DNA of 64,000 nucleotides, taken from contig OZ020519.1 of the NCBI GenBank assembly GCA_963971425.1, positions 23,600,786 through 23,664,785 on the forward strand, read 5' to 3'. Of the stretch, positions 1-64,000 are shown piece after piece (position 1 is the first letter of the stretch; each line of letters opens with the position of its first letter). This DNA is from Bryoerythrophyllum caledonicum. Lineage: Eukaryota; Streptophyta; Bryopsida; Pottiales; Pottiaceae. Both the position numbers and the translations under genes were made by a program. Under the pieces are notes generated by a model. The model did no database searches. It worked only from the letters and a program-made list of their open reading frames with translations, and was not told the origin of the DNA.

Positions 1-542
1 AAAAATCCTTCTTTTCCACATAAAACTAAGAGATCTTCATAATTTCTACATTTTATTTTCCCCACAACATTATGTAGTGTAAACCTCCTTATTGACCATT
101 CGGATTCTCATTCTAAAACATATTCAGTTTACAAAAAAACACAACATGAATTGACAATTTTTGAACCTTCAGCCCTTGCACAAATCTTTGGAATATGCTA
201 CACCCTTTCTTTACCTCGAAAAATTGGTGTACAAGGAACGAGAATCATGCTTTACATGATAATAATGAATTCACACCTTGTGTATTTCAAAAATTTGACA
301 CTAAGTAAAGTCAAAGGTTGTTGATCCACTAAACATATGGAAGAAAATGAATAGTTTTCTGTACTTCAAACACTATAATCTTTTTATCCATGCGGTCAAA
401 GCTTATGAAATCTTGTGACTACCTTACTAAATAATTCTTAATGAGGATCCTACAGTCAAACTAGAAATACAAGTATTTTGATTCTTCCTTACTCATTACA
501 CTAAAACTACCAGTTTTGAAGTGTTTATGGTTACTGTAGGGG
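1..542 (-). mobile_element. Family A MITE, partial copy cut by window start
   Basis: This stretch is the inverted counterpart of 836-1400 (shared motifs around GAAGTGTTT, AAGATTATAGTGTTTGAAG and the GTAAACCTTCTTATTG block). It ends at GGGG followed by TCAA, a one-base variant of the TTAA that flanks the other copies. With the copy at 836-1750 it forms a large fold-back around about 290 bp of spacer. No coding capacity is seen. Confidence 0.6.
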
Positions 543-835
543 TCAAGTTATTGCCAATCTGTGAAACGTCCTCACATGTTGTGTGTAGGTTTACTCAGGC
601 CCATATTGCAAGCACTTTGTGACCAGGACTGGGTACAGGGAAATGGCCGAGAACGGTCCTCTTGTACGTCGCCTAGCTGTGTGTCTGCAATATATGTGTA
701 TCTTCCTCCAAAAATGATAAATTATGACTCTTTCAACACACTTTGGCTTTGTTGCCTCTCCCGCCTTCCCTCTTGGATATGACAATTACAGTGCCTATTT
801 GCCATAACCCTTCCTCCTACAACTATTCATGTTAA

Positions 836-1750
836 CCCCTAAAAGCCCGTGACAATTTCACACCCAAAACACTTCAAAATTGTTGATTCTAGTGCAATGA
901 GTAAGGAAGGAAATAAAACCTTATATTTATCCTTTTGACCATAGGATCTCAATAAAGACTTATTAAGTAACATACTCACAAAATTTCATACACTTTGACC
1001 GCACAAATTGAAAGATTATAGTGTTTGAAGTCAAGAAGATGGTTCATTTTTTTCCCTGCGTTGAGTGGAACAACAGACTTTGACTTCACTTGGTATTAAA
1101 ATTTTGCAGCACACAAGGTCTAAATCTCTTTCCATTGTGTTGAGCATGATGTTAGTATCGTATGCAACGATTTTAAGAGCTAGAGAAGGGGTGTAGCATA
1201 TTCAGAACAAGTGTGCAAGGAGTGGAGGTTCAAAAATTGTCAATTCACGGTTTGTTTTTTTGAGAATTTAATATGTTTTAGAATGATGATTCAAATGGCC
1301 AATAAGAAGGTTTACACCACATATTGTTGTAGAAATAATAAAAAGTGAAAAATATGAAGATCTCTACGTTTTATGTAGAAAAGATGAGGTTTTTTCCCAC
1401 CACTCGCCGGAAATGTATAAAAATGTGTTAAAAAGTTTTTTACACTAAAGACAAGAATTTTTTTTGACATCGTCGAAGAACGTAATATTCTCTACATGTA
1501 TGGAAAATCTCAATGTCAATAGAGACTTCTAGCACAATTTTGGAGCTGCCCAGAGTCCCCATTTATAACTTTGAGTGGTACTAACTTTCAAACCATGAAT
1601 CCAAAAATGATAATAAAAATATCCTAGATGGAGCTCTTATCAGGGACAATCTAGTATAAGAGTTAAAGAAAAAATAGATTTTTTTTTAAATTTTAGGAAC
1701 CTGCCCAAAATCCAAAATGTACGCCCCTCGTACACTTGGGCTCTTAGGGA
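836..1750 (+). mobile_element. Family A MITE with TTAA target duplication
   Basis: TTAA stands at 832-835 and again at 1751-1754. The element begins CCCCTAAAAGCCC and ends GGGCTCTTAGGGA, so the termini are imperfect inverted repeats starting CCC. The TTAA duplication plus CCC-starting termini is typical of the piggyBac superfamily (known biology). Assignment of this non-autonomous element to piggyBac is inference. Related copies lie at 1-542, 9778-10695 and 58118-59055. Confidence 0.65.
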
Positions 1751-1782
1751 TTAACTAGAAAAAAAACTAAGAAGACATTACT

Positions 1783-1886
<104 letters not shown>

Positions 1887-2037
1887 TTGTTGAACTCCTT
1901 GTAGACTTGATCATTGCAACTAATCACAAGAAATTGAAGCTAAGTATGTTGAAATTGAGTTGAAATAGCTAAAAAAAAACTATGCTAGGGTTTGCACCGC
2001 TTTGATCTACCACTCCCCTACCAACTAAGCTAAGGTA

Positions 2038-2345
2038 ACCCCCTTGGTAACCAACCAAAATCCAAAACCAACACTTATAAATTTGGGGTATATCCAACCC
2101 ACTTCCACCCATTATCACCTATTTAGCTCCAAAAGGAGGTTTTCTATCAATCAAGACCTCTTACTTTTGGTTGGCGCTTATGGGGGTACTTATATTGACG
2201 GCCACTGGCTAAACATGATAACATACTTTGAAAATTCACAACAAATTCACATTTCATTGGAAAAATATAAAATCACTTGGGTTAAAATTGTAATTCTATT
2301 GGTTATCACTATCATTTATTATCCATATATGCACATTGCTTAACT
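2038..2345 (+). repeat. Family F repeat, copy 1
   Basis: This block resembles 19757-20090 over its full length, sharing for example ACTTTGAAAATT, TTCACATTTCATTGGAAAAA and CATATGCACATTGCT, at roughly 70-75 percent by eye. It is a dispersed non-coding repeat. The short open frame inside it has no recognisable product. Confidence 0.5.
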
Positions 2346-2935
2346 TGTCGGTCATGGGGATTTACCTAGTAGGCTCACCGTTTGAGCTACATCCCCTCAA
2401 ATTATGCATGTTGCACCGCCAACTCCGGACAACTCTTCGTGATTTCAGTGATGTATCCTCCACTGTGCTAGTATTATGTCTTTGACATAGACTACCCAAC
2501 CCAAGGCTTGGTGGGCAGCCGCCCCACGGGACCAAATACAAGTCTCTTGCAGGCATTGGCTCTTTGAGAATGGTGATATGATCAACTAAGAGACTACTAA
2601 TCTATGATAGGGGCAGATAAACCCTAGATCCGTGCAGCAACTTGAATTAGTTGACCTGTCCTTTAAGAGAGTTCCGTGTTACTGGTGCTAGAAGCCACGG
2701 TTTTGTGCAACCCCACAGTGTAACTTTTCCCAAACCATTGTCATCATCATCCACTAAATCATGAACCATCATGGAGCCTCTGTACAACTAAGCATACCTA
2801 CGATGCATTTTATCTACAAAAGTGTGCTCAAACATAGGCCTGGGAAATTTCTGAGAAAAAGCGGCCACTGTCCTTTATCCTTAAGGACCAAGTGTCAGTT
2901 CAGGGGACAAAGATTTTCACAGTGTCTTTCATTTC
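2346..2935. other. No gene seen
   Basis: Intergenic sequence between the family F repeat and the L1 3' end. No coding, RNA or repeat signal was recognised. Confidence 0.5.
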
Positions 2936-5292
2936 TTCTTTTTTTTTTTGGCACAAGAAAACCAAAATTTACTTGCAAAGAAGAAACCAGAAACCACACA
3001 AAGAGCAGGCCAAGGCTAGCCACGTAACAGACACAACATACCAGCTAACAAAACTCACAAACCCAAAAGACCCTTGACTTGTGTCTACTACACACATCCT
3101 CGAAACAACCCCAATTGGCGTTGAAACGGGTGGTGGCCGCGATCCTACTTTGATTGGAGTTCGCCGCCACGATTCCCCCCCACGAAATTTTGCCATAGTC
3201 AGTCACGTCTTGCCAAATGACACTTTGCATCATGTGCTTGTTCCATTGCTACTCATTGAGAACACAATCGTTCCTATCAATTCAAGTGGTCCATACCGTA
3301 ATTTTGTGCGGCAGGAGCGAAATGCAGCTCATTCTACAAAACTTCCAAGGCAATGTGGTGGCAAAAATGGCATGTCTAAGGCTCGGCTTCTCCCACAACT
3401 TGCCAAAGGAGTTCCCAAGTGCGTTGAGGATTCTCACAATGTAGTCTCTAGCACAACTAGCCTGTAGGCTACTTCAGAACCTGTGGCAAATGGACTCCCC
3501 TTCCCCCAAACTATAGGCCTCGCACCTCCAGTCCACCTCCGTATAGGCACGCTGCCGCCATTGGTTGACAACCACGGCACGGTGCCACACCTGTCAAATG
3601 AGCCCGACATTTTACCACACCTCTCAGAATTCCAGCCATTAGCCCACTTGACTAAATCGTGGTAGCAACACGTCGCGCCATTTGGTCTTAGCAAAGTTGA
3701 GAGAAGGCTGCCTCTTCTCTAACATCTTGCATCCCATCTGAGTGAAGTAGGACATAATCAAAGTGCCATTTGTCCATTGGACTCTCTCGGGATCTCACGG
3801 TAGCGAGCAAACCTACGCAAAGTACAATAGGCGAGTCTTCTGAGGGGCCTACCTACCGCTTTTAGAGGCAACAACCACTCGAATCCTGTCTAGTTGACCA
3901 TCAGCGCCCAAGAGGAAGATCCATTTGGTAGCCTCTCCATGGATTTAGACATATTCGCAATATAGAAAAGAGAGGTTCTGCCTCGAAAGACCCAGTGTCT
4001 TTTGGAGCTTACCACAACCTAGGTCAAGAGCCCGACACTCTAAAGTACGTAGAGGAAGGAGTCCTTAGCCCACAGCATAAAGACTCCGACCCACTCATGC
4101 GGGTCAAGTCGTGACCTGGCAGACGAAGCTAAAGACGCGAGTTGGCCCACAAGTCTAGAAGAAACCTCCTCCACTATCTCTGTTCACACTCAGGAAGGCC
4201 CACACAGACAACAATCTCTTTGAAGAAAAAGAGACAGCTCTCACTAAGAAGTTATACATCACAATAGAAGAAAAGCCTCTTCCTAGCAAGCGCCACGGCT
4301 CTCGCCTTCGGAAATTCCGTCTGGAATGTCAACATGTCACTTAACCACTAGATCGCATAGCCAAGCCACTCCTCCAAATTATTAGGAGGTTTGACTTCCG
4401 CCTCCTTATAAATCTGGCGCCAAGAACGTTTGGTACAATTGAACGATAAAGCCATTGGTAGCACATAAATTAGGGCAAGAGATCCACCAGAGGCTTGTCG
4501 GCCACGTGTGATCTCCTGCCGGTTGGCTTCTAGGTACGCTTGCCCTTAACATTCCATAGAAGTAAGATTTGCTTGGAGTGAAAGCAACCATCACTCACTT
4601 GCACACAAGTGCGATGGTGGCCTCGACTAGGTCGATAAGATTCAACCTCCCCTCATCCTTCTTCTAGCAGCAAGTCTGCTAAGCAGCTTGTACATTGGTG
4701 GGTTGCAAGCCCAAATGATAATGTCGATCTTACTAGTCGCTTTCTTCACAGCCACACAGCTGCCTCCAAAATTGCAAGGACGAACAAAAGGGTGGATGTG
4801 AGGATTCTGCTGCTAATCACCACGTGTGCTAAACTCTTGGACTTTAGAGAGCTCCAAAACGGGAGCTTCTTGTCCAGCTTAGCGTGGACAAAATGGTCCA
4901 CACTAGTGGCAGTGAGGTCAAGCCAAATGGCATTGTCAATAGCTTGAAAACCTCTTGTCGAGGAGCCCACCGTTAAGGTAGCATGTCAGCCCACGCCGGT
5001 CTCGGACACCCACTTCGCCCCCAATTGTAAGCAATAGGCTTATCAAGGTTTGACTCCAACCCGGAGGATGTTTCAAAGCGGCCAAGCATGTCTGCGTTAT
5101 TGAGTACCACTAGCTCCTCTGTTGCCGAGGTCATGGAGGTATCGTCTGCAAATTGAAGGATGATTTATTGCTCGTCCGCCCCTGGGATATTAGTCTCTTT
5201 GATACGCTCCATCCCAACCTCCTACTTAGTACCCTTATTCAAGACCTCTCCAATAATGAAAAAGAAATAAGGCGCCACTCGGCAACCTTACC

Positions 5293-5595
5293 TCACTCCC
5301 AACTTAATAAAAACGCCCCAGTGATCCGCCCATTTACATTAACCCGTGCTCGCGCCTCAATAAACAATAAAGAAAACATCTGCAAGAACTCAACGGGGAA
5401 TTCCATCATTTTGAGTGCCCAAAAGAGGAAGAGAAGATCCACGCAATTGTAGGCCTTTGAGAAGTCCAACTCGAGAAAGAAGAGGGACTGATTTGACTCC
5501 TTTGCATGGTGGATTGTCTTGTCGGTTAAGAAAATGTTGTCCAGGATAAAGTCCATGGAAGAAAAGGCGGACCGGTCAACCTCTATAAGCTCCAT
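5293..5595 (-). pseudogene. L1 reverse transcriptase core fragment
   Basis: A surviving 100-codon frame of the L1 RT. It contains DRSAFSSMDFILDNIFLTDK followed by the palm motif FLELDFSKAYNCVD, corresponding to the first catalytic aspartate block of L1 RT (FDFSKAFDxVD in plant L1s). The YxDD block is not in this open piece. It belongs to the decayed L1 at 2936-8930 and is not functional by itself. Confidence 0.8.
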
Positions 5596-5771
5596 AAGTA
5601 TAGGCTAGAGTCTAAGTTGGAGCGCTTTGGCAAATACCTTATATGATACATTGAAGAGGGTTATAGGTCTCCAATTATTAAAAATTTCTCTTTCTCCAAC
5701 CTTGTGGATTAGCGCAATCAACCCCTCCGTATTGTCTTACCTAAACTCCCCAACGTCTAGCACTTCAGTGA

Positions 5772-6110
5772 TCATGGAGAGTAGTTGGGCGCAATCACAG
5801 GCCACATGGCCTTGTACAGTTCTGCAACAATCTCGTTGAGCCCTGGGGACTTGTATGGTGCCAGAGCGTGCACCTCCATGTCGAGTTTTTCTAGAGAAAT
5901 GGGCATGCTTAATGTCAAGTTTATGACATCATTCAACTTTGCGCAAGGTCCATCTAGCATCAAACTATAAACCTCTTTGATTTCCGCCAACTGCTGCCAC
6001 TGCTTGTACAACTTTGAGTAAAAGTCAAAACACACCTCTTCCAATTCTGACTGGTGCGTGTGCTTCACCCCATGAGTGTAAGCAAACTTGGTGATGCTAG
6101 AAGCCGCCAA
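5772..6110 (-). pseudogene. L1 RT N-terminal fragment
   Basis: A 112-codon open remnant upstream of the RT core on the minus strand. It carries the pattern HxxELEEVCFDFYSKLYKQ, then LEKLDMEVHALAPYKSPGLN and EIVAELYKAMWPVI. This is the usual plant L1 spacer leading into RT block 1 (KSPGxDG). Part of the dead L1. Confidence 0.75.
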
Positions 6111-6948
6111 ACAAGGCTTAATGCTATGAAAAAAATCCTTAGAGGGCTAATCACCATTCTTTTGAGCCACCAAATCCATGGGGCTCCGGTGCAGCAAGGG
6201 TGCGAGCACGCTTCAAATAGTTGCAAAGGCTGACCTTGGTGGCTCTCCTCACTTTTGCCCGCTCCTTGCAAAAGTCTTGGTACCACATGAAAATGCGCTC
6301 CATCTTCTCAAAGAAGCCCATCCGCAAGGAACAAGCCTTCTAAAGAGCCTTCAATTTACTGACAAACCTCTTGTCTTTGAGGTAGACAACACTTGAAGGT
6401 GGTCAAAGTGCCCCCCGTCGCAAAAGATCTTGTAGGATTTCACGTGTTGGTCTGTAGCACCCACCGAGTTGGAGAAAGTATAGAAGCAATCGAGTCTTGC
6501 AAGAACCCGCCCCGTGCCAACCCTTCTATTATTCCACGTAAACTTGATAGGCTCGTCAAACTTGTAGAAATCCTGGACATTCAGCCCCTGCTTTAGAGTT
6601 GTGAATTTGAAGAGCTAGCGGTCAAAGGGCATGCGCTTTGACGCTGAACACTTGTTGCGGCCATTTTCAACAAAATTCCAATTGCTCCCAAACACTCACT
6701 TGCACAAGGGAGGAAGCGTAGGATCCTTTGATAGGAAGTGTAAGGCCCCTACACATTAAGGACTCCAACATCAATCCCCCTTGGCTCCTCCAAAATAATT
6801 CAATGAGCGATCCTTCCACTTGACAATCCGTGGAATGAACCAAGAGAAGAATCATAAGTGAAACTTGCATGGTGAGACCCCCACAACCAGCCACTACGTG
6901 GTTGGCTTTGATGGCTTCATAGTTAAAAGCGGTTGCTTGTCTCTACAA

Positions 6949-7158
6949 CTACTCTCCTACCTCAACTAGAGCCTCATCCCTTTTGCTTCTGCTCTTGCAC
7001 ACATAAAATATCAAGGGTATGAAGAAAGAGGCAAAGGAATTTCTAAGTCTATTGACATCGTCTATGTTGTTAAGATCTTGCACATTATGACTCATAAGTT
7101 GCAAATTCATGATTATGGGAGAGAGGGGAGTGGCCGTGGGGACGTGGAGGACACGCAA
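6949..7158 (-). pseudogene. L1 endonuclease N-terminal fragment
   Basis: The remnant contains LMSHNVQDLNNIDDVNRLRN, which resembles the first strand and asparagine motif of the APE-type endonuclease in plant L1 elements (xxWNxRGLNxxxK). It lies at the expected distance upstream of the RT fragments. Later catalytic motifs were not found in frame. Confidence 0.55.
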
Positions 7159-8930
7159 ACATTAATGACTCGGATTCCCCCACTAGAGGTGACGCTATTC
7201 CTTGTCTAAGGAGGGGTGGTGAGCACGGCATCCACATTGGAGGTGGTGTGAATATATCCTCTACATCATAGGAGGCGCCATTCTCCAAAAGGCACTCATC
7301 TGCTCTCGGGGCGGAAGGGGAGGGAGAACCATAAATCCGGTGAGCACCGTACCGCTTTGGTCAACTCTGGCCGCTGCCTTCAGAAGGCTCCGCGCAAGAC
7401 GTCTCCCTGCCACCACCCACCGCGCTTCCCTTCAAAGCGCCTCTGCCTCCTTGCAGCCCTTGTCATATCTTGGATTTGTCGCTACTTCCCATGTTGCACT
7501 CTCCCACGTCTCTTTTGTCTTTGCTCTGACCGCATCCTTGCTCCCTTGTCTCTCTATAGTGCGGGTGTCCTTTCTTGCGTTGTGCTAAAAAGCCGCCATC
7601 TTGTCATACTTGTTACTTGCGCCTCAGGCTCGTTCTACTTGGGTGGCGCTAATTGTTGTTTTGCCCCTATGGACTCCATAAGCTCTACCGCCTTGCTAGA
7701 TTCACCTTTATCTTTTTCGACTTCTAGCTCCTTGCCTTTGTCACCACAGAGTCTTGAGGCTGCTATTTGGCGCCCGGGCCCATGGGACTGTCTTTTTCAA
7801 AATGTGTGGTATCAAGACACTAGTACCACGTAATGGGCAAGTTAATTGTAGTCAATCATGATGGGATGTTGTGTCCATGCGCAACCATTTGACACGACAA
7901 CGGCAGGCTCCCAACCGATACCAATGTCCAGAGCAAGGCAATAACAATGCTTACCCACATTGCCATGGAACTCATCTTTTCCAAGGACCTCTTCAAGACT
8001 TGCAACAATCTTATCAACGACTAGGACAATCTTTTTAGGTCTGTAGCATAGTGTCACCCATGTAGGAATCTTCATTCGGATGGCATTGCTGAAGTAGTAT
8101 TTTCTTGTTGTAGTCATTGTCCATATGGTTGAATTTTGCCACATAATGATAGAAGATGTAGTGCCCTTCAACGGAGCAATTAGACTTGAATTGCAGCAAC
8201 TTGCAAACCAAATCGGCAAACTCCACCTTGACAAGAAAGGATCCCTCGCTAAGGTTCCCCCAAATTGCACATTCCGTCATATCTTCTGCTGGAAGGCCTC
8301 GCACCATCCTTGCATACAATGCTCGATCGGCTTCCCACCTAGGAAGCAAACAATGAGACTAAATTCTAAAAGGTGCTAAGATTTACTTTTGATGATATTT
8401 TGATTGACTTGAATCTCTCATTTGAGGTTACGCAGCAAAAGTCCACCGTAGTTGCAAGAGTAATCCTCACGAAGCTCCTCCCCTGGGATGGCCTTTGTAA
8501 CGTAAAGACAGTGAGTTGAAAGTTGTTGTGACTAAAACATATTGTCTAGTTCAATCAGGGTTTTGGCCTCACCTAGCTACGGTAGAGCCTCAACTACTGG
8601 GAGTCTATGAGCATGTTCTTCAAACATAGGATCGTAAGTAACCCTATCTCCGTTGCGCTAAAGGATCTTCATATAGGAAACAAGCAGCACCTAGGACAGG
8701 CCATAGCGGCCATAGCGGATCTTTTACAGAGGTATCGCAATTCGTTGCGCCCCAAATTGAACCCCACGTAGAGAGATGCCGACAAGTGAAAGCAGGAGAA
8801 CCTTGTGACCCTAGCACGCAGGGACAACGCCCCCGCAGAGCATAGCAGCCAGCCACCCTACTTTGGATAAAGCCACCAGGTAGAACCCATTCATTACAAA
8901 CCAGATCAGTCACTCGTTACCCACTAACAG

Positions 8931-9773
8931 CGATCAACACTAATTCTAATCCTTACTAAAAAACAAAGCTCCCTTCCAAAAACGCCGATGTGCTTGACTT
9001 GACATGATGATAAAAACGTGTAGCTCTCACTACCAATTAGACGTTAGATTCTTGTGTGAGATTGTTGGCCCTCCATATGCTCCAGCAAACCCTAGGATCG
9101 TTGCAATGAGGCACTTTGAGAGCCTCCATCTTTGCTCCATAATCAATTTTCTTGTTGCAATTATCTTTCACTCCGTATGGTAAAAAATTCATAGAATTTT
9201 TACCACATCATCTCATACAAGTTAAAAAAAAAAGATCATATAGTTACATTCTCAAAAAGTTTATCTAGGCAATTTTTAGTCAATGGAGTGAATTTTCCTC
9301 TAAAATATCTTTATCCTTTAATCCTTCAAGGCCTTCAAGCGTAGTAGTTTATGCAGAACATCATTGATATAGAGTTTACATTTCATCACGGCCCCACTCC
9401 ACAAAAATCATTGTAGCTTGCTAATGTCTGCATTAATTTTGGTGGCCTCCTTCCCAATAGATGCTCATCTTGCTCCAAGTCTAAATTTTCCTCAAATTTT
9501 CAGAGGAAAATGTGCTATAAATGACCCCAAAATGGTTGTTAAGCCTTGAAGGGTTAACGGTTGAATCTTTAGCACCATTGATTGGAATTATAAGGTTGTT
9601 GCTTAGTTACTTTATAAATTCTAAACTAAATTAGATAATTTAATGTAGAATTATGGGAAATTTGGTAGTTGTTCTAGAATTTTCAAAGGCAACTGGATAT
9701 CTCCAAATTTAATTGGCTCATCTTGTACTAGCTCTCAATTCTCCTTAGATGCCATTTCTCCTCATACATCGAC
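8931..9773. other. No gene seen
   Basis: AT-rich intergenic sequence between the L1 and the next family A MITE. It has only short open frames without recognisable motifs. Confidence 0.5.
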
Positions 9774-9777
9774 TTAA

Positions 9778-10695
9778 CCCCTAGAGGCCCATTTAACCTT
9801 AAGGGACGTTTTTCATTTCACGCACGTTCCTAAAATTTGACAAAAAATCTTTTCTCTTTGAAATATTTACACTAGATTTTCCTTGATAAGATCTTTGTGG
9901 AAATACATTTTTAATTTTTTTGGATTCATATATGAAAGTTATTAGCCTTCAAAGTCAAATTGGGAAATCTGGGCAGCTCCAAAAGTTTTGCTAGACGTTT
10001 CTATTGACATTGAGATGATTCATACATATAGACAATATTACCTTCTTTGAAGATGTCAAAAAAAATCTTGTCTTTAATGTTAATAAACAATTTAACCCAA
10101 GTCAAACATTTTCACACACTATCGGGTAAGGTACCCAAAAAACTTCTTCTTTTCTACACAAAACCTAGAGATCTTTATATTTTTCACTTTTATATTTTTG
10201 ACAACAACATGTGGTGAAAGCCTTCTTATAAACCGTTTGGATGATCATTCTTAACATATTAAGTTCACAATAAAATATAACGTGCATTGGCAATTTTTCA
10301 ACCTCCACTTCTTGCACACTTGTTTTGAATATGCTACACCCCTTCTCTAACTCTAAAAATTGGTATATGAGGAAATAACATCATTCCTAACACAATGGTA
10401 AGGGATTTAGACCTTGTATAGTGCAAGAATTTGGCAGTAAGTGGAGTCAAAGTCTGTTGATTCACTCAACGTAGGAAAGAAAATAAACCATTTTCTTGAT
10501 TTCAAATGCAATAATTCTCATATCTGTGGAGTAGATTGGAGCCAAAACATTATGTTAAGTTTGAATAGAAGTATTTTTTAAGATCTTACAGTTTAAAGTC
10601 CAAAGTTGTACTTCAAATATAGGTTTTCTTCCCCCTTGTTGATAGTCGTAGTTTTCAAGTGTTTCTTGAGGGAAAATGCCTTGGGCTCTTAGGGA
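9778..10695 (-). mobile_element. Family A MITE with TTAA target duplication
   Basis: TTAA at 9774-9777 and 10696-10699. The left terminus is CCCCTAGAGGCCC and the right terminus GGGCTCTTAGGGA. The inside is the reverse-orientation equivalent of 836-1750. The right TTAA directly adjoins element E, so the two elements share one TTAA at their junction. Confidence 0.7.
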
Positions 10696-10699
10696 TTAA

Positions 10700-12235
10700 A
10701 CCTTAAACGTCTGTTGGAAACCGTATATACAAGCAAGCATTTTACTCCATAGAATACATAAAATGTATGGACATTTTGCAACACTTGCGGGTAGAAGTCA
10801 GCTAGGGTTACTCACTTTTGGGCAAAAAAAATATACCTCAAAGTATATTATTTTGGACAAAAAAACTTGATTTTGCCCAATTTAATGGAAAAAAAAGGTT
10901 TTTCTTCAGAAAAAAGTATGTTTCAAGATGGATCTATGCATGATGTATGTGATTGGATAAGAAATCAAAGCAAAAATCAATACTAATTCCTATTTTAGGA
11001 GCCTTGAAGAAAAATCTTGTTTTTAGCAATAAAAGTGAAAATAAGTTTTCGATCTAGAATCTTCAGTTATAATATATGAACACATTATGGCCTGAATGTG
11101 TTCCAAAACTTTTGAAGTATTTAACTTCCTAGAACTCTCAAAATAAGTATATTTGGCAAATGTCATATACTTGTGACAAGTATATACTGATGAAAGATAT
11201 ACCTATATTGGCCAAACCGTAAGTCAGTACTCAACATTTTTGGGGTTCCTAGACTTTAAATCAAGGCAATTATCACATTCCATCAATAGAATCCCAAGAT
11301 CCGTCCGACATTTGCACTATGCAGCAAAAAACGGTTTGTGACTCTCTTCAAAATCATTTGTGACACTATAAATATACCACCTTAGTGGACTTTCACCCTT
11401 ACACCTTTGGATTGAAGGTTCTTCAACCACATCTTTCATTTGGAGGTCATTTCAGTATCTGGACCTTATCATGTCCAAATATGACAATATACATGTAGAA
11501 TGATGAGGCCATCAATAGCCCTTTTGAGGTTTAAGATTAAGCACTGCAAAATGCAAAAGATGTAAGAGAGTAGGATTTTATCTTTTTAACTAGCATTCAA
11601 AATTCAATAATAAGCTATCAATTGATAAAATGGCAGCCATTCAATAGTTGAGAATGGTCTGGAAAAGTTGCATTTTGTAGGATTCAAGTCCGTTAACCTC
11701 TAAAAGACAGAGACTATGTTTCATCAAAACCTCTCCATATATGCCCCTCTAAGATGGGACGTTGCACGACGAATAAAATTTTAAAAAATCATATTTTAAA
11801 CCATAGGATTTTTAAGTTAAATACTAAAAGAAGACATTCAAAAAGTTTCCTAAACTTTTTCAACATAGATTGTAAGATTCATGCATTTGAAGAATGCAAA
11901 ATGATTTTTTTCTTCCCAGCACAAATAGGGTTAGCGTAATTTGACTCAAGATAATAGAATAATTTCCCACTATTCATTGGATAAATCTTATGGATCTATG
12001 TTCTACCTTGTGTTAGATCATTGCATGCCAAAAACTACAAGAATCCTACATGTACACAGTATGGTATTATATTTGAACAGAATAAGGTTCAAATATCAAA
12101 CTCGCCTAAAGAAAGATGTTAGTTGAAGAATCTTCAATTCAAAGGTGTAAGTCTTCCTAAGCTTCAATAAAAAAATTGTATTTTATATAATAAAATATGT
12201 ATTTGTATATATGGTTTCCAACTGACGTTTAAGAG
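10700..12235 (+). mobile_element. Element E: TTAA-flanked TIR element
   Basis: Left terminus ACCTTAAACGTCTGTTGG and right terminus, read inward on the other strand, CTCTTAAACGTCAGTTGG are inverted repeats. The similarity continues through GAAACC and ATATACAA. TTAA lies on both sides (10696-10699 and 12236-12239). The interior contains the D element (10789-11400) and no convincing gene. A related fragment lies at about 20150-20470. Confidence 0.6.
10789..11400 (+). mobile_element. Element D, copy 1 (small TIR element)
   Basis: This 612-bp block is a near-identical inverted copy of 24563-25176; differences seen by eye are few. Its ends are imperfect inverted repeats, GGGTAGAAGTCAGCTAGGG and, read from the other end, GGGTGAAAGTCCACTAAGG. 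The flanking trinucleotides are TTG/TTA-like and do not match exactly. It is non-coding. Confidence 0.6.
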
Positions 12236-12239
12236 TTAA

Positions 12240-12466
12240 ATTTTTAAGGCTCAAGTATCCATTTTGGGTCGTTTTGGCACAGTAATCTCAATAGCAACTG
12301 CTATAGGCCTCTTCTATGAAATACTTGAACTATGAAAAAGAAGTGGAAGAAGATGGGCATCTATTGAGGCAATTGCCACAAAAATTGGTGCAAGCATCGG
12401 TGAATGACAATGATTTCTGTGAATGGAGGTTGTGATGAAATTTACCCTTTGCGTAGATGTTTGCAG
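12240..12466. other. No gene seen
   Basis: Short AT-rich interval between element E and the LTR-like fragment. Nothing was recognised. Confidence 0.4.
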
Positions 12467-12734
12467 TGTAAAAAATTAAAATGGATTACCTAACCCAAGC
12501 TACTCCATAAAGTTGGTTTGGAAAAAGGTCTTTTTGTTTAGGGTATTTAGAACTAAATGTCACACAAAGGTCACAAAGTAGATAATTCTATCATCAATAT
12601 GACAAAGTATTCTTTCAAATAAACCCAGGAATCTATACTTATGATTTGATTGATCACACTCTTATTATAATCCCCATGTTATGTAGGTAGTGGGAAGTTC
12701 AAATAGACAATAACTCGGGGGGCATCAACCTTTA
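12467..12734 (-). repeat. LTR-related fossil fragment, left part
   Basis: Diverged match to the start (in + coordinates) of the Gypsy LTR at 54199-54570. Shared features are a TGTA start, CTAACCCAAGCTAC, GGAAAAGGTCTTTT and TATTCTCTCAAA-like stretches. The continuation lies at 17112-17692, with the hAT-like element X1 inserted between them. The fragment is old compared with the Gypsy LTRs near 27 and 55 kb. Confidence 0.55.
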
Positions 12735-12904
12735 GGAAGTAATAGGATTGTCTACATAGACGGACAGGGCCCCAAAGACAGCGGATCACACGGACAACAC
12801 TTTTTAGCGGAAAGCTGCGTGAAAAAAAATTTACAAATCCTAAATCAAATTTACAACTTACCTCATGGTGAAACATGTGTACTGACACGACATATCATAT
12901 CACG

Positions 12905-13780
12905 TCATAGGGTTGGGTGCGTACACAAGCGGGTCAAGCGCGCACCTTCGAGCCACGCGCGCAATATTGGGGGCCGGGCGGGTACCATTGAGGGTCGGGC
13001 GCGTACCATTGAGTGTTGGGCGCGTACCACTGAGAGTTGGCTGCGTACCATTGAGGGTCGGCCGCGTACCGTTAGGGTCCAGGTGCGCAACACTAGCGGC
13101 CTCGCGCATACCATTGTGAGCCGCACATGCACCTGCTTCTCGTGCGCATACGGTTAGGATCTGGGCGCATACCAATAGGGGTTGGGGGCGTGCGCATAGG
13201 AGGTTGGGCGCATACCAATAGGGGTGGGGCACGCGCGCATAAGGGATTGGGCGCGTACAATAGGGGTTAGGTGCACGCGCATAGAAGGTTGGGCGTACAC
13301 GCTTATAGGGTCGCGCGTGTGCACGGTTTGGAAGTTGGGTTTTCTTTGGACATGAACTTCACACCACTAACACCACAAAATGGACCGGGCGCATATTTAA
13401 ATGGGTCGGGCACGTATCAATAGGGGTCGGGCACGCACGCGCATAGGGGGCTAGGCCCACACGCTTGTGCGGTCGCGCGTGTGCGCGGATTGGAAGTTGG
13501 GTTCTTTTTTAACATGAACTTTACACCACTAACACCACTAAATGGATCAGGCGCATACGTAAATGGGTCGGGCGCGCACAGGGGGCTAAGCGCACGCGTG
13601 GCTTAGAAGTTAGGTTCATTGTGGACATAAGCTTTACTCCATTTAATACCACAAAATGGGTCAAGCGCATATCAAAATAGATAGGACGCATACGAATATG
13701 AGTCGGACGCATATCTAAATGGGTCAGACGCGTACCAATAGGGGTCGGGCGCACACGTTGTAGTGTCGCGTACGTATACG
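12905..13780 (+). repeat. 21-bp tandem array, X1 left arm
   Basis: Many variants of a 21-bp unit such as GGTCGGGCGCGTACCATTGA(G), with invariant GGGCGCGTACC-like cores. The early units are strictly 21 bp apart; later units are more degenerate and spaced by TTGGAAGTTGGG and TGAACTTTACACC segments. Because 21 is a multiple of three, the array creates long meaningless open frames on both strands. Confidence 0.85.
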
Positions 13781-14109
13781 GGTTGGATTAGGGTTCATTG
13801 TGGACATGAACTTTACACCACTAAAAGCATGTCCGCCCCTTCTACACCAACCCAAAGCAGCTAAAAATTTCTTGAAGAATTCAAATGTACAAACTCCATC
13901 ATTTTGACTAATTTCATATATTATATATTTTTTGGGACAATACATATGATATATAGAGTACTTATTAATCTGAGGCGAGATCATCACAAAACAAAAATAT
14001 AAGATTAATGGAACATTTATACACATTTTTTCTTTAGGAATTTCATGGAAATTAGTCTATTTTAAATATTTTTTTGGTAATTTATGATCTACTTGGGGTC
14101 TCCAAGTGG

Positions 14110-14211
14110 CTCAACTAGGGCCCTTAGTGATCAAGCATTTAGGATTTAGGGTTTAGAAATACAAAGCATTTAGGATTTAGGCGTCTTAGGGTTTAGGGTT
14201 TAGGGTTTAGG
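14110..14211 (+). repeat. Interstitial TTTAGGG telomere-like repeats
   Basis: Several TTTAGGG and TTTAGGA units, including three consecutive TTTAGGG near 14190-14208. This is the plant-type telomere repeat as a short internal tract. Confidence 0.7.
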
Positions 14212-14358
14212 ATCCCTGGGAGATCTTTCGTTTTAATTTTTTAGCATTTTGAAATCATAGCCTTAGAAAATCTTGTAACCGGCACTGTGTTTATAAATGG
14301 CTTGAGTTCTTTACAATCTTATATCTAATTTTGCTACCTATGTAGAAAAAGAAGAAGA

Positions 14359-14433
14359 ACACCAGACCCCTATGGGTTGGCGTGAATGTAGTGTCCGTTT
14401 GACCTACCCTTGATGATATGCCCACAGGACATA
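14359..14433 (-). other. Two 3' UTR hairpins of the truncated LINE
   Basis: On the minus strand, TATGTCC-TGT-GGGCATA (14417-14433) forms a stem. ACGCCA with TGGTGT, plus inner ACCC/GGGGT pairing, forms a second (14359-14383). Both occupy the same places as hairpins at 42803-42821 and 42854-42880 in the full copy, with several paired bases changed together. Confidence 0.65.
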
Positions 14434-14790
14434 ACAACAGTGGTATAGGACTACTAACCCCTCTCAGGGTGGACACTGTATAACAGAAACCAAGAACCAA
14501 TACACTGTAAAGTGATTGTTTGGGGTGTATTCTGTTGTATAAAAGTAGAAGGTTGGTTTCGTTGGTCGTCACATTGTTGACATTGCGAGGTTGTTTGAAA
14601 AATACATGGTTGTGTTGTAGCGGTGGTCCGGGTTCGGTTCCCGTTGTTCTCGTTTGAGCATCGTTACGATCATCTGGTGCTATCGAGCTAGAGGGCAGCA
14701 AATTCCATCAACTTGGGCCCCTATATTGTGACAAGGTTACTATTATAAATAAAGATGGTTATATTTCACTACTTTTTTGAATAGTTGGAT

Positions 14791-15303
14791 TTATGGTGGT
14801 TGTACGTCTGTTGGTAGTGGCTCTCCGCTTTCTATTTTTCTTTTGTGTAATATTATGGACATGGCATGGTGTATAGCAATTGTGTTTATTTCTCTAAATG
14901 TATTTTTTATAAGTTTCTTTGGTATTTTGAGTTTGGTTTTTAGGATTTTCATAGGAGGGATGTATGTAGATGCTCTGGCACCTGCTGTAATTACTATTAG
15001 TGGTTCAACTATCCAACCTTTGTTGATAATATCGTTGATGAGAGGTTGGTATTTTTCTATCTTTCTCTCAATGGTATCTGGTGAGAATCTGTCATTACAG
15101 TATGTGAATTCTATAAATTGTACCTTTAAATTGATATTGGGAGATGTAGGGAGGTTTGATTGGTAGGGTAGTCCTTTTATGCATAGTAGGTCTGGTTTTA
15201 GTCGTGCATTACATTGGCATCTTTGTTGTACGCATGTACATGGTAATAGCCATGGAGGGATTGTATTCTCTGGTGGTTTATCATTACTTGTGCCCGCATT
15301 CAT
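14791..15303 (-). pseudogene. LINE ORF2 remnant: restriction-like endonuclease
   Basis: The 170-codon frame starts at MNAGTSNDKPPENTIPPWLL and aligns with the C-terminus of the full-length ORF2. It keeps ARLKPDLLC (the PD motif), IEFTYCNDRF (the acidic core) and IEKYQPLI (the K/Y motif) of the PD-(D/E)XK-type endonuclease known from R2/CRE-like LINEs and Dualen. It also keeps the conserved LIVITAGARAST segment. The lineage was therefore under coding constraint before truncation. Confidence 0.88.
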
Positions 15304-15327
15304 GAGGGTATAACATCTTGAATTTTT

Positions 15328-16570
15328 TTATGAGACTAGTAGTTTTTTAATTTCCCAAACTGCTTTATTGTGTCTTTTTGTTCTAAGCGCATGTATATGG
15401 TATTGCTTGCATTTTAGCAGTACATGTAACCATGTGTCTGGATCTTGGGAGTCGCATATTGAGCATGTGATTGATGGATATAATTCTCTGCCAAAAAATA
15501 GTTGTTTTCTAGCATTGCCCATATATTGACCATGTCTTAGTTTTAGGAGGCATGTTTTTTGGGAGTGTGTTACGTGTTTATTAGTCCAAAATTCATTGGA
15601 TAGTTTATCGTCAATGTCAGTGTTACTTATCCATTTATTTATATTGGGGAAATTTGTTGTAATGTCTGTTAAGTTATGTTCTTTGTCATATTTGATAATA
15701 TGCTTTTCAAGGAATCTTATAGGGCCTTTATCTGGGGTTTCGTCCATAGAATGCCACCAGTCTCTCTGAAAGTAATATGGTGTAGAATGTGCAAATTCAT
15801 GTGGTAGGGCTGCATTGTGGTAATCTTTGTCTCTACCTTGTTTGGCTAGTTCGTCAGCTTTTTCGTTGCCATCTATATTTGCGTGAGCTCGTACTTTGTA
15901 CAATGATGTAGGTTGTGTTCTTTGTTGCAAAAGTGTTACTATATCTTGTAGAATGGTTTTATCCGGGTGGTTATTATGTTGGGTGGGGTGTTTGAGTTGT
16001 GTTTGGATATTGTACAGGCCATTTAAACAGTCTGTGAAAGTGTGTGCAGGTTCATTAGGGTATTTGGAGGTAATATTTTGTAGGGTTGTGTATATTTCCA
16101 TTATTTCAGCTCTAAATATGTTTTGTAAACCTGGGAGTCTTATGGCTAGTTCTATATTTTTGGATTGATTGTATATTCCATATCCTGCAGTTTCACGAGT
16201 CCAGTGATTGCCCATATCTTGTGGTGGGAGAAATGAACCATCAGTATAGTAGCAGTATTGTGATAAGAATTTGGGTTGTTTATCATTTATGAAGTTAGGA
16301 ATTGTTGTTGTATTGTAGTTTGTGACTAAGTTGTCTGTTGGATATGTGAGTGTGTTCCATTCTTTGCTTTTGTTAACTTGTGTATTTAGTTGTGTTGGCG
16401 GGGCAATTTGTATGTATGGTTGAGGGATTTGGAGTTTGTTAAAAATTGTGGTTAGGGCGGTGATTTGTTCATTATTTCCAACACTGGTGTTTTTATGGTG
16501 TACACATAATATGTGAAGAGCAGAAGGTTCTATTCGTGTTTTAGTAAATTCGGGTGGTTTTGTTGGTTCT
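15328..16570 (-). pseudogene. LINE ORF2 remnant: linker, RNase H, CCHC finger
   Basis: The minus-strand frame is open from the truncation point at 16570 to a TAA at 15328-15330. It contains the RNase H motifs YYTDGSF, FRAEIMEIY, FTDCLNGLYN and KVRAHANIDGNEKADELAKQ, so all expected acidic residues and the histidine are present. A finger CSICDSQDPDTWLHVLLKC (CX2CX9HX4C) and the RHNKAVWEIKKLL motif follow. The TAA is the one stop separating it from the endonuclease frame. The full-length homologue reads through this position. Confidence 0.88.
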
Positions 16571-16719
16571 CTATGTAGGAAAACTAATTAGCAAAGGAAA
16601 TAAAACGATCCAAAGAAGTAAATTATAGAGTGCGTTACCCTTCTCTTTATTTTATACACTTAGTCCAAGACTTTAATGACCCTAATCAATTCAAGAGCTT
16701 TGATTATTGTTTTTATAAG

Positions 16720-16945
16720 CGCACGCCCGACCCCTATTGGTACGTGCCCAACCTATTTAGGTACGCGCCCAACTCATATTCGTATGTGCCCTATCCATAT
16801 CAGAACGCGCCTGACCCATTTAATGGTGTTGAATGGAGTGAAGCTTATGTCTACAATAATCCTAAGCCACGCGCACGCCCAACCCTTGCCTTTTGACACG
16901 CGCCTAGCCCGAATAGTATGCGCCTGCCCCGTGTTTGCACGGGCG
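16720..16945 (-). repeat. 21-bp tandem array, X1 right arm
   Basis: Units such as CGACCCCTATTGGTACG(TGCC) repeat at 21-bp spacing. They are the reverse-complement orientation of the left-arm array, so X1 carries the arrays as inverted arms. Confidence 0.8.
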
Positions 16946-17111
16946 CAATCCTTTAGTCTGAGTGTGAGTCACGTAGTTGCCATCATGGCAGTGGATAAAT
17001 TCATTTACCTATCATCGTGGTCAAACAAGCATTGATCCTAATCAAACATAGAACAACCTTTATCAGACGGACGGTCGGACGGACGGACGCCGGAACAACC
17101 CAGGGCGGTAA

Positions 17112-17692
17112 TAGCCTATTTCAAATAGACAATTTCTAGGTCAAATAGATAGTAGCCATATCATATATCAATTCATGAATTATTCTAAGGCAACACTACT
17201 AAGAATGTTGAGTAATTAAACTATTGAAATAAGCATGTTGAGTAATTAGACTATTGATCTATTGATCTATTGATCTATTGATCTATTGATCTATTGATTT
17301 ATTAATCATGAAATGCAAGCATTTGAGTGGCATGAAATATTGAATGGATGTTGAGTAATTAATCTATTGATCTATTTTCTACTTGATTATGCTAATCACT
17401 CAAGCTTCGTCCACTAACATACACACTCAAGATTTTTTAATTTTCAATGTAGTGCAATGTTTGTTTCTCCTTCTTGATTTACTTATGTGCTCAAAATCTA
17501 ATGGACAACTTTTCATATCAAAACTAATAAAGAATCAATCTAAGGACACTATTTCACTATTATGCCTATTCAAATCTCTTTTAGAATCCCCAAGTTCTAT
17601 CTATTCACGTTTACGCTCTATTTCCAAAATTAGATAGCTAATGAACCTTTTCACACTTGAAAAAAAGTTAAAATTGAAAATTCAATTGTTCA
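17112..17692 (-). repeat. LTR-related fossil fragment, right part
   Basis: Continues the LTR-like fragment of 12467-12734 after the X1 insertion. GGTAATAGCC, TCAAATAGAC and the ACATACACACTCAAGAT block correspond to 54570 onward and to 27530-27560 of the Gypsy LTRs, at clearly lower identity. No 5-bp duplication is visible around the reconstructed outer edges, so I cannot say whether it was a solo LTR. Confidence 0.55.
17245..17300 (+). repeat. 8-bp tandem repeat (ATTGATCT)n
   Basis: About six units of ATTGATCT in a row, with one degenerate unit at the end. It lies in the LTR-like fragment. Confidence 0.9.
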
Positions 17693-17760
17693 CTATGTTA
17701 TTTTGCACGGTCTGGAACACTTGTAGATTCTCACAAGCTTAAAAAACTCATTGGCCTTAA

Positions 17761-18569
17761 CCCTTTGGCATCCATGGGACCCAAAATGAGACAATTTAGG
17801 TGTTAAACTCAATTTCCATGAATGACCCAAAATGAGGAATTAGGTTGTGAAATTTGAAGTTCAGATTTGTGCACATTATATGAACACTGTGCAAAAAACA
17901 AATCATGATTTGGAGATAATAAACTCATGGAAAAGCCAGGGATACAACACAAAATACATCAAATACAACAAAATACAATGAATACCATGCCGCATACTAT
18001 GTTGTATTTCATACACATGCAAAGCAATTTTGGTCTTAAATTTTGATTGAAATTTGTCTTTCAAAGATTCTTCATTGTTTTGTGATTGTCGATCTCTCTC
18101 ATTGCGTACAAAACTTTTGTTTTAATTCATGTATGTTTGGAATATTTTTGTATACAATCAATTAGACAACAGTAAAAAAAACCATTAAGAATCTTGTACA
18201 AGTGTTTTCTTTACATACGATATGTCAATGAAAAGCTATCGGCCTAGACTCTAGTGCTCATGTGAACCTCTTTTATTCAAAGTACAAAAATTCTTGCAAG
18301 AATCTATTGATGGATAAAGGAGTGTACCCTCCAAAGTGCAAAATTCTCATTACCAATATACAATAACTTCAAACACTATAATCTTTTCCATCAATCGTTG
18401 GATCTTGTGCAATATTTTCCTAAAGCTTAGGTCATGGTTTGAGCTCAATTTTGTAAGGTTGGATACTAAAATTAGGCATTCTATCTCCTTCAAAGTTAGC
18501 TCATAGAAAAAAATCAGCACATATCTTGGTTTTGGAGAAACATGAACTTGGCGCCAAAGTGTTAAAGGG
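17761..18569 (+). mobile_element. Family C MITE, intact copy
   Basis: TTAA at 17757-17760 and 18570-18573 flanks an 809-bp element beginning CCCTTTGGC and ending GCCAAAGTGTTAAAGGG (inverted ends). It provides the uninterrupted version of the family C copy that was split by the CACTA element at 21064-57138. Confidence 0.7.
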
Positions 18570-18573
18570 TTAA

Positions 18574-19311
18574 TGTCACATGGTGGTTTCAAAGCAACCA
18601 ACTGTACCAAGTCATATGAAGATGAGGCTTCACCATATCTTACATTTGCTGTGGGGAATAGAGATGCTGGTGTAGGGGACATGTCACCTACAACAGATGT
18701 GGACTTATGGAAGGTTTACAGTCATAACGATAATCACCATTTGTACCTAGGTTCAAAACACAGCAGTAAAGGAAGATTAATGAACGGAGATGACATCCAC
18801 ATTTGAAACCATATCAAAGGGAAAGATTAAATATCCATCTAATGAATGTTGTGGTCTGTAATATCGCATCAGGATAAGTTACTCTAAACATTGATCCATG
18901 CCACAACATTCAGACCGTCCATCCATACATCCACAATTTGAAATTCAATGCCCTTGCATAGAAAGGGATGATGAAGGGGTGCCATGTCCTTGGCCCAACA
19001 TCATCAACGTGGCTCGCAATCACCCATGAAATAAAATTTCCCAAACCACTGGAATATAAGCTTATGGACCATGGTCCTTCCCTTAGATCCCCTTTCCATT
19101 TACAATCCCTTGCATGCTCCTCCATTACATTTCTAAGCATTATTTTTGTTTTTTTAACATCTCAACTTGAAACACAAAAATAAATGAATCAATAAACCAT
19201 GAAGAAGGGTGACTCTGCCACAACTACTTTTGACTATTTTCCAATAATAGTTGTTACGGCATCTTTCACATCACGCCTTGTCTCCATTGTGCAACGGAAC
19301 TGATATCGGCG
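18574..19311. other. No gene seen
   Basis: Interval between MITEs C and B. Short open frames exist without recognisable motifs. Confidence 0.4.
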
Positions 19312-19712
19312 AAGGTTGGATGACCCATAACCACCACGAACCCCATAACGGATAAGCAAAAGTGTACCAAAACCACCACAGACCCACCCCATTTCCGAAA
19401 TTTTAGGAAGTCATATATGATTGGGTGTCAGTTCATGATAGGTTCAAAGCTGCCGGTTTTTAGTCAATGCAGAAGTGGTTTTTAGTACAACTTAGTGTGG
19501 AAATAGAGAGTTGTGTATGTCGAGGAATGGGTCACGGCTTACTATCCACTTTGAAAATTTGTAGCAATTTCAATATGAAGAAATAAACGGTCACGACAAT
19601 TGCAATATTCATGAAATCCTATTTTGAATTCCCAAAAAATGTCTTACCACGTATACAAATGCTATAAATAGTTCAGCAAGCTTAAGTTGGTGGTTATAGG
19701 TCATCCAACCTT
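19312..19712 (+). mobile_element. Family B MITE, uninterrupted copy
   Basis: Inverted ends AAGGTTGGATGACCCATAAC and, read inward from the right, AAGGTTGGATGACCTATAAC. The second copy (57730-59086) carries a family A insertion at its TTAA. This copy shows the intact site AGCTTAAGTTGG near 19679. Confidence 0.7.
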
Positions 19713-19756
19713 ACATGTATGATCAACCATTCTTTACACACGCACAACACTTCATA

Positions 19757-20090
19757 TACCGTAAACCCCCATAACCAATCAAATCTAGTAATAGATAACT
19801 ACAATATTGGGGTGTATTCAATCCACTTCCATTTCATCACCACCCACTAATTCCAAATGGAGATTATGGAGGTTTGCTAGAGTGACCTCTTGCTTATGGT
19901 CAGCGTTTTTGGAGGCTTATCTATTAGCGGCCACTAACTAATATGGCATTACACTTTGAAAATTAATAACTAATTCACATTTCATTGGAAAAAAATAAAA
20001 ATCACTCGAGTTGAAATTGTGATTCTATTGGCTATCATTGAAAAATGAATACATTATTATTTGGGCTCTCCATATGCACATTGCTAACCC
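19757..20090 (+). repeat. Family F repeat, copy 2
   Basis: Homologous to 2038-2345 (shared TTTCATTGGAAAAA and CATATGCACATTGCTA blocks). Non-coding. Confidence 0.5.
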
Positions 20091-20149
20091 TTTAGGATGA
20101 GTGGGGGACCATATATATAGTCACATATTTTACTCTTAACATTAAAAAA

Positions 20150-20470
20150 ATGTATTAAAATTTAGCAAGACATACACCTTTGGATTGTAGATTCTTCAAC
20201 TAGCATCTTTCATTTGGAGGTCATTTCAATATGTGAACCTTATTGTGCTCAAATACGACACCATACATTTAAAATTCATGACCATTTTGCAACTTCTCAA
20301 GCATGTAGTAGGTGCAATAAGGATCTAAATTAGAAATGTCATGTCTTATTGAATCGGGCACAACACAAATTCAAATTCTTATAAGTATTGTATACATCAA
20401 TTCTTTCACCTTGTATATCAAATACAGAAAAAAAAATCATGTTGCAACCCAGATGTGGCTTCTCAGACGT
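20150..20470 (+). repeat. Partial element E-like fragment
   Basis: Resembles 11398-11520 (CACCTTTGGATTG, CATCTTTCATTTGGAGGTCA). It ends in CAGACGTTTAA, like the inner side of the E terminus, just before the family C insertion. Confidence 0.45.
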
Positions 20471-21627
20471 TTAACCCATTAACGCCTATTATGTTTCTCC
20501 AATACCAAGATATGTGCTGGTATTTTTCTTTGAATTCAATTTGATGGAAATATAATGCCTAATTTTAGTATCCAACCTTACAAAATTGAACTCAACCCAT
20601 GACCTCAACTTTAGGGAAAATTTACACAACATCCAACGGTTAATGGAATAGATTATAGTGTTTAAAGCGAATGTATGTTGGTTATGAAAATTGTGGACAT
20701 TGAAGGGTATACTACTATATCCATCAATAGATTCTTGCAAAAAAATTGTACTTTGAATAAAAGCGGTTTGCATGTGCACTAGATTGATAGCTTCACATTG
20801 ACATATCATAAGTGAAGAAAACATTTATACATGATTATTGATGATTTTACCTTTGTCTACTTGATTGTATATGTAAATGTTCCAAATTTTTGAATTAAAA
20901 CGGAAGTTTTGTATGTGATGAGAGAGATCAACAATCACAAAATAATGAAGAATATTTGAAAGAAAATTTCAATCAAAATTTAAGACCAAAATCAATTTGC
21001 ATGTGAATGAGATACAACATAGTATGTGGCATGGTATTCATTGTATTTAAGTGTATTTGATGTCACTACTAGAAATCCAGGGATAAAAAACTAGAGCACA
21101 AATAACTAGCCAGGAAACAATTACTCTGGAACAACTGAAGTGCCTATATCCGGCTGCAAAACTGCTCGAGTAATTTCGTAGTAACTGAATTTTTTGCGGG
21201 CAGAAGAGGGATGAAAGCCACATCACTCCTAGTAATGTTTGAGTTATAATTCCTATGTTTTCATCGAATTATTGTCCGGTTGTGCTAATATGGCAAATAC
21301 GTTGGTGACGTGGATTGTGCTTTAGTAATTCATTTGTAATACACTTGAAAATAACTACTATATAACTATAAAATTAACTCAGGCAATAATATAATTTATG
21401 ACTAAAAAATAACTCGTGGATCGAGCCTTAGTAATTTATTTGTATTTAATTGGACGGTGGACCGTGGATGAAATTGATTTTGATTGAATCTAGGTCAATC
21501 TACTCACCTCCAATCTATTTTTGAGCATTTTTGAGGCCTCCATTTTGAAGAAGAAGAACACAAGGGGCAATTCAAATTTTGGCCAGGTGAGCACCACTCC
21601 ATTAAATTTTATAAGTTATATCAATTG

Positions 21628-21975
21628 TCATTCTGTAGTTGTTTTTTTGTAAATATATGGTTATTGTGTAGTAGTTATTTAGTCATTTCAAAATATTACT
21701 TTTGCTTTGTTATGCCATTCTGTAGTCATGTCAAGTCATTGTATAATTGTTTATGAATAAATATATAGATATTGCGTAATAATTATTTAGTCAATTCAAA
21801 GTAACACTTCTGCTTTGTTTTGTCATTCTATAGTTATATCAAAGTCATTGTATAGTTGTTTATGAGTAAATATATAGTTACTATGTAGTAAATATTTAGT
21901 CATTTCAAAGTAATACTTCTGCTTTGTTCTGTCATTATGTAGTTATGTCAGAGTCATTGTATAGTTACAATTTAT
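21628..21975 (+). repeat. About 108-bp tandem repeat in CACTA arm
   Basis: Units beginning GTCATTCTGTAGTT recur near 21628, 21714, 21822 and 21930, spaced by 86, 108 and 108 bp, with TTTAGTCATTTCAAAGTAA inside each. Confidence 0.7.
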
Positions 21976-22764
21976 TAGTATTTAGTCACTATATAGTAAT
22001 GCATTTGCATGGATTGTTTGATTACAACTATCTTTGGTGGCCTCACAGTACTATGTCACTGGGAGATTTAAATAATACCACCTGGGAGATTCAGTAATAC
22101 CACCTGGAAGATTTAGAGATATATTGATACTTTAGAATACCCAACTCTTGAAGCTCAGCCATGACTGAAGATTGGTTTTTGATTAGGTATGTATTTTTTG
22201 GCATTGGTAGGGATTTTGGTACTATATTCTAGCTCAGACTTTGGTGCATTTTGTTAAATGGGACAATACATAAGTATTTATATATTATCATACTTGTAAA
22301 CTAATCACTATGCATATGTAGGTTTTTTGGGCGCATGTTGTGCACGCAATCCCTATATATAGATACTTAATAACTAAAAAATTGTCTTCAAAATAACTCC
22401 CTAATCACTATGTAATCACTAGATAATTACTCTAGAATCATTTTATTTGATAAGTTATATTAACCCAACAATAACTAAAGAATAACTATTTATAATTGTG
22501 TAATATCTAAAAAATCACTAAAAATTAACTGGATAAATATTTAAAAACTTTAGAACAATTATACAGTAACAAGAGAATAACTGAGACATAACCACGGTTG
22601 TTCCGGCGTCCGTCCGTCCGGTAGTGTCTATCTGTTCGGCTGTCTGTCCAATAAAGGCTGATGTCCGTCCAATGAGGGTCAACCCTAGTTTGACCATGGC
22701 TTGTGGTAAATCAATTTACCCATTGCCACGAAGGCAACTACGTAGCTGACACGTCAACTACAGG

Positions 22765-23110
22765 GTCGCGCGTGTGCAGACAGGGGGCGGGCGCGTGAAG
22801 GGGCCCGACGCATACGGAGATGGGCGGGCGCATACAGAGAGGGACCGGGCACGTACTTTAAGGGTCGGGCGCGTACAGGGAGGGACCGGGTGCGTACCGT
22901 GAGGGGTCGAGTGCATACACGGAGGGACCAGGTGCATACCGTAAGGGGCCGGGCCCATAGAGGGACCAGACGCGTACCGTGAGGGGCCGGGCGCATACAA
23001 GGAGGGGCCGGATGCATACCAAAAGAAGTCGGGCGCGCCCGGTGAAGGACCGGGCGCATACCGAGAGGGGTTGGGCGCGTCCGACCAAGGTCGCGCGCGC
23101 GCTCAGAGTT
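22765..23110 (+). repeat. 21-bp tandem array, X2 left arm
   Basis: Units such as GGGACCGGGTGCGTACCGTGA at 21-bp spacing with the same GCGTACC core as in X1. Confidence 0.85.
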
Positions 23111-23363
23111 GGGCTCGTTCGTGGAGGGGGCTGGGCTGGGCGCGTTGCATCTTGGGGCACGCGCGTACGGGTATGGGATTCAGCGGTTGCGCGTGCTCTT
23201 GACGGCTTAACATGCATGAACTTCATATCGCAATGTGTATGAAAAATGTTAATCTTTTATTTATCAAAAGATGGGCAAAACACACCGTTACATCACAATG
23301 CTAGTACATATTGCAAAAGGATCAACAATTTGCCTTAACTATCAAAATACTAAGCCAAAATTG

Positions 23364-24551
23364 CTATATCTCATAGCGGAAGAAAGCGTCCGGAACTTCA
23401 AAGTTGAATGGTTTTGCCATTAGCTCGTCAGCCACTTTGGAGACTGTTGGGCCTTTGATTGGCTCTCGCTCCAATAACTTATCGATCTTCACTTGAAAAG
23501 TTGCGTAGTTGACGGTTGATTTGAAGAATGCTGAGTCAGATTCCTTTGCCCAAATTGCTCTAGCCATCCACCCAACAGAGTACGAATCGGCGAGTTGGGT
23601 GTATTGGTGTCGCCGTTGCATCACATCCAATGCCGTTTCCGAATTTTGTGTGCCGAATTTGTAAAACAACTCTGGAGCTACCCAGTGCCGTTTACAGCGT
23701 TGATTGTCAAGCTCCGTCTCAGTCCGGAATCCATATTTTGATGGCTCTTTGTGTGACACTCGGCTCGCAATTTCCAAGTCACAAACGCCAATGAAGACGG
23801 ACCCTCGTTTCTCTAGAGGAAAGTGGAGAAGCACATTTGTGGGAGCGATGTCATTGTGAATGACACTTGCCTTGTGGACTTGGGCCATGGTGCACATCAA
23901 AGCCCTAGCAAGTCTTGCTCTATTCTTCCGAAAAGCTAAGATTTGTAAGGTATCCTCCGCCGAAATGTATGGAGCTGAAAGGATTGAGTTGCTTGAAGCC
24001 GCCGGATTTGCCTTTGAATCGACGGTTTTAAAATGGGCCCAGCTACCACCATTCCACTACAATGTATACGCCTCCATATTCTTCGTATTCACCGCCCAAA
24101 ACTTTATAACTCTTGGGTGTGCAACATGACATATCATGGCCTCGTGAGACAGTTGTCTAAATTTCTCCTTCGGATGAGATGCCCTTGGCATTTTCCCGGA
24201 AAACTCCATGTATGCCAAAATGGCTCTCACACTTAAAATGCAGACCTTTCGAACCTTTCCGTATTCACCAACGGCGTCATATCCGGTAAGTCCATAGACT
24301 CCGATATCTTCTGGAAAGAATTGCACGATGTGCAACATATGCATCTCCATGGCCAACTTCATTGCTTGTTCATTCCAAGGCATGCATCTTGTACGAGAGC
24401 TTGAAAACGTGCCGATTGTGGTCTTCACCCCTTTGGGGAACTTGCGGAGTTCCAAGTCTCGAGGCAGATGCTCGCCCTCGCAAGGTTTTTTCACCTCACA
24501 ATCGAATACATGCAATGCATTACTTGTGCATTGAATGATTACTCTCTCCAT
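23364..24551 (-). pseudogene. Protein-kinase-like gene with one in-frame TAG
   Basis: A single minus-strand frame of 395 codons runs from ATG at 24551 to the stop at 23364, interrupted once by TAG at 24057-24059. The N-lobe part has a glycine-rich stretch GYDAVGEYGKVRKV (residues 90-103) and an alpha-C-like HEAMICHVAHPRVIKFWAVN (136-155). At the usual beta-3 lysine position it reads AYM, so that lysine seems absent. The C-lobe has the catalytic loop IHNDIAPTNVLL (Asp and Asn kept), CDLE in place of DFG (Asp kept), HWVAPELF for APE, and YSVGW for the F-helix. The family within kinases is not recognised. It sits inside the hAT-like element X2 as apparent cargo, and no introns are evident. It is a pseudogene, or a gene needing readthrough or splicing around the TAG. 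Confidence 0.65.
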
Positions 24552-24562
24552 GAATGAGGCAT

Positions 24563-25176
24563 AGTGGGTGAAAGTCCACTAAGGTGGTATATATATAGTG
24601 TCACAAATGATTTTGAAGAGAGTCACAAACCTTTTTTTGCTGCATAGTGCAAATGTCGGACGGATCTTGGGATTCTATTGATGGAATGTGATAATTGCCT
24701 TGATTTAAAGTCTAGGAACCCCAAAAATGTTGAGTACTGACTTACGGTTTGGCCAATATAGGTATATCTTTCATCAGTATATACTTGTCACAAGTATATG
24801 ACATTTGCCAAATATACTTATTTTGAGAGTTCTAGGAAGTTAAATACTTCAAAAGTTTTGGAACACATTCAGGCCATAATGTGTTCATATATTATAACTG
24901 AAGATTCTAGATCGAAAACTTATTTTCACTTTTATTGCTAAAAACAAGATTTTTCTTCAAGGCTCCTAAAATAGGAATTAGTATTGATTTTTGCTTTGAT
25001 TTCTTATCCAATCACATACATCATGCATAGATCCATCTTGAAACATACTTTTTTCTGAAGAAAAACCTTTTTTTTCCATTAAATTGGGCAAAATCAAGTT
25101 TTTTTGTCCAAAATAATATACTTTGAGGTATATTTTTTTGCCCAAAAGTGAGTAACCCTAGCTGACTTCTACCCAG
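24563..25176 (-). mobile_element. Element D, copy 2, upstream of the kinase-like gene
   Basis: Near-identical inverted copy of 10789-11400. The ends are GGGTGAAAGTCCACTAAGG and, inward from the right, GGGTAGAAGTCAGCTAGGG. AGT occurs on both sides and may be a 3-bp duplication. Its inner end lies only about 12 bp upstream of the kinase-like ATG, so it supplies the immediate upstream region of that gene. Confidence 0.65.
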
Positions 25177-25314
25177 TGGTACATGCCATATGCATCCTTG
25201 TACAATTCAAAACTCTCCAGAGTGCGCTCGAATTTTGACTGGAGGTCGGCCTGAAGGCACATGATTCCTAGCTCTCCCTTTTCCAAATAAACTTGACAAT
25301 ATCGCACCAAGTCA
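25177..25314 (-). other. Possible upstream exon remnant
   Basis: Between element D and the L1 tail lies an open minus-strand stretch containing CLQADLQSKFERTLESFELY and KDAYGMYH, a plausible coding fragment of unknown family. It may belong to the kinase-like gene, separated from it by the D insertion, but removing D does not leave a simple in-frame connection. Confidence 0.3.
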
Positions 25315-26150
25315 ATTTTATTTTTATTTTTATTTTTATTTTTTTGAAGCAAAACAAAGACCAAGTTTGATTGCAAAAAGTCACCAGTATAGACCGGAGT
25401 GCCAGTTCCGGCAACACCAAAAAGACTCAGGACTCCGAACTAACATGAAACTCTTTGACCCAAACAATGTAGACGCCTCGAACGCTACATAGCAACTCAT
25501 GACAACCCCAAGTGGAGTCGAAAAGGTTGGCCGCCTCGTTTCTGCTAGCCTCGGTATTGGCAGTGAGAACTCTGCCCCAGGCAATCCTACCATAATCCGT
25601 GAGACCCTGCCAAATGACGTTCTCAATCTTATAGTGATTCCACCTCATCTAGTTGAACACCCAATCGTTCGTGGCAAGCTAGATAGTCCAAAGAGTAATC
25701 CCTCTCAGAAGAAGCCCGATTCTACTGAGCTTCGTAAATCTCTGAGGAGGCCTACTTCCAAAAAGTGCCTGCTTAAAATTAACACAACCCCATTGGGAGT
25801 GCGGGGAGTTACTGAGGCGTCGAAGAATCTCGTTAATATAGTCCCACGCGTGGCTATAGCTCCAGAACCTATGCAGAATGCTCTCCTGTTCTCCCAGACT
25901 ACAAACCGTGCAACTATCATCAATGTGAGGAGAAGCCCGTTTCCTCTATTGATTCACAGCGACAGCTTTCTGCCACAATTGCCAGATAAGCCCTGCTTCC
26001 TTCCCACTTCGCTCTTTGTCCCAAACATTCCGCCATCTCAGTTTGAATTTGTTGGGGAGGACTTGACTCCATTTCTTCTGGACCACATTCCGTGGTGGAC
26101 GGCAAGCTCGAAGAATCATCCTCCCATGTTTGGTGGAGTAGATTGAGTAG
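25315..26150 (-). mobile_element. 5'-truncated L1, minus strand
   Basis: The minus strand encodes the C-terminal zf-RVT region of a plant L1: DSCTVCSLGEQESILHRFW and ITLWTI, then TNDWVFN and VIWQGLTDYGRIAWGRV. Two TAG codons interrupt the frame, at ITLWTI and after DWVFN. The T-rich run TTTTTATTTTTATTTTT at about 25316-25346 is the antisense A-rich tail. The 3' UTR matches the L1 ending at 2936. Confidence 0.75.
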
Positions 26151-26926
26151 AATTAAAGCCTTGAATTGAACATTGATAGGCTCAAGTAGACAAGCATGTG
26201 GTTTACATGGAACTCGTTCATGTAAACGTGCATCAAAACGACTGAAGGTATGAAAACCCTGTCCACTTGAGCGCTAATCATTTTCACTACAATGTTTAAC
26301 CACCTACAAACTAAGATTACTGCCCTTCGAGTGAAATTGCATTGGACGGAAACCTAACTCGTCCTGACCTCACCTCAATGACACGTCCATTTCAACATCT
26401 TCAGTGCATATGTGAATGTCCCGGATGACGTCTTCACGAATGTCAAAGCGGGCGTCCCCTCACTTCTTCCGACTTCCATCACCCTTATGCGCACAAATAC
26501 GAAGGTCAGAATCGAACTTTGGCATACATTTGCAACCAATTCAACCCCTACTGAGCCAAAACCAAAGGCATCTACGCATGATGAGGGAAAGCACGCCCCG
26601 AGCATGTTGAACTGACCTTTGGGATTGGCGGTTTAGAATGTCCCACCGCCTTTGCTGGGGCCGCTTTCTTGGTCGCTGAGGGAGGGAAGCAACGACTCTG
26701 TAGACGTTTGCACGCACTCAACGCACACACTCACACACCGCACACACAACCTCACGCGTACATACACACATCTAAGTCTCACCTACACACACCTGAAACT
26801 ATACAAACACCTCAAGCGCACACACTCCACACTCACACGCACATACAACGCACATACAACTCACACGCGCACTCACTTCTCACACGCGCACACATAGAAA
26901 GAGAGAGAGACACAAATCCTAGCGAG

Positions 26927-26977
<51 letters not shown>

Positions 26978-27265
26978 GTCACGCCCTTATTCACTCTTGA
27001 AAAAGCAAGGACTGCCCCCCTGCCCGTCAAGACTAGCGGGAACAGTCCCCTGCGCTGACGTGGCAGGGGCGCATTCTCCGAGACATCCTTTAAAAAATCC
27101 TGCTATCCTTTTTGACGTCTCAAGTGTCAGGACGTTTTTGTCGATGTCTACTCGGATCCGGCTACGTCCTCACCTGTTCAGCGTGATGTCCCAACAATAC
27201 AAGGAATCTAGGCCGGGTCTTCAATCTTTTTTGACGTCCTGTGGGACGTCCATTTTCTTATAGTG
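26151..27265. mobile_element. CACTA-type terminus (second family), right end at 27265
   Basis: The sequence ends ATTTTCTTATAGTG, which read inward is CACTATAAGAAAAT, a classic CACTA terminus. Behind it are repeated GACGTC-containing motifs, including GACGTCC-TGT-GGGACGTC, as subterminal repeats. No matching left end was found, so the left limit is a guess. It directly abuts the cut edge of the left Gypsy LTR. Microsatellites lie inside. Confidence 0.5.
26710..26975 (+). repeat. CA-rich and (GA)n simple repeats
   Basis: CACA-rich degenerate sequence at 26710-26895 is followed by an uninterrupted (GA)n tract at about 26933-26975. Confidence 0.9.
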
Positions 27266-27839
27266 CAACTAAGTCAATTTGACTCTACATAACTCATTCT
27301 AATACAAATCATGACAAACTAATTTACAAACCACACTTTATGAAATCAAACAACAAACTGGAGACATTCTACATTCTCTTGAAAGCAAAATTGAAATCAC
27401 TATTGTTGAATTGACATAATGTATTCCTTTAAGTAATTACAACAAGTGAACATCAACTTGAAATTGAACATGAGCCAAAATTCATAACATTTCTACACTT
27501 TAATCAAACTATTCACTCAAGCTCTCTCCAGTGACATACACACTCAAGATATTCTATTTTCTAATATGTTGTAGTGTTTCCTTCTTTTATCATCTTTACT
27601 TATGTCCTCAAAGTCAAATTGACACCTCTTCGTATCTAGATTTCAAAGAGTATAGCCGTCATGTCTATTTGAATTAGATTCTAAAGAGTGGCGGCTAGGA
27701 GTCTACTAAAATCTCCTTTCTAATTTCTAAGGTTTAATCATAACTATCCTTAATCAATTTTCCAAAATTCTTAGAAAAATAAGCTCCTTTCACATTGTCA
27801 ATTAGAAAAAGGATTCAAAGTAAAGATTTTATGCTCACA
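27266..27839 (-). repeat. Gypsy 3' LTR, partial
   Basis: Nearly identical to 55516-56089; only about one base differs by eye. It represents about 574 of about 1,890 bp of the LTR. A purine-rich tract, CTAAGGAGGGGGCTA on the minus strand (27840-27854), lies directly inside, as expected for a polypurine tract. Confidence 0.85.
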
Positions 27840-27854
27840 TAGCCCCCTCCTTAG

Positions 27855-29567
27855 TCAACTTGACTCCCGACAAGTTCAGTCGAACTGTTTATGAACAAAA
27901 GGAATACTTAACTAGGCACTATATTACACAATCTTTCTTCCTCTATCAGCCGATTTGTCTGTTAGGCCTCAAAATTTTGGTCGCTTATTTCGGTGATCAT
28001 CGTGGTACTTGGTGTTGGTGCAAATGCGCTGTGCCGTTAGCTTGTTGACGTCCCTCCTCACGTCGTCATCAAACTGAAGAAGTGCAGTGTTGCGGTTGCC
28101 TTGATATGATAACCAATTGTCAATGGCAACCTTCCTCGTTCCATTAAACTCGTTGATGAAGCATCCATTCATGCCTTAGAGAAAGTGCGTCATTGCCATG
28201 ATCTCCAACATGCAAGCCCATTGTGTACTATGGTAGCGCAGCTTCATTGCCAACAGAAACTCAAGTTTCATGTCGTCATACTAGTTAAAGTGATCACTAC
28301 GTTGAAGTTTCTACTCATGTAAGCAAGAAACTTGGCAAATACTGTTGCCCGAAAGCACATTGGGTCTCTATGCTTGTGATGTACTTGCCAAAACTCGGTA
28401 TAGGCTGTGGCACAGTTGGCTTCAATGTCAAATTGACAGGGTACCAACGGCCAGTTATACTCAGTCGAGTCGATGGTAGCATTAGGGGACCACTTGAATC
28501 TCCTCTTTGTCACGTTATAAAAGTGTGCATTTGTGCGCACTGCAACTGGTGGTTCCATTGTCCAAGTCTAATCAACAACCTCCTTATATACAAGATCCCA
28601 CGTTCTCTCCTCTGTTCTTGATAAACCGTAGTCCTCCAGCAACTAATTCATGGCTCTCCAAGTTGGAACGGGAACCTCATGTTCATTTTCAAATAGATGG
28701 TCATATTGCCCGAGGTAGTATTGCTTCTCATAAGATCCGGTTACAGGGGTTCTGATCTGCAGCCACGGAGGTGATACAAACCAGGTAGGGGGAGGACTCA
28801 ATTGGACTTGTGCCTCATGCGATACTATGTCAATTTGACGAGAGTCCATGTTCTTCAAGAGTCCCTTCAGGTCTTGACGAGCTTGATGGATCCTGTAGAC
28901 ATATTGTCCAGTAGACATCTCCCCTCGTTGTGCACTACTCTCACGTTCTAGTACATAACTCAACTTGACGAGTATGCCATCCTTGTTGTTCACCGACCGC
29001 TCCACTCCTTCCAAAATCCGTCGCCATGAGTTGATGATGCCTTGCGGAGCAACACGTACAATCTCTTTTACCTCAATAGCAAAGTTTGTAATTTGAATGG
29101 GGCGGCGACTCTTCAGAGCAAAGTCCAATTGACGACGTTGATGCAGTTGTGCTTCCAGCTTCATATAGTAAAGTACCGCTCTTGCGCCTAAATGTCCAAT
29201 TGGAAACTACAATTGATTCGGGTCTGTCAATTTGACATCACCTCGAGCCACCATTTTGCAAATCAGGTTGTGAGCATTCTCCATCCCATTGGTCATTTGC
29301 CACGCTCGATCAAACTCGGGTGCGTCGAACTGACAATACCGCTCTCGATTGAGAATGTTCAGCAATAGATCACGTTGAAGCTCATACGCATGAAACAACG
29401 AGTAGCTAGGAGGTGTCATCAAGCGTGTCTTCTATAGAGCCGTCCACAATCGCTCCGATTCAACTCGACCTTGCTCGGTGTCGCTCTTGGAATCTTGGAG
29501 CAGCGTCTTTAATGACTCCACTTGTGTCTTCAAATTGACATCCTCTAGTGCAACTACCAAATTCACT
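27855..29567 (-). other. Gypsy accessory region, distal part
   Basis: Open minus-strand segments without recognised homology belong to the region between integrase and the 3' LTR. Predicted products are hydrophilic and partly coiled-coil-like. The largest contains RRPIQITNFAIEVKEIVRV and PPPTWFVSPPWLQIRTP. It is the same region as 42907-46400, separated by the LINE insertion. Function is unknown. Confidence 0.5.
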
Positions 29568-29579
29568 TGCGCCTTCAAT
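29568..29579. repeat. 12-bp target-site duplication, left
   Basis: TGCGCCTTCAAT, identical to 42895-42906 next to the LINE 3' tail. This defines the LINE 5' end at 29580. Confidence 0.75.
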
Positions 29580-32500
29580 ATCGGAGGGATGGGTGTTGAG
29601 TAGCTCCGCATTTCCTGGTGAGGAGGGTTCAAAGTGTTAGACAAATTCTGTCCCACAAGGCAGTAAGAGGTGCTGGTCCTTACTCGCAAGCCCACTTGTG
29701 TGTGTCAAAATTTGTTGAAAGGTGTGGGAAGTACATACATGTGTTGGGATAGGGCTTATTGGATTAGAATTAGATTGGATCTTGCAAAAAGGTTGTTGGA
29801 AACTGGAGGTTATGATCTATGAGGAAGATCTGCAGCGGGCCCTGTGTTGGACTAGGTCAGTAGCAACCAATCCACGTCCTTCACCGCAAGATCCATATCT
29901 AAGATCTAGATCTGAGTAGGGTAAAGGTACTTACACACTCTACACTTGAACCATCCGAACCAGACCTCATTCAACAAGATGCTGCACAAGTTCAAGCTGC
30001 CCAACAAACGACAACCAGATATTTTCTCCTTACCACACTCTTGCTTATCAGTTGTTCTCATTTTTTCCATTGCATATTACTTCCTTTCTAACAAACAGGT
30101 ACATCAAAACGACACAACAAGACACACACAAAGGATACAATCAAATCACAAGAATAATGCCTATCAACATACAATGACGTCCAAATCATTGTACAAGAAC
30201 CAACGATCAAGACAGCACTGATCTCACTTCACAGGTACGTTCCTTCCAAACCTCACCCTCTCTACTTGCTTAGTTTTAAAACATGCTTACACTATTAGAT
30301 TTCACACCATAAGATTGCCACAAAGCACATTATTCTTTAGGCACACACAAGTATTAGTACAGCAACAACCACTGCAGAAACAACACAGCTGGTTCTACAA
30401 AGACGCTCCAGACTACAACAACTTGAAGTGGCTCCAAAACGACATGACAACAAACGCAGCAGGGAGCACACAACAAAAACAGCAGAGTATATGCCATAGA
30501 AACTGCAACATGGACATGGAGCCTCGATTCTGCAACATGCAAGACAAGACCACGAACAAGACAAACAACTACTCGACTACACACACAAGAAGACCATGCA
30601 GAAGTAACAGGACATCAACAAGCACGGAGGTAACATATCCTGTCCACACTAATGATAAACTCGGATCCTCACAGATGCAGCATATTACAAGACATAGGTA
30701 CCTACGATATACAAGCAGCAGCAGCCTAGGAGTCCAAGCTGGCAACAACACGAGTATGTGTGTCTACACACATGAGAATTGGGCTCCCTTCATTCACCGA
30801 GGTGCCCTAACCAGGAACAAAGACAGGGAGCCCCAACCGCAAACTACAGCGACGTGGGTGCCACACGCAGGAAGCGGATGTAGAGTATCAAACAACGAAG
30901 TCAAGGCAGCTCGCTCTGCACACACATATGTGTATGGAGGCCTTAGACGTACGCAGCAGTGGAGAAGAGGCATGCACCGAAGACAAGAGGGAAGCAACAC
31001 TCAGGAACCGGCCTGCACCATACACATCAAGATCAAAACATCGCCGGGACAAACCACAACACAACACAACCAACAACCACTCGAGCTCCACAACAAAAAA
31101 CAAGACCGAACTCAAGAAGACAGGTACGTACATTGCAAGGTAAGTCTTCCTACACCAACTCCATGGTCTCCTTCATGTCCCCCTCTCCCACCTAGGTACT
31201 CTAACATCTGCAGAGGGAGGGCCACCATTATGGACGCCATTTCGCCCCTCCTACAACAAGAGCAAATTGTCAACGGTACTAAACCATCATGCATCAAGAC
31301 CAGAAGAAACCCTAATGTCGCCGCCCCCAAAAAAGACCAAGTGCAGAAATTTCCAAGCCTAGATCCAAAATCCAAATATCTAATCGAGCGGCTAGCACCT
31401 CTCCACAACCCTAGCCGCCAGCAACAAGTAAACAAGATGCATCCAACGTCAACAGACATATTCGTCACACCTCAAAGACACACAGCAAGGTATATAACAC
31501 TATACCTTCTCCCACAGAAATCCTCTTTCGCTCATTCAGCACATAGGCCCCCCGCTTCTGCACCCTGTTCCTTCCGGGAGCGAGCGTCCTCAACGCGAAG
31601 TGATAGAGACTACCTGGCAAGGCGAGCAAGCGCACATTCAGGCGGCGAGGTCCCACCTAGCGGCCTGACTCGGAAGACAGCCGCAACCTTCTCCACCACC
31701 GATCCGGCATCTACACACAGTGAAGCCATTCTTACCCTCTTTTCTGCATTTAACGTAAGAGAATGGTGTTTTTATTGGTATCATCAGCAAAAGATTAGGG
31801 CTCGAATTCAATGTGTTTATAGATCGCATCGGGATTCACTACGCACAATAGCTCCTGTGAATTTTAGTACCATCCATAACCTTCGTGTGTACAAAATCTC
31901 ACCATTACTAAGGATCTTACAGGAAAAACTAGGACGTGAAGAGAACAGGAAAACGGAACACAAGTGCAGAAGCAAACGAGAACGAAACAAGCTGCTACCT
32001 CTCAGCAAGACGCGGCACCTGCTTAACCTGATCTACAGCCAACCTGATCTCCAGCCAAGTTGCCGCAGTTTGCTGGTCCTGGTGACACGCCGAAAGAATC
32101 CACTCGCTGCCGACATAAGGAGGCCAACCCTGACAGCCACAAGGACCCACCTCCCAAAGCGATCCTCCCCATCGAAGGTGGAAGCCAACTCTCACGCATG
32201 TTCACAGCGTAACACCGTAATCTCATACGCTCTACGTCGAAGACTGGTGAGCCGCACGAACCCCAACTCGAATACCTTGCGCGCGTATGCGCTCAAGCGG
32301 CGCAGAAGTCACAGGGGTATTCGGAGAAGACGTGATGTGGGCGCAGAGAGAAAGTTCTGGGGCGGGCTCATAAAGCTGAGGCGTAAAGAGCACGATCTGG
32401 TGCATTAGGAGTCTCAGAAGGAAGGAGCTCGGGAGACCGAGAAGTCTGGGGCGGAGGCTCGTCACAAACCTGCCCACGAACGCTGGAGGACAAGCGGAGT

Positions 32501-33305
32501 TTCTGCAAGCAAGGACTACGCGCAACAAGAGTACCTGAAACGCACTCACGGAGGTGGGAGACTCAGAAGGAAGTACGGGAGACCAGAAGAGAACACCGAA
32601 CAACGTGAGCACCTGCAAACCCTTCGAGAGGCTGGGAGGCCTGGAGCAAAGAACGGGAGACCTGAAGGGAAGAGCGGAAAGCCTGGAGTGAAAGGTAAAC
32701 CAGTAAACAACCAACGGACTCTTAGTAGAAACGAATGCCATAGGACGGTACATACTTGGAGAACCTGCTGGCAAGGGTGCCTGTGCCTCAAAAACGGAAG
32801 GTCCAAACAATCAGGTCAAAGCCTTCTCTTACTCCCCCCATTAGTTAGACTCTATCATCATTGGGGTTTTGCAAACCTATGGACTTTTGCACAAATCTTT
32901 TATAAATATTTATTTGCTTGGGGAGGTGACCTCTATTTGGGCACCTCCCATGTGTGTATGTGTGCTGAAATTACTAGGCAACGTAGTATCCCGCCATTTA
33001 ACACCTTCTTCTTCCATAAGATGGTGAAAATGAGCATAAATGAATGGTGTATACTCTACACAAGATGTGATACTAAAGAGATTGTGGGTAGAGATTGTAG
33101 GCAAATGGTTAGGAATGAATGGTGTCTATTGTATGCAAGCTATGTTGCCAATATTGTTGCAAGTATAAACTTCTTCTTAACTACAAACTCTCAAACAGGC
33201 CCACAACTTAATTTGTGGAATGAGGTTGTAGTTAAGATGATAAGAAGTTATTTGAAAGGCAAAGACAAAAACCAACTCCAATACCTTTTTCTTGCTTTGT
33301 TCAGA
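29580..33305 (+). other. LINE 5' leader
   Basis: A long leader with an unusual make-up. The stretch 29950-31130 is very rich in A and C (CACAACAACA-like). The stretch 31500-32700 is GC-rich, with repeated GGGAGACC (near 32430, 32568 and 32660). The stretch 32820-33300 is AT-rich. Donor-like CAGGTACGT occurs near 30233 and 31122 and AAGGTAAGT near 31137. Promoter and splicing roles are not shown by sequence alone. Confidence 0.5.
30315..32408 (+). CDS. Uncertain leader open frame (possible ORF0)
   Basis: One frame stays open for about 2.1 kb in the LINE leader. The first ATG of reasonable context is near 30444. The predicted product is rich in Ser, Thr, Gln, Asn and Arg, without recognisable domains. 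The first kilobase is A/C-rich, and such sequence lacks the T needed for stop codons, so openness there means little. The second half stays open in a GC-rich context where chance stops would be fewer. The C-terminus is very basic (ALKRRRSHRGIRRRRDVG). It may be a real ORF0, part of a spliced leader, or chance. I would not assign a function. Confidence 0.25.
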   Translation: MPQSTLFFRHTQVLVQQQPLQKQHSWFYKDAPDYNNLKWLQNDMTTNAAGSTQQKQQSICHRNCNMDMEPRFCNMQDKTTNKTNNYSTTHTRRPCRSNRTSTSTEVTYPVHTNDKLGSSQMQHITRHRYLRYTSSSSLGVQAGNNTSMCVYTHENWAPFIHRGALTRNKDREPQPQTTATWVPHAGSGCRVSNNEVKAARSAHTYVYGGLRRTQQWRRGMHRRQEGSNTQEPACTIHIKIKTSPGQTTTQHNQQPLELHNKKQDRTQEDRYVHCKVSLPTPTPWSPSCPPLPPRYSNICRGRATIMDAISPLLQQEQIVNGTKPSCIKTRRNPNVAAPKKDQVQKFPSLDPKSKYLIERLAPLHNPSRQQQVNKMHPTSTDIFVTPQRHTARYITLYLLPQKSSFAHSAHRPPASAPCSFRERASSTRSDRDYLARRASAHSGGEVPPSGLTRKTAATFSTTDPASTHSEAILTLFSAFNVREWCFYWYHQQKIRARIQCVYRSHRDSLRTIAPVNFSTIHNLRVYKISPLLRILQEKLGREENRKTEHKCRSKRERNKLLPLSKTRHLLNLIYSQPDLQPSCRSLLVLVTRRKNPLAADIRRPTLTATRTHLPKRSSPSKVEANSHACSQRNTVISYALRRRLVSRTNPNSNTLRAYALKRRRSHRGIRRRRDVGAERKFWGGLIKLRRKEHDLVH

Positions 33306-34946
33306 ATGGCGTCATCTTCAAGTGTTGCATCTGCCTCCAAGAAACTCTTCTCTGATAGTCAAATGGTTGAAGTAGAAATCTTGAGTCAGAAAAGGTCTAA
33401 TGGCGTTCAAATCCTCTCAAGCCAAAAGAAGGTTAAGGGCAAAGAAATTCCCGAATTTCAACGTGCTCCCTTTTGGCTAGGATTTCATGCTCTTAACCTA
33501 CTTGCCATGGACCAATCCCTCCCTATTGAACCAAATTACTCTGTAAGTGAATTGGTTAGAATGGGTATGAGTCATGGGGAAGCATTAGAATGTAATGAAT
33601 CCATCCCTGCCTTCCCATATGTCATTCAGGAAGAATGGCCTTCCAAAAGAAATGACAAGGATGGTGGAAATCATTACAATCTAACACAACTCCCCCATGA
33701 ACTTGAGATTGATGAAAACGGGTTTGCACTTGATTATCATGTTGGCATCTTCTTTGAGCTAGGAGAACTAGTGATATTAAAAGATGATGTTATGGCCAAG
33801 GTGGTTGCTCGATTGTTGCACATGAAAATTGAAGTGGGGGATATACTTGGTGAACCTATTGCAATCATGTGTTATCATGGCTCCAAAAGATGGAGTGGAG
33901 CAATCAAAGTACATCTTAAAAATCCCAATATGGACGGAACAGGGCTCCTCAAAGGTATCCGACCGTTCATCCTTAAATTGGATGAAAAAATTTGTAGGGG
34001 TAAAATATGCAAATCCTTTGACTCGATTGCCATTGCAAGTTTACTCTCTATAAGGGTAAATAGTGCAAACTTGAAAGGAAAAAAGTGGCATAACATGTTT
34101 GAGGAAGTTGTCAAGGATGGTTTCTCTAGAGGTCTAGATTTTGAAGTGACCAATGTCCAAAAAAATGAAGGGGCGGATTTTGCTTGGATCAAAGCACCGT
34201 CACCGGATGAGGCAAAAAGGATTAGGTCACAAAAAATTGCCTTTTCCAATGAGCTTATGGAAGCAACATTCGCAAGCAAGGAAAAAATGTCAGAAGATGA
34301 CAAGGCGAAGAAAAATGCTGTAGTCTTGATTGTCAAAAATCTGAACAAATCCAAATCCACCTCATCACTAGAAGAGGGCATCAAAGCATATATGGGTGAA
34401 AGAAATGTGGCTGGTGTCTTCTTCCGATTGGAAAATAGTAAACATGTAGGGTCTTGTAATGTCCAATGTCTCAATGCCGCCGTATACAAAAAGTTTGTCA
34501 AACAGAATGCAAAAATACTAGGTAAATATGTCGAGTTTTGCCCCCATCCAAAAAGTTTGGATGGAAGCAACGCTCCAACATCTGAGGAACTTGCACGGCT
34601 TGGCTTCACTGACGTGAATACCGCCCTTGCCAATACCGTGCAAGCTTTGGAGAATGCACCAACACAAAACTTCACCAAATCAGACCTCAACCGAATGGTT
34701 GAGGAAGCTGTAAACAAAGGTGCAGAAACAACATTGGGGGAAATGAGGAAAGAAATGAGCTTGCTCAAAAGCGAGATTGTGGAGGAAGCTAAGGTATATG
34801 CGGACAAGGTTCAAACCGAATCAAATAGAAACTCAAGAGTCCAAATAGCCCTCCTCCAAAAACAGATGAGAATCACCTTGGAAACCCTTCAAGCCGACCA
34901 TCCCGATACACTCGAAATTGAAGGCAATATGGACATGTCAAACTAG
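33306..34946 (+). CDS. LINE ORF1: RRM-like and coiled-coil protein
   Basis: A 546-codon frame. The ATG at 33306 (MASSSSVASASKKLF) is preferred over an upstream in-frame ATG at 32688, because the upstream part reads like leader sequence. Residues about 60-270 form a globular region with GEPIAIMCYHGSKRWSGAIK and GLLKGIRPFILKLDE. Residues about 337-418 look like an RNA recognition motif: VVLIVKNL in the RNP2 position and GSCNVQCLN in the RNP1 position. Residues about 460-530 form a charged coiled coil. RRM plus coiled coil is the known plan of several plant LINE ORF1 proteins, which bind element RNA and multimerise. It ends with TAG, in the same frame as ORF2 but 0.6 kb upstream of its ATG. Confidence 0.82.
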   Translation: MASSSSVASASKKLFSDSQMVEVEILSQKRSNGVQILSSQKKVKGKEIPEFQRAPFWLGFHALNLLAMDQSLPIEPNYSVSELVRMGMSHGEALECNESIPAFPYVIQEEWPSKRNDKDGGNHYNLTQLPHELEIDENGFALDYHVGIFFELGELVILKDDVMAKVVARLLHMKIEVGDILGEPIAIMCYHGSKRWSGAIKVHLKNPNMDGTGLLKGIRPFILKLDEKICRGKICKSFDSIAIASLLSIRVNSANLKGKKWHNMFEEVVKDGFSRGLDFEVTNVQKNEGADFAWIKAPSPDEAKRIRSQKIAFSNELMEATFASKEKMSEDDKAKKNAVVLIVKNLNKSKSTSSLEEGIKAYMGERNVAGVFFRLENSKHVGSCNVQCLNAAVYKKFVKQNAKILGKYVEFCPHPKSLDGSNAPTSEELARLGFTDVNTALANTVQALENAPTQNFTKSDLNRMVEEAVNKGAETTLGEMRKEMSLLKSEIVEEAKVYADKVQTESNRNSRVQIALLQKQMRITLETLQADHPDTLEIEGNMDMSN

Positions 34947-35075
34947 CGTTGACTAATGTAGCGGCGGGAAAAACACCACTTAAAGTATATATATATACTA
35001 AAAACAAAAAACAAAAAACAAAAATAAATAAAGTATCCCTAGATACTACAAAAGAAAAAGCCACAATTAAATGCC

Positions 35076-35442
<367 letters not shown>

Positions 35443-35519
35443 ACAACAACAACAAACAACAACAACAACAACACTCCACACCCCTCCCAATAGCAACCAC
35501 AAACACTACTCATTTCAAA

Positions 35520-35564
35520 CTATTAATTATACTTTGTGGAGACATAGAAACTAACCCCGGCCCT
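35520..35564 (+). other. 2A-like ribosome-skipping motif before ORF2
   Basis: In the ORF2 frame, directly upstream of the ORF2 ATG, the codons read LLIILCGDIETNPGP. This matches the consensus D-(V/I)-E-x-N-P-G-P of 2A peptides, with the usual upstream leucine-rich segment and Gly before Asp. In known 2A peptides the ribosome skips the Gly-Pro bond, so the downstream protein would begin with Pro (35562-35564) and then Met-Pro-Asn. The frame is open upstream to 35043 but has no ATG there. Confidence 0.85.
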
Positions 35565-38500
35565 ATGCCAAATATCTTCCACAACCACCCAAAAATACAT
35601 AAAAGATTATCGAAAATATATTTTATACCAAATACTATAAAACTCCACCCCGAATATCAACACTTGGCATCTTCCTTTGCACCACTTCTAACAAATAATC
35701 ACATGCATCACCAAACTTACTCCACCCTCTACCCCAACATTTCCCACTACATACAACTAAAAAACATCAACCACCCATCAACACACATCTTATTCGCCAT
35801 AATTACTACCCTCCACCCTTCAATAGATGAATGCAACAAAATCATCATCCAACATACTGCCAACACAAACCCAACATATTGGACAAATACACTACTAAAC
35901 ACCCTATCTTCTCTACATAACCCCCCTGAAAGACATATAGATACACTCCACCCATACACCAAATTCCTAGTAGAAAACCAACACCTCTTCGAACACAAAA
36001 CCTCTCTACACAATGACCTATATAACTTTATTCATTGCCAAACCCCACCCCCTTCCCCAGATGAAATACAACTAAAATTCCCCTTCTTCCCGCACAATCT
36101 TATCCTCGAAGCCCTTAGATGCTTTGAACCAATACATGCTTACACACACCCCACCTCGATACCCGACTACATTTCCCCTCCACTCCGTATCCACGACAAT
36201 ATAGACAACAGAAGCACATATATAACTACATGGAACGCCGCAACATTAAATATTGCTTTACCAAGCATCCATAATCTAACCGCCCATACCAACACACCAC
36301 CCGCCATAATTGCCATACAAGAAACTAAACTAACCGCTACTAAATCCACAAAATACATACAAAAAACATTCCCCAACTATAAACTTATATTTAATAACAC
36401 TCACTCTCTCACAAGATGCATCCAACAAAGAAGGCCATATACACCGGCAAGAGGAGGTCTACTCATGCTCATACACCAATCATATGCCTTCCCCGGGAAT
36501 ATTACTAAAATCCCCACCCCGGCTAATATATCACCATATCTCCAAATTATTGAAATTACTAACCGACCCCTTCAATCATGGCTCATCCTTCACCTATACA
36601 TGCCCTCTCACATAGAAGACTCGAGGCTTATCCCGGAAATCCAAAATTCCATCACTTCACAAATAAATACACACGCTAACCACACAATAATACTCTGCGG
36701 AGACTTTAACCGAGATATCGCCCTTATTGGACGGCAACACGGAGAGGTTTCTATCCCCCCAATGGACATAGACTATCAATGGAAAAATTATACGGAGAAC
36801 CTAGGATTATATCTAATCCCAACTAATACACAATACTCTCGTCAAGGCGGACATAATTACACACACACTAGCCTAATTGATGGATTCTACATTAAAACAC
36901 CTAATCATACCCGATATACATCTACTACAAATACCACAACCAACTTAAACTCGGACCACTTCCCAATCCAACTAAATATACCTCACAACACCCTTATAAG
37001 TAGACCTCCCACAATCATCAACTCAAATGATACTAAAATACTAAACCCCATCCCAAAAGAAAACCTTGATAACTTTAATACAATATTCTTTGAAAAAAAC
37101 TCACTACAAATAGACTCCCTTACAGATACTCTCTCTAACCATCAACACCTTACACACATACAATGGCAAGAAACTTGCAAGACTCTTGACAAACTAATTA
37201 ATGAAATTTCTATTATTTTAGAAAAAACCTGTAAAGCGCCTTCGATCCCACATCTCACACCTCGAACGTCAAAACAAGGGGGATATCTCCCGAGAAAACT
37301 AGCCAAAAAGTGGAAACAACACCTTGCTACATACCACACCATTCGCAAAACAATTTACACCGCTAAAACTAATCATAATTGGCGAACCCACCCCATAATC
37401 TCCGAACTACAAAACCTCCATCACCCTCATATCCCTCAAATACCACTACCTAACACCTCTCACGAAGAATGGCTAAAAGACATTGCAATCATTGCAAAAA
37501 ATGCCAATACAGAAGCTCGAAAAATTACTACAAGATATGCAAGAGAATGTGTCAAAAAAGCCATATCTAAATACCGCCAACTGTACGAAACTAGCCCAAA
37601 AAAGATTAATAGAAAAGTCTTCAAAAATAACACAAACCTACCACTAGATTGCATCTTAGACCAAAACAATAACATTCTAACGAGCCCTGATGACATTGCA
37701 AACGAAATACATTTTCAACAATCCATAAACAATAGACCAACCACCCCCCCATGCCACTTCCAACCACAACACACATCAACATGCACGTGCGGAGTTAGGC
37801 AATACCCGTGGCATGACTTAGACGGATTCACCATTGACAAAAGAGGCGAACCAACAATACCTCTCCACACATATTATAACAGAGACACATACAACATGTG
37901 CCTAAAAAATTTGGGAACTAACAAAGCCCCCGGCCCGGACCATATACCCAACTCAATTCTAAAAAATATGCCCCCAAGATTCCACGACCTCCTATCATTA
38001 TTTTTCCTTCATTGTTACAAACAAAAATCCATTCCCGCATCTTGGAAAACAAGTCTAACAATCTTATTATACAAAAAAGGAAACCCATATGTGCTACCCA
38101 ACCACCGACCTATTGCCTTAGCTAACACCATTTATAAATTATATACTAGCACACTAACATCAATATTATCGGCTTACGGGGAAATACACCAAATACTACA
38201 CGAAAGCCAAGAAGGATTTAGAGCCGAGAGAAGTACCACACGACAACTTCAAACCCTCATTGCCGCACTTGAAGATGCAAAATTCACTAATAAAGACATT
38301 TACATACTTTACATTGACTTTAAAAACGCATTCGGTTCCATTGACCATCCTCGATTGCTAGCCATAATGAGTGATCTTGGATATCCAGAAGACGCTGTCA
38401 AACTGGTTGGTAATATATACTCTCAATCTACAACTACATACACCGGAGAATTCTTTGGTAAAACGCGCCCTATCCCCATCCAACGTGGTACCATTCAAGG

Positions 38501-41500
38501 CGATACACTGAGCCCATACCTCTTTATCATTTTTCTAGAACCTCTATTGAGATGGCTTCAAAGAGGCAATAATGGCTACACATTTGGCACCTCAGAAATC
38601 ACCGTAAACTCCGCTGCATATGCCGACGATCTAGCGGCCATCTCCGGTCGCCTTAAATCACTCCAAATTCAATTAGACAAAATAGACAAATTTTGTCTAT
38701 GGACCGGGATGGAACTTGGGGTCCAGAAATGTGCCGTAACCGGGTGCCCAAATAAATCCAAAATAAATCCGACCGCATTCAAAGCCCTCATTCAAGCTAC
38801 CAATATCCAATATCCTAACCAACCAATTCCAGTTCTCAACCAAAATCAATCCTACATATACCTTGGAATAAACCTAGTCCCATCACTAAAATGGAAAATT
38901 CAAATCCAAGCTACTACTACAAAACTAATTAAACAATGCAAGGAACTTACACTATGTCCGGCCACATTGCAACAAAAAATAAAAATGATTGATACCGTCA
39001 TACGTCCGGGTATCTCATATAGTTTTTATGCGGTCCCTTATTCCATGCCCGCCATAAACAAACTTGATAAAAAAATCATAGCCTTACAAAAGAAAGTATG
39101 CGGACTCCCTAATTGCACGCCCAATGTCATTACACAACTCCCCCACGAACTATTCGGATTAGAAGCTTTTTCCCTCAAAAATGCCTATCTACGTTGCATT
39201 GGTGAACAACTCCAGAATGCACTTAACGACAAGGGACGACTAGGATTAATCTATAGTGGACTCCTTCGGCACACCCTCGCCATTTATGGTGGAGCACAAT
39301 ACCTTCAAAGACTTAAAAAAACTGATTGTCTTCGGTCTCCCATTACCCGCACACTCTTCTTACTCAAAACAGAAGGTCAAACATTTCTAAAAAGCACACT
39401 AGAAGATTTCCTACTAGGCCCCGCGCCGCTCGAACAAAACTGGGCAAATGAAATACATAACCTCCCTAGACTTGACTGTCAATTATCCGACAAACTCCTA
39501 CAAAAACTTTTTTCTGCAAACATTACCGACCTAAAACAAATTACACTACCAAATGGAACACACCTTATGGACGACAAGAGCTACAAAACATTCTACGGTA
39601 CCCCTCACAAATTAATAAAAAGTGCACTAAATATTGCTAAACAATTATTTTGTCACCCTACATGCCTCCCTATATGCCCCAACCCTTGCACCACTCACGC
39701 CCCACCTTACACACTTAAAGACGCGTACATCATTAGCCACAATGACATCCACCCCAACAACAACCCCCCATTAATTCCCCTAAATCCGCCACAATCACGA
39801 CCATATACCCCCCCACCACATATATTAAAAAATCCTTCCATACATCCAATAAACAACATAACCGCGCACAAACATAGAAAGTACATTGATTCTTACAACA
39901 TAAGTAAACAATATACGTCATACCTATGCCATTGGTCCCACAATAACACCACCTATACCAAATGGCTCTCACAAAGAAATCTTTTTCCGTGGCACAACCC
40001 AAATACTTCCTTACACAACACCAAAATTCTCACACAATACTACCTTAGAACTCAAAACAATTACTACCTAAGTATCATACAATTACACCACCCTCAAGCA
40101 CAACCTCGAGATAATAGATTTGTCACGCCACCCCTTATTATCCCCCTCCTTAACATCTTCACAACCGAATGTAACCCCGAAACAGACATCCTCGCACAAA
40201 CAAATACTATCAAAATACAACAAGATAATGCCCACATATACGAAGGTAATGGGAGTCATCTAATAACCATACCACTCACTAGACTACAATGGCTGTGGAA
40301 CCAATACCAAAACGCACTACAAACCCCCATTAACATTGAACCAACACCCCAAACATTCGAAACTGAAATTGTTTGGCTATATCAGAGATATAAATACCGT
40401 ATACCCAAAAATGATCCTCTTAAAAATGCACACTACACATTACCCGACCCCATCCTAAACTACCTTATTACATCTATGAATATCACACACTCATACTTCT
40501 CATCTCCCGTTACATGCTCCACAAAAATTTCAAAATTCTACTCCCCATTCGAGCGGGATAAGATTTTTGGGTCTCTCGGAAAAGCCTTTGATCATAGATG
40601 GAGCGGAATAGGCCTTGCACACCCTCACAACGAAGTAGAAACTCAACAAGCAATACATTGGGCACGCCTAGCGGCAAACAACGATCCTAACCACAACATC
40701 ACCATTATTATCACTCCCGACACTCAATGGTACCAAAACTCTAACCCACACTCAGGCCCATTCCCGGACTCCCACATCATAGTACTATTTGAAGCGGACT
40801 CTATGACATATAAAGAACCCACTATACCACCGCAAATACTAACACCCCGCCTTGAACCAGCAACCTTACGTATTCTATGTATACATCACCAAACTCAAGA
40901 AATAGGTAACATGGAAAACTTCACTCATCTCACTTTAATAGCAAAAAATCTAAATATCAACAAGGTATACACCGCTATTGCCCCACCCACACCTATTTTA
41001 ATCCGTGTAAACCGTAACAAAAAATGGTCTAAAACCCCCCACATAAACATCTCTGCACTACCAATTACCGAAATGAACCTTCCATTCCCCAACTACCAAA
41101 CCAATACCGTCCTTAAATTTGACCCCAACTTTAGCTACTACACTGACGGCTCCTTCAAAGAACCAACCGAAGTAAGCCCAGGACACTGGCACCGAGAAAA
41201 AGCAGGTTATGGGGTATACAATTCAACCAAACAAATAAAACTAGGTAAAAGACTACATGGACTCCAAAATATCCTAAGAGCCGAAATGATGGCTATACAC
41301 AAAACCCTTAAGATAATCACCACTCAATACCCAAACGAACCGGCTCACATTTTTACAGATTGCATAAATGTATTATATCTCCTTAATACACACATAAAAC
41401 ACCCCACTTTACACAACAGTCACCCGGACAAAACCATCCTTACATCTATGGTTACAATGCTTCAAAATCGCACACAGATTACTACACTCCACAAAGTCCG

Positions 41501-42602
41501 TGCTCATGCCAATATTGACGGCAATGAACAAGCCGACAAACTAGCAAAGGAAGGAAAAGAAAAAACCCACAAAAATGCAGAACACCCATACGAACACGCC
41601 CATGCCACCCCATATTACTTTCACAGATATGAATGGCCCTCTATGGGAGAAACTCCAGACAAAGGACCCATACGTTTTTTGGACAAATACCTCAAAAAAC
41701 ATGATCTTGTAAATAACTTGGAAAAACTCACAGAAAATTTCCCCAATATTGATAAATGGACCGGCAACCCAAATATTCACAACGAACTGTCCAACAATTT
41801 TTGGAAAAACCCCATAATTACGGACGCACAAATCACATGCCTAATCAAATTCCGCACCGGACAATACATGGGAAATGCCCGCAAACAACTCTTCTTCGGA
41901 ATTGAAAGATTCCCTACAATTACATGCCCAATTTGCAACACCACGGACCGGGACACATGGCTACATGTCTTACTCAAGTGCCAAAACCCTCATATACACT
42001 CATTAATTGTCAAAAGACATAACAAAGCCGTATGGGCTATTCGTAAACTACTTATTTCATCAACCAAATCCCGGTGCTTCATTCTCATGAATGCAGGAAC
42101 CTTTAATGACAACCCACAAGAAAATACGGTCCCCCCTTGGCTTTTACCATGCATTTGTCACACTCAAAGATGCCACTGCAATGCAAGACTCAAACCAGAC
42201 CTACTATGTGTTAGAGGGCTTTCACACAAAGACCCACCACCAAACCACATAGACCCGAGTCTCACTATTCAGTTTATTGAATTCACATATTGCAATGATA
42301 GATTCTCTCCGGACACTATTGCAAACAAAACAAACAAATACCAACCATTACTTGACGCTATTCAAACATTAGGATGGAAAGTAGACCCCCTCATTGTCAT
42401 CACCGCGGGTGCTAGGGCCACCACCTTCATTCCCTCAATGACAACCCTTGAAGAAACATTTAAAATCCCCATCACCTCAATCAAAACCACCTTTTCTAAC
42501 ATTAACACTATCGCAATTCAACATGCTATGTCGATACTTCTACATAAACGAAAACTTGAAAACAACCAGCCTCTTCCTAACACATCGAACCCCCCTCCAT
42601 AG
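35565..42602 (+). CDS. LINE ORF2: APE, RT, RNase H, restriction-like endonuclease
   Basis: A 2,345-codon uninterrupted frame. Residues about 215-465: APE-type endonuclease with TWNAATLN, IQETKLT, CGDFNRD, LIDGFYI and SDHFPI. About 780-1200: reverse transcriptase with KAPGPDHIPNSIL, YIDFKNAFGSID, QGDTLSPYLF and AAYADDLAA. About 1855-2005: RNase H with YYTDGSF, AEMMAI, FTDCIN and RAHANIDGNEQADKLAKEG. About 2121: CPIC-x9-H-x4-C finger, then RHNKAVWAIRKLL. About 2200-2260: restriction-like endonuclease with RLKPDLLCV, IEFTYCNDRF and KYQPLLDAI. All catalytic positions I can judge are present. A long stretch between RT and RNase H (about 650 residues) and the first 210 residues are unassigned. The product probably nicks target DNA and copies element RNA there. 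Which of the two nucleases does the nicking is unknown. Confidence 0.92.
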   Translation: MPNIFHNHPKIHKRLSKIYFIPNTIKLHPEYQHLASSFAPLLTNNHMHHQTYSTLYPNISHYIQLKNINHPSTHILFAIITTLHPSIDECNKIIIQHTANTNPTYWTNTLLNTLSSLHNPPERHIDTLHPYTKFLVENQHLFEHKTSLHNDLYNFIHCQTPPPSPDEIQLKFPFFPHNLILEALRCFEPIHAYTHPTSIPDYISPPLRIHDNIDNRSTYITTWNAATLNIALPSIHNLTAHTNTPPAIIAIQETKLTATKSTKYIQKTFPNYKLIFNNTHSLTRCIQQRRPYTPARGGLLMLIHQSYAFPGNITKIPTPANISPYLQIIEITNRPLQSWLILHLYMPSHIEDSRLIPEIQNSITSQINTHANHTIILCGDFNRDIALIGRQHGEVSIPPMDIDYQWKNYTENLGLYLIPTNTQYSRQGGHNYTHTSLIDGFYIKTPNHTRYTSTTNTTTNLNSDHFPIQLNIPHNTLISRPPTIINSNDTKILNPIPKENLDNFNTIFFEKNSLQIDSLTDTLSNHQHLTHIQWQETCKTLDKLINEISIILEKTCKAPSIPHLTPRTSKQGGYLPRKLAKKWKQHLATYHTIRKTIYTAKTNHNWRTHPIISELQNLHHPHIPQIPLPNTSHEEWLKDIAIIAKNANTEARKITTRYARECVKKAISKYRQLYETSPKKINRKVFKNNTNLPLDCILDQNNNILTSPDDIANEIHFQQSINNRPTTPPCHFQPQHTSTCTCGVRQYPWHDLDGFTIDKRGEPTIPLHTYYNRDTYNMCLKNLGTNKAPGPDHIPNSILKNMPPRFHDLLSLFFLHCYKQKSIPASWKTSLTILLYKKGNPYVLPNHRPIALANTIYKLYTSTLTSILSAYGEIHQILHESQEGFRAERSTTRQLQTLIAALEDAKFTNKDIYILYIDFKNAFGSIDHPRLLAIMSDLGYPEDAVKLVGNIYSQSTTTYTGEFFGKTRPIPIQRGTIQGDTLSPYLFIIFLEPLLRWLQRGNNGYTFGTSEITVNSAAYADDLAAISGRLKSLQIQLDKIDKFCLWTGMELGVQKCAVTGCPNKSKINPTAFKALIQATNIQYPNQPIPVLNQNQSYIYLGINLVPSLKWKIQIQATTTKLIKQCKELTLCPATLQQKIKMIDTVIRPGISYSFYAVPYSMPAINKLDKKIIALQKKVCGLPNCTPNVITQLPHELFGLEAFSLKNAYLRCIGEQLQNALNDKGRLGLIYSGLLRHTLAIYGGAQYLQRLKKTDCLRSPITRTLFLLKTEGQTFLKSTLEDFLLGPAPLEQNWANEIHNLPRLDCQLSDKLLQKLFSANITDLKQITLPNGTHLMDDKSYKTFYGTPHKLIKSALNIAKQLFCHPTCLPICPNPCTTHAPPYTLKDAYIISHNDIHPNNNPPLIPLNPPQSRPYTPPPHILKNPSIHPINNITAHKHRKYIDSYNISKQYTSYLCHWSHNNTTYTKWLSQRNLFPWHNPNTSLHNTKILTQYYLRTQNNYYLSIIQLHHPQAQPRDNRFVTPPLIIPLLNIFTTECNPETDILAQTNTIKIQQDNAHIYEGNGSHLITIPLTRLQWLWNQYQNALQTPINIEPTPQTFETEIVWLYQRYKYRIPKNDPLKNAHYTLPDPILNYLITSMNITHSYFSSPVTCSTKISKFYSPFERDKIFGSLGKAFDHRWSGIGLAHPHNEVETQQAIHWARLAANNDPNHNITIIITPDTQWYQNSNPHSGPFPDSHIIVLFEADSMTYKEPTIPPQILTPRLEPATLRILCIHHQTQEIGNMENFTHLTLIAKNLNINKVYTAIAPPTPILIRVNRNKKWSKTPHINISALPITEMNLPFPNYQTNTVLKFDPNFSYYTDGSFKEPTEVSPGHWHREKAGYGVYNSTKQIKLGKRLHGLQNILRAEMMAIHKTLKIITTQYPNEPAHIFTDCINVLYLLNTHIKHPTLHNSHPDKTILTSMVTMLQNRTQITTLHKVRAHANIDGNEQADKLAKEGKEKTHKNAEHPYEHAHATPYYFHRYEWPSMGETPDKGPIRFLDKYLKKHDLVNNLEKLTENFPNIDKWTGNPNIHNELSNNFWKNPIITDAQITCLIKFRTGQYMGNARKQLFFGIERFPTITCPICNTTDRDTWLHVLLKCQNPHIHSLIVKRHNKAVWAIRKLLISSTKSRCFILMNAGTFNDNPQENTVPPWLLPCICHTQRCHCNARLKPDLLCVRGLSHKDPPPNHIDPSLTIQFIEFTYCNDRFSPDTIANKTNKYQPLLDAIQTLGWKVDPLIVITAGARATTFIPSMTTLEETFKIPITSIKTTFSNINTIAIQHAMSILLHKRKLENNQPLPNTSNPPP

Positions 42603-42647
42603 ACCTATATTTACACCTCACCATTAACGCCCACCCTTTTATTATAA

Positions 42648-42678
<31 letters not shown>

Positions 42679-42802
42679 TAAATTAAAAAAAAAAAGAGAG
42701 AGAAAAGACTATCGGGACCCTGGGTCTCTTTGTTATTGGTTACTTGTTACCGTGGACATAGTGTCTACCTTCGAGAGGAGGAAGTAGTTCCATCCTACCA
42801 AC

Positions 42803-42821
42803 CCATGCCCTGTGGGCATGG
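42803..42821 (+). other. 3' UTR hairpin 1
   Basis: CCATGCCC-TGT-GGGCATGG, a perfect 8-bp stem with a 3-base loop. The truncated copy has TATGTCC-TGT-GGGCATA in the same position. Confidence 0.7.
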
Positions 42822-42853
42822 ACTTGGTGGTGGAATGAACAGACACTTTATTC

Positions 42854-42880
42854 ACGCCGGCTCCCTCTAGAGACCGGCGT
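42854..42880 (+). other. 3' UTR hairpin 2, next to the tail
   Basis: ACGCCGG and CCGGCGT pair around a 13-base loop immediately before the TTC tail. The truncated copy keeps a stem there with different bases. Confidence 0.65.
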
Positions 42881-42894
42881 TCTTCTTCTTCTTC

Positions 42895-42906
42895 TGCGCC
42901 TTCAAT
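42895..42906. repeat. 12-bp target-site duplication, right
   Basis: TGCGCCTTCAAT, identical to 29568-29579. Confidence 0.75.
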
Positions 42907-45900
42907 TCCATGACCTTGCGGCGATGCGCAACAGTGACACCTTGAAGTTGTGTTTGAAGATTCTCCTTGGCCTTTCTTTCCATAGTACAGAGTTCAATAT
43001 CGCTAGAGTTGCGCTCCTTCAGCCAATCAGCTTGACATTGTAGCATTTCTCGGCTTGACTTCTCCTGCTCATACAACCCTTGGAATTTTGTTACTTGGTC
43101 ATTGATTTGTGCATTGTTCTTGGTCAACTCCTCGTTGAACGTAGTCAAATTGGACAACTCCACATTCAGTGCACGAATGGCCTCCGTCTGCTTGCTGACT
43201 TCCACGTGTAACTTGTCATTTAATTCTTCCAACTTCTCTACTTCTAGTCGAAGTTGAACCTCCCTGATAGTAGCAGCGGTTTGCATCATCTCTGGAGTAA
43301 CATGCTCTAGTGCTCTCCCCGATCTCCTCAAGCCGGATAACGGAGTCAAATTGATTGGAGTGGTGGATTGGGTCGTTGGAGATTTCTTGGTCTTTCACTG
43401 TCGTTTTTTCTTTACTACTGGTGCAAGTTCAGCTACCGATGCTCGAAGTCGTCCTTCAAATTCATTTGCTGCAGGTGTAGCACTTCGCCTTGTTTTCCTT
43501 GCTTGAGCAGACACTGAGGAGATGGTTCAATTTCCTCTGACGTGATAGTCAACTTGACCTGCTCTCCACGAACTAAGTTCCCCAAGTTAGGAACAACGAT
43601 TGCAGGGACATTTGCTTGGAAATCCTCCAATCTCCAAACTGGTTTTACGAGGTTTGACCAATACACGACACTATAAAGTGTGATGGGAATTTGTGTATGT
43701 GGCTTGTTGAGCTCCCTTTTAATTTGTTCAAACACACTGTTTCCCCAACTTAGTTGAATACCATTCCACGCCATCACTGCCGCAACTACTCCTTCCTTGG
43801 ACATCAACGCTACTCCCCGTTCTGCCATCATGATTCGTTCATTGAAAAACAACAACCATTCTTTCCATACTCTTGCACTCCCCAGTCTGTAGCCCTCGGA
43901 AGTAACGGCTCCCTCGTCAAATAGACCCTTCAAGTCGTTGTCGTTGACAGCTCCAATTTCATATTCCAATAGACTAGAACCCGTAGGTAACTTCAGCAAC
44001 TTGGACAGAGTCTCAGGGTTAAACAAATACACCACTCCTTGCACCCTTGCTACATTACTTGCTCCAAACTTTGTGGAATGTAAAAATTCCGTAACTCTCG
44101 CGTTGTCTTGCGGCTCTAGGCTGAGTAGGATGAACTCCCATAATCCTGCTAATTCAAGGTTATCTTGGCTCATCGCAAATTGATTCCAACTTGTTGATGC
44201 TACACGCCGCAGGTCCAACGTCCAGATATTCTTCACTACAGGTTGCATTCCGCATTCCACTTGCCTCCTTGACGTCGAACCAGAGGCTGCCATCTCTAAC
44301 TTCTTGACCTTAGCTCCCTTCTTCGCTTTCTGCTTGGGTCGTGCTTGAGGCATTAGTCCATTTGACAGTGTCTTCACTGCTTCGTCTTCAGGTCCAATGT
44401 CAATTAGATCAGCTTCCAACTTTTCCAGCATTCAAATCCATTTGACATCAAATATTCTCTCAGCAATATTTCTAATTCTACATGCATGGCCCTCGTCAAT
44501 TCGACTCACTCATCAGTATACTTCATGACACTCAAAAGTATGCTCCTATAAATACAATGAACCATTTAATCATTCATGCAACCTCTCATTTTCGTGTAGG
44601 GCTAATTTCCAACTTAAAAAACACTCTTTTAACAATACAGAGACACTTTGTCTGGAACTTGGCAAAAATCAGTTGTTAATATGTTAGTTGTTAATTTTCA
44701 TTCTTAATATTTTATTATTATTATTTTCATTCATATCAGCTCTCGGCAGTTTCAATTAGACACTTAATAACTACATAGCCTACTGACTGAAAACTTGTTA
44801 TTTTCCTCTTACTTGACTGCTGATTTCAACACCTGTGTCCATTTGACAATGTCGTTTCTCACTTGGCAAGTTACTATTTTTTTGTATTCATACTTTATCG
44901 ATTTGACTTAATCTTCTTTCATACGTTTTGTGACTTACAAGTTTACAATGTACCCTTTCAACAATATTGCATTAAGTTATGTTTCAAGTAGATATACAGC
45001 TATCTCTTTTGACAACAAGGATAGTTGTAAAACAACACAATGACACTCTCTTTTGGGACTAGACAAGAATTAGTTGTCAGTACATTAGTGATTAGTTCTT
45101 TTTATCTTTATTTCTCTCACTCAACTCTCTGGCAACTTCTTTCACTGTTTTGTTCTGGAAATTCTTCACTGTTCAAGTCAAGTTGACATCTTTTTAATAA
45201 CCATACTCTCGGCTGTGATTGTCTTTTTAATAACCTTACTCAGACACACCACATACATATCTTGACTCTATCAATGTTCAATTCAAGGCTTTAATTCTCA
45301 AAAACAGTTATTGGATTCTGACCATCAACTTAACTTTCTTTCTTGATCTCTCAACAAACTATTCTTTTACCAACCACAAAGCCAAGATTGATTTTTACTC
45401 AACTGGACAACCACATTCTAACCCTACTTTACAGTCCAAAGAACACATACACATTAAGTCTCTCACCTGTCGATTTGACTTCCCAGACTTGATACTGTGT
45501 TCTTCTCTCACCGTGGTAGTGCTTAGGGTTTCCTTCACACCAAAAATGCAACTATGAACGTAAAGGACATACGAAGTGATCACTAACTTATGCACAATGG
45601 TTTCTTTGTTTCGTCCCGTTAACTTATTTTCACCATAAACCACTACATAAAATTGAAACTCAACGTGCATACATTCTTCTTTCTTTTGCGTTTAATACAA
45701 CCTCACACTGCTTCAAAGAAAATCTCACTTGCGCATTACAATTTCAATTTGACGGCGAACATACAAACCTTCTGCCGATGTTTCTCGTCAACTGGACTTT
45801 GTCACTCGCTTCCCTGTGCGATCGTTCTCCCGCTTCAACAACCTCCACGTTCTGTCCACTTGACCTTACTGCAGTTGCTCTCTCTTCTCTCAGTTCAACT

Positions 45901-46400
45901 CGACTTCCTTCCCTTCACTGTTTCACTCGTGGCTCACTCTTCCAAACTCTACTGTATTTCCTCGTCCATTTGACATACTTTTTGCAAAACTTACAGCACA
46001 CACACAGCAACCAAAAACCTACGCAAGTTTGGTTTGTAGGCGCCTTCATTTTATTTTTCTTTCTTTTTCAGATTGTAACCACCTCTCAAGTTTTAATGAC
46101 CACTTCTTCTCATTATCTTGGCGGTCGACTTGACAGTTAATGACATGGCGAGATGTCATGAAGTCCTTTTCACACCCTTTCATCATTTCCATGCATGTGT
46201 TGTTTTTAACACATGTCACTTCCTCAGTATCAATCTAATTGGCATCTCATCCAGTCACTTCAAAGCCCATCCTACTCAACTTTACCTCTATTCGAACTAA
46301 TCTTTTGTAAATTAATATTATTTATTTATTATTAATATTTTATTTTTTATTTTTTAAAATTTTAATAAAGAACAATTTACACTAAAATTTATGACTAGTG
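42907..46400 (-). other. Gypsy accessory region, proximal part
   Basis: Downstream of integrase in the element's direction. One frame (43433-44431) encodes a protein with LWEFILLSLEPQDNARVTEF and VVYLFNPETLSKLLKLPTG. This recalls the 'putative plant transposon protein' domain seen in extra ORFs of plant Gypsy elements; the resemblance is from memory. A following frame near 42.9-43.3 kb is a strong coiled coil (EKLEELNDKLHVEVSKQTE). The part from 44432 to about 46400 has little coding signal but many copies of a GTCAA/TTGAC palindrome. Confidence 0.5.
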
Positions 46401-49400
46401 CCCCCTCCTTAGTTTCGTAACTTGCCCTCAAGTTACATAGAGCTTAACACGATATCCATTATATTGTGTCGCATGAGTACGGCCCTCAAAATCTTGCAAC
46501 TCAATTGATCCATTAGGATATGAATTAAGGATCTTATAAGGGCCAAACCAAGGCATTCTAAATTTTTCCGGAAACTTTTGAAAACGGCTATCATATAGCA
46601 AAACCAAGTCATTAGGATTTAAAGTTTTTGGTGCTAATTTACTGTCATAATAAGATTTTTGTTGTTTTTGAATTGCTATATTATTTAATTAAGCTTGAGC
46701 TCTTGTTTCATCTAATTTCTCTAACATATGTAATCTTTGTTTTAATGATTCCTCATCTCCTAATCTTTCATCAAGTGCTATACGTAAAGTAGGTATTTCC
46801 ATTTCATTAGGTAAGATGGCTTCTAAGCCATAAACTAATTGAAATGGTGTAAATTTGGTAGATACTTTATAGGCACATCGGTATGCCCATAAAGCATCAT
46901 AAACTCTAGCATCCCAGTCTACATTTGAACCTTGGACCGTCTTTGTGATTATGCGACATAAATGCCATTTGTTTTCTCAGTTTGTCCATTTGCACTTGGG
47001 TGATAAGGGGTAGTTTTTCTATGCTTAATTAAATATTTTGTAGTTAATTGTTCAATTGTGTCATTTAAAAAATGGGTACCACGATCACTGACAAGTTCTC
47101 GCGGGCAATCAAATCGAGTAATTATGTTTTTATACAAAAATTTTGCAACTACTTTTGCATCATCAGTTTTAGTTGCTAAAGCTTCCGCCCATTTTGTGAC
47201 ATACTCAGTTGCCACTAAAATATACCGTTTTTGACCATGTCTACTCGGTGGTTTAATAGGTCCTACAAAATCTATACCCCATTTTTCAAAAGGTATTTAG
47301 GCTAATATTGGATTTAAGGGCATAGCTGTAGAAGGGGTTGGTTTTCCTATCCTTTGACATGGATCACACTTTTTTGCATAATTATGTGCGTCCTTAAATA
47401 GGGTGGGCCATCAATAACCAGATTGCAATTCTTTATTGGCAGTTACTAATCCAGCAAAATGGCCTCCACATACGTCATCATGGCAACCTTTTAAAATTAA
47501 AGGCACTTCACTAGGATTAATGCAACGTCTTAATACTCCATCTCTTCCTTGTTTATAGAGTACATTTGAAATTAATGTGTATGGTTGGGCTTTGAAAATT
47601 AATTTCTGTTTTTGTTTATCATTATATTCTGGAGGAAAAGAATTGGTTTTTAAAAAATGAATAACATCATCATATTCTATAGGAATAATTTCCACTTGAA
47701 AGATATGAGCATCTGGAAGACTGTCATCAATAGATGTGGGATTTACTTCCTCACTTATGCGTGACAAAAAATCTGCATTAGCATGTTTTTGTCCAGGTCT
47801 CACATCCACAATGAAATTAAATTCTTGGAGTAATAATACCCATCTCGCAATCCTCCCACTAAGTTGTGGTTTATTAACCATGTACTTTAAAGCATCATGG
47901 TCAAGATGAAAAGTAAACTTGTATCCCAACAAATAGTGTTGGTACTTTTGAACTGAAAATATCATTCCTAATCCTTCTCTTTCAGTTACTAAATAGTTTT
48001 TTTTAGCTGCAGTCAACTGTCTACTTGCAAAGTAAATTGGACGATCATGGCCTTTAGTATCCTTTTGACTAAGAACACTTCCAATTGCAAAATTGGAAGC
48101 GTCAACATATACTTCAAAAGGTTTATCCAATTAGGGGGATTCAGGATTGGGGCTTTACTAAGACGTCTTTTTAATTTTTCAAATGATTTAGTACATTCCT
48201 CAGTCCATATTCCCGGGGTATCATTTTGCTTTGTTAAATGCGTTAAGGGATTTCAATTTCTGCATATAGGTAAACAAACCGTCGATAATATCCTATGGCT
48301 CCCAAAAAGCCTTTAAGTCCAGTAATATGAATAGGTATTTCATAAGCCAAAATGGCTGCAACTTTGTCACGATCTACTCCAATTCCTTGTAAGGATACAA
48401 TATGTCCAACTAATCTCCCACATGGTACTGCAAATTCTGACTTAGCTGCGTTAATGGAAATACCATATTCATGACACTGTTCAAAGCACTTTTTTAAACA
48501 TTTTGGATGTGTGGTCTTCATACTAAAGACACAGAAATCATCTAAAAAAATTTCAATAAACTTCCGTAAGTATTTTTGGAATGCAATAGCCATTGCTCTT
48601 TGGAATGCAATAGTCATTACATAATCCAAAAGGCATGACATTATAAGCAAAAGTACCCCAATCAGTGGTAAAGGTAGTTAAAGGTCGATCTTTTGGTGCT
48701 ATCTTTACTTGATTATATCCCAAAAATCCATCTAAAAAAGAATAACATTCATGGCCTGCGACCCCGTTAAGAATCGCATCTGTAAATGGTAGAGGAAAAT
48801 AATCTTTTTTTAGTTACACTATTTAACTTTCAAAAGTCTTGGCAAATTCTCAATTTGCCATTCTTCTTTGGTACTACACCAATAGGGGATACCCATTCAC
48901 TATAAGGTACTTGATAAATAAACCCACATTCTAACAGTTTATCAATCTCTTCTTTAACCATAAGTGAATATTTAGGGTTCATTCGGTATTGTCTTTGTCT
49001 TACTGGGTGGGTATTTGGTTCCAAAATAATCCTATGTTGACATACTTCTGGGGGAATACCCTTAAGATCTTTATAAGTCCAAGCAAAAGTATCTTTGCAC
49101 TTTTGAAAAAATTGTTTCCACTCCTCGAATTCACAAGGACTTAATCCATTAAAAACTTTAATAGTTTTAGGATCAACTGTTGTTCCTAAATTCAAATCAA
49201 TACATGAACTCTTGGGAGGTGGTTGTTTTTTAAATTTTGTATGAAACATATTATCTGCAAGTTCTTTGGAACCACTTGTATAAGGCGGTTCTAATTTAGA
49301 ATCAAGTTCTGTTGTTATGTTAAATGCATGACTATTTTCCCATACTAAAATAGCATCATCTGAGTCTAAATCAGATTCTTTCATACAAGTATACTCCCCT

Positions 49401-51215
49401 AAACCTAAACACTTTATTTTTGGCATTTCTTGGACTACTTGTTGTGTCATTTCTGTATCCGTATCATAAGAATTCTCAGAAGTGACATCAGTTGCGTCAT
49501 CTTGAGTCTCACCATGATATTAAATTGGAAACATTGGTAAAACAACTTTATTCCTTTCATCTCTTATAGTGATCGTACCCTTATCCCAATCATCCTTGGC
49601 TTTTGCCATCTTAAGCCATGGTCTTCCCAATAATATTGGGTAGGTGTAAATAGATTCACTTACTTTAAAACTACATAATTAACCTTAAAAGGTAGATCAC
49701 TAATAATAGTTTCAACATTCCTGAGTATTCCCAAAGGTAATACTCGGCTTTGATCTGCCATTCTTAAAACTATAGGTGTAGAAGTCATAGTTTTAAGACC
49801 CAACTCTTCCATAGTATCTACATTCATCAAATTTACACTTGATCCACTATCAATTTGGACAACTTCAATTAATGTACCATCAATCATAACATCAACAATA
49901 GGAGCTCCAGGGTCTAAAGTTACATCATTCACATCAACAACTTTAGTTCTTTTCTTTACTAATGATGAACTTAATTCACCTCGACATTTTGGTGCAATTG
50001 CTAGTAGTTGTCTAAGAGAAATGTCGGGTTGAATCTTATCCAAGTTGGTCAATATATTGTAAGGAATCATTCCTTTAGCTAACCGCATACTTCTATGGTA
50101 CTTTCTTTTCCTTAGACCTGTTATTTCTGGTGATTTCTTTTTAAATTTTTTGTAAAAAGAAGGTAAGTAGAAGTACTTGGTTCAAAAGTTGCAGGTGTTG
50201 ATGTTTCTTTATTACCGTTTAGAAGTGGTAACATATTTTTACTTTTTTCTTCATTAGAAAGTATTGGAGGAATAACAGGTGTACTTTTATCAATTATAGG
50301 GACATCAGGATGTAAAATTGGAGTTTGAGTCACCACGTCCGGTATTACTTTTTGAGGATTAGGGTGTTTTTTATCACGTGATTGACCCTTCCTTACCTTC
50401 GTAGTTCTAAAATCACTGTCAGAACTACTATCTTGTTCACTCTCAATTATTGTTAATTTAGCTTTGTTTGTTGCTCTTGTAGCAAAAACGTTATACGGCG
50501 GGTTACTAATCTCTCTTATTACTTGATTGACATTCCTATTATTATTTGTAATATCAAAGTGAACTTGTTTAATAGGATTTGGTACAAGGCATTCATTGGT
50601 TGTATGTCCGGATGCATTACACCTTCCACATAGAGGTACATACCCCACTTTTTTGCTAGGGTTAGGACAGTCTCGGGCCATATGGCCTAATTCTTGAAAT
50701 TTATAACAAACTATAATTTTCCCTTTCCCTGGAGGTCCATAGCATTGAGTATTTGGATTAGACGGCGGCCCATTCCAATTAGGAGCAGAATTATAATAAG
50801 TTCCCCATCGTGGTCTATTATTCCCTACTTGATAAGGCTCTCCCGTATTAGGACGAGTAAAAGGTCTTTTAGAGGTATAACTATATGGTTCTTTTTCTTT
50901 ATTAGAAGGTTGAATATTGGCACTAACAGCTGCAACTACTTTTCCCAAATTCCAGCAATAGGAAACATCATGAGATCCTCTACAAAAAGTACATTTAGGT
51001 TGAGCACTATAATTATTCCCAATTGGAGTGGGGCATTCGGTTGATAAATGTCCATGTCCTTTACAATTGGTACACCATATGTTTGTTCTAACATTTGTAG
51101 GTTTAGCTCTTTTGTCTCTTCCTGCTGATATTTGTACAAATAACTCATTCAATTTCTTTTCAAGTTTAGATATATTTTCCATCATAGCATCATCTTTTGG
51201 TCCTTTAATGGCCAA
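46400..51215 (-). pseudogene. Gypsy pol region and zinc knuckles (fossil)
   Basis: Recognised parts in order on the minus strand: zinc knuckles with CTNCKGHGHLSTEC and CYKFQELGHMARDC near 50.6-51.1 kb; aspartic protease with VQIDSGSSVNLM near 49.8 kb; RT from about 49.1 to 48.3 kb, with GVVPKKNGKLRICQDF at its start; RNase H at about 47.5-48.1 kb (EVYVDASNFAIGSVLSQ); integrase core at about 46.9-47.3 kb (LVSDRGTHFLND, TPYHPSANGQTEKTNG). The protease-RT-RNase H-integrase order is Ty3/Gypsy. It is broken in several places and not expected to work by itself. Confidence 0.85.
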
Positions 51216-51251
51216 AAGCTGTGTATTTGGATTGGTTATTTGTAACGGGAT

Positions 51252-52460
51252 TCATGCCATTGGCAATTGAAGTCTACTAGAGGGATAAGGATAATGATCT
51301 TTTCCATAAATGTCCATTCCAGGGATATGGTCATATCCTTCCCTTCGTGGTGGATAACCATCAGCATATTGTGCAAAATCTGTATTGACCCTTGTTTCTT
51401 CCCAAGATTTGGCTAAGGCATAGGCCGTAGCAATATCTTCAGGGTTATGTTCTTTTAAATATATTCTCAACTCCTCTGGCCAAACTCCCCCTACAAAGAT
51501 ACAGGACAACATTTGATTGCCCAATGCATGTCCTGACCATCTTTTTAAAAGTGTATTGAAACGTGTATAATACGAATCAATTTCTTCATTTACTCCCATT
51601 CTTATGGTGCGGAAGCGGTCAATCAATCCTGGTATAAATGACCTAGGACGGAATCTAGCAAGGAAAGTTGTTTTAAGTGCTTCCCAATTTTCAGGAGGTT
51701 CAAGTTGAACATACCATTGATGGGCATCATCCAACAAGGTACTCGGAAAAGTAGATAAATATAAATTTTCAGGTAGCTGATTTGCATTTGCAACCACTTT
51801 AAATCTATCTAAATGTCGATTTGGATTCGATCCAGGATATCCATGAAAAATAGGACAAGGTGCTATATTCAGGATTTGTGGTGGAGCTGCCATATTAATA
51901 GAATGTGCTGGTCTATTTGAAAATGGAGGTGAAGGTGGAGTAGGAGGTTTATCCGGTAATGAAGGACTTGGTATGCTTCCAAAATGAAGTACTAAGTCAT
52001 CTTCTTTACCCTCCCCAACATCTCCGTCTTCTACCTTTCCTGAATCATTACCAGAGAATTGGTTTGATTTAACATCCTCAACAATATTTTGAAACTTTAG
52101 GGAATCTTTTATACTATTAATTCTATCTTTTAATTTAGAAAATCCACTTGTGATATTAGGTATATTTAGTTCTACATTTTGAGTAGGAGGTTGAAAGTTC
52201 AATTGTTTAATAGTTGAATTTTCATAAGTACTTCCTGTAAACTCATCTTTGATTTTTACTTCAATAGTTAATTCAGTTCTTGGTTCCTTTCCTGTGGAAT
52301 GAGATCCCTTTGGACTTCTTATTTCATCATTTGGTTCATTATCACATGTATAATAAGAAAAACTTTTCCTTCCAGTCTCTACAGTCTCTCTTACTTGTTC
52401 ATTTTTAATTAACACAACATCTAGTTTATAATCCTCAGGTGTCTTAGGTGAATTTAACAA
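51252..52460 (-). pseudogene. Gypsy gag region (fossil)
   Basis: The product carries a retrotransposon gag domain with PCPIFHGYPGSNPNRHLDRF, LLDDAHQWYVQL, TTFLARFRP and EEIDSYYTRFNTLLKRW, the capsid-like pattern of plant Gypsy gag. The N-terminal half is acidic and low in complexity. Zinc knuckles follow downstream near 50.6-51.1 kb. Confidence 0.8.
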
Positions 52461-52797
52461 TTTTCCATATTCTTCATTATATTAATCTGGTAATGGGTAG
52501 CCAAAAGAAAATCCAGGCCCGAAATGATAGTTTGAAGGACTAGGTGAACGAGTGGTATTATAAATTGGATTATTGGTACCTACTAATATAGACTTCAAGG
52601 ATCTATCATCCACTTCAGCCCGTTTCCTTTGCCGTTCATCTCTGGCTTTATCTTCAGCTTCCTTATTTATTTTTTATATTTATAATTGCCATAAGTACAA
52701 ATTTCCTCTTTATAATCCCCAATTTTTCATTTATAACTATCCTCTAAATTAGATTTAATGTTTCAATTGATTTATACCAATTCCATATACCACATTG

Positions 52798-53869
52798 TTA
52801 ATCAAAACTCAAACATAAGAAAAGTGTTTCATTTGATAAGTTCATTTCTTTTATTTCTTCTTCAATATGTCTAGGGTATGGAATACGGGTTAATATTTCA
52901 CTCATCAAAGCACTAGCTAGTCCCAATAAATTATCAATTTCCTTTTCGGCTATTTCCATAAGTTCTTTATCATTGGGTCTCAAATCTTGATAAAGAGCTA
53001 ATTTACAAAATAATTTATTGTATACCCTTTCTTTAGGAGTTTCATATCTATCACACTTAACACTATTCCCAATACTCATTTGAAGAAGAAACGATATCAA
53101 CACCAATTGGTGAGGGAAAATCTTTCAACTTCTTTATTTGTGTATAGTCTTTCCACTAACAATTCTCGCGGGTATTTAAATCCTCTTGTAAGTCTTTTAA
53201 TTATTTTTCTTTTTTCTACATTATTTTGATTTTCTATTCTAATTTGTTCGATTTCTTTTTCTATAAGATTGAATAATCTAGTTTCTTTGTATTTAATATT
53301 TGAATAGATTATTAACAATCTTCTTAATCTTATTTTTAAGTCTTCTATAGTTTCAATTGAATTAAACATGTTTAAATACATAATAAATCAAAAGCTATGG
53401 AATCTGGGCAATTAGGATCTTTTGAAAGAAAATCCGGAAAAAATATTTTACTCCGAGGATTTAATCTACCATAAATGAAAACAAAGGTTTCTCTATCAAA
53501 TTTAAATCTGTTCCATATTCCACAACTTTTAGAAATCAATGGTTGTGTCTGGTATTTTATTCTACCATATTGAGCAAACAAAAATTGTAATTGAAATTTC
53601 AAATACAATGTTTTTCTCTTCACAACTATTTCATTGAATTCTTTTCCTTGATTCCAAATTTTAGATAATATTATTTGTTTTATCTCTAATGGTAACTCAT
53701 CAAATCTTTTTTGAAAGTCTTTATCAATTTTAGGATTCCTTCCATAAAATTGAAATCCTTGTCCATAATAGGATCTCTTATAAACTCTATACAACGAAGC
53801 AAACAAATAAGGTCCTTTAAAAAACTCACACACCGCCTCCTTACTTATTTCCCATGGGAATTGAGGCAT
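52798..53869 (-). other. Small unknown frames upstream of gag
   Basis: Three consecutive minus-strand frames between the primer-binding site and gag. The first encodes MPQFPWEISKEAVCEFFKGP and ends near 53372; the others are charged and helical. No homology was recognised. Extra frames before gag are known in some Tat/Ogre lineages, so they may be element-specific proteins. Confidence 0.4.
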
Positions 53870-54180
53870 GGTTGCACCACATGACTTATTGAGTTACAAT
53901 AAGTACAATTCTTAGATTCTTTAACTATGGGCCTAGGTGGAAATTTAATACCTTGTGAATGTTTGATTTTTGGAATGGATTTATTCTCTTTATTCATTCT
54001 TAACATCTTCTAATTTTTAAAGACATAACATCATTTTAAATAAGTGATATTCCTATGAAAAAAATATGTATTCAATTCTTTAAAATAGAGATCTTCTAAA
54101 ACAAACACTCACTTAAAAGATTATCTAAGGTCTTTGTAAATACTACATCATAAACTACCGCTTAACCAAAACCTATTCCT

Positions 54181-54198
54181 TGGCAGCGGTGCCAAAAA
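54181..54198 (-). other. Gypsy primer-binding-site region
   Basis: Immediately inside the LTR the minus strand reads TTTTTGGCACCGCTGCCAAG. This resembles the TTGGCxCCGxTGCC pattern used as primer-binding site in many plant Gypsy elements. Confidence 0.6.
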
Positions 54199-56089
54199 TG
54201 TAGATTAAAAATTTAGATTTGTCTATCTAACCCCAAGCTACATAATAAAATTGATTCGGGAAAAGGTCTTTTCGTTTAGCATTTTTGTGTAATTAATGGT
54301 CACTTGTAGATTACAAAGAAGATATTTCTTAAATTAATGTATCAAGGTATTCTCTCAAACAAAACCCAAGTATAAATCACTCTTATTACCATTTATCTTT
54401 ACAAGGAATAAGGGTGATTCATTTTGACATATTTCTTAAATTAATGTATCAAGGTATTCTCTCAAACAAAACCCAAGTATAAATCACTCTTATTACCATT
54501 TGTCTTTACAAGGAATAAGGGTGATTCATTTTGACAGTAACCAAGGCATGACATCCTCAGGCGGTTATAGCCTTGTTCAAATTGACAGAGCCGGGTTCAA
54601 ATCGACAGTAATGTTGCTCAAATCGACCGTAGCCATCATCTCTATGCAATTAATTTATTAATCTTAAATTTATATAAATGAAATCCTACCTACTTGCACA
54701 AAATTCAACTAAGAAATTTACTTATCTCAAGCAAACTCCCGCATGTCTTTTCCAAGACATCTCCATCACTCCATCATGAGTGCCTATTTTAACTTATTAT
54801 TATTCCTTCCTTTTCATACAACTTATTCTCAATTATAGATACCGTTTATGGACTTATAAGAGAATTCTAAATTAAAATACTACAATGACACACTATTCAT
54901 CTCCGGATGTTAAAACAAATATTAATGTTCAATGTTACTAAAAAGGGTGATCAATCCTAAATAAACATCTCTCACTTCATACTCCTAATCTTTAATAATT
55001 TATATTCTATCTAAATCATTGTCATCACAATATTCTTAATTTAGAATTAATATATTTATCCAAAGCCTTGTAAAAAAGAATTACACATGAATTAGATAGC
55101 TAAGCTAATTCATAGCTTCTATTACTACATGTATCTCATAATTCAACCAATAAGTCCGCTCATCATTGTGTTTTTCTTTCTCAGAATTACACTAGAAACT
55201 CAATAAGTATCACATATGCAGGATACCATAATATTTCTATTGATAATAGAAAAAATATATATTTTATTAACCGGTTATTTACTATGCGCAATTCACTCTC
55301 CTTTCCAGGACACACAGAACGGTGGCTATCAATTAAGTACGTCAAATTGACAAATACCACTGCTCACACACTCTCCTCCACCAGGGTAGTGTTTCTTCAA
55401 TTAGACATAAGACTCCTTCGTCTCATACTGCTCTCTAGCTTACTCCATGTCCATTAGATTGTTACTCATTTCCTCATGACTCAACCTATGCATGATGACT
55501 GGAAACAGTCCTTTACAACTAAGTCAATTTGACTCTACATAACTCATTCTAATACAAATCATGACAAACTAATTTACAAACCACACTTTATGAAATCAAA
55601 CAACAAACTGGAGACATTCTACATTCTCTTGAAAGCAAAATTGAAATCACTATTGTTGAATTGACATAATGTATTCCTTTAAGTAATTACAACAAGTGAA
55701 CATCAACTTGAAATTGAACATGAGCCAAAATTCATAACATTTCTACACTTTAATCAAACTATTCACTCAAGCTCTCTCCAGTGACATACACACTCAAGAT
55801 ATTCTATTTTCTAATATGTTGTAGTGTTTCCTTCTTTTATCATCTTTACTTATGTCCTCAAAGTCAAATTGACACCTCTTCGTATCTAGATTTCAAAGAG
55901 TATAGCCGTCATGTCTATTTGAATTAGATTCTAAAGAGTGGCGGCTAGGAGTCTACTAAAATCTCCTTTCTAATTTCTAAGGTTTAATCATAACTATCCT
56001 TAATCAATTTTCCAAAATTCTTAGAAAAATAAGCTCCTTTCACATTGTCAATTAGAAAAAGGATTCAAAGTAAAGATTTTATGTTCACA
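54199..56089 (-). repeat. Gypsy 5' LTR
   Basis: In element orientation it starts TGTGAACATAAAATC and ends TTTTTAATCTACA, so it has TG...CA ends. The length is about 1,891 bp. It contains a near-perfect tandem duplication of about 107 bp at 54320-54537. The outer 574 bp match 27266-27839. Confidence 0.8.
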
Positions 56090-56099
56090 CGCTCCCTAC

Positions 56100-56390
56100 A
56101 AGCACGCACGCCCGGCCTTCATAAACGCGTCCGGCCCCTGACGACGCACGCCTGATAGGCACGTGCGCGCTCGGCCCCTAACGGTATGCGCCCAACCTTG
56201 AGGGATACACGCCCGGCCCTAATTGGTACGCGCCCGGCCCTGATTGGTATGCGTCCAGCCCTGATTGGTATGCACTCGACCTTGATTGATACGCGCCCGA
56301 CCCTCATTTGTACGTGCTTGGCCCTGATTGGTACGCGCCCGGCTCCAAATGCTACGCGCGCGGCTTGAAGGTATGCGCCCAGCCCTATGA
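56100..56390 (-). repeat. 21-bp tandem array, X2 right arm
   Basis: Units such as CGCCCGGCCCTGATTGGTACG at 21-bp spacing, in the reverse orientation of the left arm. Confidence 0.85.
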
Positions 56391-57355
56391 CATGACGAGG
56401 AAAGTAGTCTGACGTGTCGGGGCACGTGTTTCACCAGGCGGTAAATTGTAAATTCGATTTAGGATTTGTAATTTTTTTACACGCAACTATCCGCCAAAAA
56501 GTGTTTTCTGTCATGTCCATTTGTCTGACTGTCCATCCGTCTGTTGTCTTTGGGCCCCTGTCCGTCTATGTAGACAAACCTGGACATAACTTTACAAGCG
56601 CGTGTAATCTATAATAAGGAAATATGTGCTACAAAAATGAGTTACAAATGACTATGGTAACACTACGTAATAAGTAATAACTACAAAATAACTATGCATT
56701 GTATTTGTAGATTTCATCCAATCAAACACCTCCACGTAATAACAAGTTGGTCCTAGAAGAAGTGACACATAAGCTGCCACATATGATTACACGTCAGCAA
56801 GGAGACACGTCATTATCTACGTCAACTGTCACCTCAAATTCCACCTCATTGTGAACGCTGAAATCCACTTCAATAAGCACCTCAAATTCCACGTAACACT
56901 CAAATCCACGTCATTAGTCCCCCATGATGACGTTCCATATTGGCATATGGATGAGAAATCTACGTGGCAAAAAAGAATAACTACATAAATAAAAAAACTC
57001 ACTACAGTAAGTGTGTCAATTTCCAAAAAAATTGTAGCTATTCTTTGGATCCGCTTCTTTTTTTAGTTATAGATTGCCCACCTACAACTAAACAAAGAGG
57101 CAAACCTCGAGTTATTTATTCCTAGATTTCTAACAGTGTGTATTTTGGGTTGTATTTCTAGCTTTTCTAAGAGTATATAACTCCAAATCATGATGTAACT
57201 TCAAATCATGATTTGTTTTTTGCAGAGTATTCATGTAATGTGTGCGCAAATCTGAACTTCACGTTTCACAACCTAATTCCTCATGGATTTTATGCAAATT
57301 GAGTTTTATCACCTCTAGAGTCCCATTTTGGGTCTTGTAGGCACTAAAGGGTTAA

Positions 57356-57729
57356 GGGTTAGCTTGTCGGGTATGGGGGGTATATCTTAGAGTTTTCTTG
57401 AAAATCACCAAAATACACTACATAGGTACTCTGAATCTTAAGGTCTTATGTTAGTGACCGGGACCACATGCACATGGTGTCTTGGCTTGGAAAAGGTTTG
57501 GGGGATCTTTGGTCAACCCTTTGAGAACTTAGGGTACTATGGGGGAACTTTAGCTTGCATGGGGTAGGGCCCAAGAACATTAATTGCAAAGCATTTCATT
57601 GGTGCACAAAAAGGCGATATGAAATTTCCTCATGCTCTCTTTTTTCCGTTTATACATCTCATACTGTCTGACACCATATTCCTCCTAACTTTCCCCTTCA
57701 AGAAGCACTTTCAGGAAAACTCTCTTATT
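57356..57729. other. No gene seen
   Basis: Flank between family C and family B elements. Nothing was recognised. Confidence 0.4.
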
Positions 57730-59086
57730 AAGGTTGGATGACCTATGACCACCACAAACCCCAGAACCAACAAATTACAATCTTATGTGGGCCAAGGCCC
57801 AAAACCACCAGCCGCCCACCCCATTTCCGAAATTTTAGGAAGTCAGTTATGATTGGGTGTCACTTTATAAATGGTTCAAAGCTCTCGGTTTTTAGTCTCT
57901 TGCACAAGTGGTCATTAGCACAACTTACTGTGGAAGTAGAGAGTTTTGTATGTCGAGAATGGGTCACGACTTACTACCCACTTTGAAAATTTGTAGCAAT
58001 TTCAATATGAAGAAATAAATGGTCATGACAATTGCAATATTCATGAAATCCTATTTTGAATTCCCAAAAAAATTCTTACCACGTATACAAACGCTATAAG
58101 TAGTTCAGCAAGCTTAACTCCTAAGGTACCGTGACAGTTTTACACCAAAAACACTTCAAAATTAATGGATTCTAGTGCAATGAATAAAGAGGGTAAAAAA
58201 AACTTTGATTTTCAGTTCTAACCGTAGGATCTCAATAAAGGCTTATTAAGTAATACATGGACAAAATTTCATAAATTTTGACCGCACGGATTAAAAGATT
58301 ATAGTGTTTGAAGTCAAGCAAATGGTTCATTTTCTTCCCTGCGTTTAGTGGATCAGCAGACTTTGACTTCAGTTGGTGTCAAAAAAATTCACTACACAAG
58401 GTCTAAATCTATTACCATCTTGTTAAGCATGATGTTAGCTCCATACACACCAATTTTTAGAGGTAGAGACGGGGTGTAGCATATTCAAAACAAGTGTGCA
58501 AGGAGTGGAGGCTTGAAATTTGTTAATTCACACTTTAATTTTTTTTTAACATACTATGTTTTTGATTGATAATCCGAATAGTTGATAAGAAGGTTTACAT
58601 TACGTGTTGTTGTGGAAAAAATAAAAAGTGAAGATCTATAGGTTTTATGTGGAAAAGAAGAAGTTTTTTTGGTACCTTGCCCGACAATGAGTAACAATAT
58701 GTGAAAATGTTTGACTTGGGTTGGTATGCTATTTTCCACTAAAGACAAGAACTATTTTTTGACAACATGAAGGGAAATAATATTACTTGTGAGTACTGAA
58801 AATCTCACTTTCAATAGAGTGTCCTATCAAAAGTTTTTGGAGGTGCCCGAGGTGCCCGTCCTCCCCATTTAAAATTCAAAACCCTATAACTTTTTCATCA
58901 AATGTCCAATTTTAGAAAAAAAAATGTTTTCCCACTAAGGTCTTGGTAATGTCTTTCTATAGTAAAAATTTCAAAGAAGAATGTTGGAAATTGACACCAT
59001 AGGAACCTGACCGAACTTTCAAAAAGCCCATTTTTGACACTTGGTACCTTAGGGGTTAAGTTGGTGGTTATAGGTCATCCAACCTT
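57730..59086 (+). mobile_element. Family B MITE, interrupted copy
   Basis: Same ends as 19312-19712 (AAGGTTGGATGACC and its inverse). The interruption by a family A MITE lies at the TTAA inside AGCTTAAGTTGG. Confidence 0.7.
58118..59055 (+). mobile_element. Family A MITE with proven TTAA duplication
   Basis: The element begins CTCCTAAGGTACCGTGAC and ends GGTACCTTAGGGG, flanked by TTAA at 58114-58117 and 59056-59059. The related family B copy at 19312-19712 shows the empty site with a single TTAA. Confidence 0.8.
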
Positions 59087-60150
59087 ACTGATGCAAGGAG
59101 TGTTGTTTGAGTAGATCAAACTTACAAGCACTGTTACACTTGCACTGTAGTACTAACATTATGAGTTGATCTGCATGCTGCGCCAGTGCATGAGTGACGC
59201 CCAAGGCCAACATGCACAAAGTAATACTACTACTGTAGCATGGGTGGCAGCATATTTTGGATGAAGTGCAGGCCTCTCTAGTACTAGCCAACCCCAGCTC
59301 ATGGACAGCTCACTTATTCACAATAGTAAATATTAGACATATGTCCACAGCTCCACTACATTGTCATCACTTGTATGTTACCCCCCCAGAAACCATTCAA
59401 CCATAAAAAGCTCCTAAAATGTTGGATTGCTATTAGTTTGGCTCTAAGCTAATTTGGAGGCCACTACACCATTCTTTGGATATAATGGGGACCAAAGTAG
59501 TTTGAGATTCTACGCTAATTGGAAATTTACACGCAATCGTCGACATATACTTGCTTGGAAGCGAATGTTCTTTCAGAAGTTGGCATGCATGTGCTTGACG
59601 TAAAATAGTGCAAGTAAATTAGTGCAAGTGGTCTTCATCAATAATGAATCCACACTACATTCAGTGGACTCTGTAGTGATGCAATCATACGTTGCCTGCA
59701 ACTTGGTCCCCAGATACATGGCCATGAGACTGCCTACGTCCAATAAGCCTCATGTCCCTCTCACAGCACATTCAGGCATATTCAGCCTTGTTTAAAGAAA
59801 GTTCATAAAATCTGAGGAGTATACTACAAATCAGTTGAATGAAAATTAGGAAGAGACATGTTGAGTATAAAAAATTAGGGCATGTCCGTCATCTCTGTCA
59901 CATCCATCATGTTCATCATAATATCCATGAGGGCCTCGTCTGTCAATGACACTGTTTTTTTTGTCTAGAAGCTGGGAAACGGTCTTTGCATGGAAAAAGA
60001 TACCGTCCCCTGACAAAGATGCCGTCCCTTGACAACAATATGCGTTTGTTTTACGCAGTATATTGCAAGTTGTGGCATGAACCTCAGTCACACGATGAAC
60101 ACTTGGATTCAAAGACTAGTAGGTAAGTCAAGCTGTAATAATTTACGGGG
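59087..60150. other. No gene seen
   Basis: Non-repetitive interval upstream of the P450 gene, with short open frames only. It may hold distal promoter sequence. Confidence 0.4.
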
Positions 60151-60157
60151 TGGTCGC

Positions 60158-60163
60158 TATATA
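60158..60163 (+). promoter_or_regulatory. Possible TATA box of the P450 gene
   Basis: TATATA within CGCTATATAGGAG, followed about 115 bp downstream by the CT-rich tract CTCTCTCTCTCTCTCGCTC, common in plant 5' leaders. It lies about 980 bp before the ATG, so a long or spliced leader would be needed. No experimental support. Confidence 0.25.
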
Positions 60164-61144
60164 GGAGTAAGGGTCCTCTCTGGTCAGAGAATTGCAGCAT
60201 GTTTTGTCTGTTCCTGTCAAGCAGTTAGATCAACAGTAGCTAGAAGCTGCTGACAGTTAGTTAATTAGTTGCAGCAGCCACTCTCTCTCTCTCTCGCTCG
60301 GTATCTTGTTGTTAGTACTCACTCCCTCCTCTTTTGTCTGAATTCTGTGTGTCTGAAGAAGCACAGACAAGTTACAACGCAGCATTCTGTGTCCGACGTC
60401 AACGACGTCATTCTGCATGCACATCATTCCTGGATGACTCGGCTCTTTTACCTCTGGGAACTTGCAGTAAACTCATCATCAATCCAATTCGGTAATCGTT
60501 ACTGGATCTAGATGAGAAATTCATGTTCCAGAAGTTGAGAGATTTGATGTTGTTATACTTTAGGTGGCTGGACCAAGAAAGTGCTGAGTAGATCCACTAT
60601 GAGATTGCTCAAACGGGAGCGGCAGGAGTAGCAAATGCGGAGAATCCACATGAGCCAACGACGGTGAGGTTTAGAAATGTCTGTAGACTTCTCTCTAACT
60701 CTTTTGCCGAGTCTTCACAAGCGCAGACGGTCTAGTGACAAATTTACTAGTTTGTAACCATGCATCAGTAGGTGGATACGCACGACAAGCAAGTAGTTGT
60801 TCTTCGCTAGCATTACGTGGACCATCTGATCGATCAATGCCCGCGCACTAGTATTTAGTATGGCTAGAGCGTGATGATCTTCATGAGTACGTAACATTCT
60901 AGTTAGATCTAAACCACTAGTCTATGATCATTTTCATGTGGCACTTATGATTGTGATGGTTCAACTCTAGATGAGCGACAACTCGACATGTCTGGGACTG
61001 AAGCTGAGCCAGTGTCAAGTTCAAAACAGTGCCAACAGTTCTGCATGACGATCATTACTGCGTCTAGGCGTTAATTCTACTGCATGCGGCCTCACATTGA
61101 TTTCGAGCGCCTCTCCGATCGATTCCTGGTCCCTGGTCAATCGA

Positions 61145-63999
61145 ATGGCTGCTGCACATCGTCACGAGCGAGCACTGGTGGAACTGCCTGGCATCTTCAT
61201 CACCACTAGCGATGGCGACGGTACCCATCTCCACGAGCTCACCAAGCTCCAATCCGACGGCGGCAACATCATCATCGTCAACACAGCAACCACAAAGGCG
61301 TATATCAATGTGACCATAGTTCTCTCAGTCGCCGTCCTCTTGTTCATGTTCCTTGCCCAGGAGGCGTTCTGGAGAGACCACACTGCATTGGCGACATGGA
61401 CAGCCGTACTCTCCATGGTTGCAGCAATCCTCGTGATCGGATCATGGTACGGCAAAGGCGGCCCCGCGTGGACCACTGCACGCCTCTTGAGGCGGCATGA
61501 AACTCCGGACGGACCACGAGGTTGGCCCATCCTCGGAAGCTGGCGTCTGATGCAAGGCAGCACCAGGCACCGGGAGCTCGCAGATCTAGCGTGGAACAAG
61601 AGCAACCGACTACTGATGTCCGTGAGCGTGGGCGCGACGCGCATCGTCCTCACCTCCGACCCCACCGTCGCCAAGCAGATCCTGCAGAGCCCGACCTTCG
61701 CCGACCGCCCGCTGAAACGCGCCGCGGCGGACCTCGGCTTCGCCCGTGCCATCGGATTCGCGCCCCAGGGCGACTATTGGCGCTATCTCCGAAAACTCGC
61801 CGTCATGCACATCTTCTCCCACAAACAGATCACCAGACACCACCAGTCCCTGCAACACCAAACCTCTCGCTTGATCGAGGCAATTGAAACCAGTCTCAAC
61901 ACGGGTAGTATCATTACCCTTCGACCTTTCCTGCAGCGCGCGGCGGTGAACAACATCACGAGTATCGTTTTCGGGAGAGAGTTCGAGTTTGGGACAACAT
62001 GCTATGAAGCGGAGAAGTTGGAGGGGTTGATTCGCGAGGGGTTTGAGCTCCTAGGCGCGTTCAACTGGGCGGACCACGTCCCGTTGCTGCATCGCTTACC
62101 GTTCCAGCTTCCCTTTGCGGGGCGCTGCAGAGAGCTCACGAGGCGCGTGAGGGAGTTCGTGATGCCGATCCTCGAGGAGCGGCGGCCGCGGTCATGTGGC
62201 GGCAGTGATGCGTTTGTGGACGTGTTGCTGGGGCTTGAAGGCGAGCACAAGATGTCGGATGAAGATATGGTGTCCGTGCTTTGGGTATGAACGTCTTACC
62301 TCTCATGATCTCACCTGTTTCTTCCCACATAACCTTGAAGTATACACGTTGAATCATAATGTAAAATCTGTTGATTGAGGAGCACTACACTAAAGATGTT
62401 ATTTAGTGTAACCACACTAATGTTTTTTTGTAATGCAATAACTTTTTACTTTTGAAGAAGATTTTTACCGAGGGTACAACTATCAATAGTATCTAAAGAG
62501 AGTGATCATTGTTAACATAGTTGGTAAAAATATTACTCAAGAGTAAAAACTTATAGCACTTTTAAACAAATATCATCTTTAGTGTAGTGACAGTGTAATA
62601 TTTATTCACTGTCTGCAGTGACTTGTTCGTGGGAGAATCAGACTGAATTGCCCTAGTTTGTAATCTAGCTACTGTCGGATGATTTGTGTGTGGGACCATC
62701 AGCTTTGCTACTTTCGTTGTCTTACAATAATCATCAGAAAAAAATAAGGTGGTAATTAGCTTGGTTGAGTAGTTTATACATTGTTGAAATAGTCGAGAGG
62801 AAGTACTGCTAGTTGATAACAATAATGATGTTACATAAAGTTCAAGCTCAGAAGTTAAGAAGTCCAAGAGGCATGACTGTTGGGTTCATGCACCTAATAA
62901 CTGACTAAGGAGAAGACAAGTATACTACATAAATAATTGTATCCTACATACATAAGGTCCTCACTTGGCGTAGTTGAACTACAATGTAACCTTATCCACC
63001 ACCACTTGACCAACTTGTTTAGAGAGTCTAATGCGATGAAGGTTACATTGTGTTTCAAATAACGGAGGGGTTCTAAGCCGCCTCGTGACAGATATGACAA
63101 AATCCAAATAATGGATTGAAAATGCTATGGAAATAGCTTCCTAACATGAATCATGAATATGAATATGGAGGCGGTACATAGTGTATCACTGATAAATTTC
63201 ATGACTGTTGTTAGTGAGTTGCTCACAAACCACAAACCACAAAGTCTCATCGAAGGTTTTGTAAAGTCACACAGTACAGTCTCTTTGTAACCATGACTTC
63301 AGAAACTGGGCTATATCAAAGGTCATCGGAGGGAGCATGAAGCTGTGCTAGAAGTCAGTGGCATTTCGGGTGTCACCCGGTACTAACTTGTGGACACTGC
63401 AACGTCAGGAGATGGTGTTCCGAGGCACCGACACGATCGCGGTGCTCACAGAATGGGCCCTTGCAGAACTCGTCCTCAACCCGGAAATCCAAGCGCGCCT
63501 CCACAAAGAGCTGGACGACGTGGTCGGCCTCGCCCGCCGCGTCCACCCCAGCGACATCGACCGCCTCCCCTACCTGCAGGCCGTCCTCAAGGAGGCGCTC
63601 CGCGCGCACCCGCCCGGCCCGCTCCTCTCGTGGGCGCGCATCGCCACCCACGACGCCAAAATCGCCGGCTACCACATCCCACAGCACACCACCGCCATGG
63701 TCAACATGTGGGCAATCACACATGACCCCAGAATCTGGCCAGAGCCTCACGTCTTTAACCCGGGCAGATTCCTCGGAGTGGAGCTGGACATAATGGGGAC
63801 TGATCTGAGGCTGGCACCGTTCGGGTCCGGGAGGAGGGTGTGCCCCGGGCGCGCGCTGGGCGTCGCGACGGCGCAGCTGTGGCTGGCGCGCCTGGTGCAC
63901 CAGTTCCAGTGGGAGCAGGACGCGGACAGCCCTGTTCTGCTCACGGAGAACTTGAAGCTGTCGTGCGAAATGGCGTCGCCTCTGCTCGCGCGCGCCGTG
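61145..63999 (+). CDS. CYP78A-type cytochrome P450 (two exons)
   Basis: Exon 1 is 61145-62284 and exon 2 63409-63999; 577 residues are seen and the stop lies beyond the window. Start: ATG in CGAATGGCTGCTGC. Two hydrophobic segments (residues about 53-72 and 85-101) precede the proline-rich hinge [12 protein letters not shown], as in ER-anchored P450s. Exon 1 keeps [20 protein letters not shown] and [15 protein letters not shown], typical of CYP78A. Exon 2 has the I-helix FRGTDT (384-389), the ExxR motif EALR, and the haem loop [15 protein letters not shown] with Cys525. The phase-0 intron between VLW and EM is at the place usual for this family. CYP78A enzymes (for example KLUH of Arabidopsis) hydroxylate fatty-acid-like substrates in vitro and control organ growth. 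The exact substrate here is unknown. GC-rich codon use contrasts with the surrounding repeats. Confidence 0.92.
62285..63408 (+). other. Intron of the CYP78A gene
   Basis: Donor GTATGAAC after codon TGG, acceptor AACGTCAG before GAG ATG; 1,124 bp, AT-rich. It keeps the frame across the conserved [11 protein letters not shown] junction. Confidence 0.9.
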
Positions 64000-64000
64000 A

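Follow-up and report, generated by a model that had tools for sequence, protein, structure and literature searches.

The 64,000-nucleotide stretch of the Bryoerythrophyllum caledonicum genome analysed here (the window) contains a two-ORF, Dualen-like LINE that appears to carry a StopGo (2A) sequence at the start of ORF2, such that the leader translated ahead of it would be released and the ORF2 protein freed; we give this reading a probability of about 0.8. The earlier note on this DNA had placed a complete 2A-like peptide directly before the ORF2 ATG, and this was borne out: the codons at 35520-35564 read LLIILCGDIETNPGP and the ATG adjoins them at 35565 in the same frame (Table 1). The proposed fit to the 2A consensus with a leucine-rich stretch also held. 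The core, GDIETNPGP (35538-35564), fits D(V/I)ExNPGP and likewise the expanded form (D/G/C/N)(V/I)ExNPGP, and the LLIILC-G before the Asp agrees, on inspection by eye, with the context of StopGo motifs 2 and 6, in which a leucine-rich stretch is followed by (A/S/C)G before D12 (PMC12846837). The skip point is predicted to lie between GGC (35559-35561) and CCT (35562-35564). The 2A frame runs without a stop from 35043 to 42602, that is 2,519 codons; the part of it ahead of the motif lacks an ATG in this frame.

The motif is short and is lacking in 60 of the 70 informative relatives discussed below, which could be taken as a sign of chance resemblance. That explanation, which we regard as having practically no probability left, is refuted by the expectation from composition, by the genome count and by conservation across copies: 5.9e-5 strict motifs are expected in the six-frame window, none of 150 second-order Markov simulations of the window contained one, and the degenerate DNA pattern G-(D/E)-(F/L/I/M/V)-E-x-N-P-G-P gave 1,648 matches in the 437 Mb host genome, as against 0 for the reversed control.

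Table 1. Features of the element in the window.
Feature	Position	Strand	Basis
ORF1, 546 aa from this ATG (start uncertain), ends MDxSN-stop	33306..34946	+	homologues upstream of 2A, shared C terminus
Open -1 frame (with respect to ORF1); the window 2A lies in another phase	34922..35554	+	frame comparison
G TCA AAC TAG at the ORF1 end, candidate -1 frameshift site	34937..34946	+	14-copy comparison
2A-frame leader, largely microsatellite, ATG-free in that frame	35043..35519	+	reading frame
(CAA)n/(AAC)n tract, 398 nt	35076..35473	+	length and phase vary among sister copies
2A-like (StopGo) sequence LLIILC-GDIETNPG/P	35520..35564	+	direct reading of codons
ORF2, 2,345 codons plus stop, starts MPN	35565..42602	+	open reading frame
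AP endonuclease motifs TWNA, IQETK, GDFN, NSDH	36228..36959	+	motif reading
Reverse transcriptase, YADD at 38619-38630	38082..38873	+	Pfam RVT_1 E 1.3e-28
PCIF1-like domain (cap-specific adenosine methyltransferase fold), modelled stretch	39900..40979	+	Pfam and Foldseek
RNase H	41133..41555	+	Pfam RNase_H E 7.2e-13
Zinc finger and restriction-like endonuclease (CCHC, KPD...E...K)	41925..42344	+	alignment, motifs, model
(AAAT)n tract, probably the element's 3' tail	42647..42694	+	repeat

A Dualen architecture of ORF2, the type of element named in the earlier note, is supported by its domains and predicted fold. AP and restriction-like endonucleases together mark the Dualen group (PMC4640811), and ORF2 carries both types; R2-type elements are without an AP endonuclease, whereas ORF2 has the AP endonuclease motifs. 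The Pfam Exo_endo_phos match of the window (E 0.0032) lies below the cut-off, and that of the relative P0144 above it. At the endonuclease end, Cys, His, Pro and Asp columns are invariant across 29 aligned rows, and the motif pattern was found in 10 of the 12 proteins tried, window included; a C-terminal AlphaFold2 model made from this 29-sequence alignment reached a pLDDT of 86, and its top seven Foldseek hits were all R2 proteins (probability 1.00). The PCIF1-like domain has a Pfam PCIF1_WW match at 40332-40721 (E 1.7e-8), and its model (pLDDT 73.7) gave cap-specific adenosine methyltransferases as the top six Foldseek hits, with E from 2e-9 to 3e-8. An NPPF-like catalytic motif was not found in this domain, the nearest string being HPHN; PF12237 is also present in many of the listed relatives. 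In an RT tree of 73 rows, none of them a Repbase Dualen reference, the window falls among unnamed and algal relatives. With Rfam, nothing in the window reached the gathering score, and 34700-36000 had no match even when hits up to E 5 were admitted, so that no known HDV-like ribozyme was seen in the latter interval.

Elsewhere in the window, a 5'-truncated relative of the element lies at 14794-16575 on the minus strand; it consists of the RNase H and endonuclease end, contains one stop, and shares 58% amino acid and 68% nucleotide identity with the element. A 582-nt inverted repeat, 99% complementary, occupies 10817-11398 and 24566-25147, 13 kb apart. The window also holds a short TTTAGGG array, presumably of the plant type, and a cytochrome P450 gene (Pfam p450) that we take to be CYP78A-like.

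Conservation around the motif was measured in 41 host-genome copies chosen by the DNA pattern: 20 listed copies, whole or in part, from contig C1, 20 short pieces and the window (individual copies are labelled L0xx or L1xx). The pN/pS ratio was 0.99 in codons -25 to -11 of the leader, 0.53 in codons -10 to -1, 0.03 in the 2A core (pS 0.59) and 0.34 in codons +9 to +24; the core is thus conserved against its neighbours, a property by which the earlier note had proposed to judge the motif. The Asp and Ile codons, which the search pattern leaves partly unconstrained, vary only synonymously, with Asp in 41/41 copies (GAC 39, GAT 2) and Ile in 41/41 (ATA 24, ATT 15, ATC 2). The contrast between 0.03 in the core and 0.99 in the leader indicates that the motif is translated and selected as a peptide and that the leader is disposable.

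As these 41 copies had been chosen by the motif, a second test used a query that starts after it, ORF2 residues 1-226, and the best 150 of 3,873 candidates were scored; all 150 match from residue 1. Among these, the exact GDIETNPGP was present in 41/41 copies whose frame is open for 2,393 codons or more (40 fetched copies plus the window), many of the 40 being near-identical and recent. Decayed copies, with frames below 1,000 codons, kept an exact core in 14 of the 20 sampled (12 GDIETNPGP, 2 GDVETNPGP), or in 16/22 if two skipped contig C1 copies, both motif-bearing, are added; the six others have GGIETNPGP, which is inside the expanded motif, or end in NPSP, NLGP, IPGT, NPRP or YPGP. The earlier note had regarded intact copies devoid of the motif as a sign of coincidence, and all the long-frame copies in this set keep it. 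The 60 pieces of this set reduce to 30 distinct sequences over codons -25 to +7. For these 30, decayed ones included, the leader has a pN/pS of 1.48 and the leucine-rich part one of 0.37, and the ratio is 0.14 for the core and 0.17 for the seven codons that follow. The 226 ORF2 residues of the window copy are 100% identical in four other copies whose frames measure 2,726, 2,559, 2,489 and 764 codons, which implies that the length of the leader changes while ORF2 stays constant. Twenty copies (L057-L075 and L084) on many different contigs share identical residues around the 2A, with MTN instead of MPN, and their frames are open for 2,521-2,757 codons; they are probably a recent burst.

The ATG adjoins the 2A in 41/41 pattern-chosen and 60/60 motif-independent copies, and several copies have no earlier ATG downstream of the ORF1 stop. 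Being invariant, it could itself be the start codon of ORF2, in which case the motif would be a relic or an untranslated RNA element. We consider this improbable, since core ratios of 0.03 in the pattern-chosen and 0.14 in the motif-independent set are unexpected for an untranslated sequence, and the core is kept in all 41 long-frame copies and altered in 6/20 decayed ones.

In our preferred reading, with the 2A active, ribosomes would translate the low-complexity leader in the 2A frame, the nascent leader would be released at the Gly-Pro of NPG/P, and the ORF2 protein would begin with Pro-Met-(Pro/Thr)-Asn. Judged from the sequence, skipping at the 2A probably occurs. The leader would be free in sequence and in length because the 2A removes anything that precedes it, and a selected motif next to an unselected leader is explained, on both counts, by a leader-discarding device, which is what a 2A is. 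Older, decayed 2A remnants (GDMETNPRP, GDKETNPRP, RDIGTIPGP and GDINTRP) are found upstream of the intact 2A in four leaders: L024/L030, L029 (second copy, minus strand), L015/L032 and L013. Their decay is expected if only the 2A adjacent to ORF2 matters. Their arrangement resembles a tandem addition of new 5' ends.

The leucine-rich 2A could also be a signal or targeting peptide, with an unskipped fraction of the ORF2 protein going elsewhere. We think this quite unlikely, as a retrotransposon enzyme requires the nucleus. In its favour, a leucine/isoleucine-rich stretch precedes the core in all 41 aligned copies, and the sea-urchin NLR proteins, in which 2A signal sequences are also a cellular, non-viral use of 2A, offer a precedent (PMC4981915). 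However, the NLR 2A sits at the extreme N terminus, whereas the leaders of this retrotransposon are often long and of low complexity, so that the stretch is not N-terminal.

Upstream of the 2A, 13 of 20 other copies have a homologue of ORF1; none was seen in the stretch read of the remaining seven, two of which were read for about 10 kb upstream. No Pfam family scored above the cut-off in ORF1. In window-like copies it ends in MDxSN-stop. An initial view of the upstream ORF at 32409-34946 as foreign to the element, ORF2 being G-poor and the upstream ORF not, was dropped, as comparison with other copies showed this ORF to contain the element's ORF1. The (CAA)n/(AAC)n unit that fills most of the leader encodes Gln, Asn or Thr and is stop-free in all three forward frames. 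In the window, the open frame at -1 relative to ORF1 takes in the last 25 nt of ORF1, stop codon included, and continues through the leader.

We compared 14 copies with the MDxSN-stop ending, taken from the pattern-chosen and long-frame sets together with the window; because several are sister copies, the number of independent cases is below 14. TCA AAC TA(A/G) terminates ORF1 in 13/14. No stop interrupts the -1 frame between ORF1 and the 2A region in 11/14 copies, whereas the other two frames hold 4-33 and 3-12 stops over the same interval in all 14. The 2A is located in the -1 frame in 10/14 copies, and in 9/14 it is both in phase and reached without a stop. L025 has its 2A in phase with the -1 frame and one stop; L018 and L023 have an out-of-phase 2A as well as 8 and 4 stops, respectively, in the -1 frame. 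In the window and L116 the -1 frame is open and the 2A lies in another phase, whereas in the sister copies L114 and L115 the phase of the leader connects to the 2A; the break in the window is possibly an assembly error in the 398-nt repeat. Release of the ORF2 protein from an upstream peptide, as suggested in the earlier note, is therefore something that we infer for the family, the link being out of phase in the window copy.

Openness of the 2A frame was also seen over a fixed distance. In 22 pattern-chosen rows, some of them from one subfamily, the 600 nt before the 2A contain on average 2.5 stops in the 2A frame, as against 11.1 and 9.5 in the two remaining frames. In L019, L023 and L025, where the 600 nt extend into ORF1, the 2A frame is not clearly more open than the rest (9/9/12, 8/11/11 and 4/8/7 stops). 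L014 has a shortened ORF1 that continues in frame via poly-Gln into the 2A and the first 378 codons of that frame. Two fetched copies of another subfamily have the 2A frame open for 738 and 1,043 codons upstream, and for 2,349 and 2,119 codons from the 2A onward.

A -1 frame that stays open across the ORF1 stop, and that in several copies holds no ATG, speaks for -1 frameshifting or for some equivalent event close to the stop. Ribosomes would reach the leader from ORF1, most simply by a -1 shift near TCA AAC TA(A/G), and such a shift would yield much ORF1 protein together with a little ORF1-leader-2A and free ORF2 protein. Against the frameshift step, however, G TCA AAC deviates from the canonical slippery heptamers, and protein-level constraint is lacking in the first eight codons past the ORF1 stop, where pN and pS are 0.367 and 0.373 in the -1 frame; the ORF1 frame (0.378 and 0.338) is unconstrained too, and the +1 frame (0.335 and 0.498) has the lowest ratio. 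The proposal that two serial recoding steps make the ORF2 enzyme, a -1 frameshift that takes a minority of ribosomes into the microsatellite leader and then release at the 2A, is put forward tentatively, at somewhat less than even odds.

It is equally conceivable, and again short of an even chance, that the 2A works and the leader is entered without a frameshift. Translation could then begin at a non-AUG codon or internally within the A-rich spacer, resume after ORF1 by reinitiation, or use the in-frame AUG that some copies possess. The spacer between ORF1 and the 2A is 39-59% A, the -1-frame peptide just past the ORF1 stop is unconstrained, and an in-frame Met occurs 65-66 codons before the 2A in L007/L026 and L011, with several farther upstream in L029 and L030. 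Against such entry, all three frames of L022, L025, L019 and L119 are devoid of ATG codons from the ORF1 stop to the post-2A ATG, and the stop-free frame seen across the ORF1 stop in 11/14 copies would not be predicted. The route of the ribosomes into the leader is less sure than the proposed discarding of the leader by the 2A.

Protein searches listed 120 of 230 and 95 of 95 matches, which represent 198 different proteins. Most of them are unnamed and come from ENA or JGI sources, taken to be metagenomes; the best-scoring named relatives among the matches listed belong to the green algae Pleodorina, Parachlorella, Haematococcus and Nannochloris. A search with residues 175-720, that is the N-terminal part and the AP endonuclease, returned nothing at E 0.01, and no relative was found in scans of viral contigs and genome contigs. 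The search for the motif before ORF2 in relatives was fruitful: P0153 (63% identity), the closest site-spanning relative among the matches listed, has LALLQCGDIEPNPGP-MPD at the same place. P0144 (45% identity) reads LLLSGDIQPNPGP at the site, with Q instead of E; its DIQPNPGP has six of the seven core positions. P0181 starts at the Met after the site and is therefore uninformative on the motif.

Among 199 proteins, counting the window, 122 had a recognisable AP endonuclease, and in 71 of the 122 it is preceded by at least 120 aa. The full (D/G/C/N)(V/I)ExNPGP core precedes the AP endonuclease in 10/71 with the window, which is 9/70 relatives, and in none of the shuffled regions; the 60/70 relatives without the motif have five or fewer positions, much like shuffled regions. 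On the RT tree the motif appears on several branches, with 7 changes for 10 carriers among 69 rows (P0153 has too little RT to be included), whereas 500 label shuffles gave a mean of 9.5 changes and only 1% had 7 or fewer. A careful RT tree without two long rows again gave 7 changes. From this scatter it appears that the motif in this group is either old with losses or repeatedly gained, and that it is not universal. Some relatives have long N-terminal extensions, for example with 983 and 1,294 aa before the motif; these may be run-on frames in GC-rich DNA, and for this reason we make no polyprotein claim.

Extra domains, PF02902, PF02099, PF00628, PF02338 and PF00145, which we take to be ULP1-like protease, Josephin, PHD finger, OTU and DNA methylase, respectively, occur among the relatives P0008, P0019, P0029, P0041 and P0059. 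P0010 has, by eye, a Josephin-like stretch after the 2A, with no such domain in its search listing, and at about residues 295-370 two 2A-like sequences, the first ending in NPGE and the second in NPGP.

Known 2A-bearing non-LTR elements have a D(V/I)ExNPGP-type peptide before an AP-endonuclease-bearing enzyme, and the Dualen clade is, to our knowledge, not among the clades listed for 2A. Heras 2006 and Odon 2013 are said to place 2A in L1Tc and Ingi of trypanosomes, in sea-urchin STR and in the clades Rex1, L2, CR1 and Crack, and Odon 2013 reportedly links it mainly to one-ORF elements. Unlike the elements of the L1Tc/Ingi/STR type, the one described here belongs to another clade, has an additional restriction-like endonuclease and a plant host, and retains ORF1, with an open -1 frame that links ORF1 to the 2A. 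The presence of 2A in non-LTR elements of trypanosomes and animals is already known (PMC5972666 and PMC4981915); new, as judged from the open-licence literature, are the clade, the kingdom and the linkage of the 2A to ORF1. Dualen/RandI elements of green algae are alike in having AP endonuclease, RT, RNase H and restriction-like endonuclease within one ORF2, and differ from this element in its land-plant host, its 2A at the ORF2 start and its extra PCIF1-like domain, which is common to many of the listed relatives. The passages on Dualen elements that were consulted make no mention of 2A, and no report of 2A in plant or Dualen elements was found in the open-licence literature.

Viral StopGo/2A sequences, such as those of FMDV and cardioviruses, share the core octapeptide and the motif 2/6 context with this one, which in contrast belongs to a cellular retrotransposon and follows an unconstrained low-complexity leader. 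The 2026 survey of viral StopGo sequences reports no natural use by plant viruses and a functional StopGo in plants in artificial constructs (PMC12846837). SART1 and mammalian LINE-1 likewise make ORF1 and ORF2 from one RNA with a special linkage, by stop-restart (PMC5972666); there the linkage is an overlapping stop-start or a short spacer, whereas here it is a continuous -1 frame and a 2A.

The motif is kept by selection in the plant's own, recently active retrotransposon. If the two-step reading is true, StopGo would be in natural use in a plant genome at more than a thousand loci, and the 2A would let the element tolerate an unstable repeat inside a coding frame. If active, this 2A would provide a natural plant sequence for biotechnology, and it would open the question of how a LINE sets the ratio of its ORF1 and ORF2 proteins.
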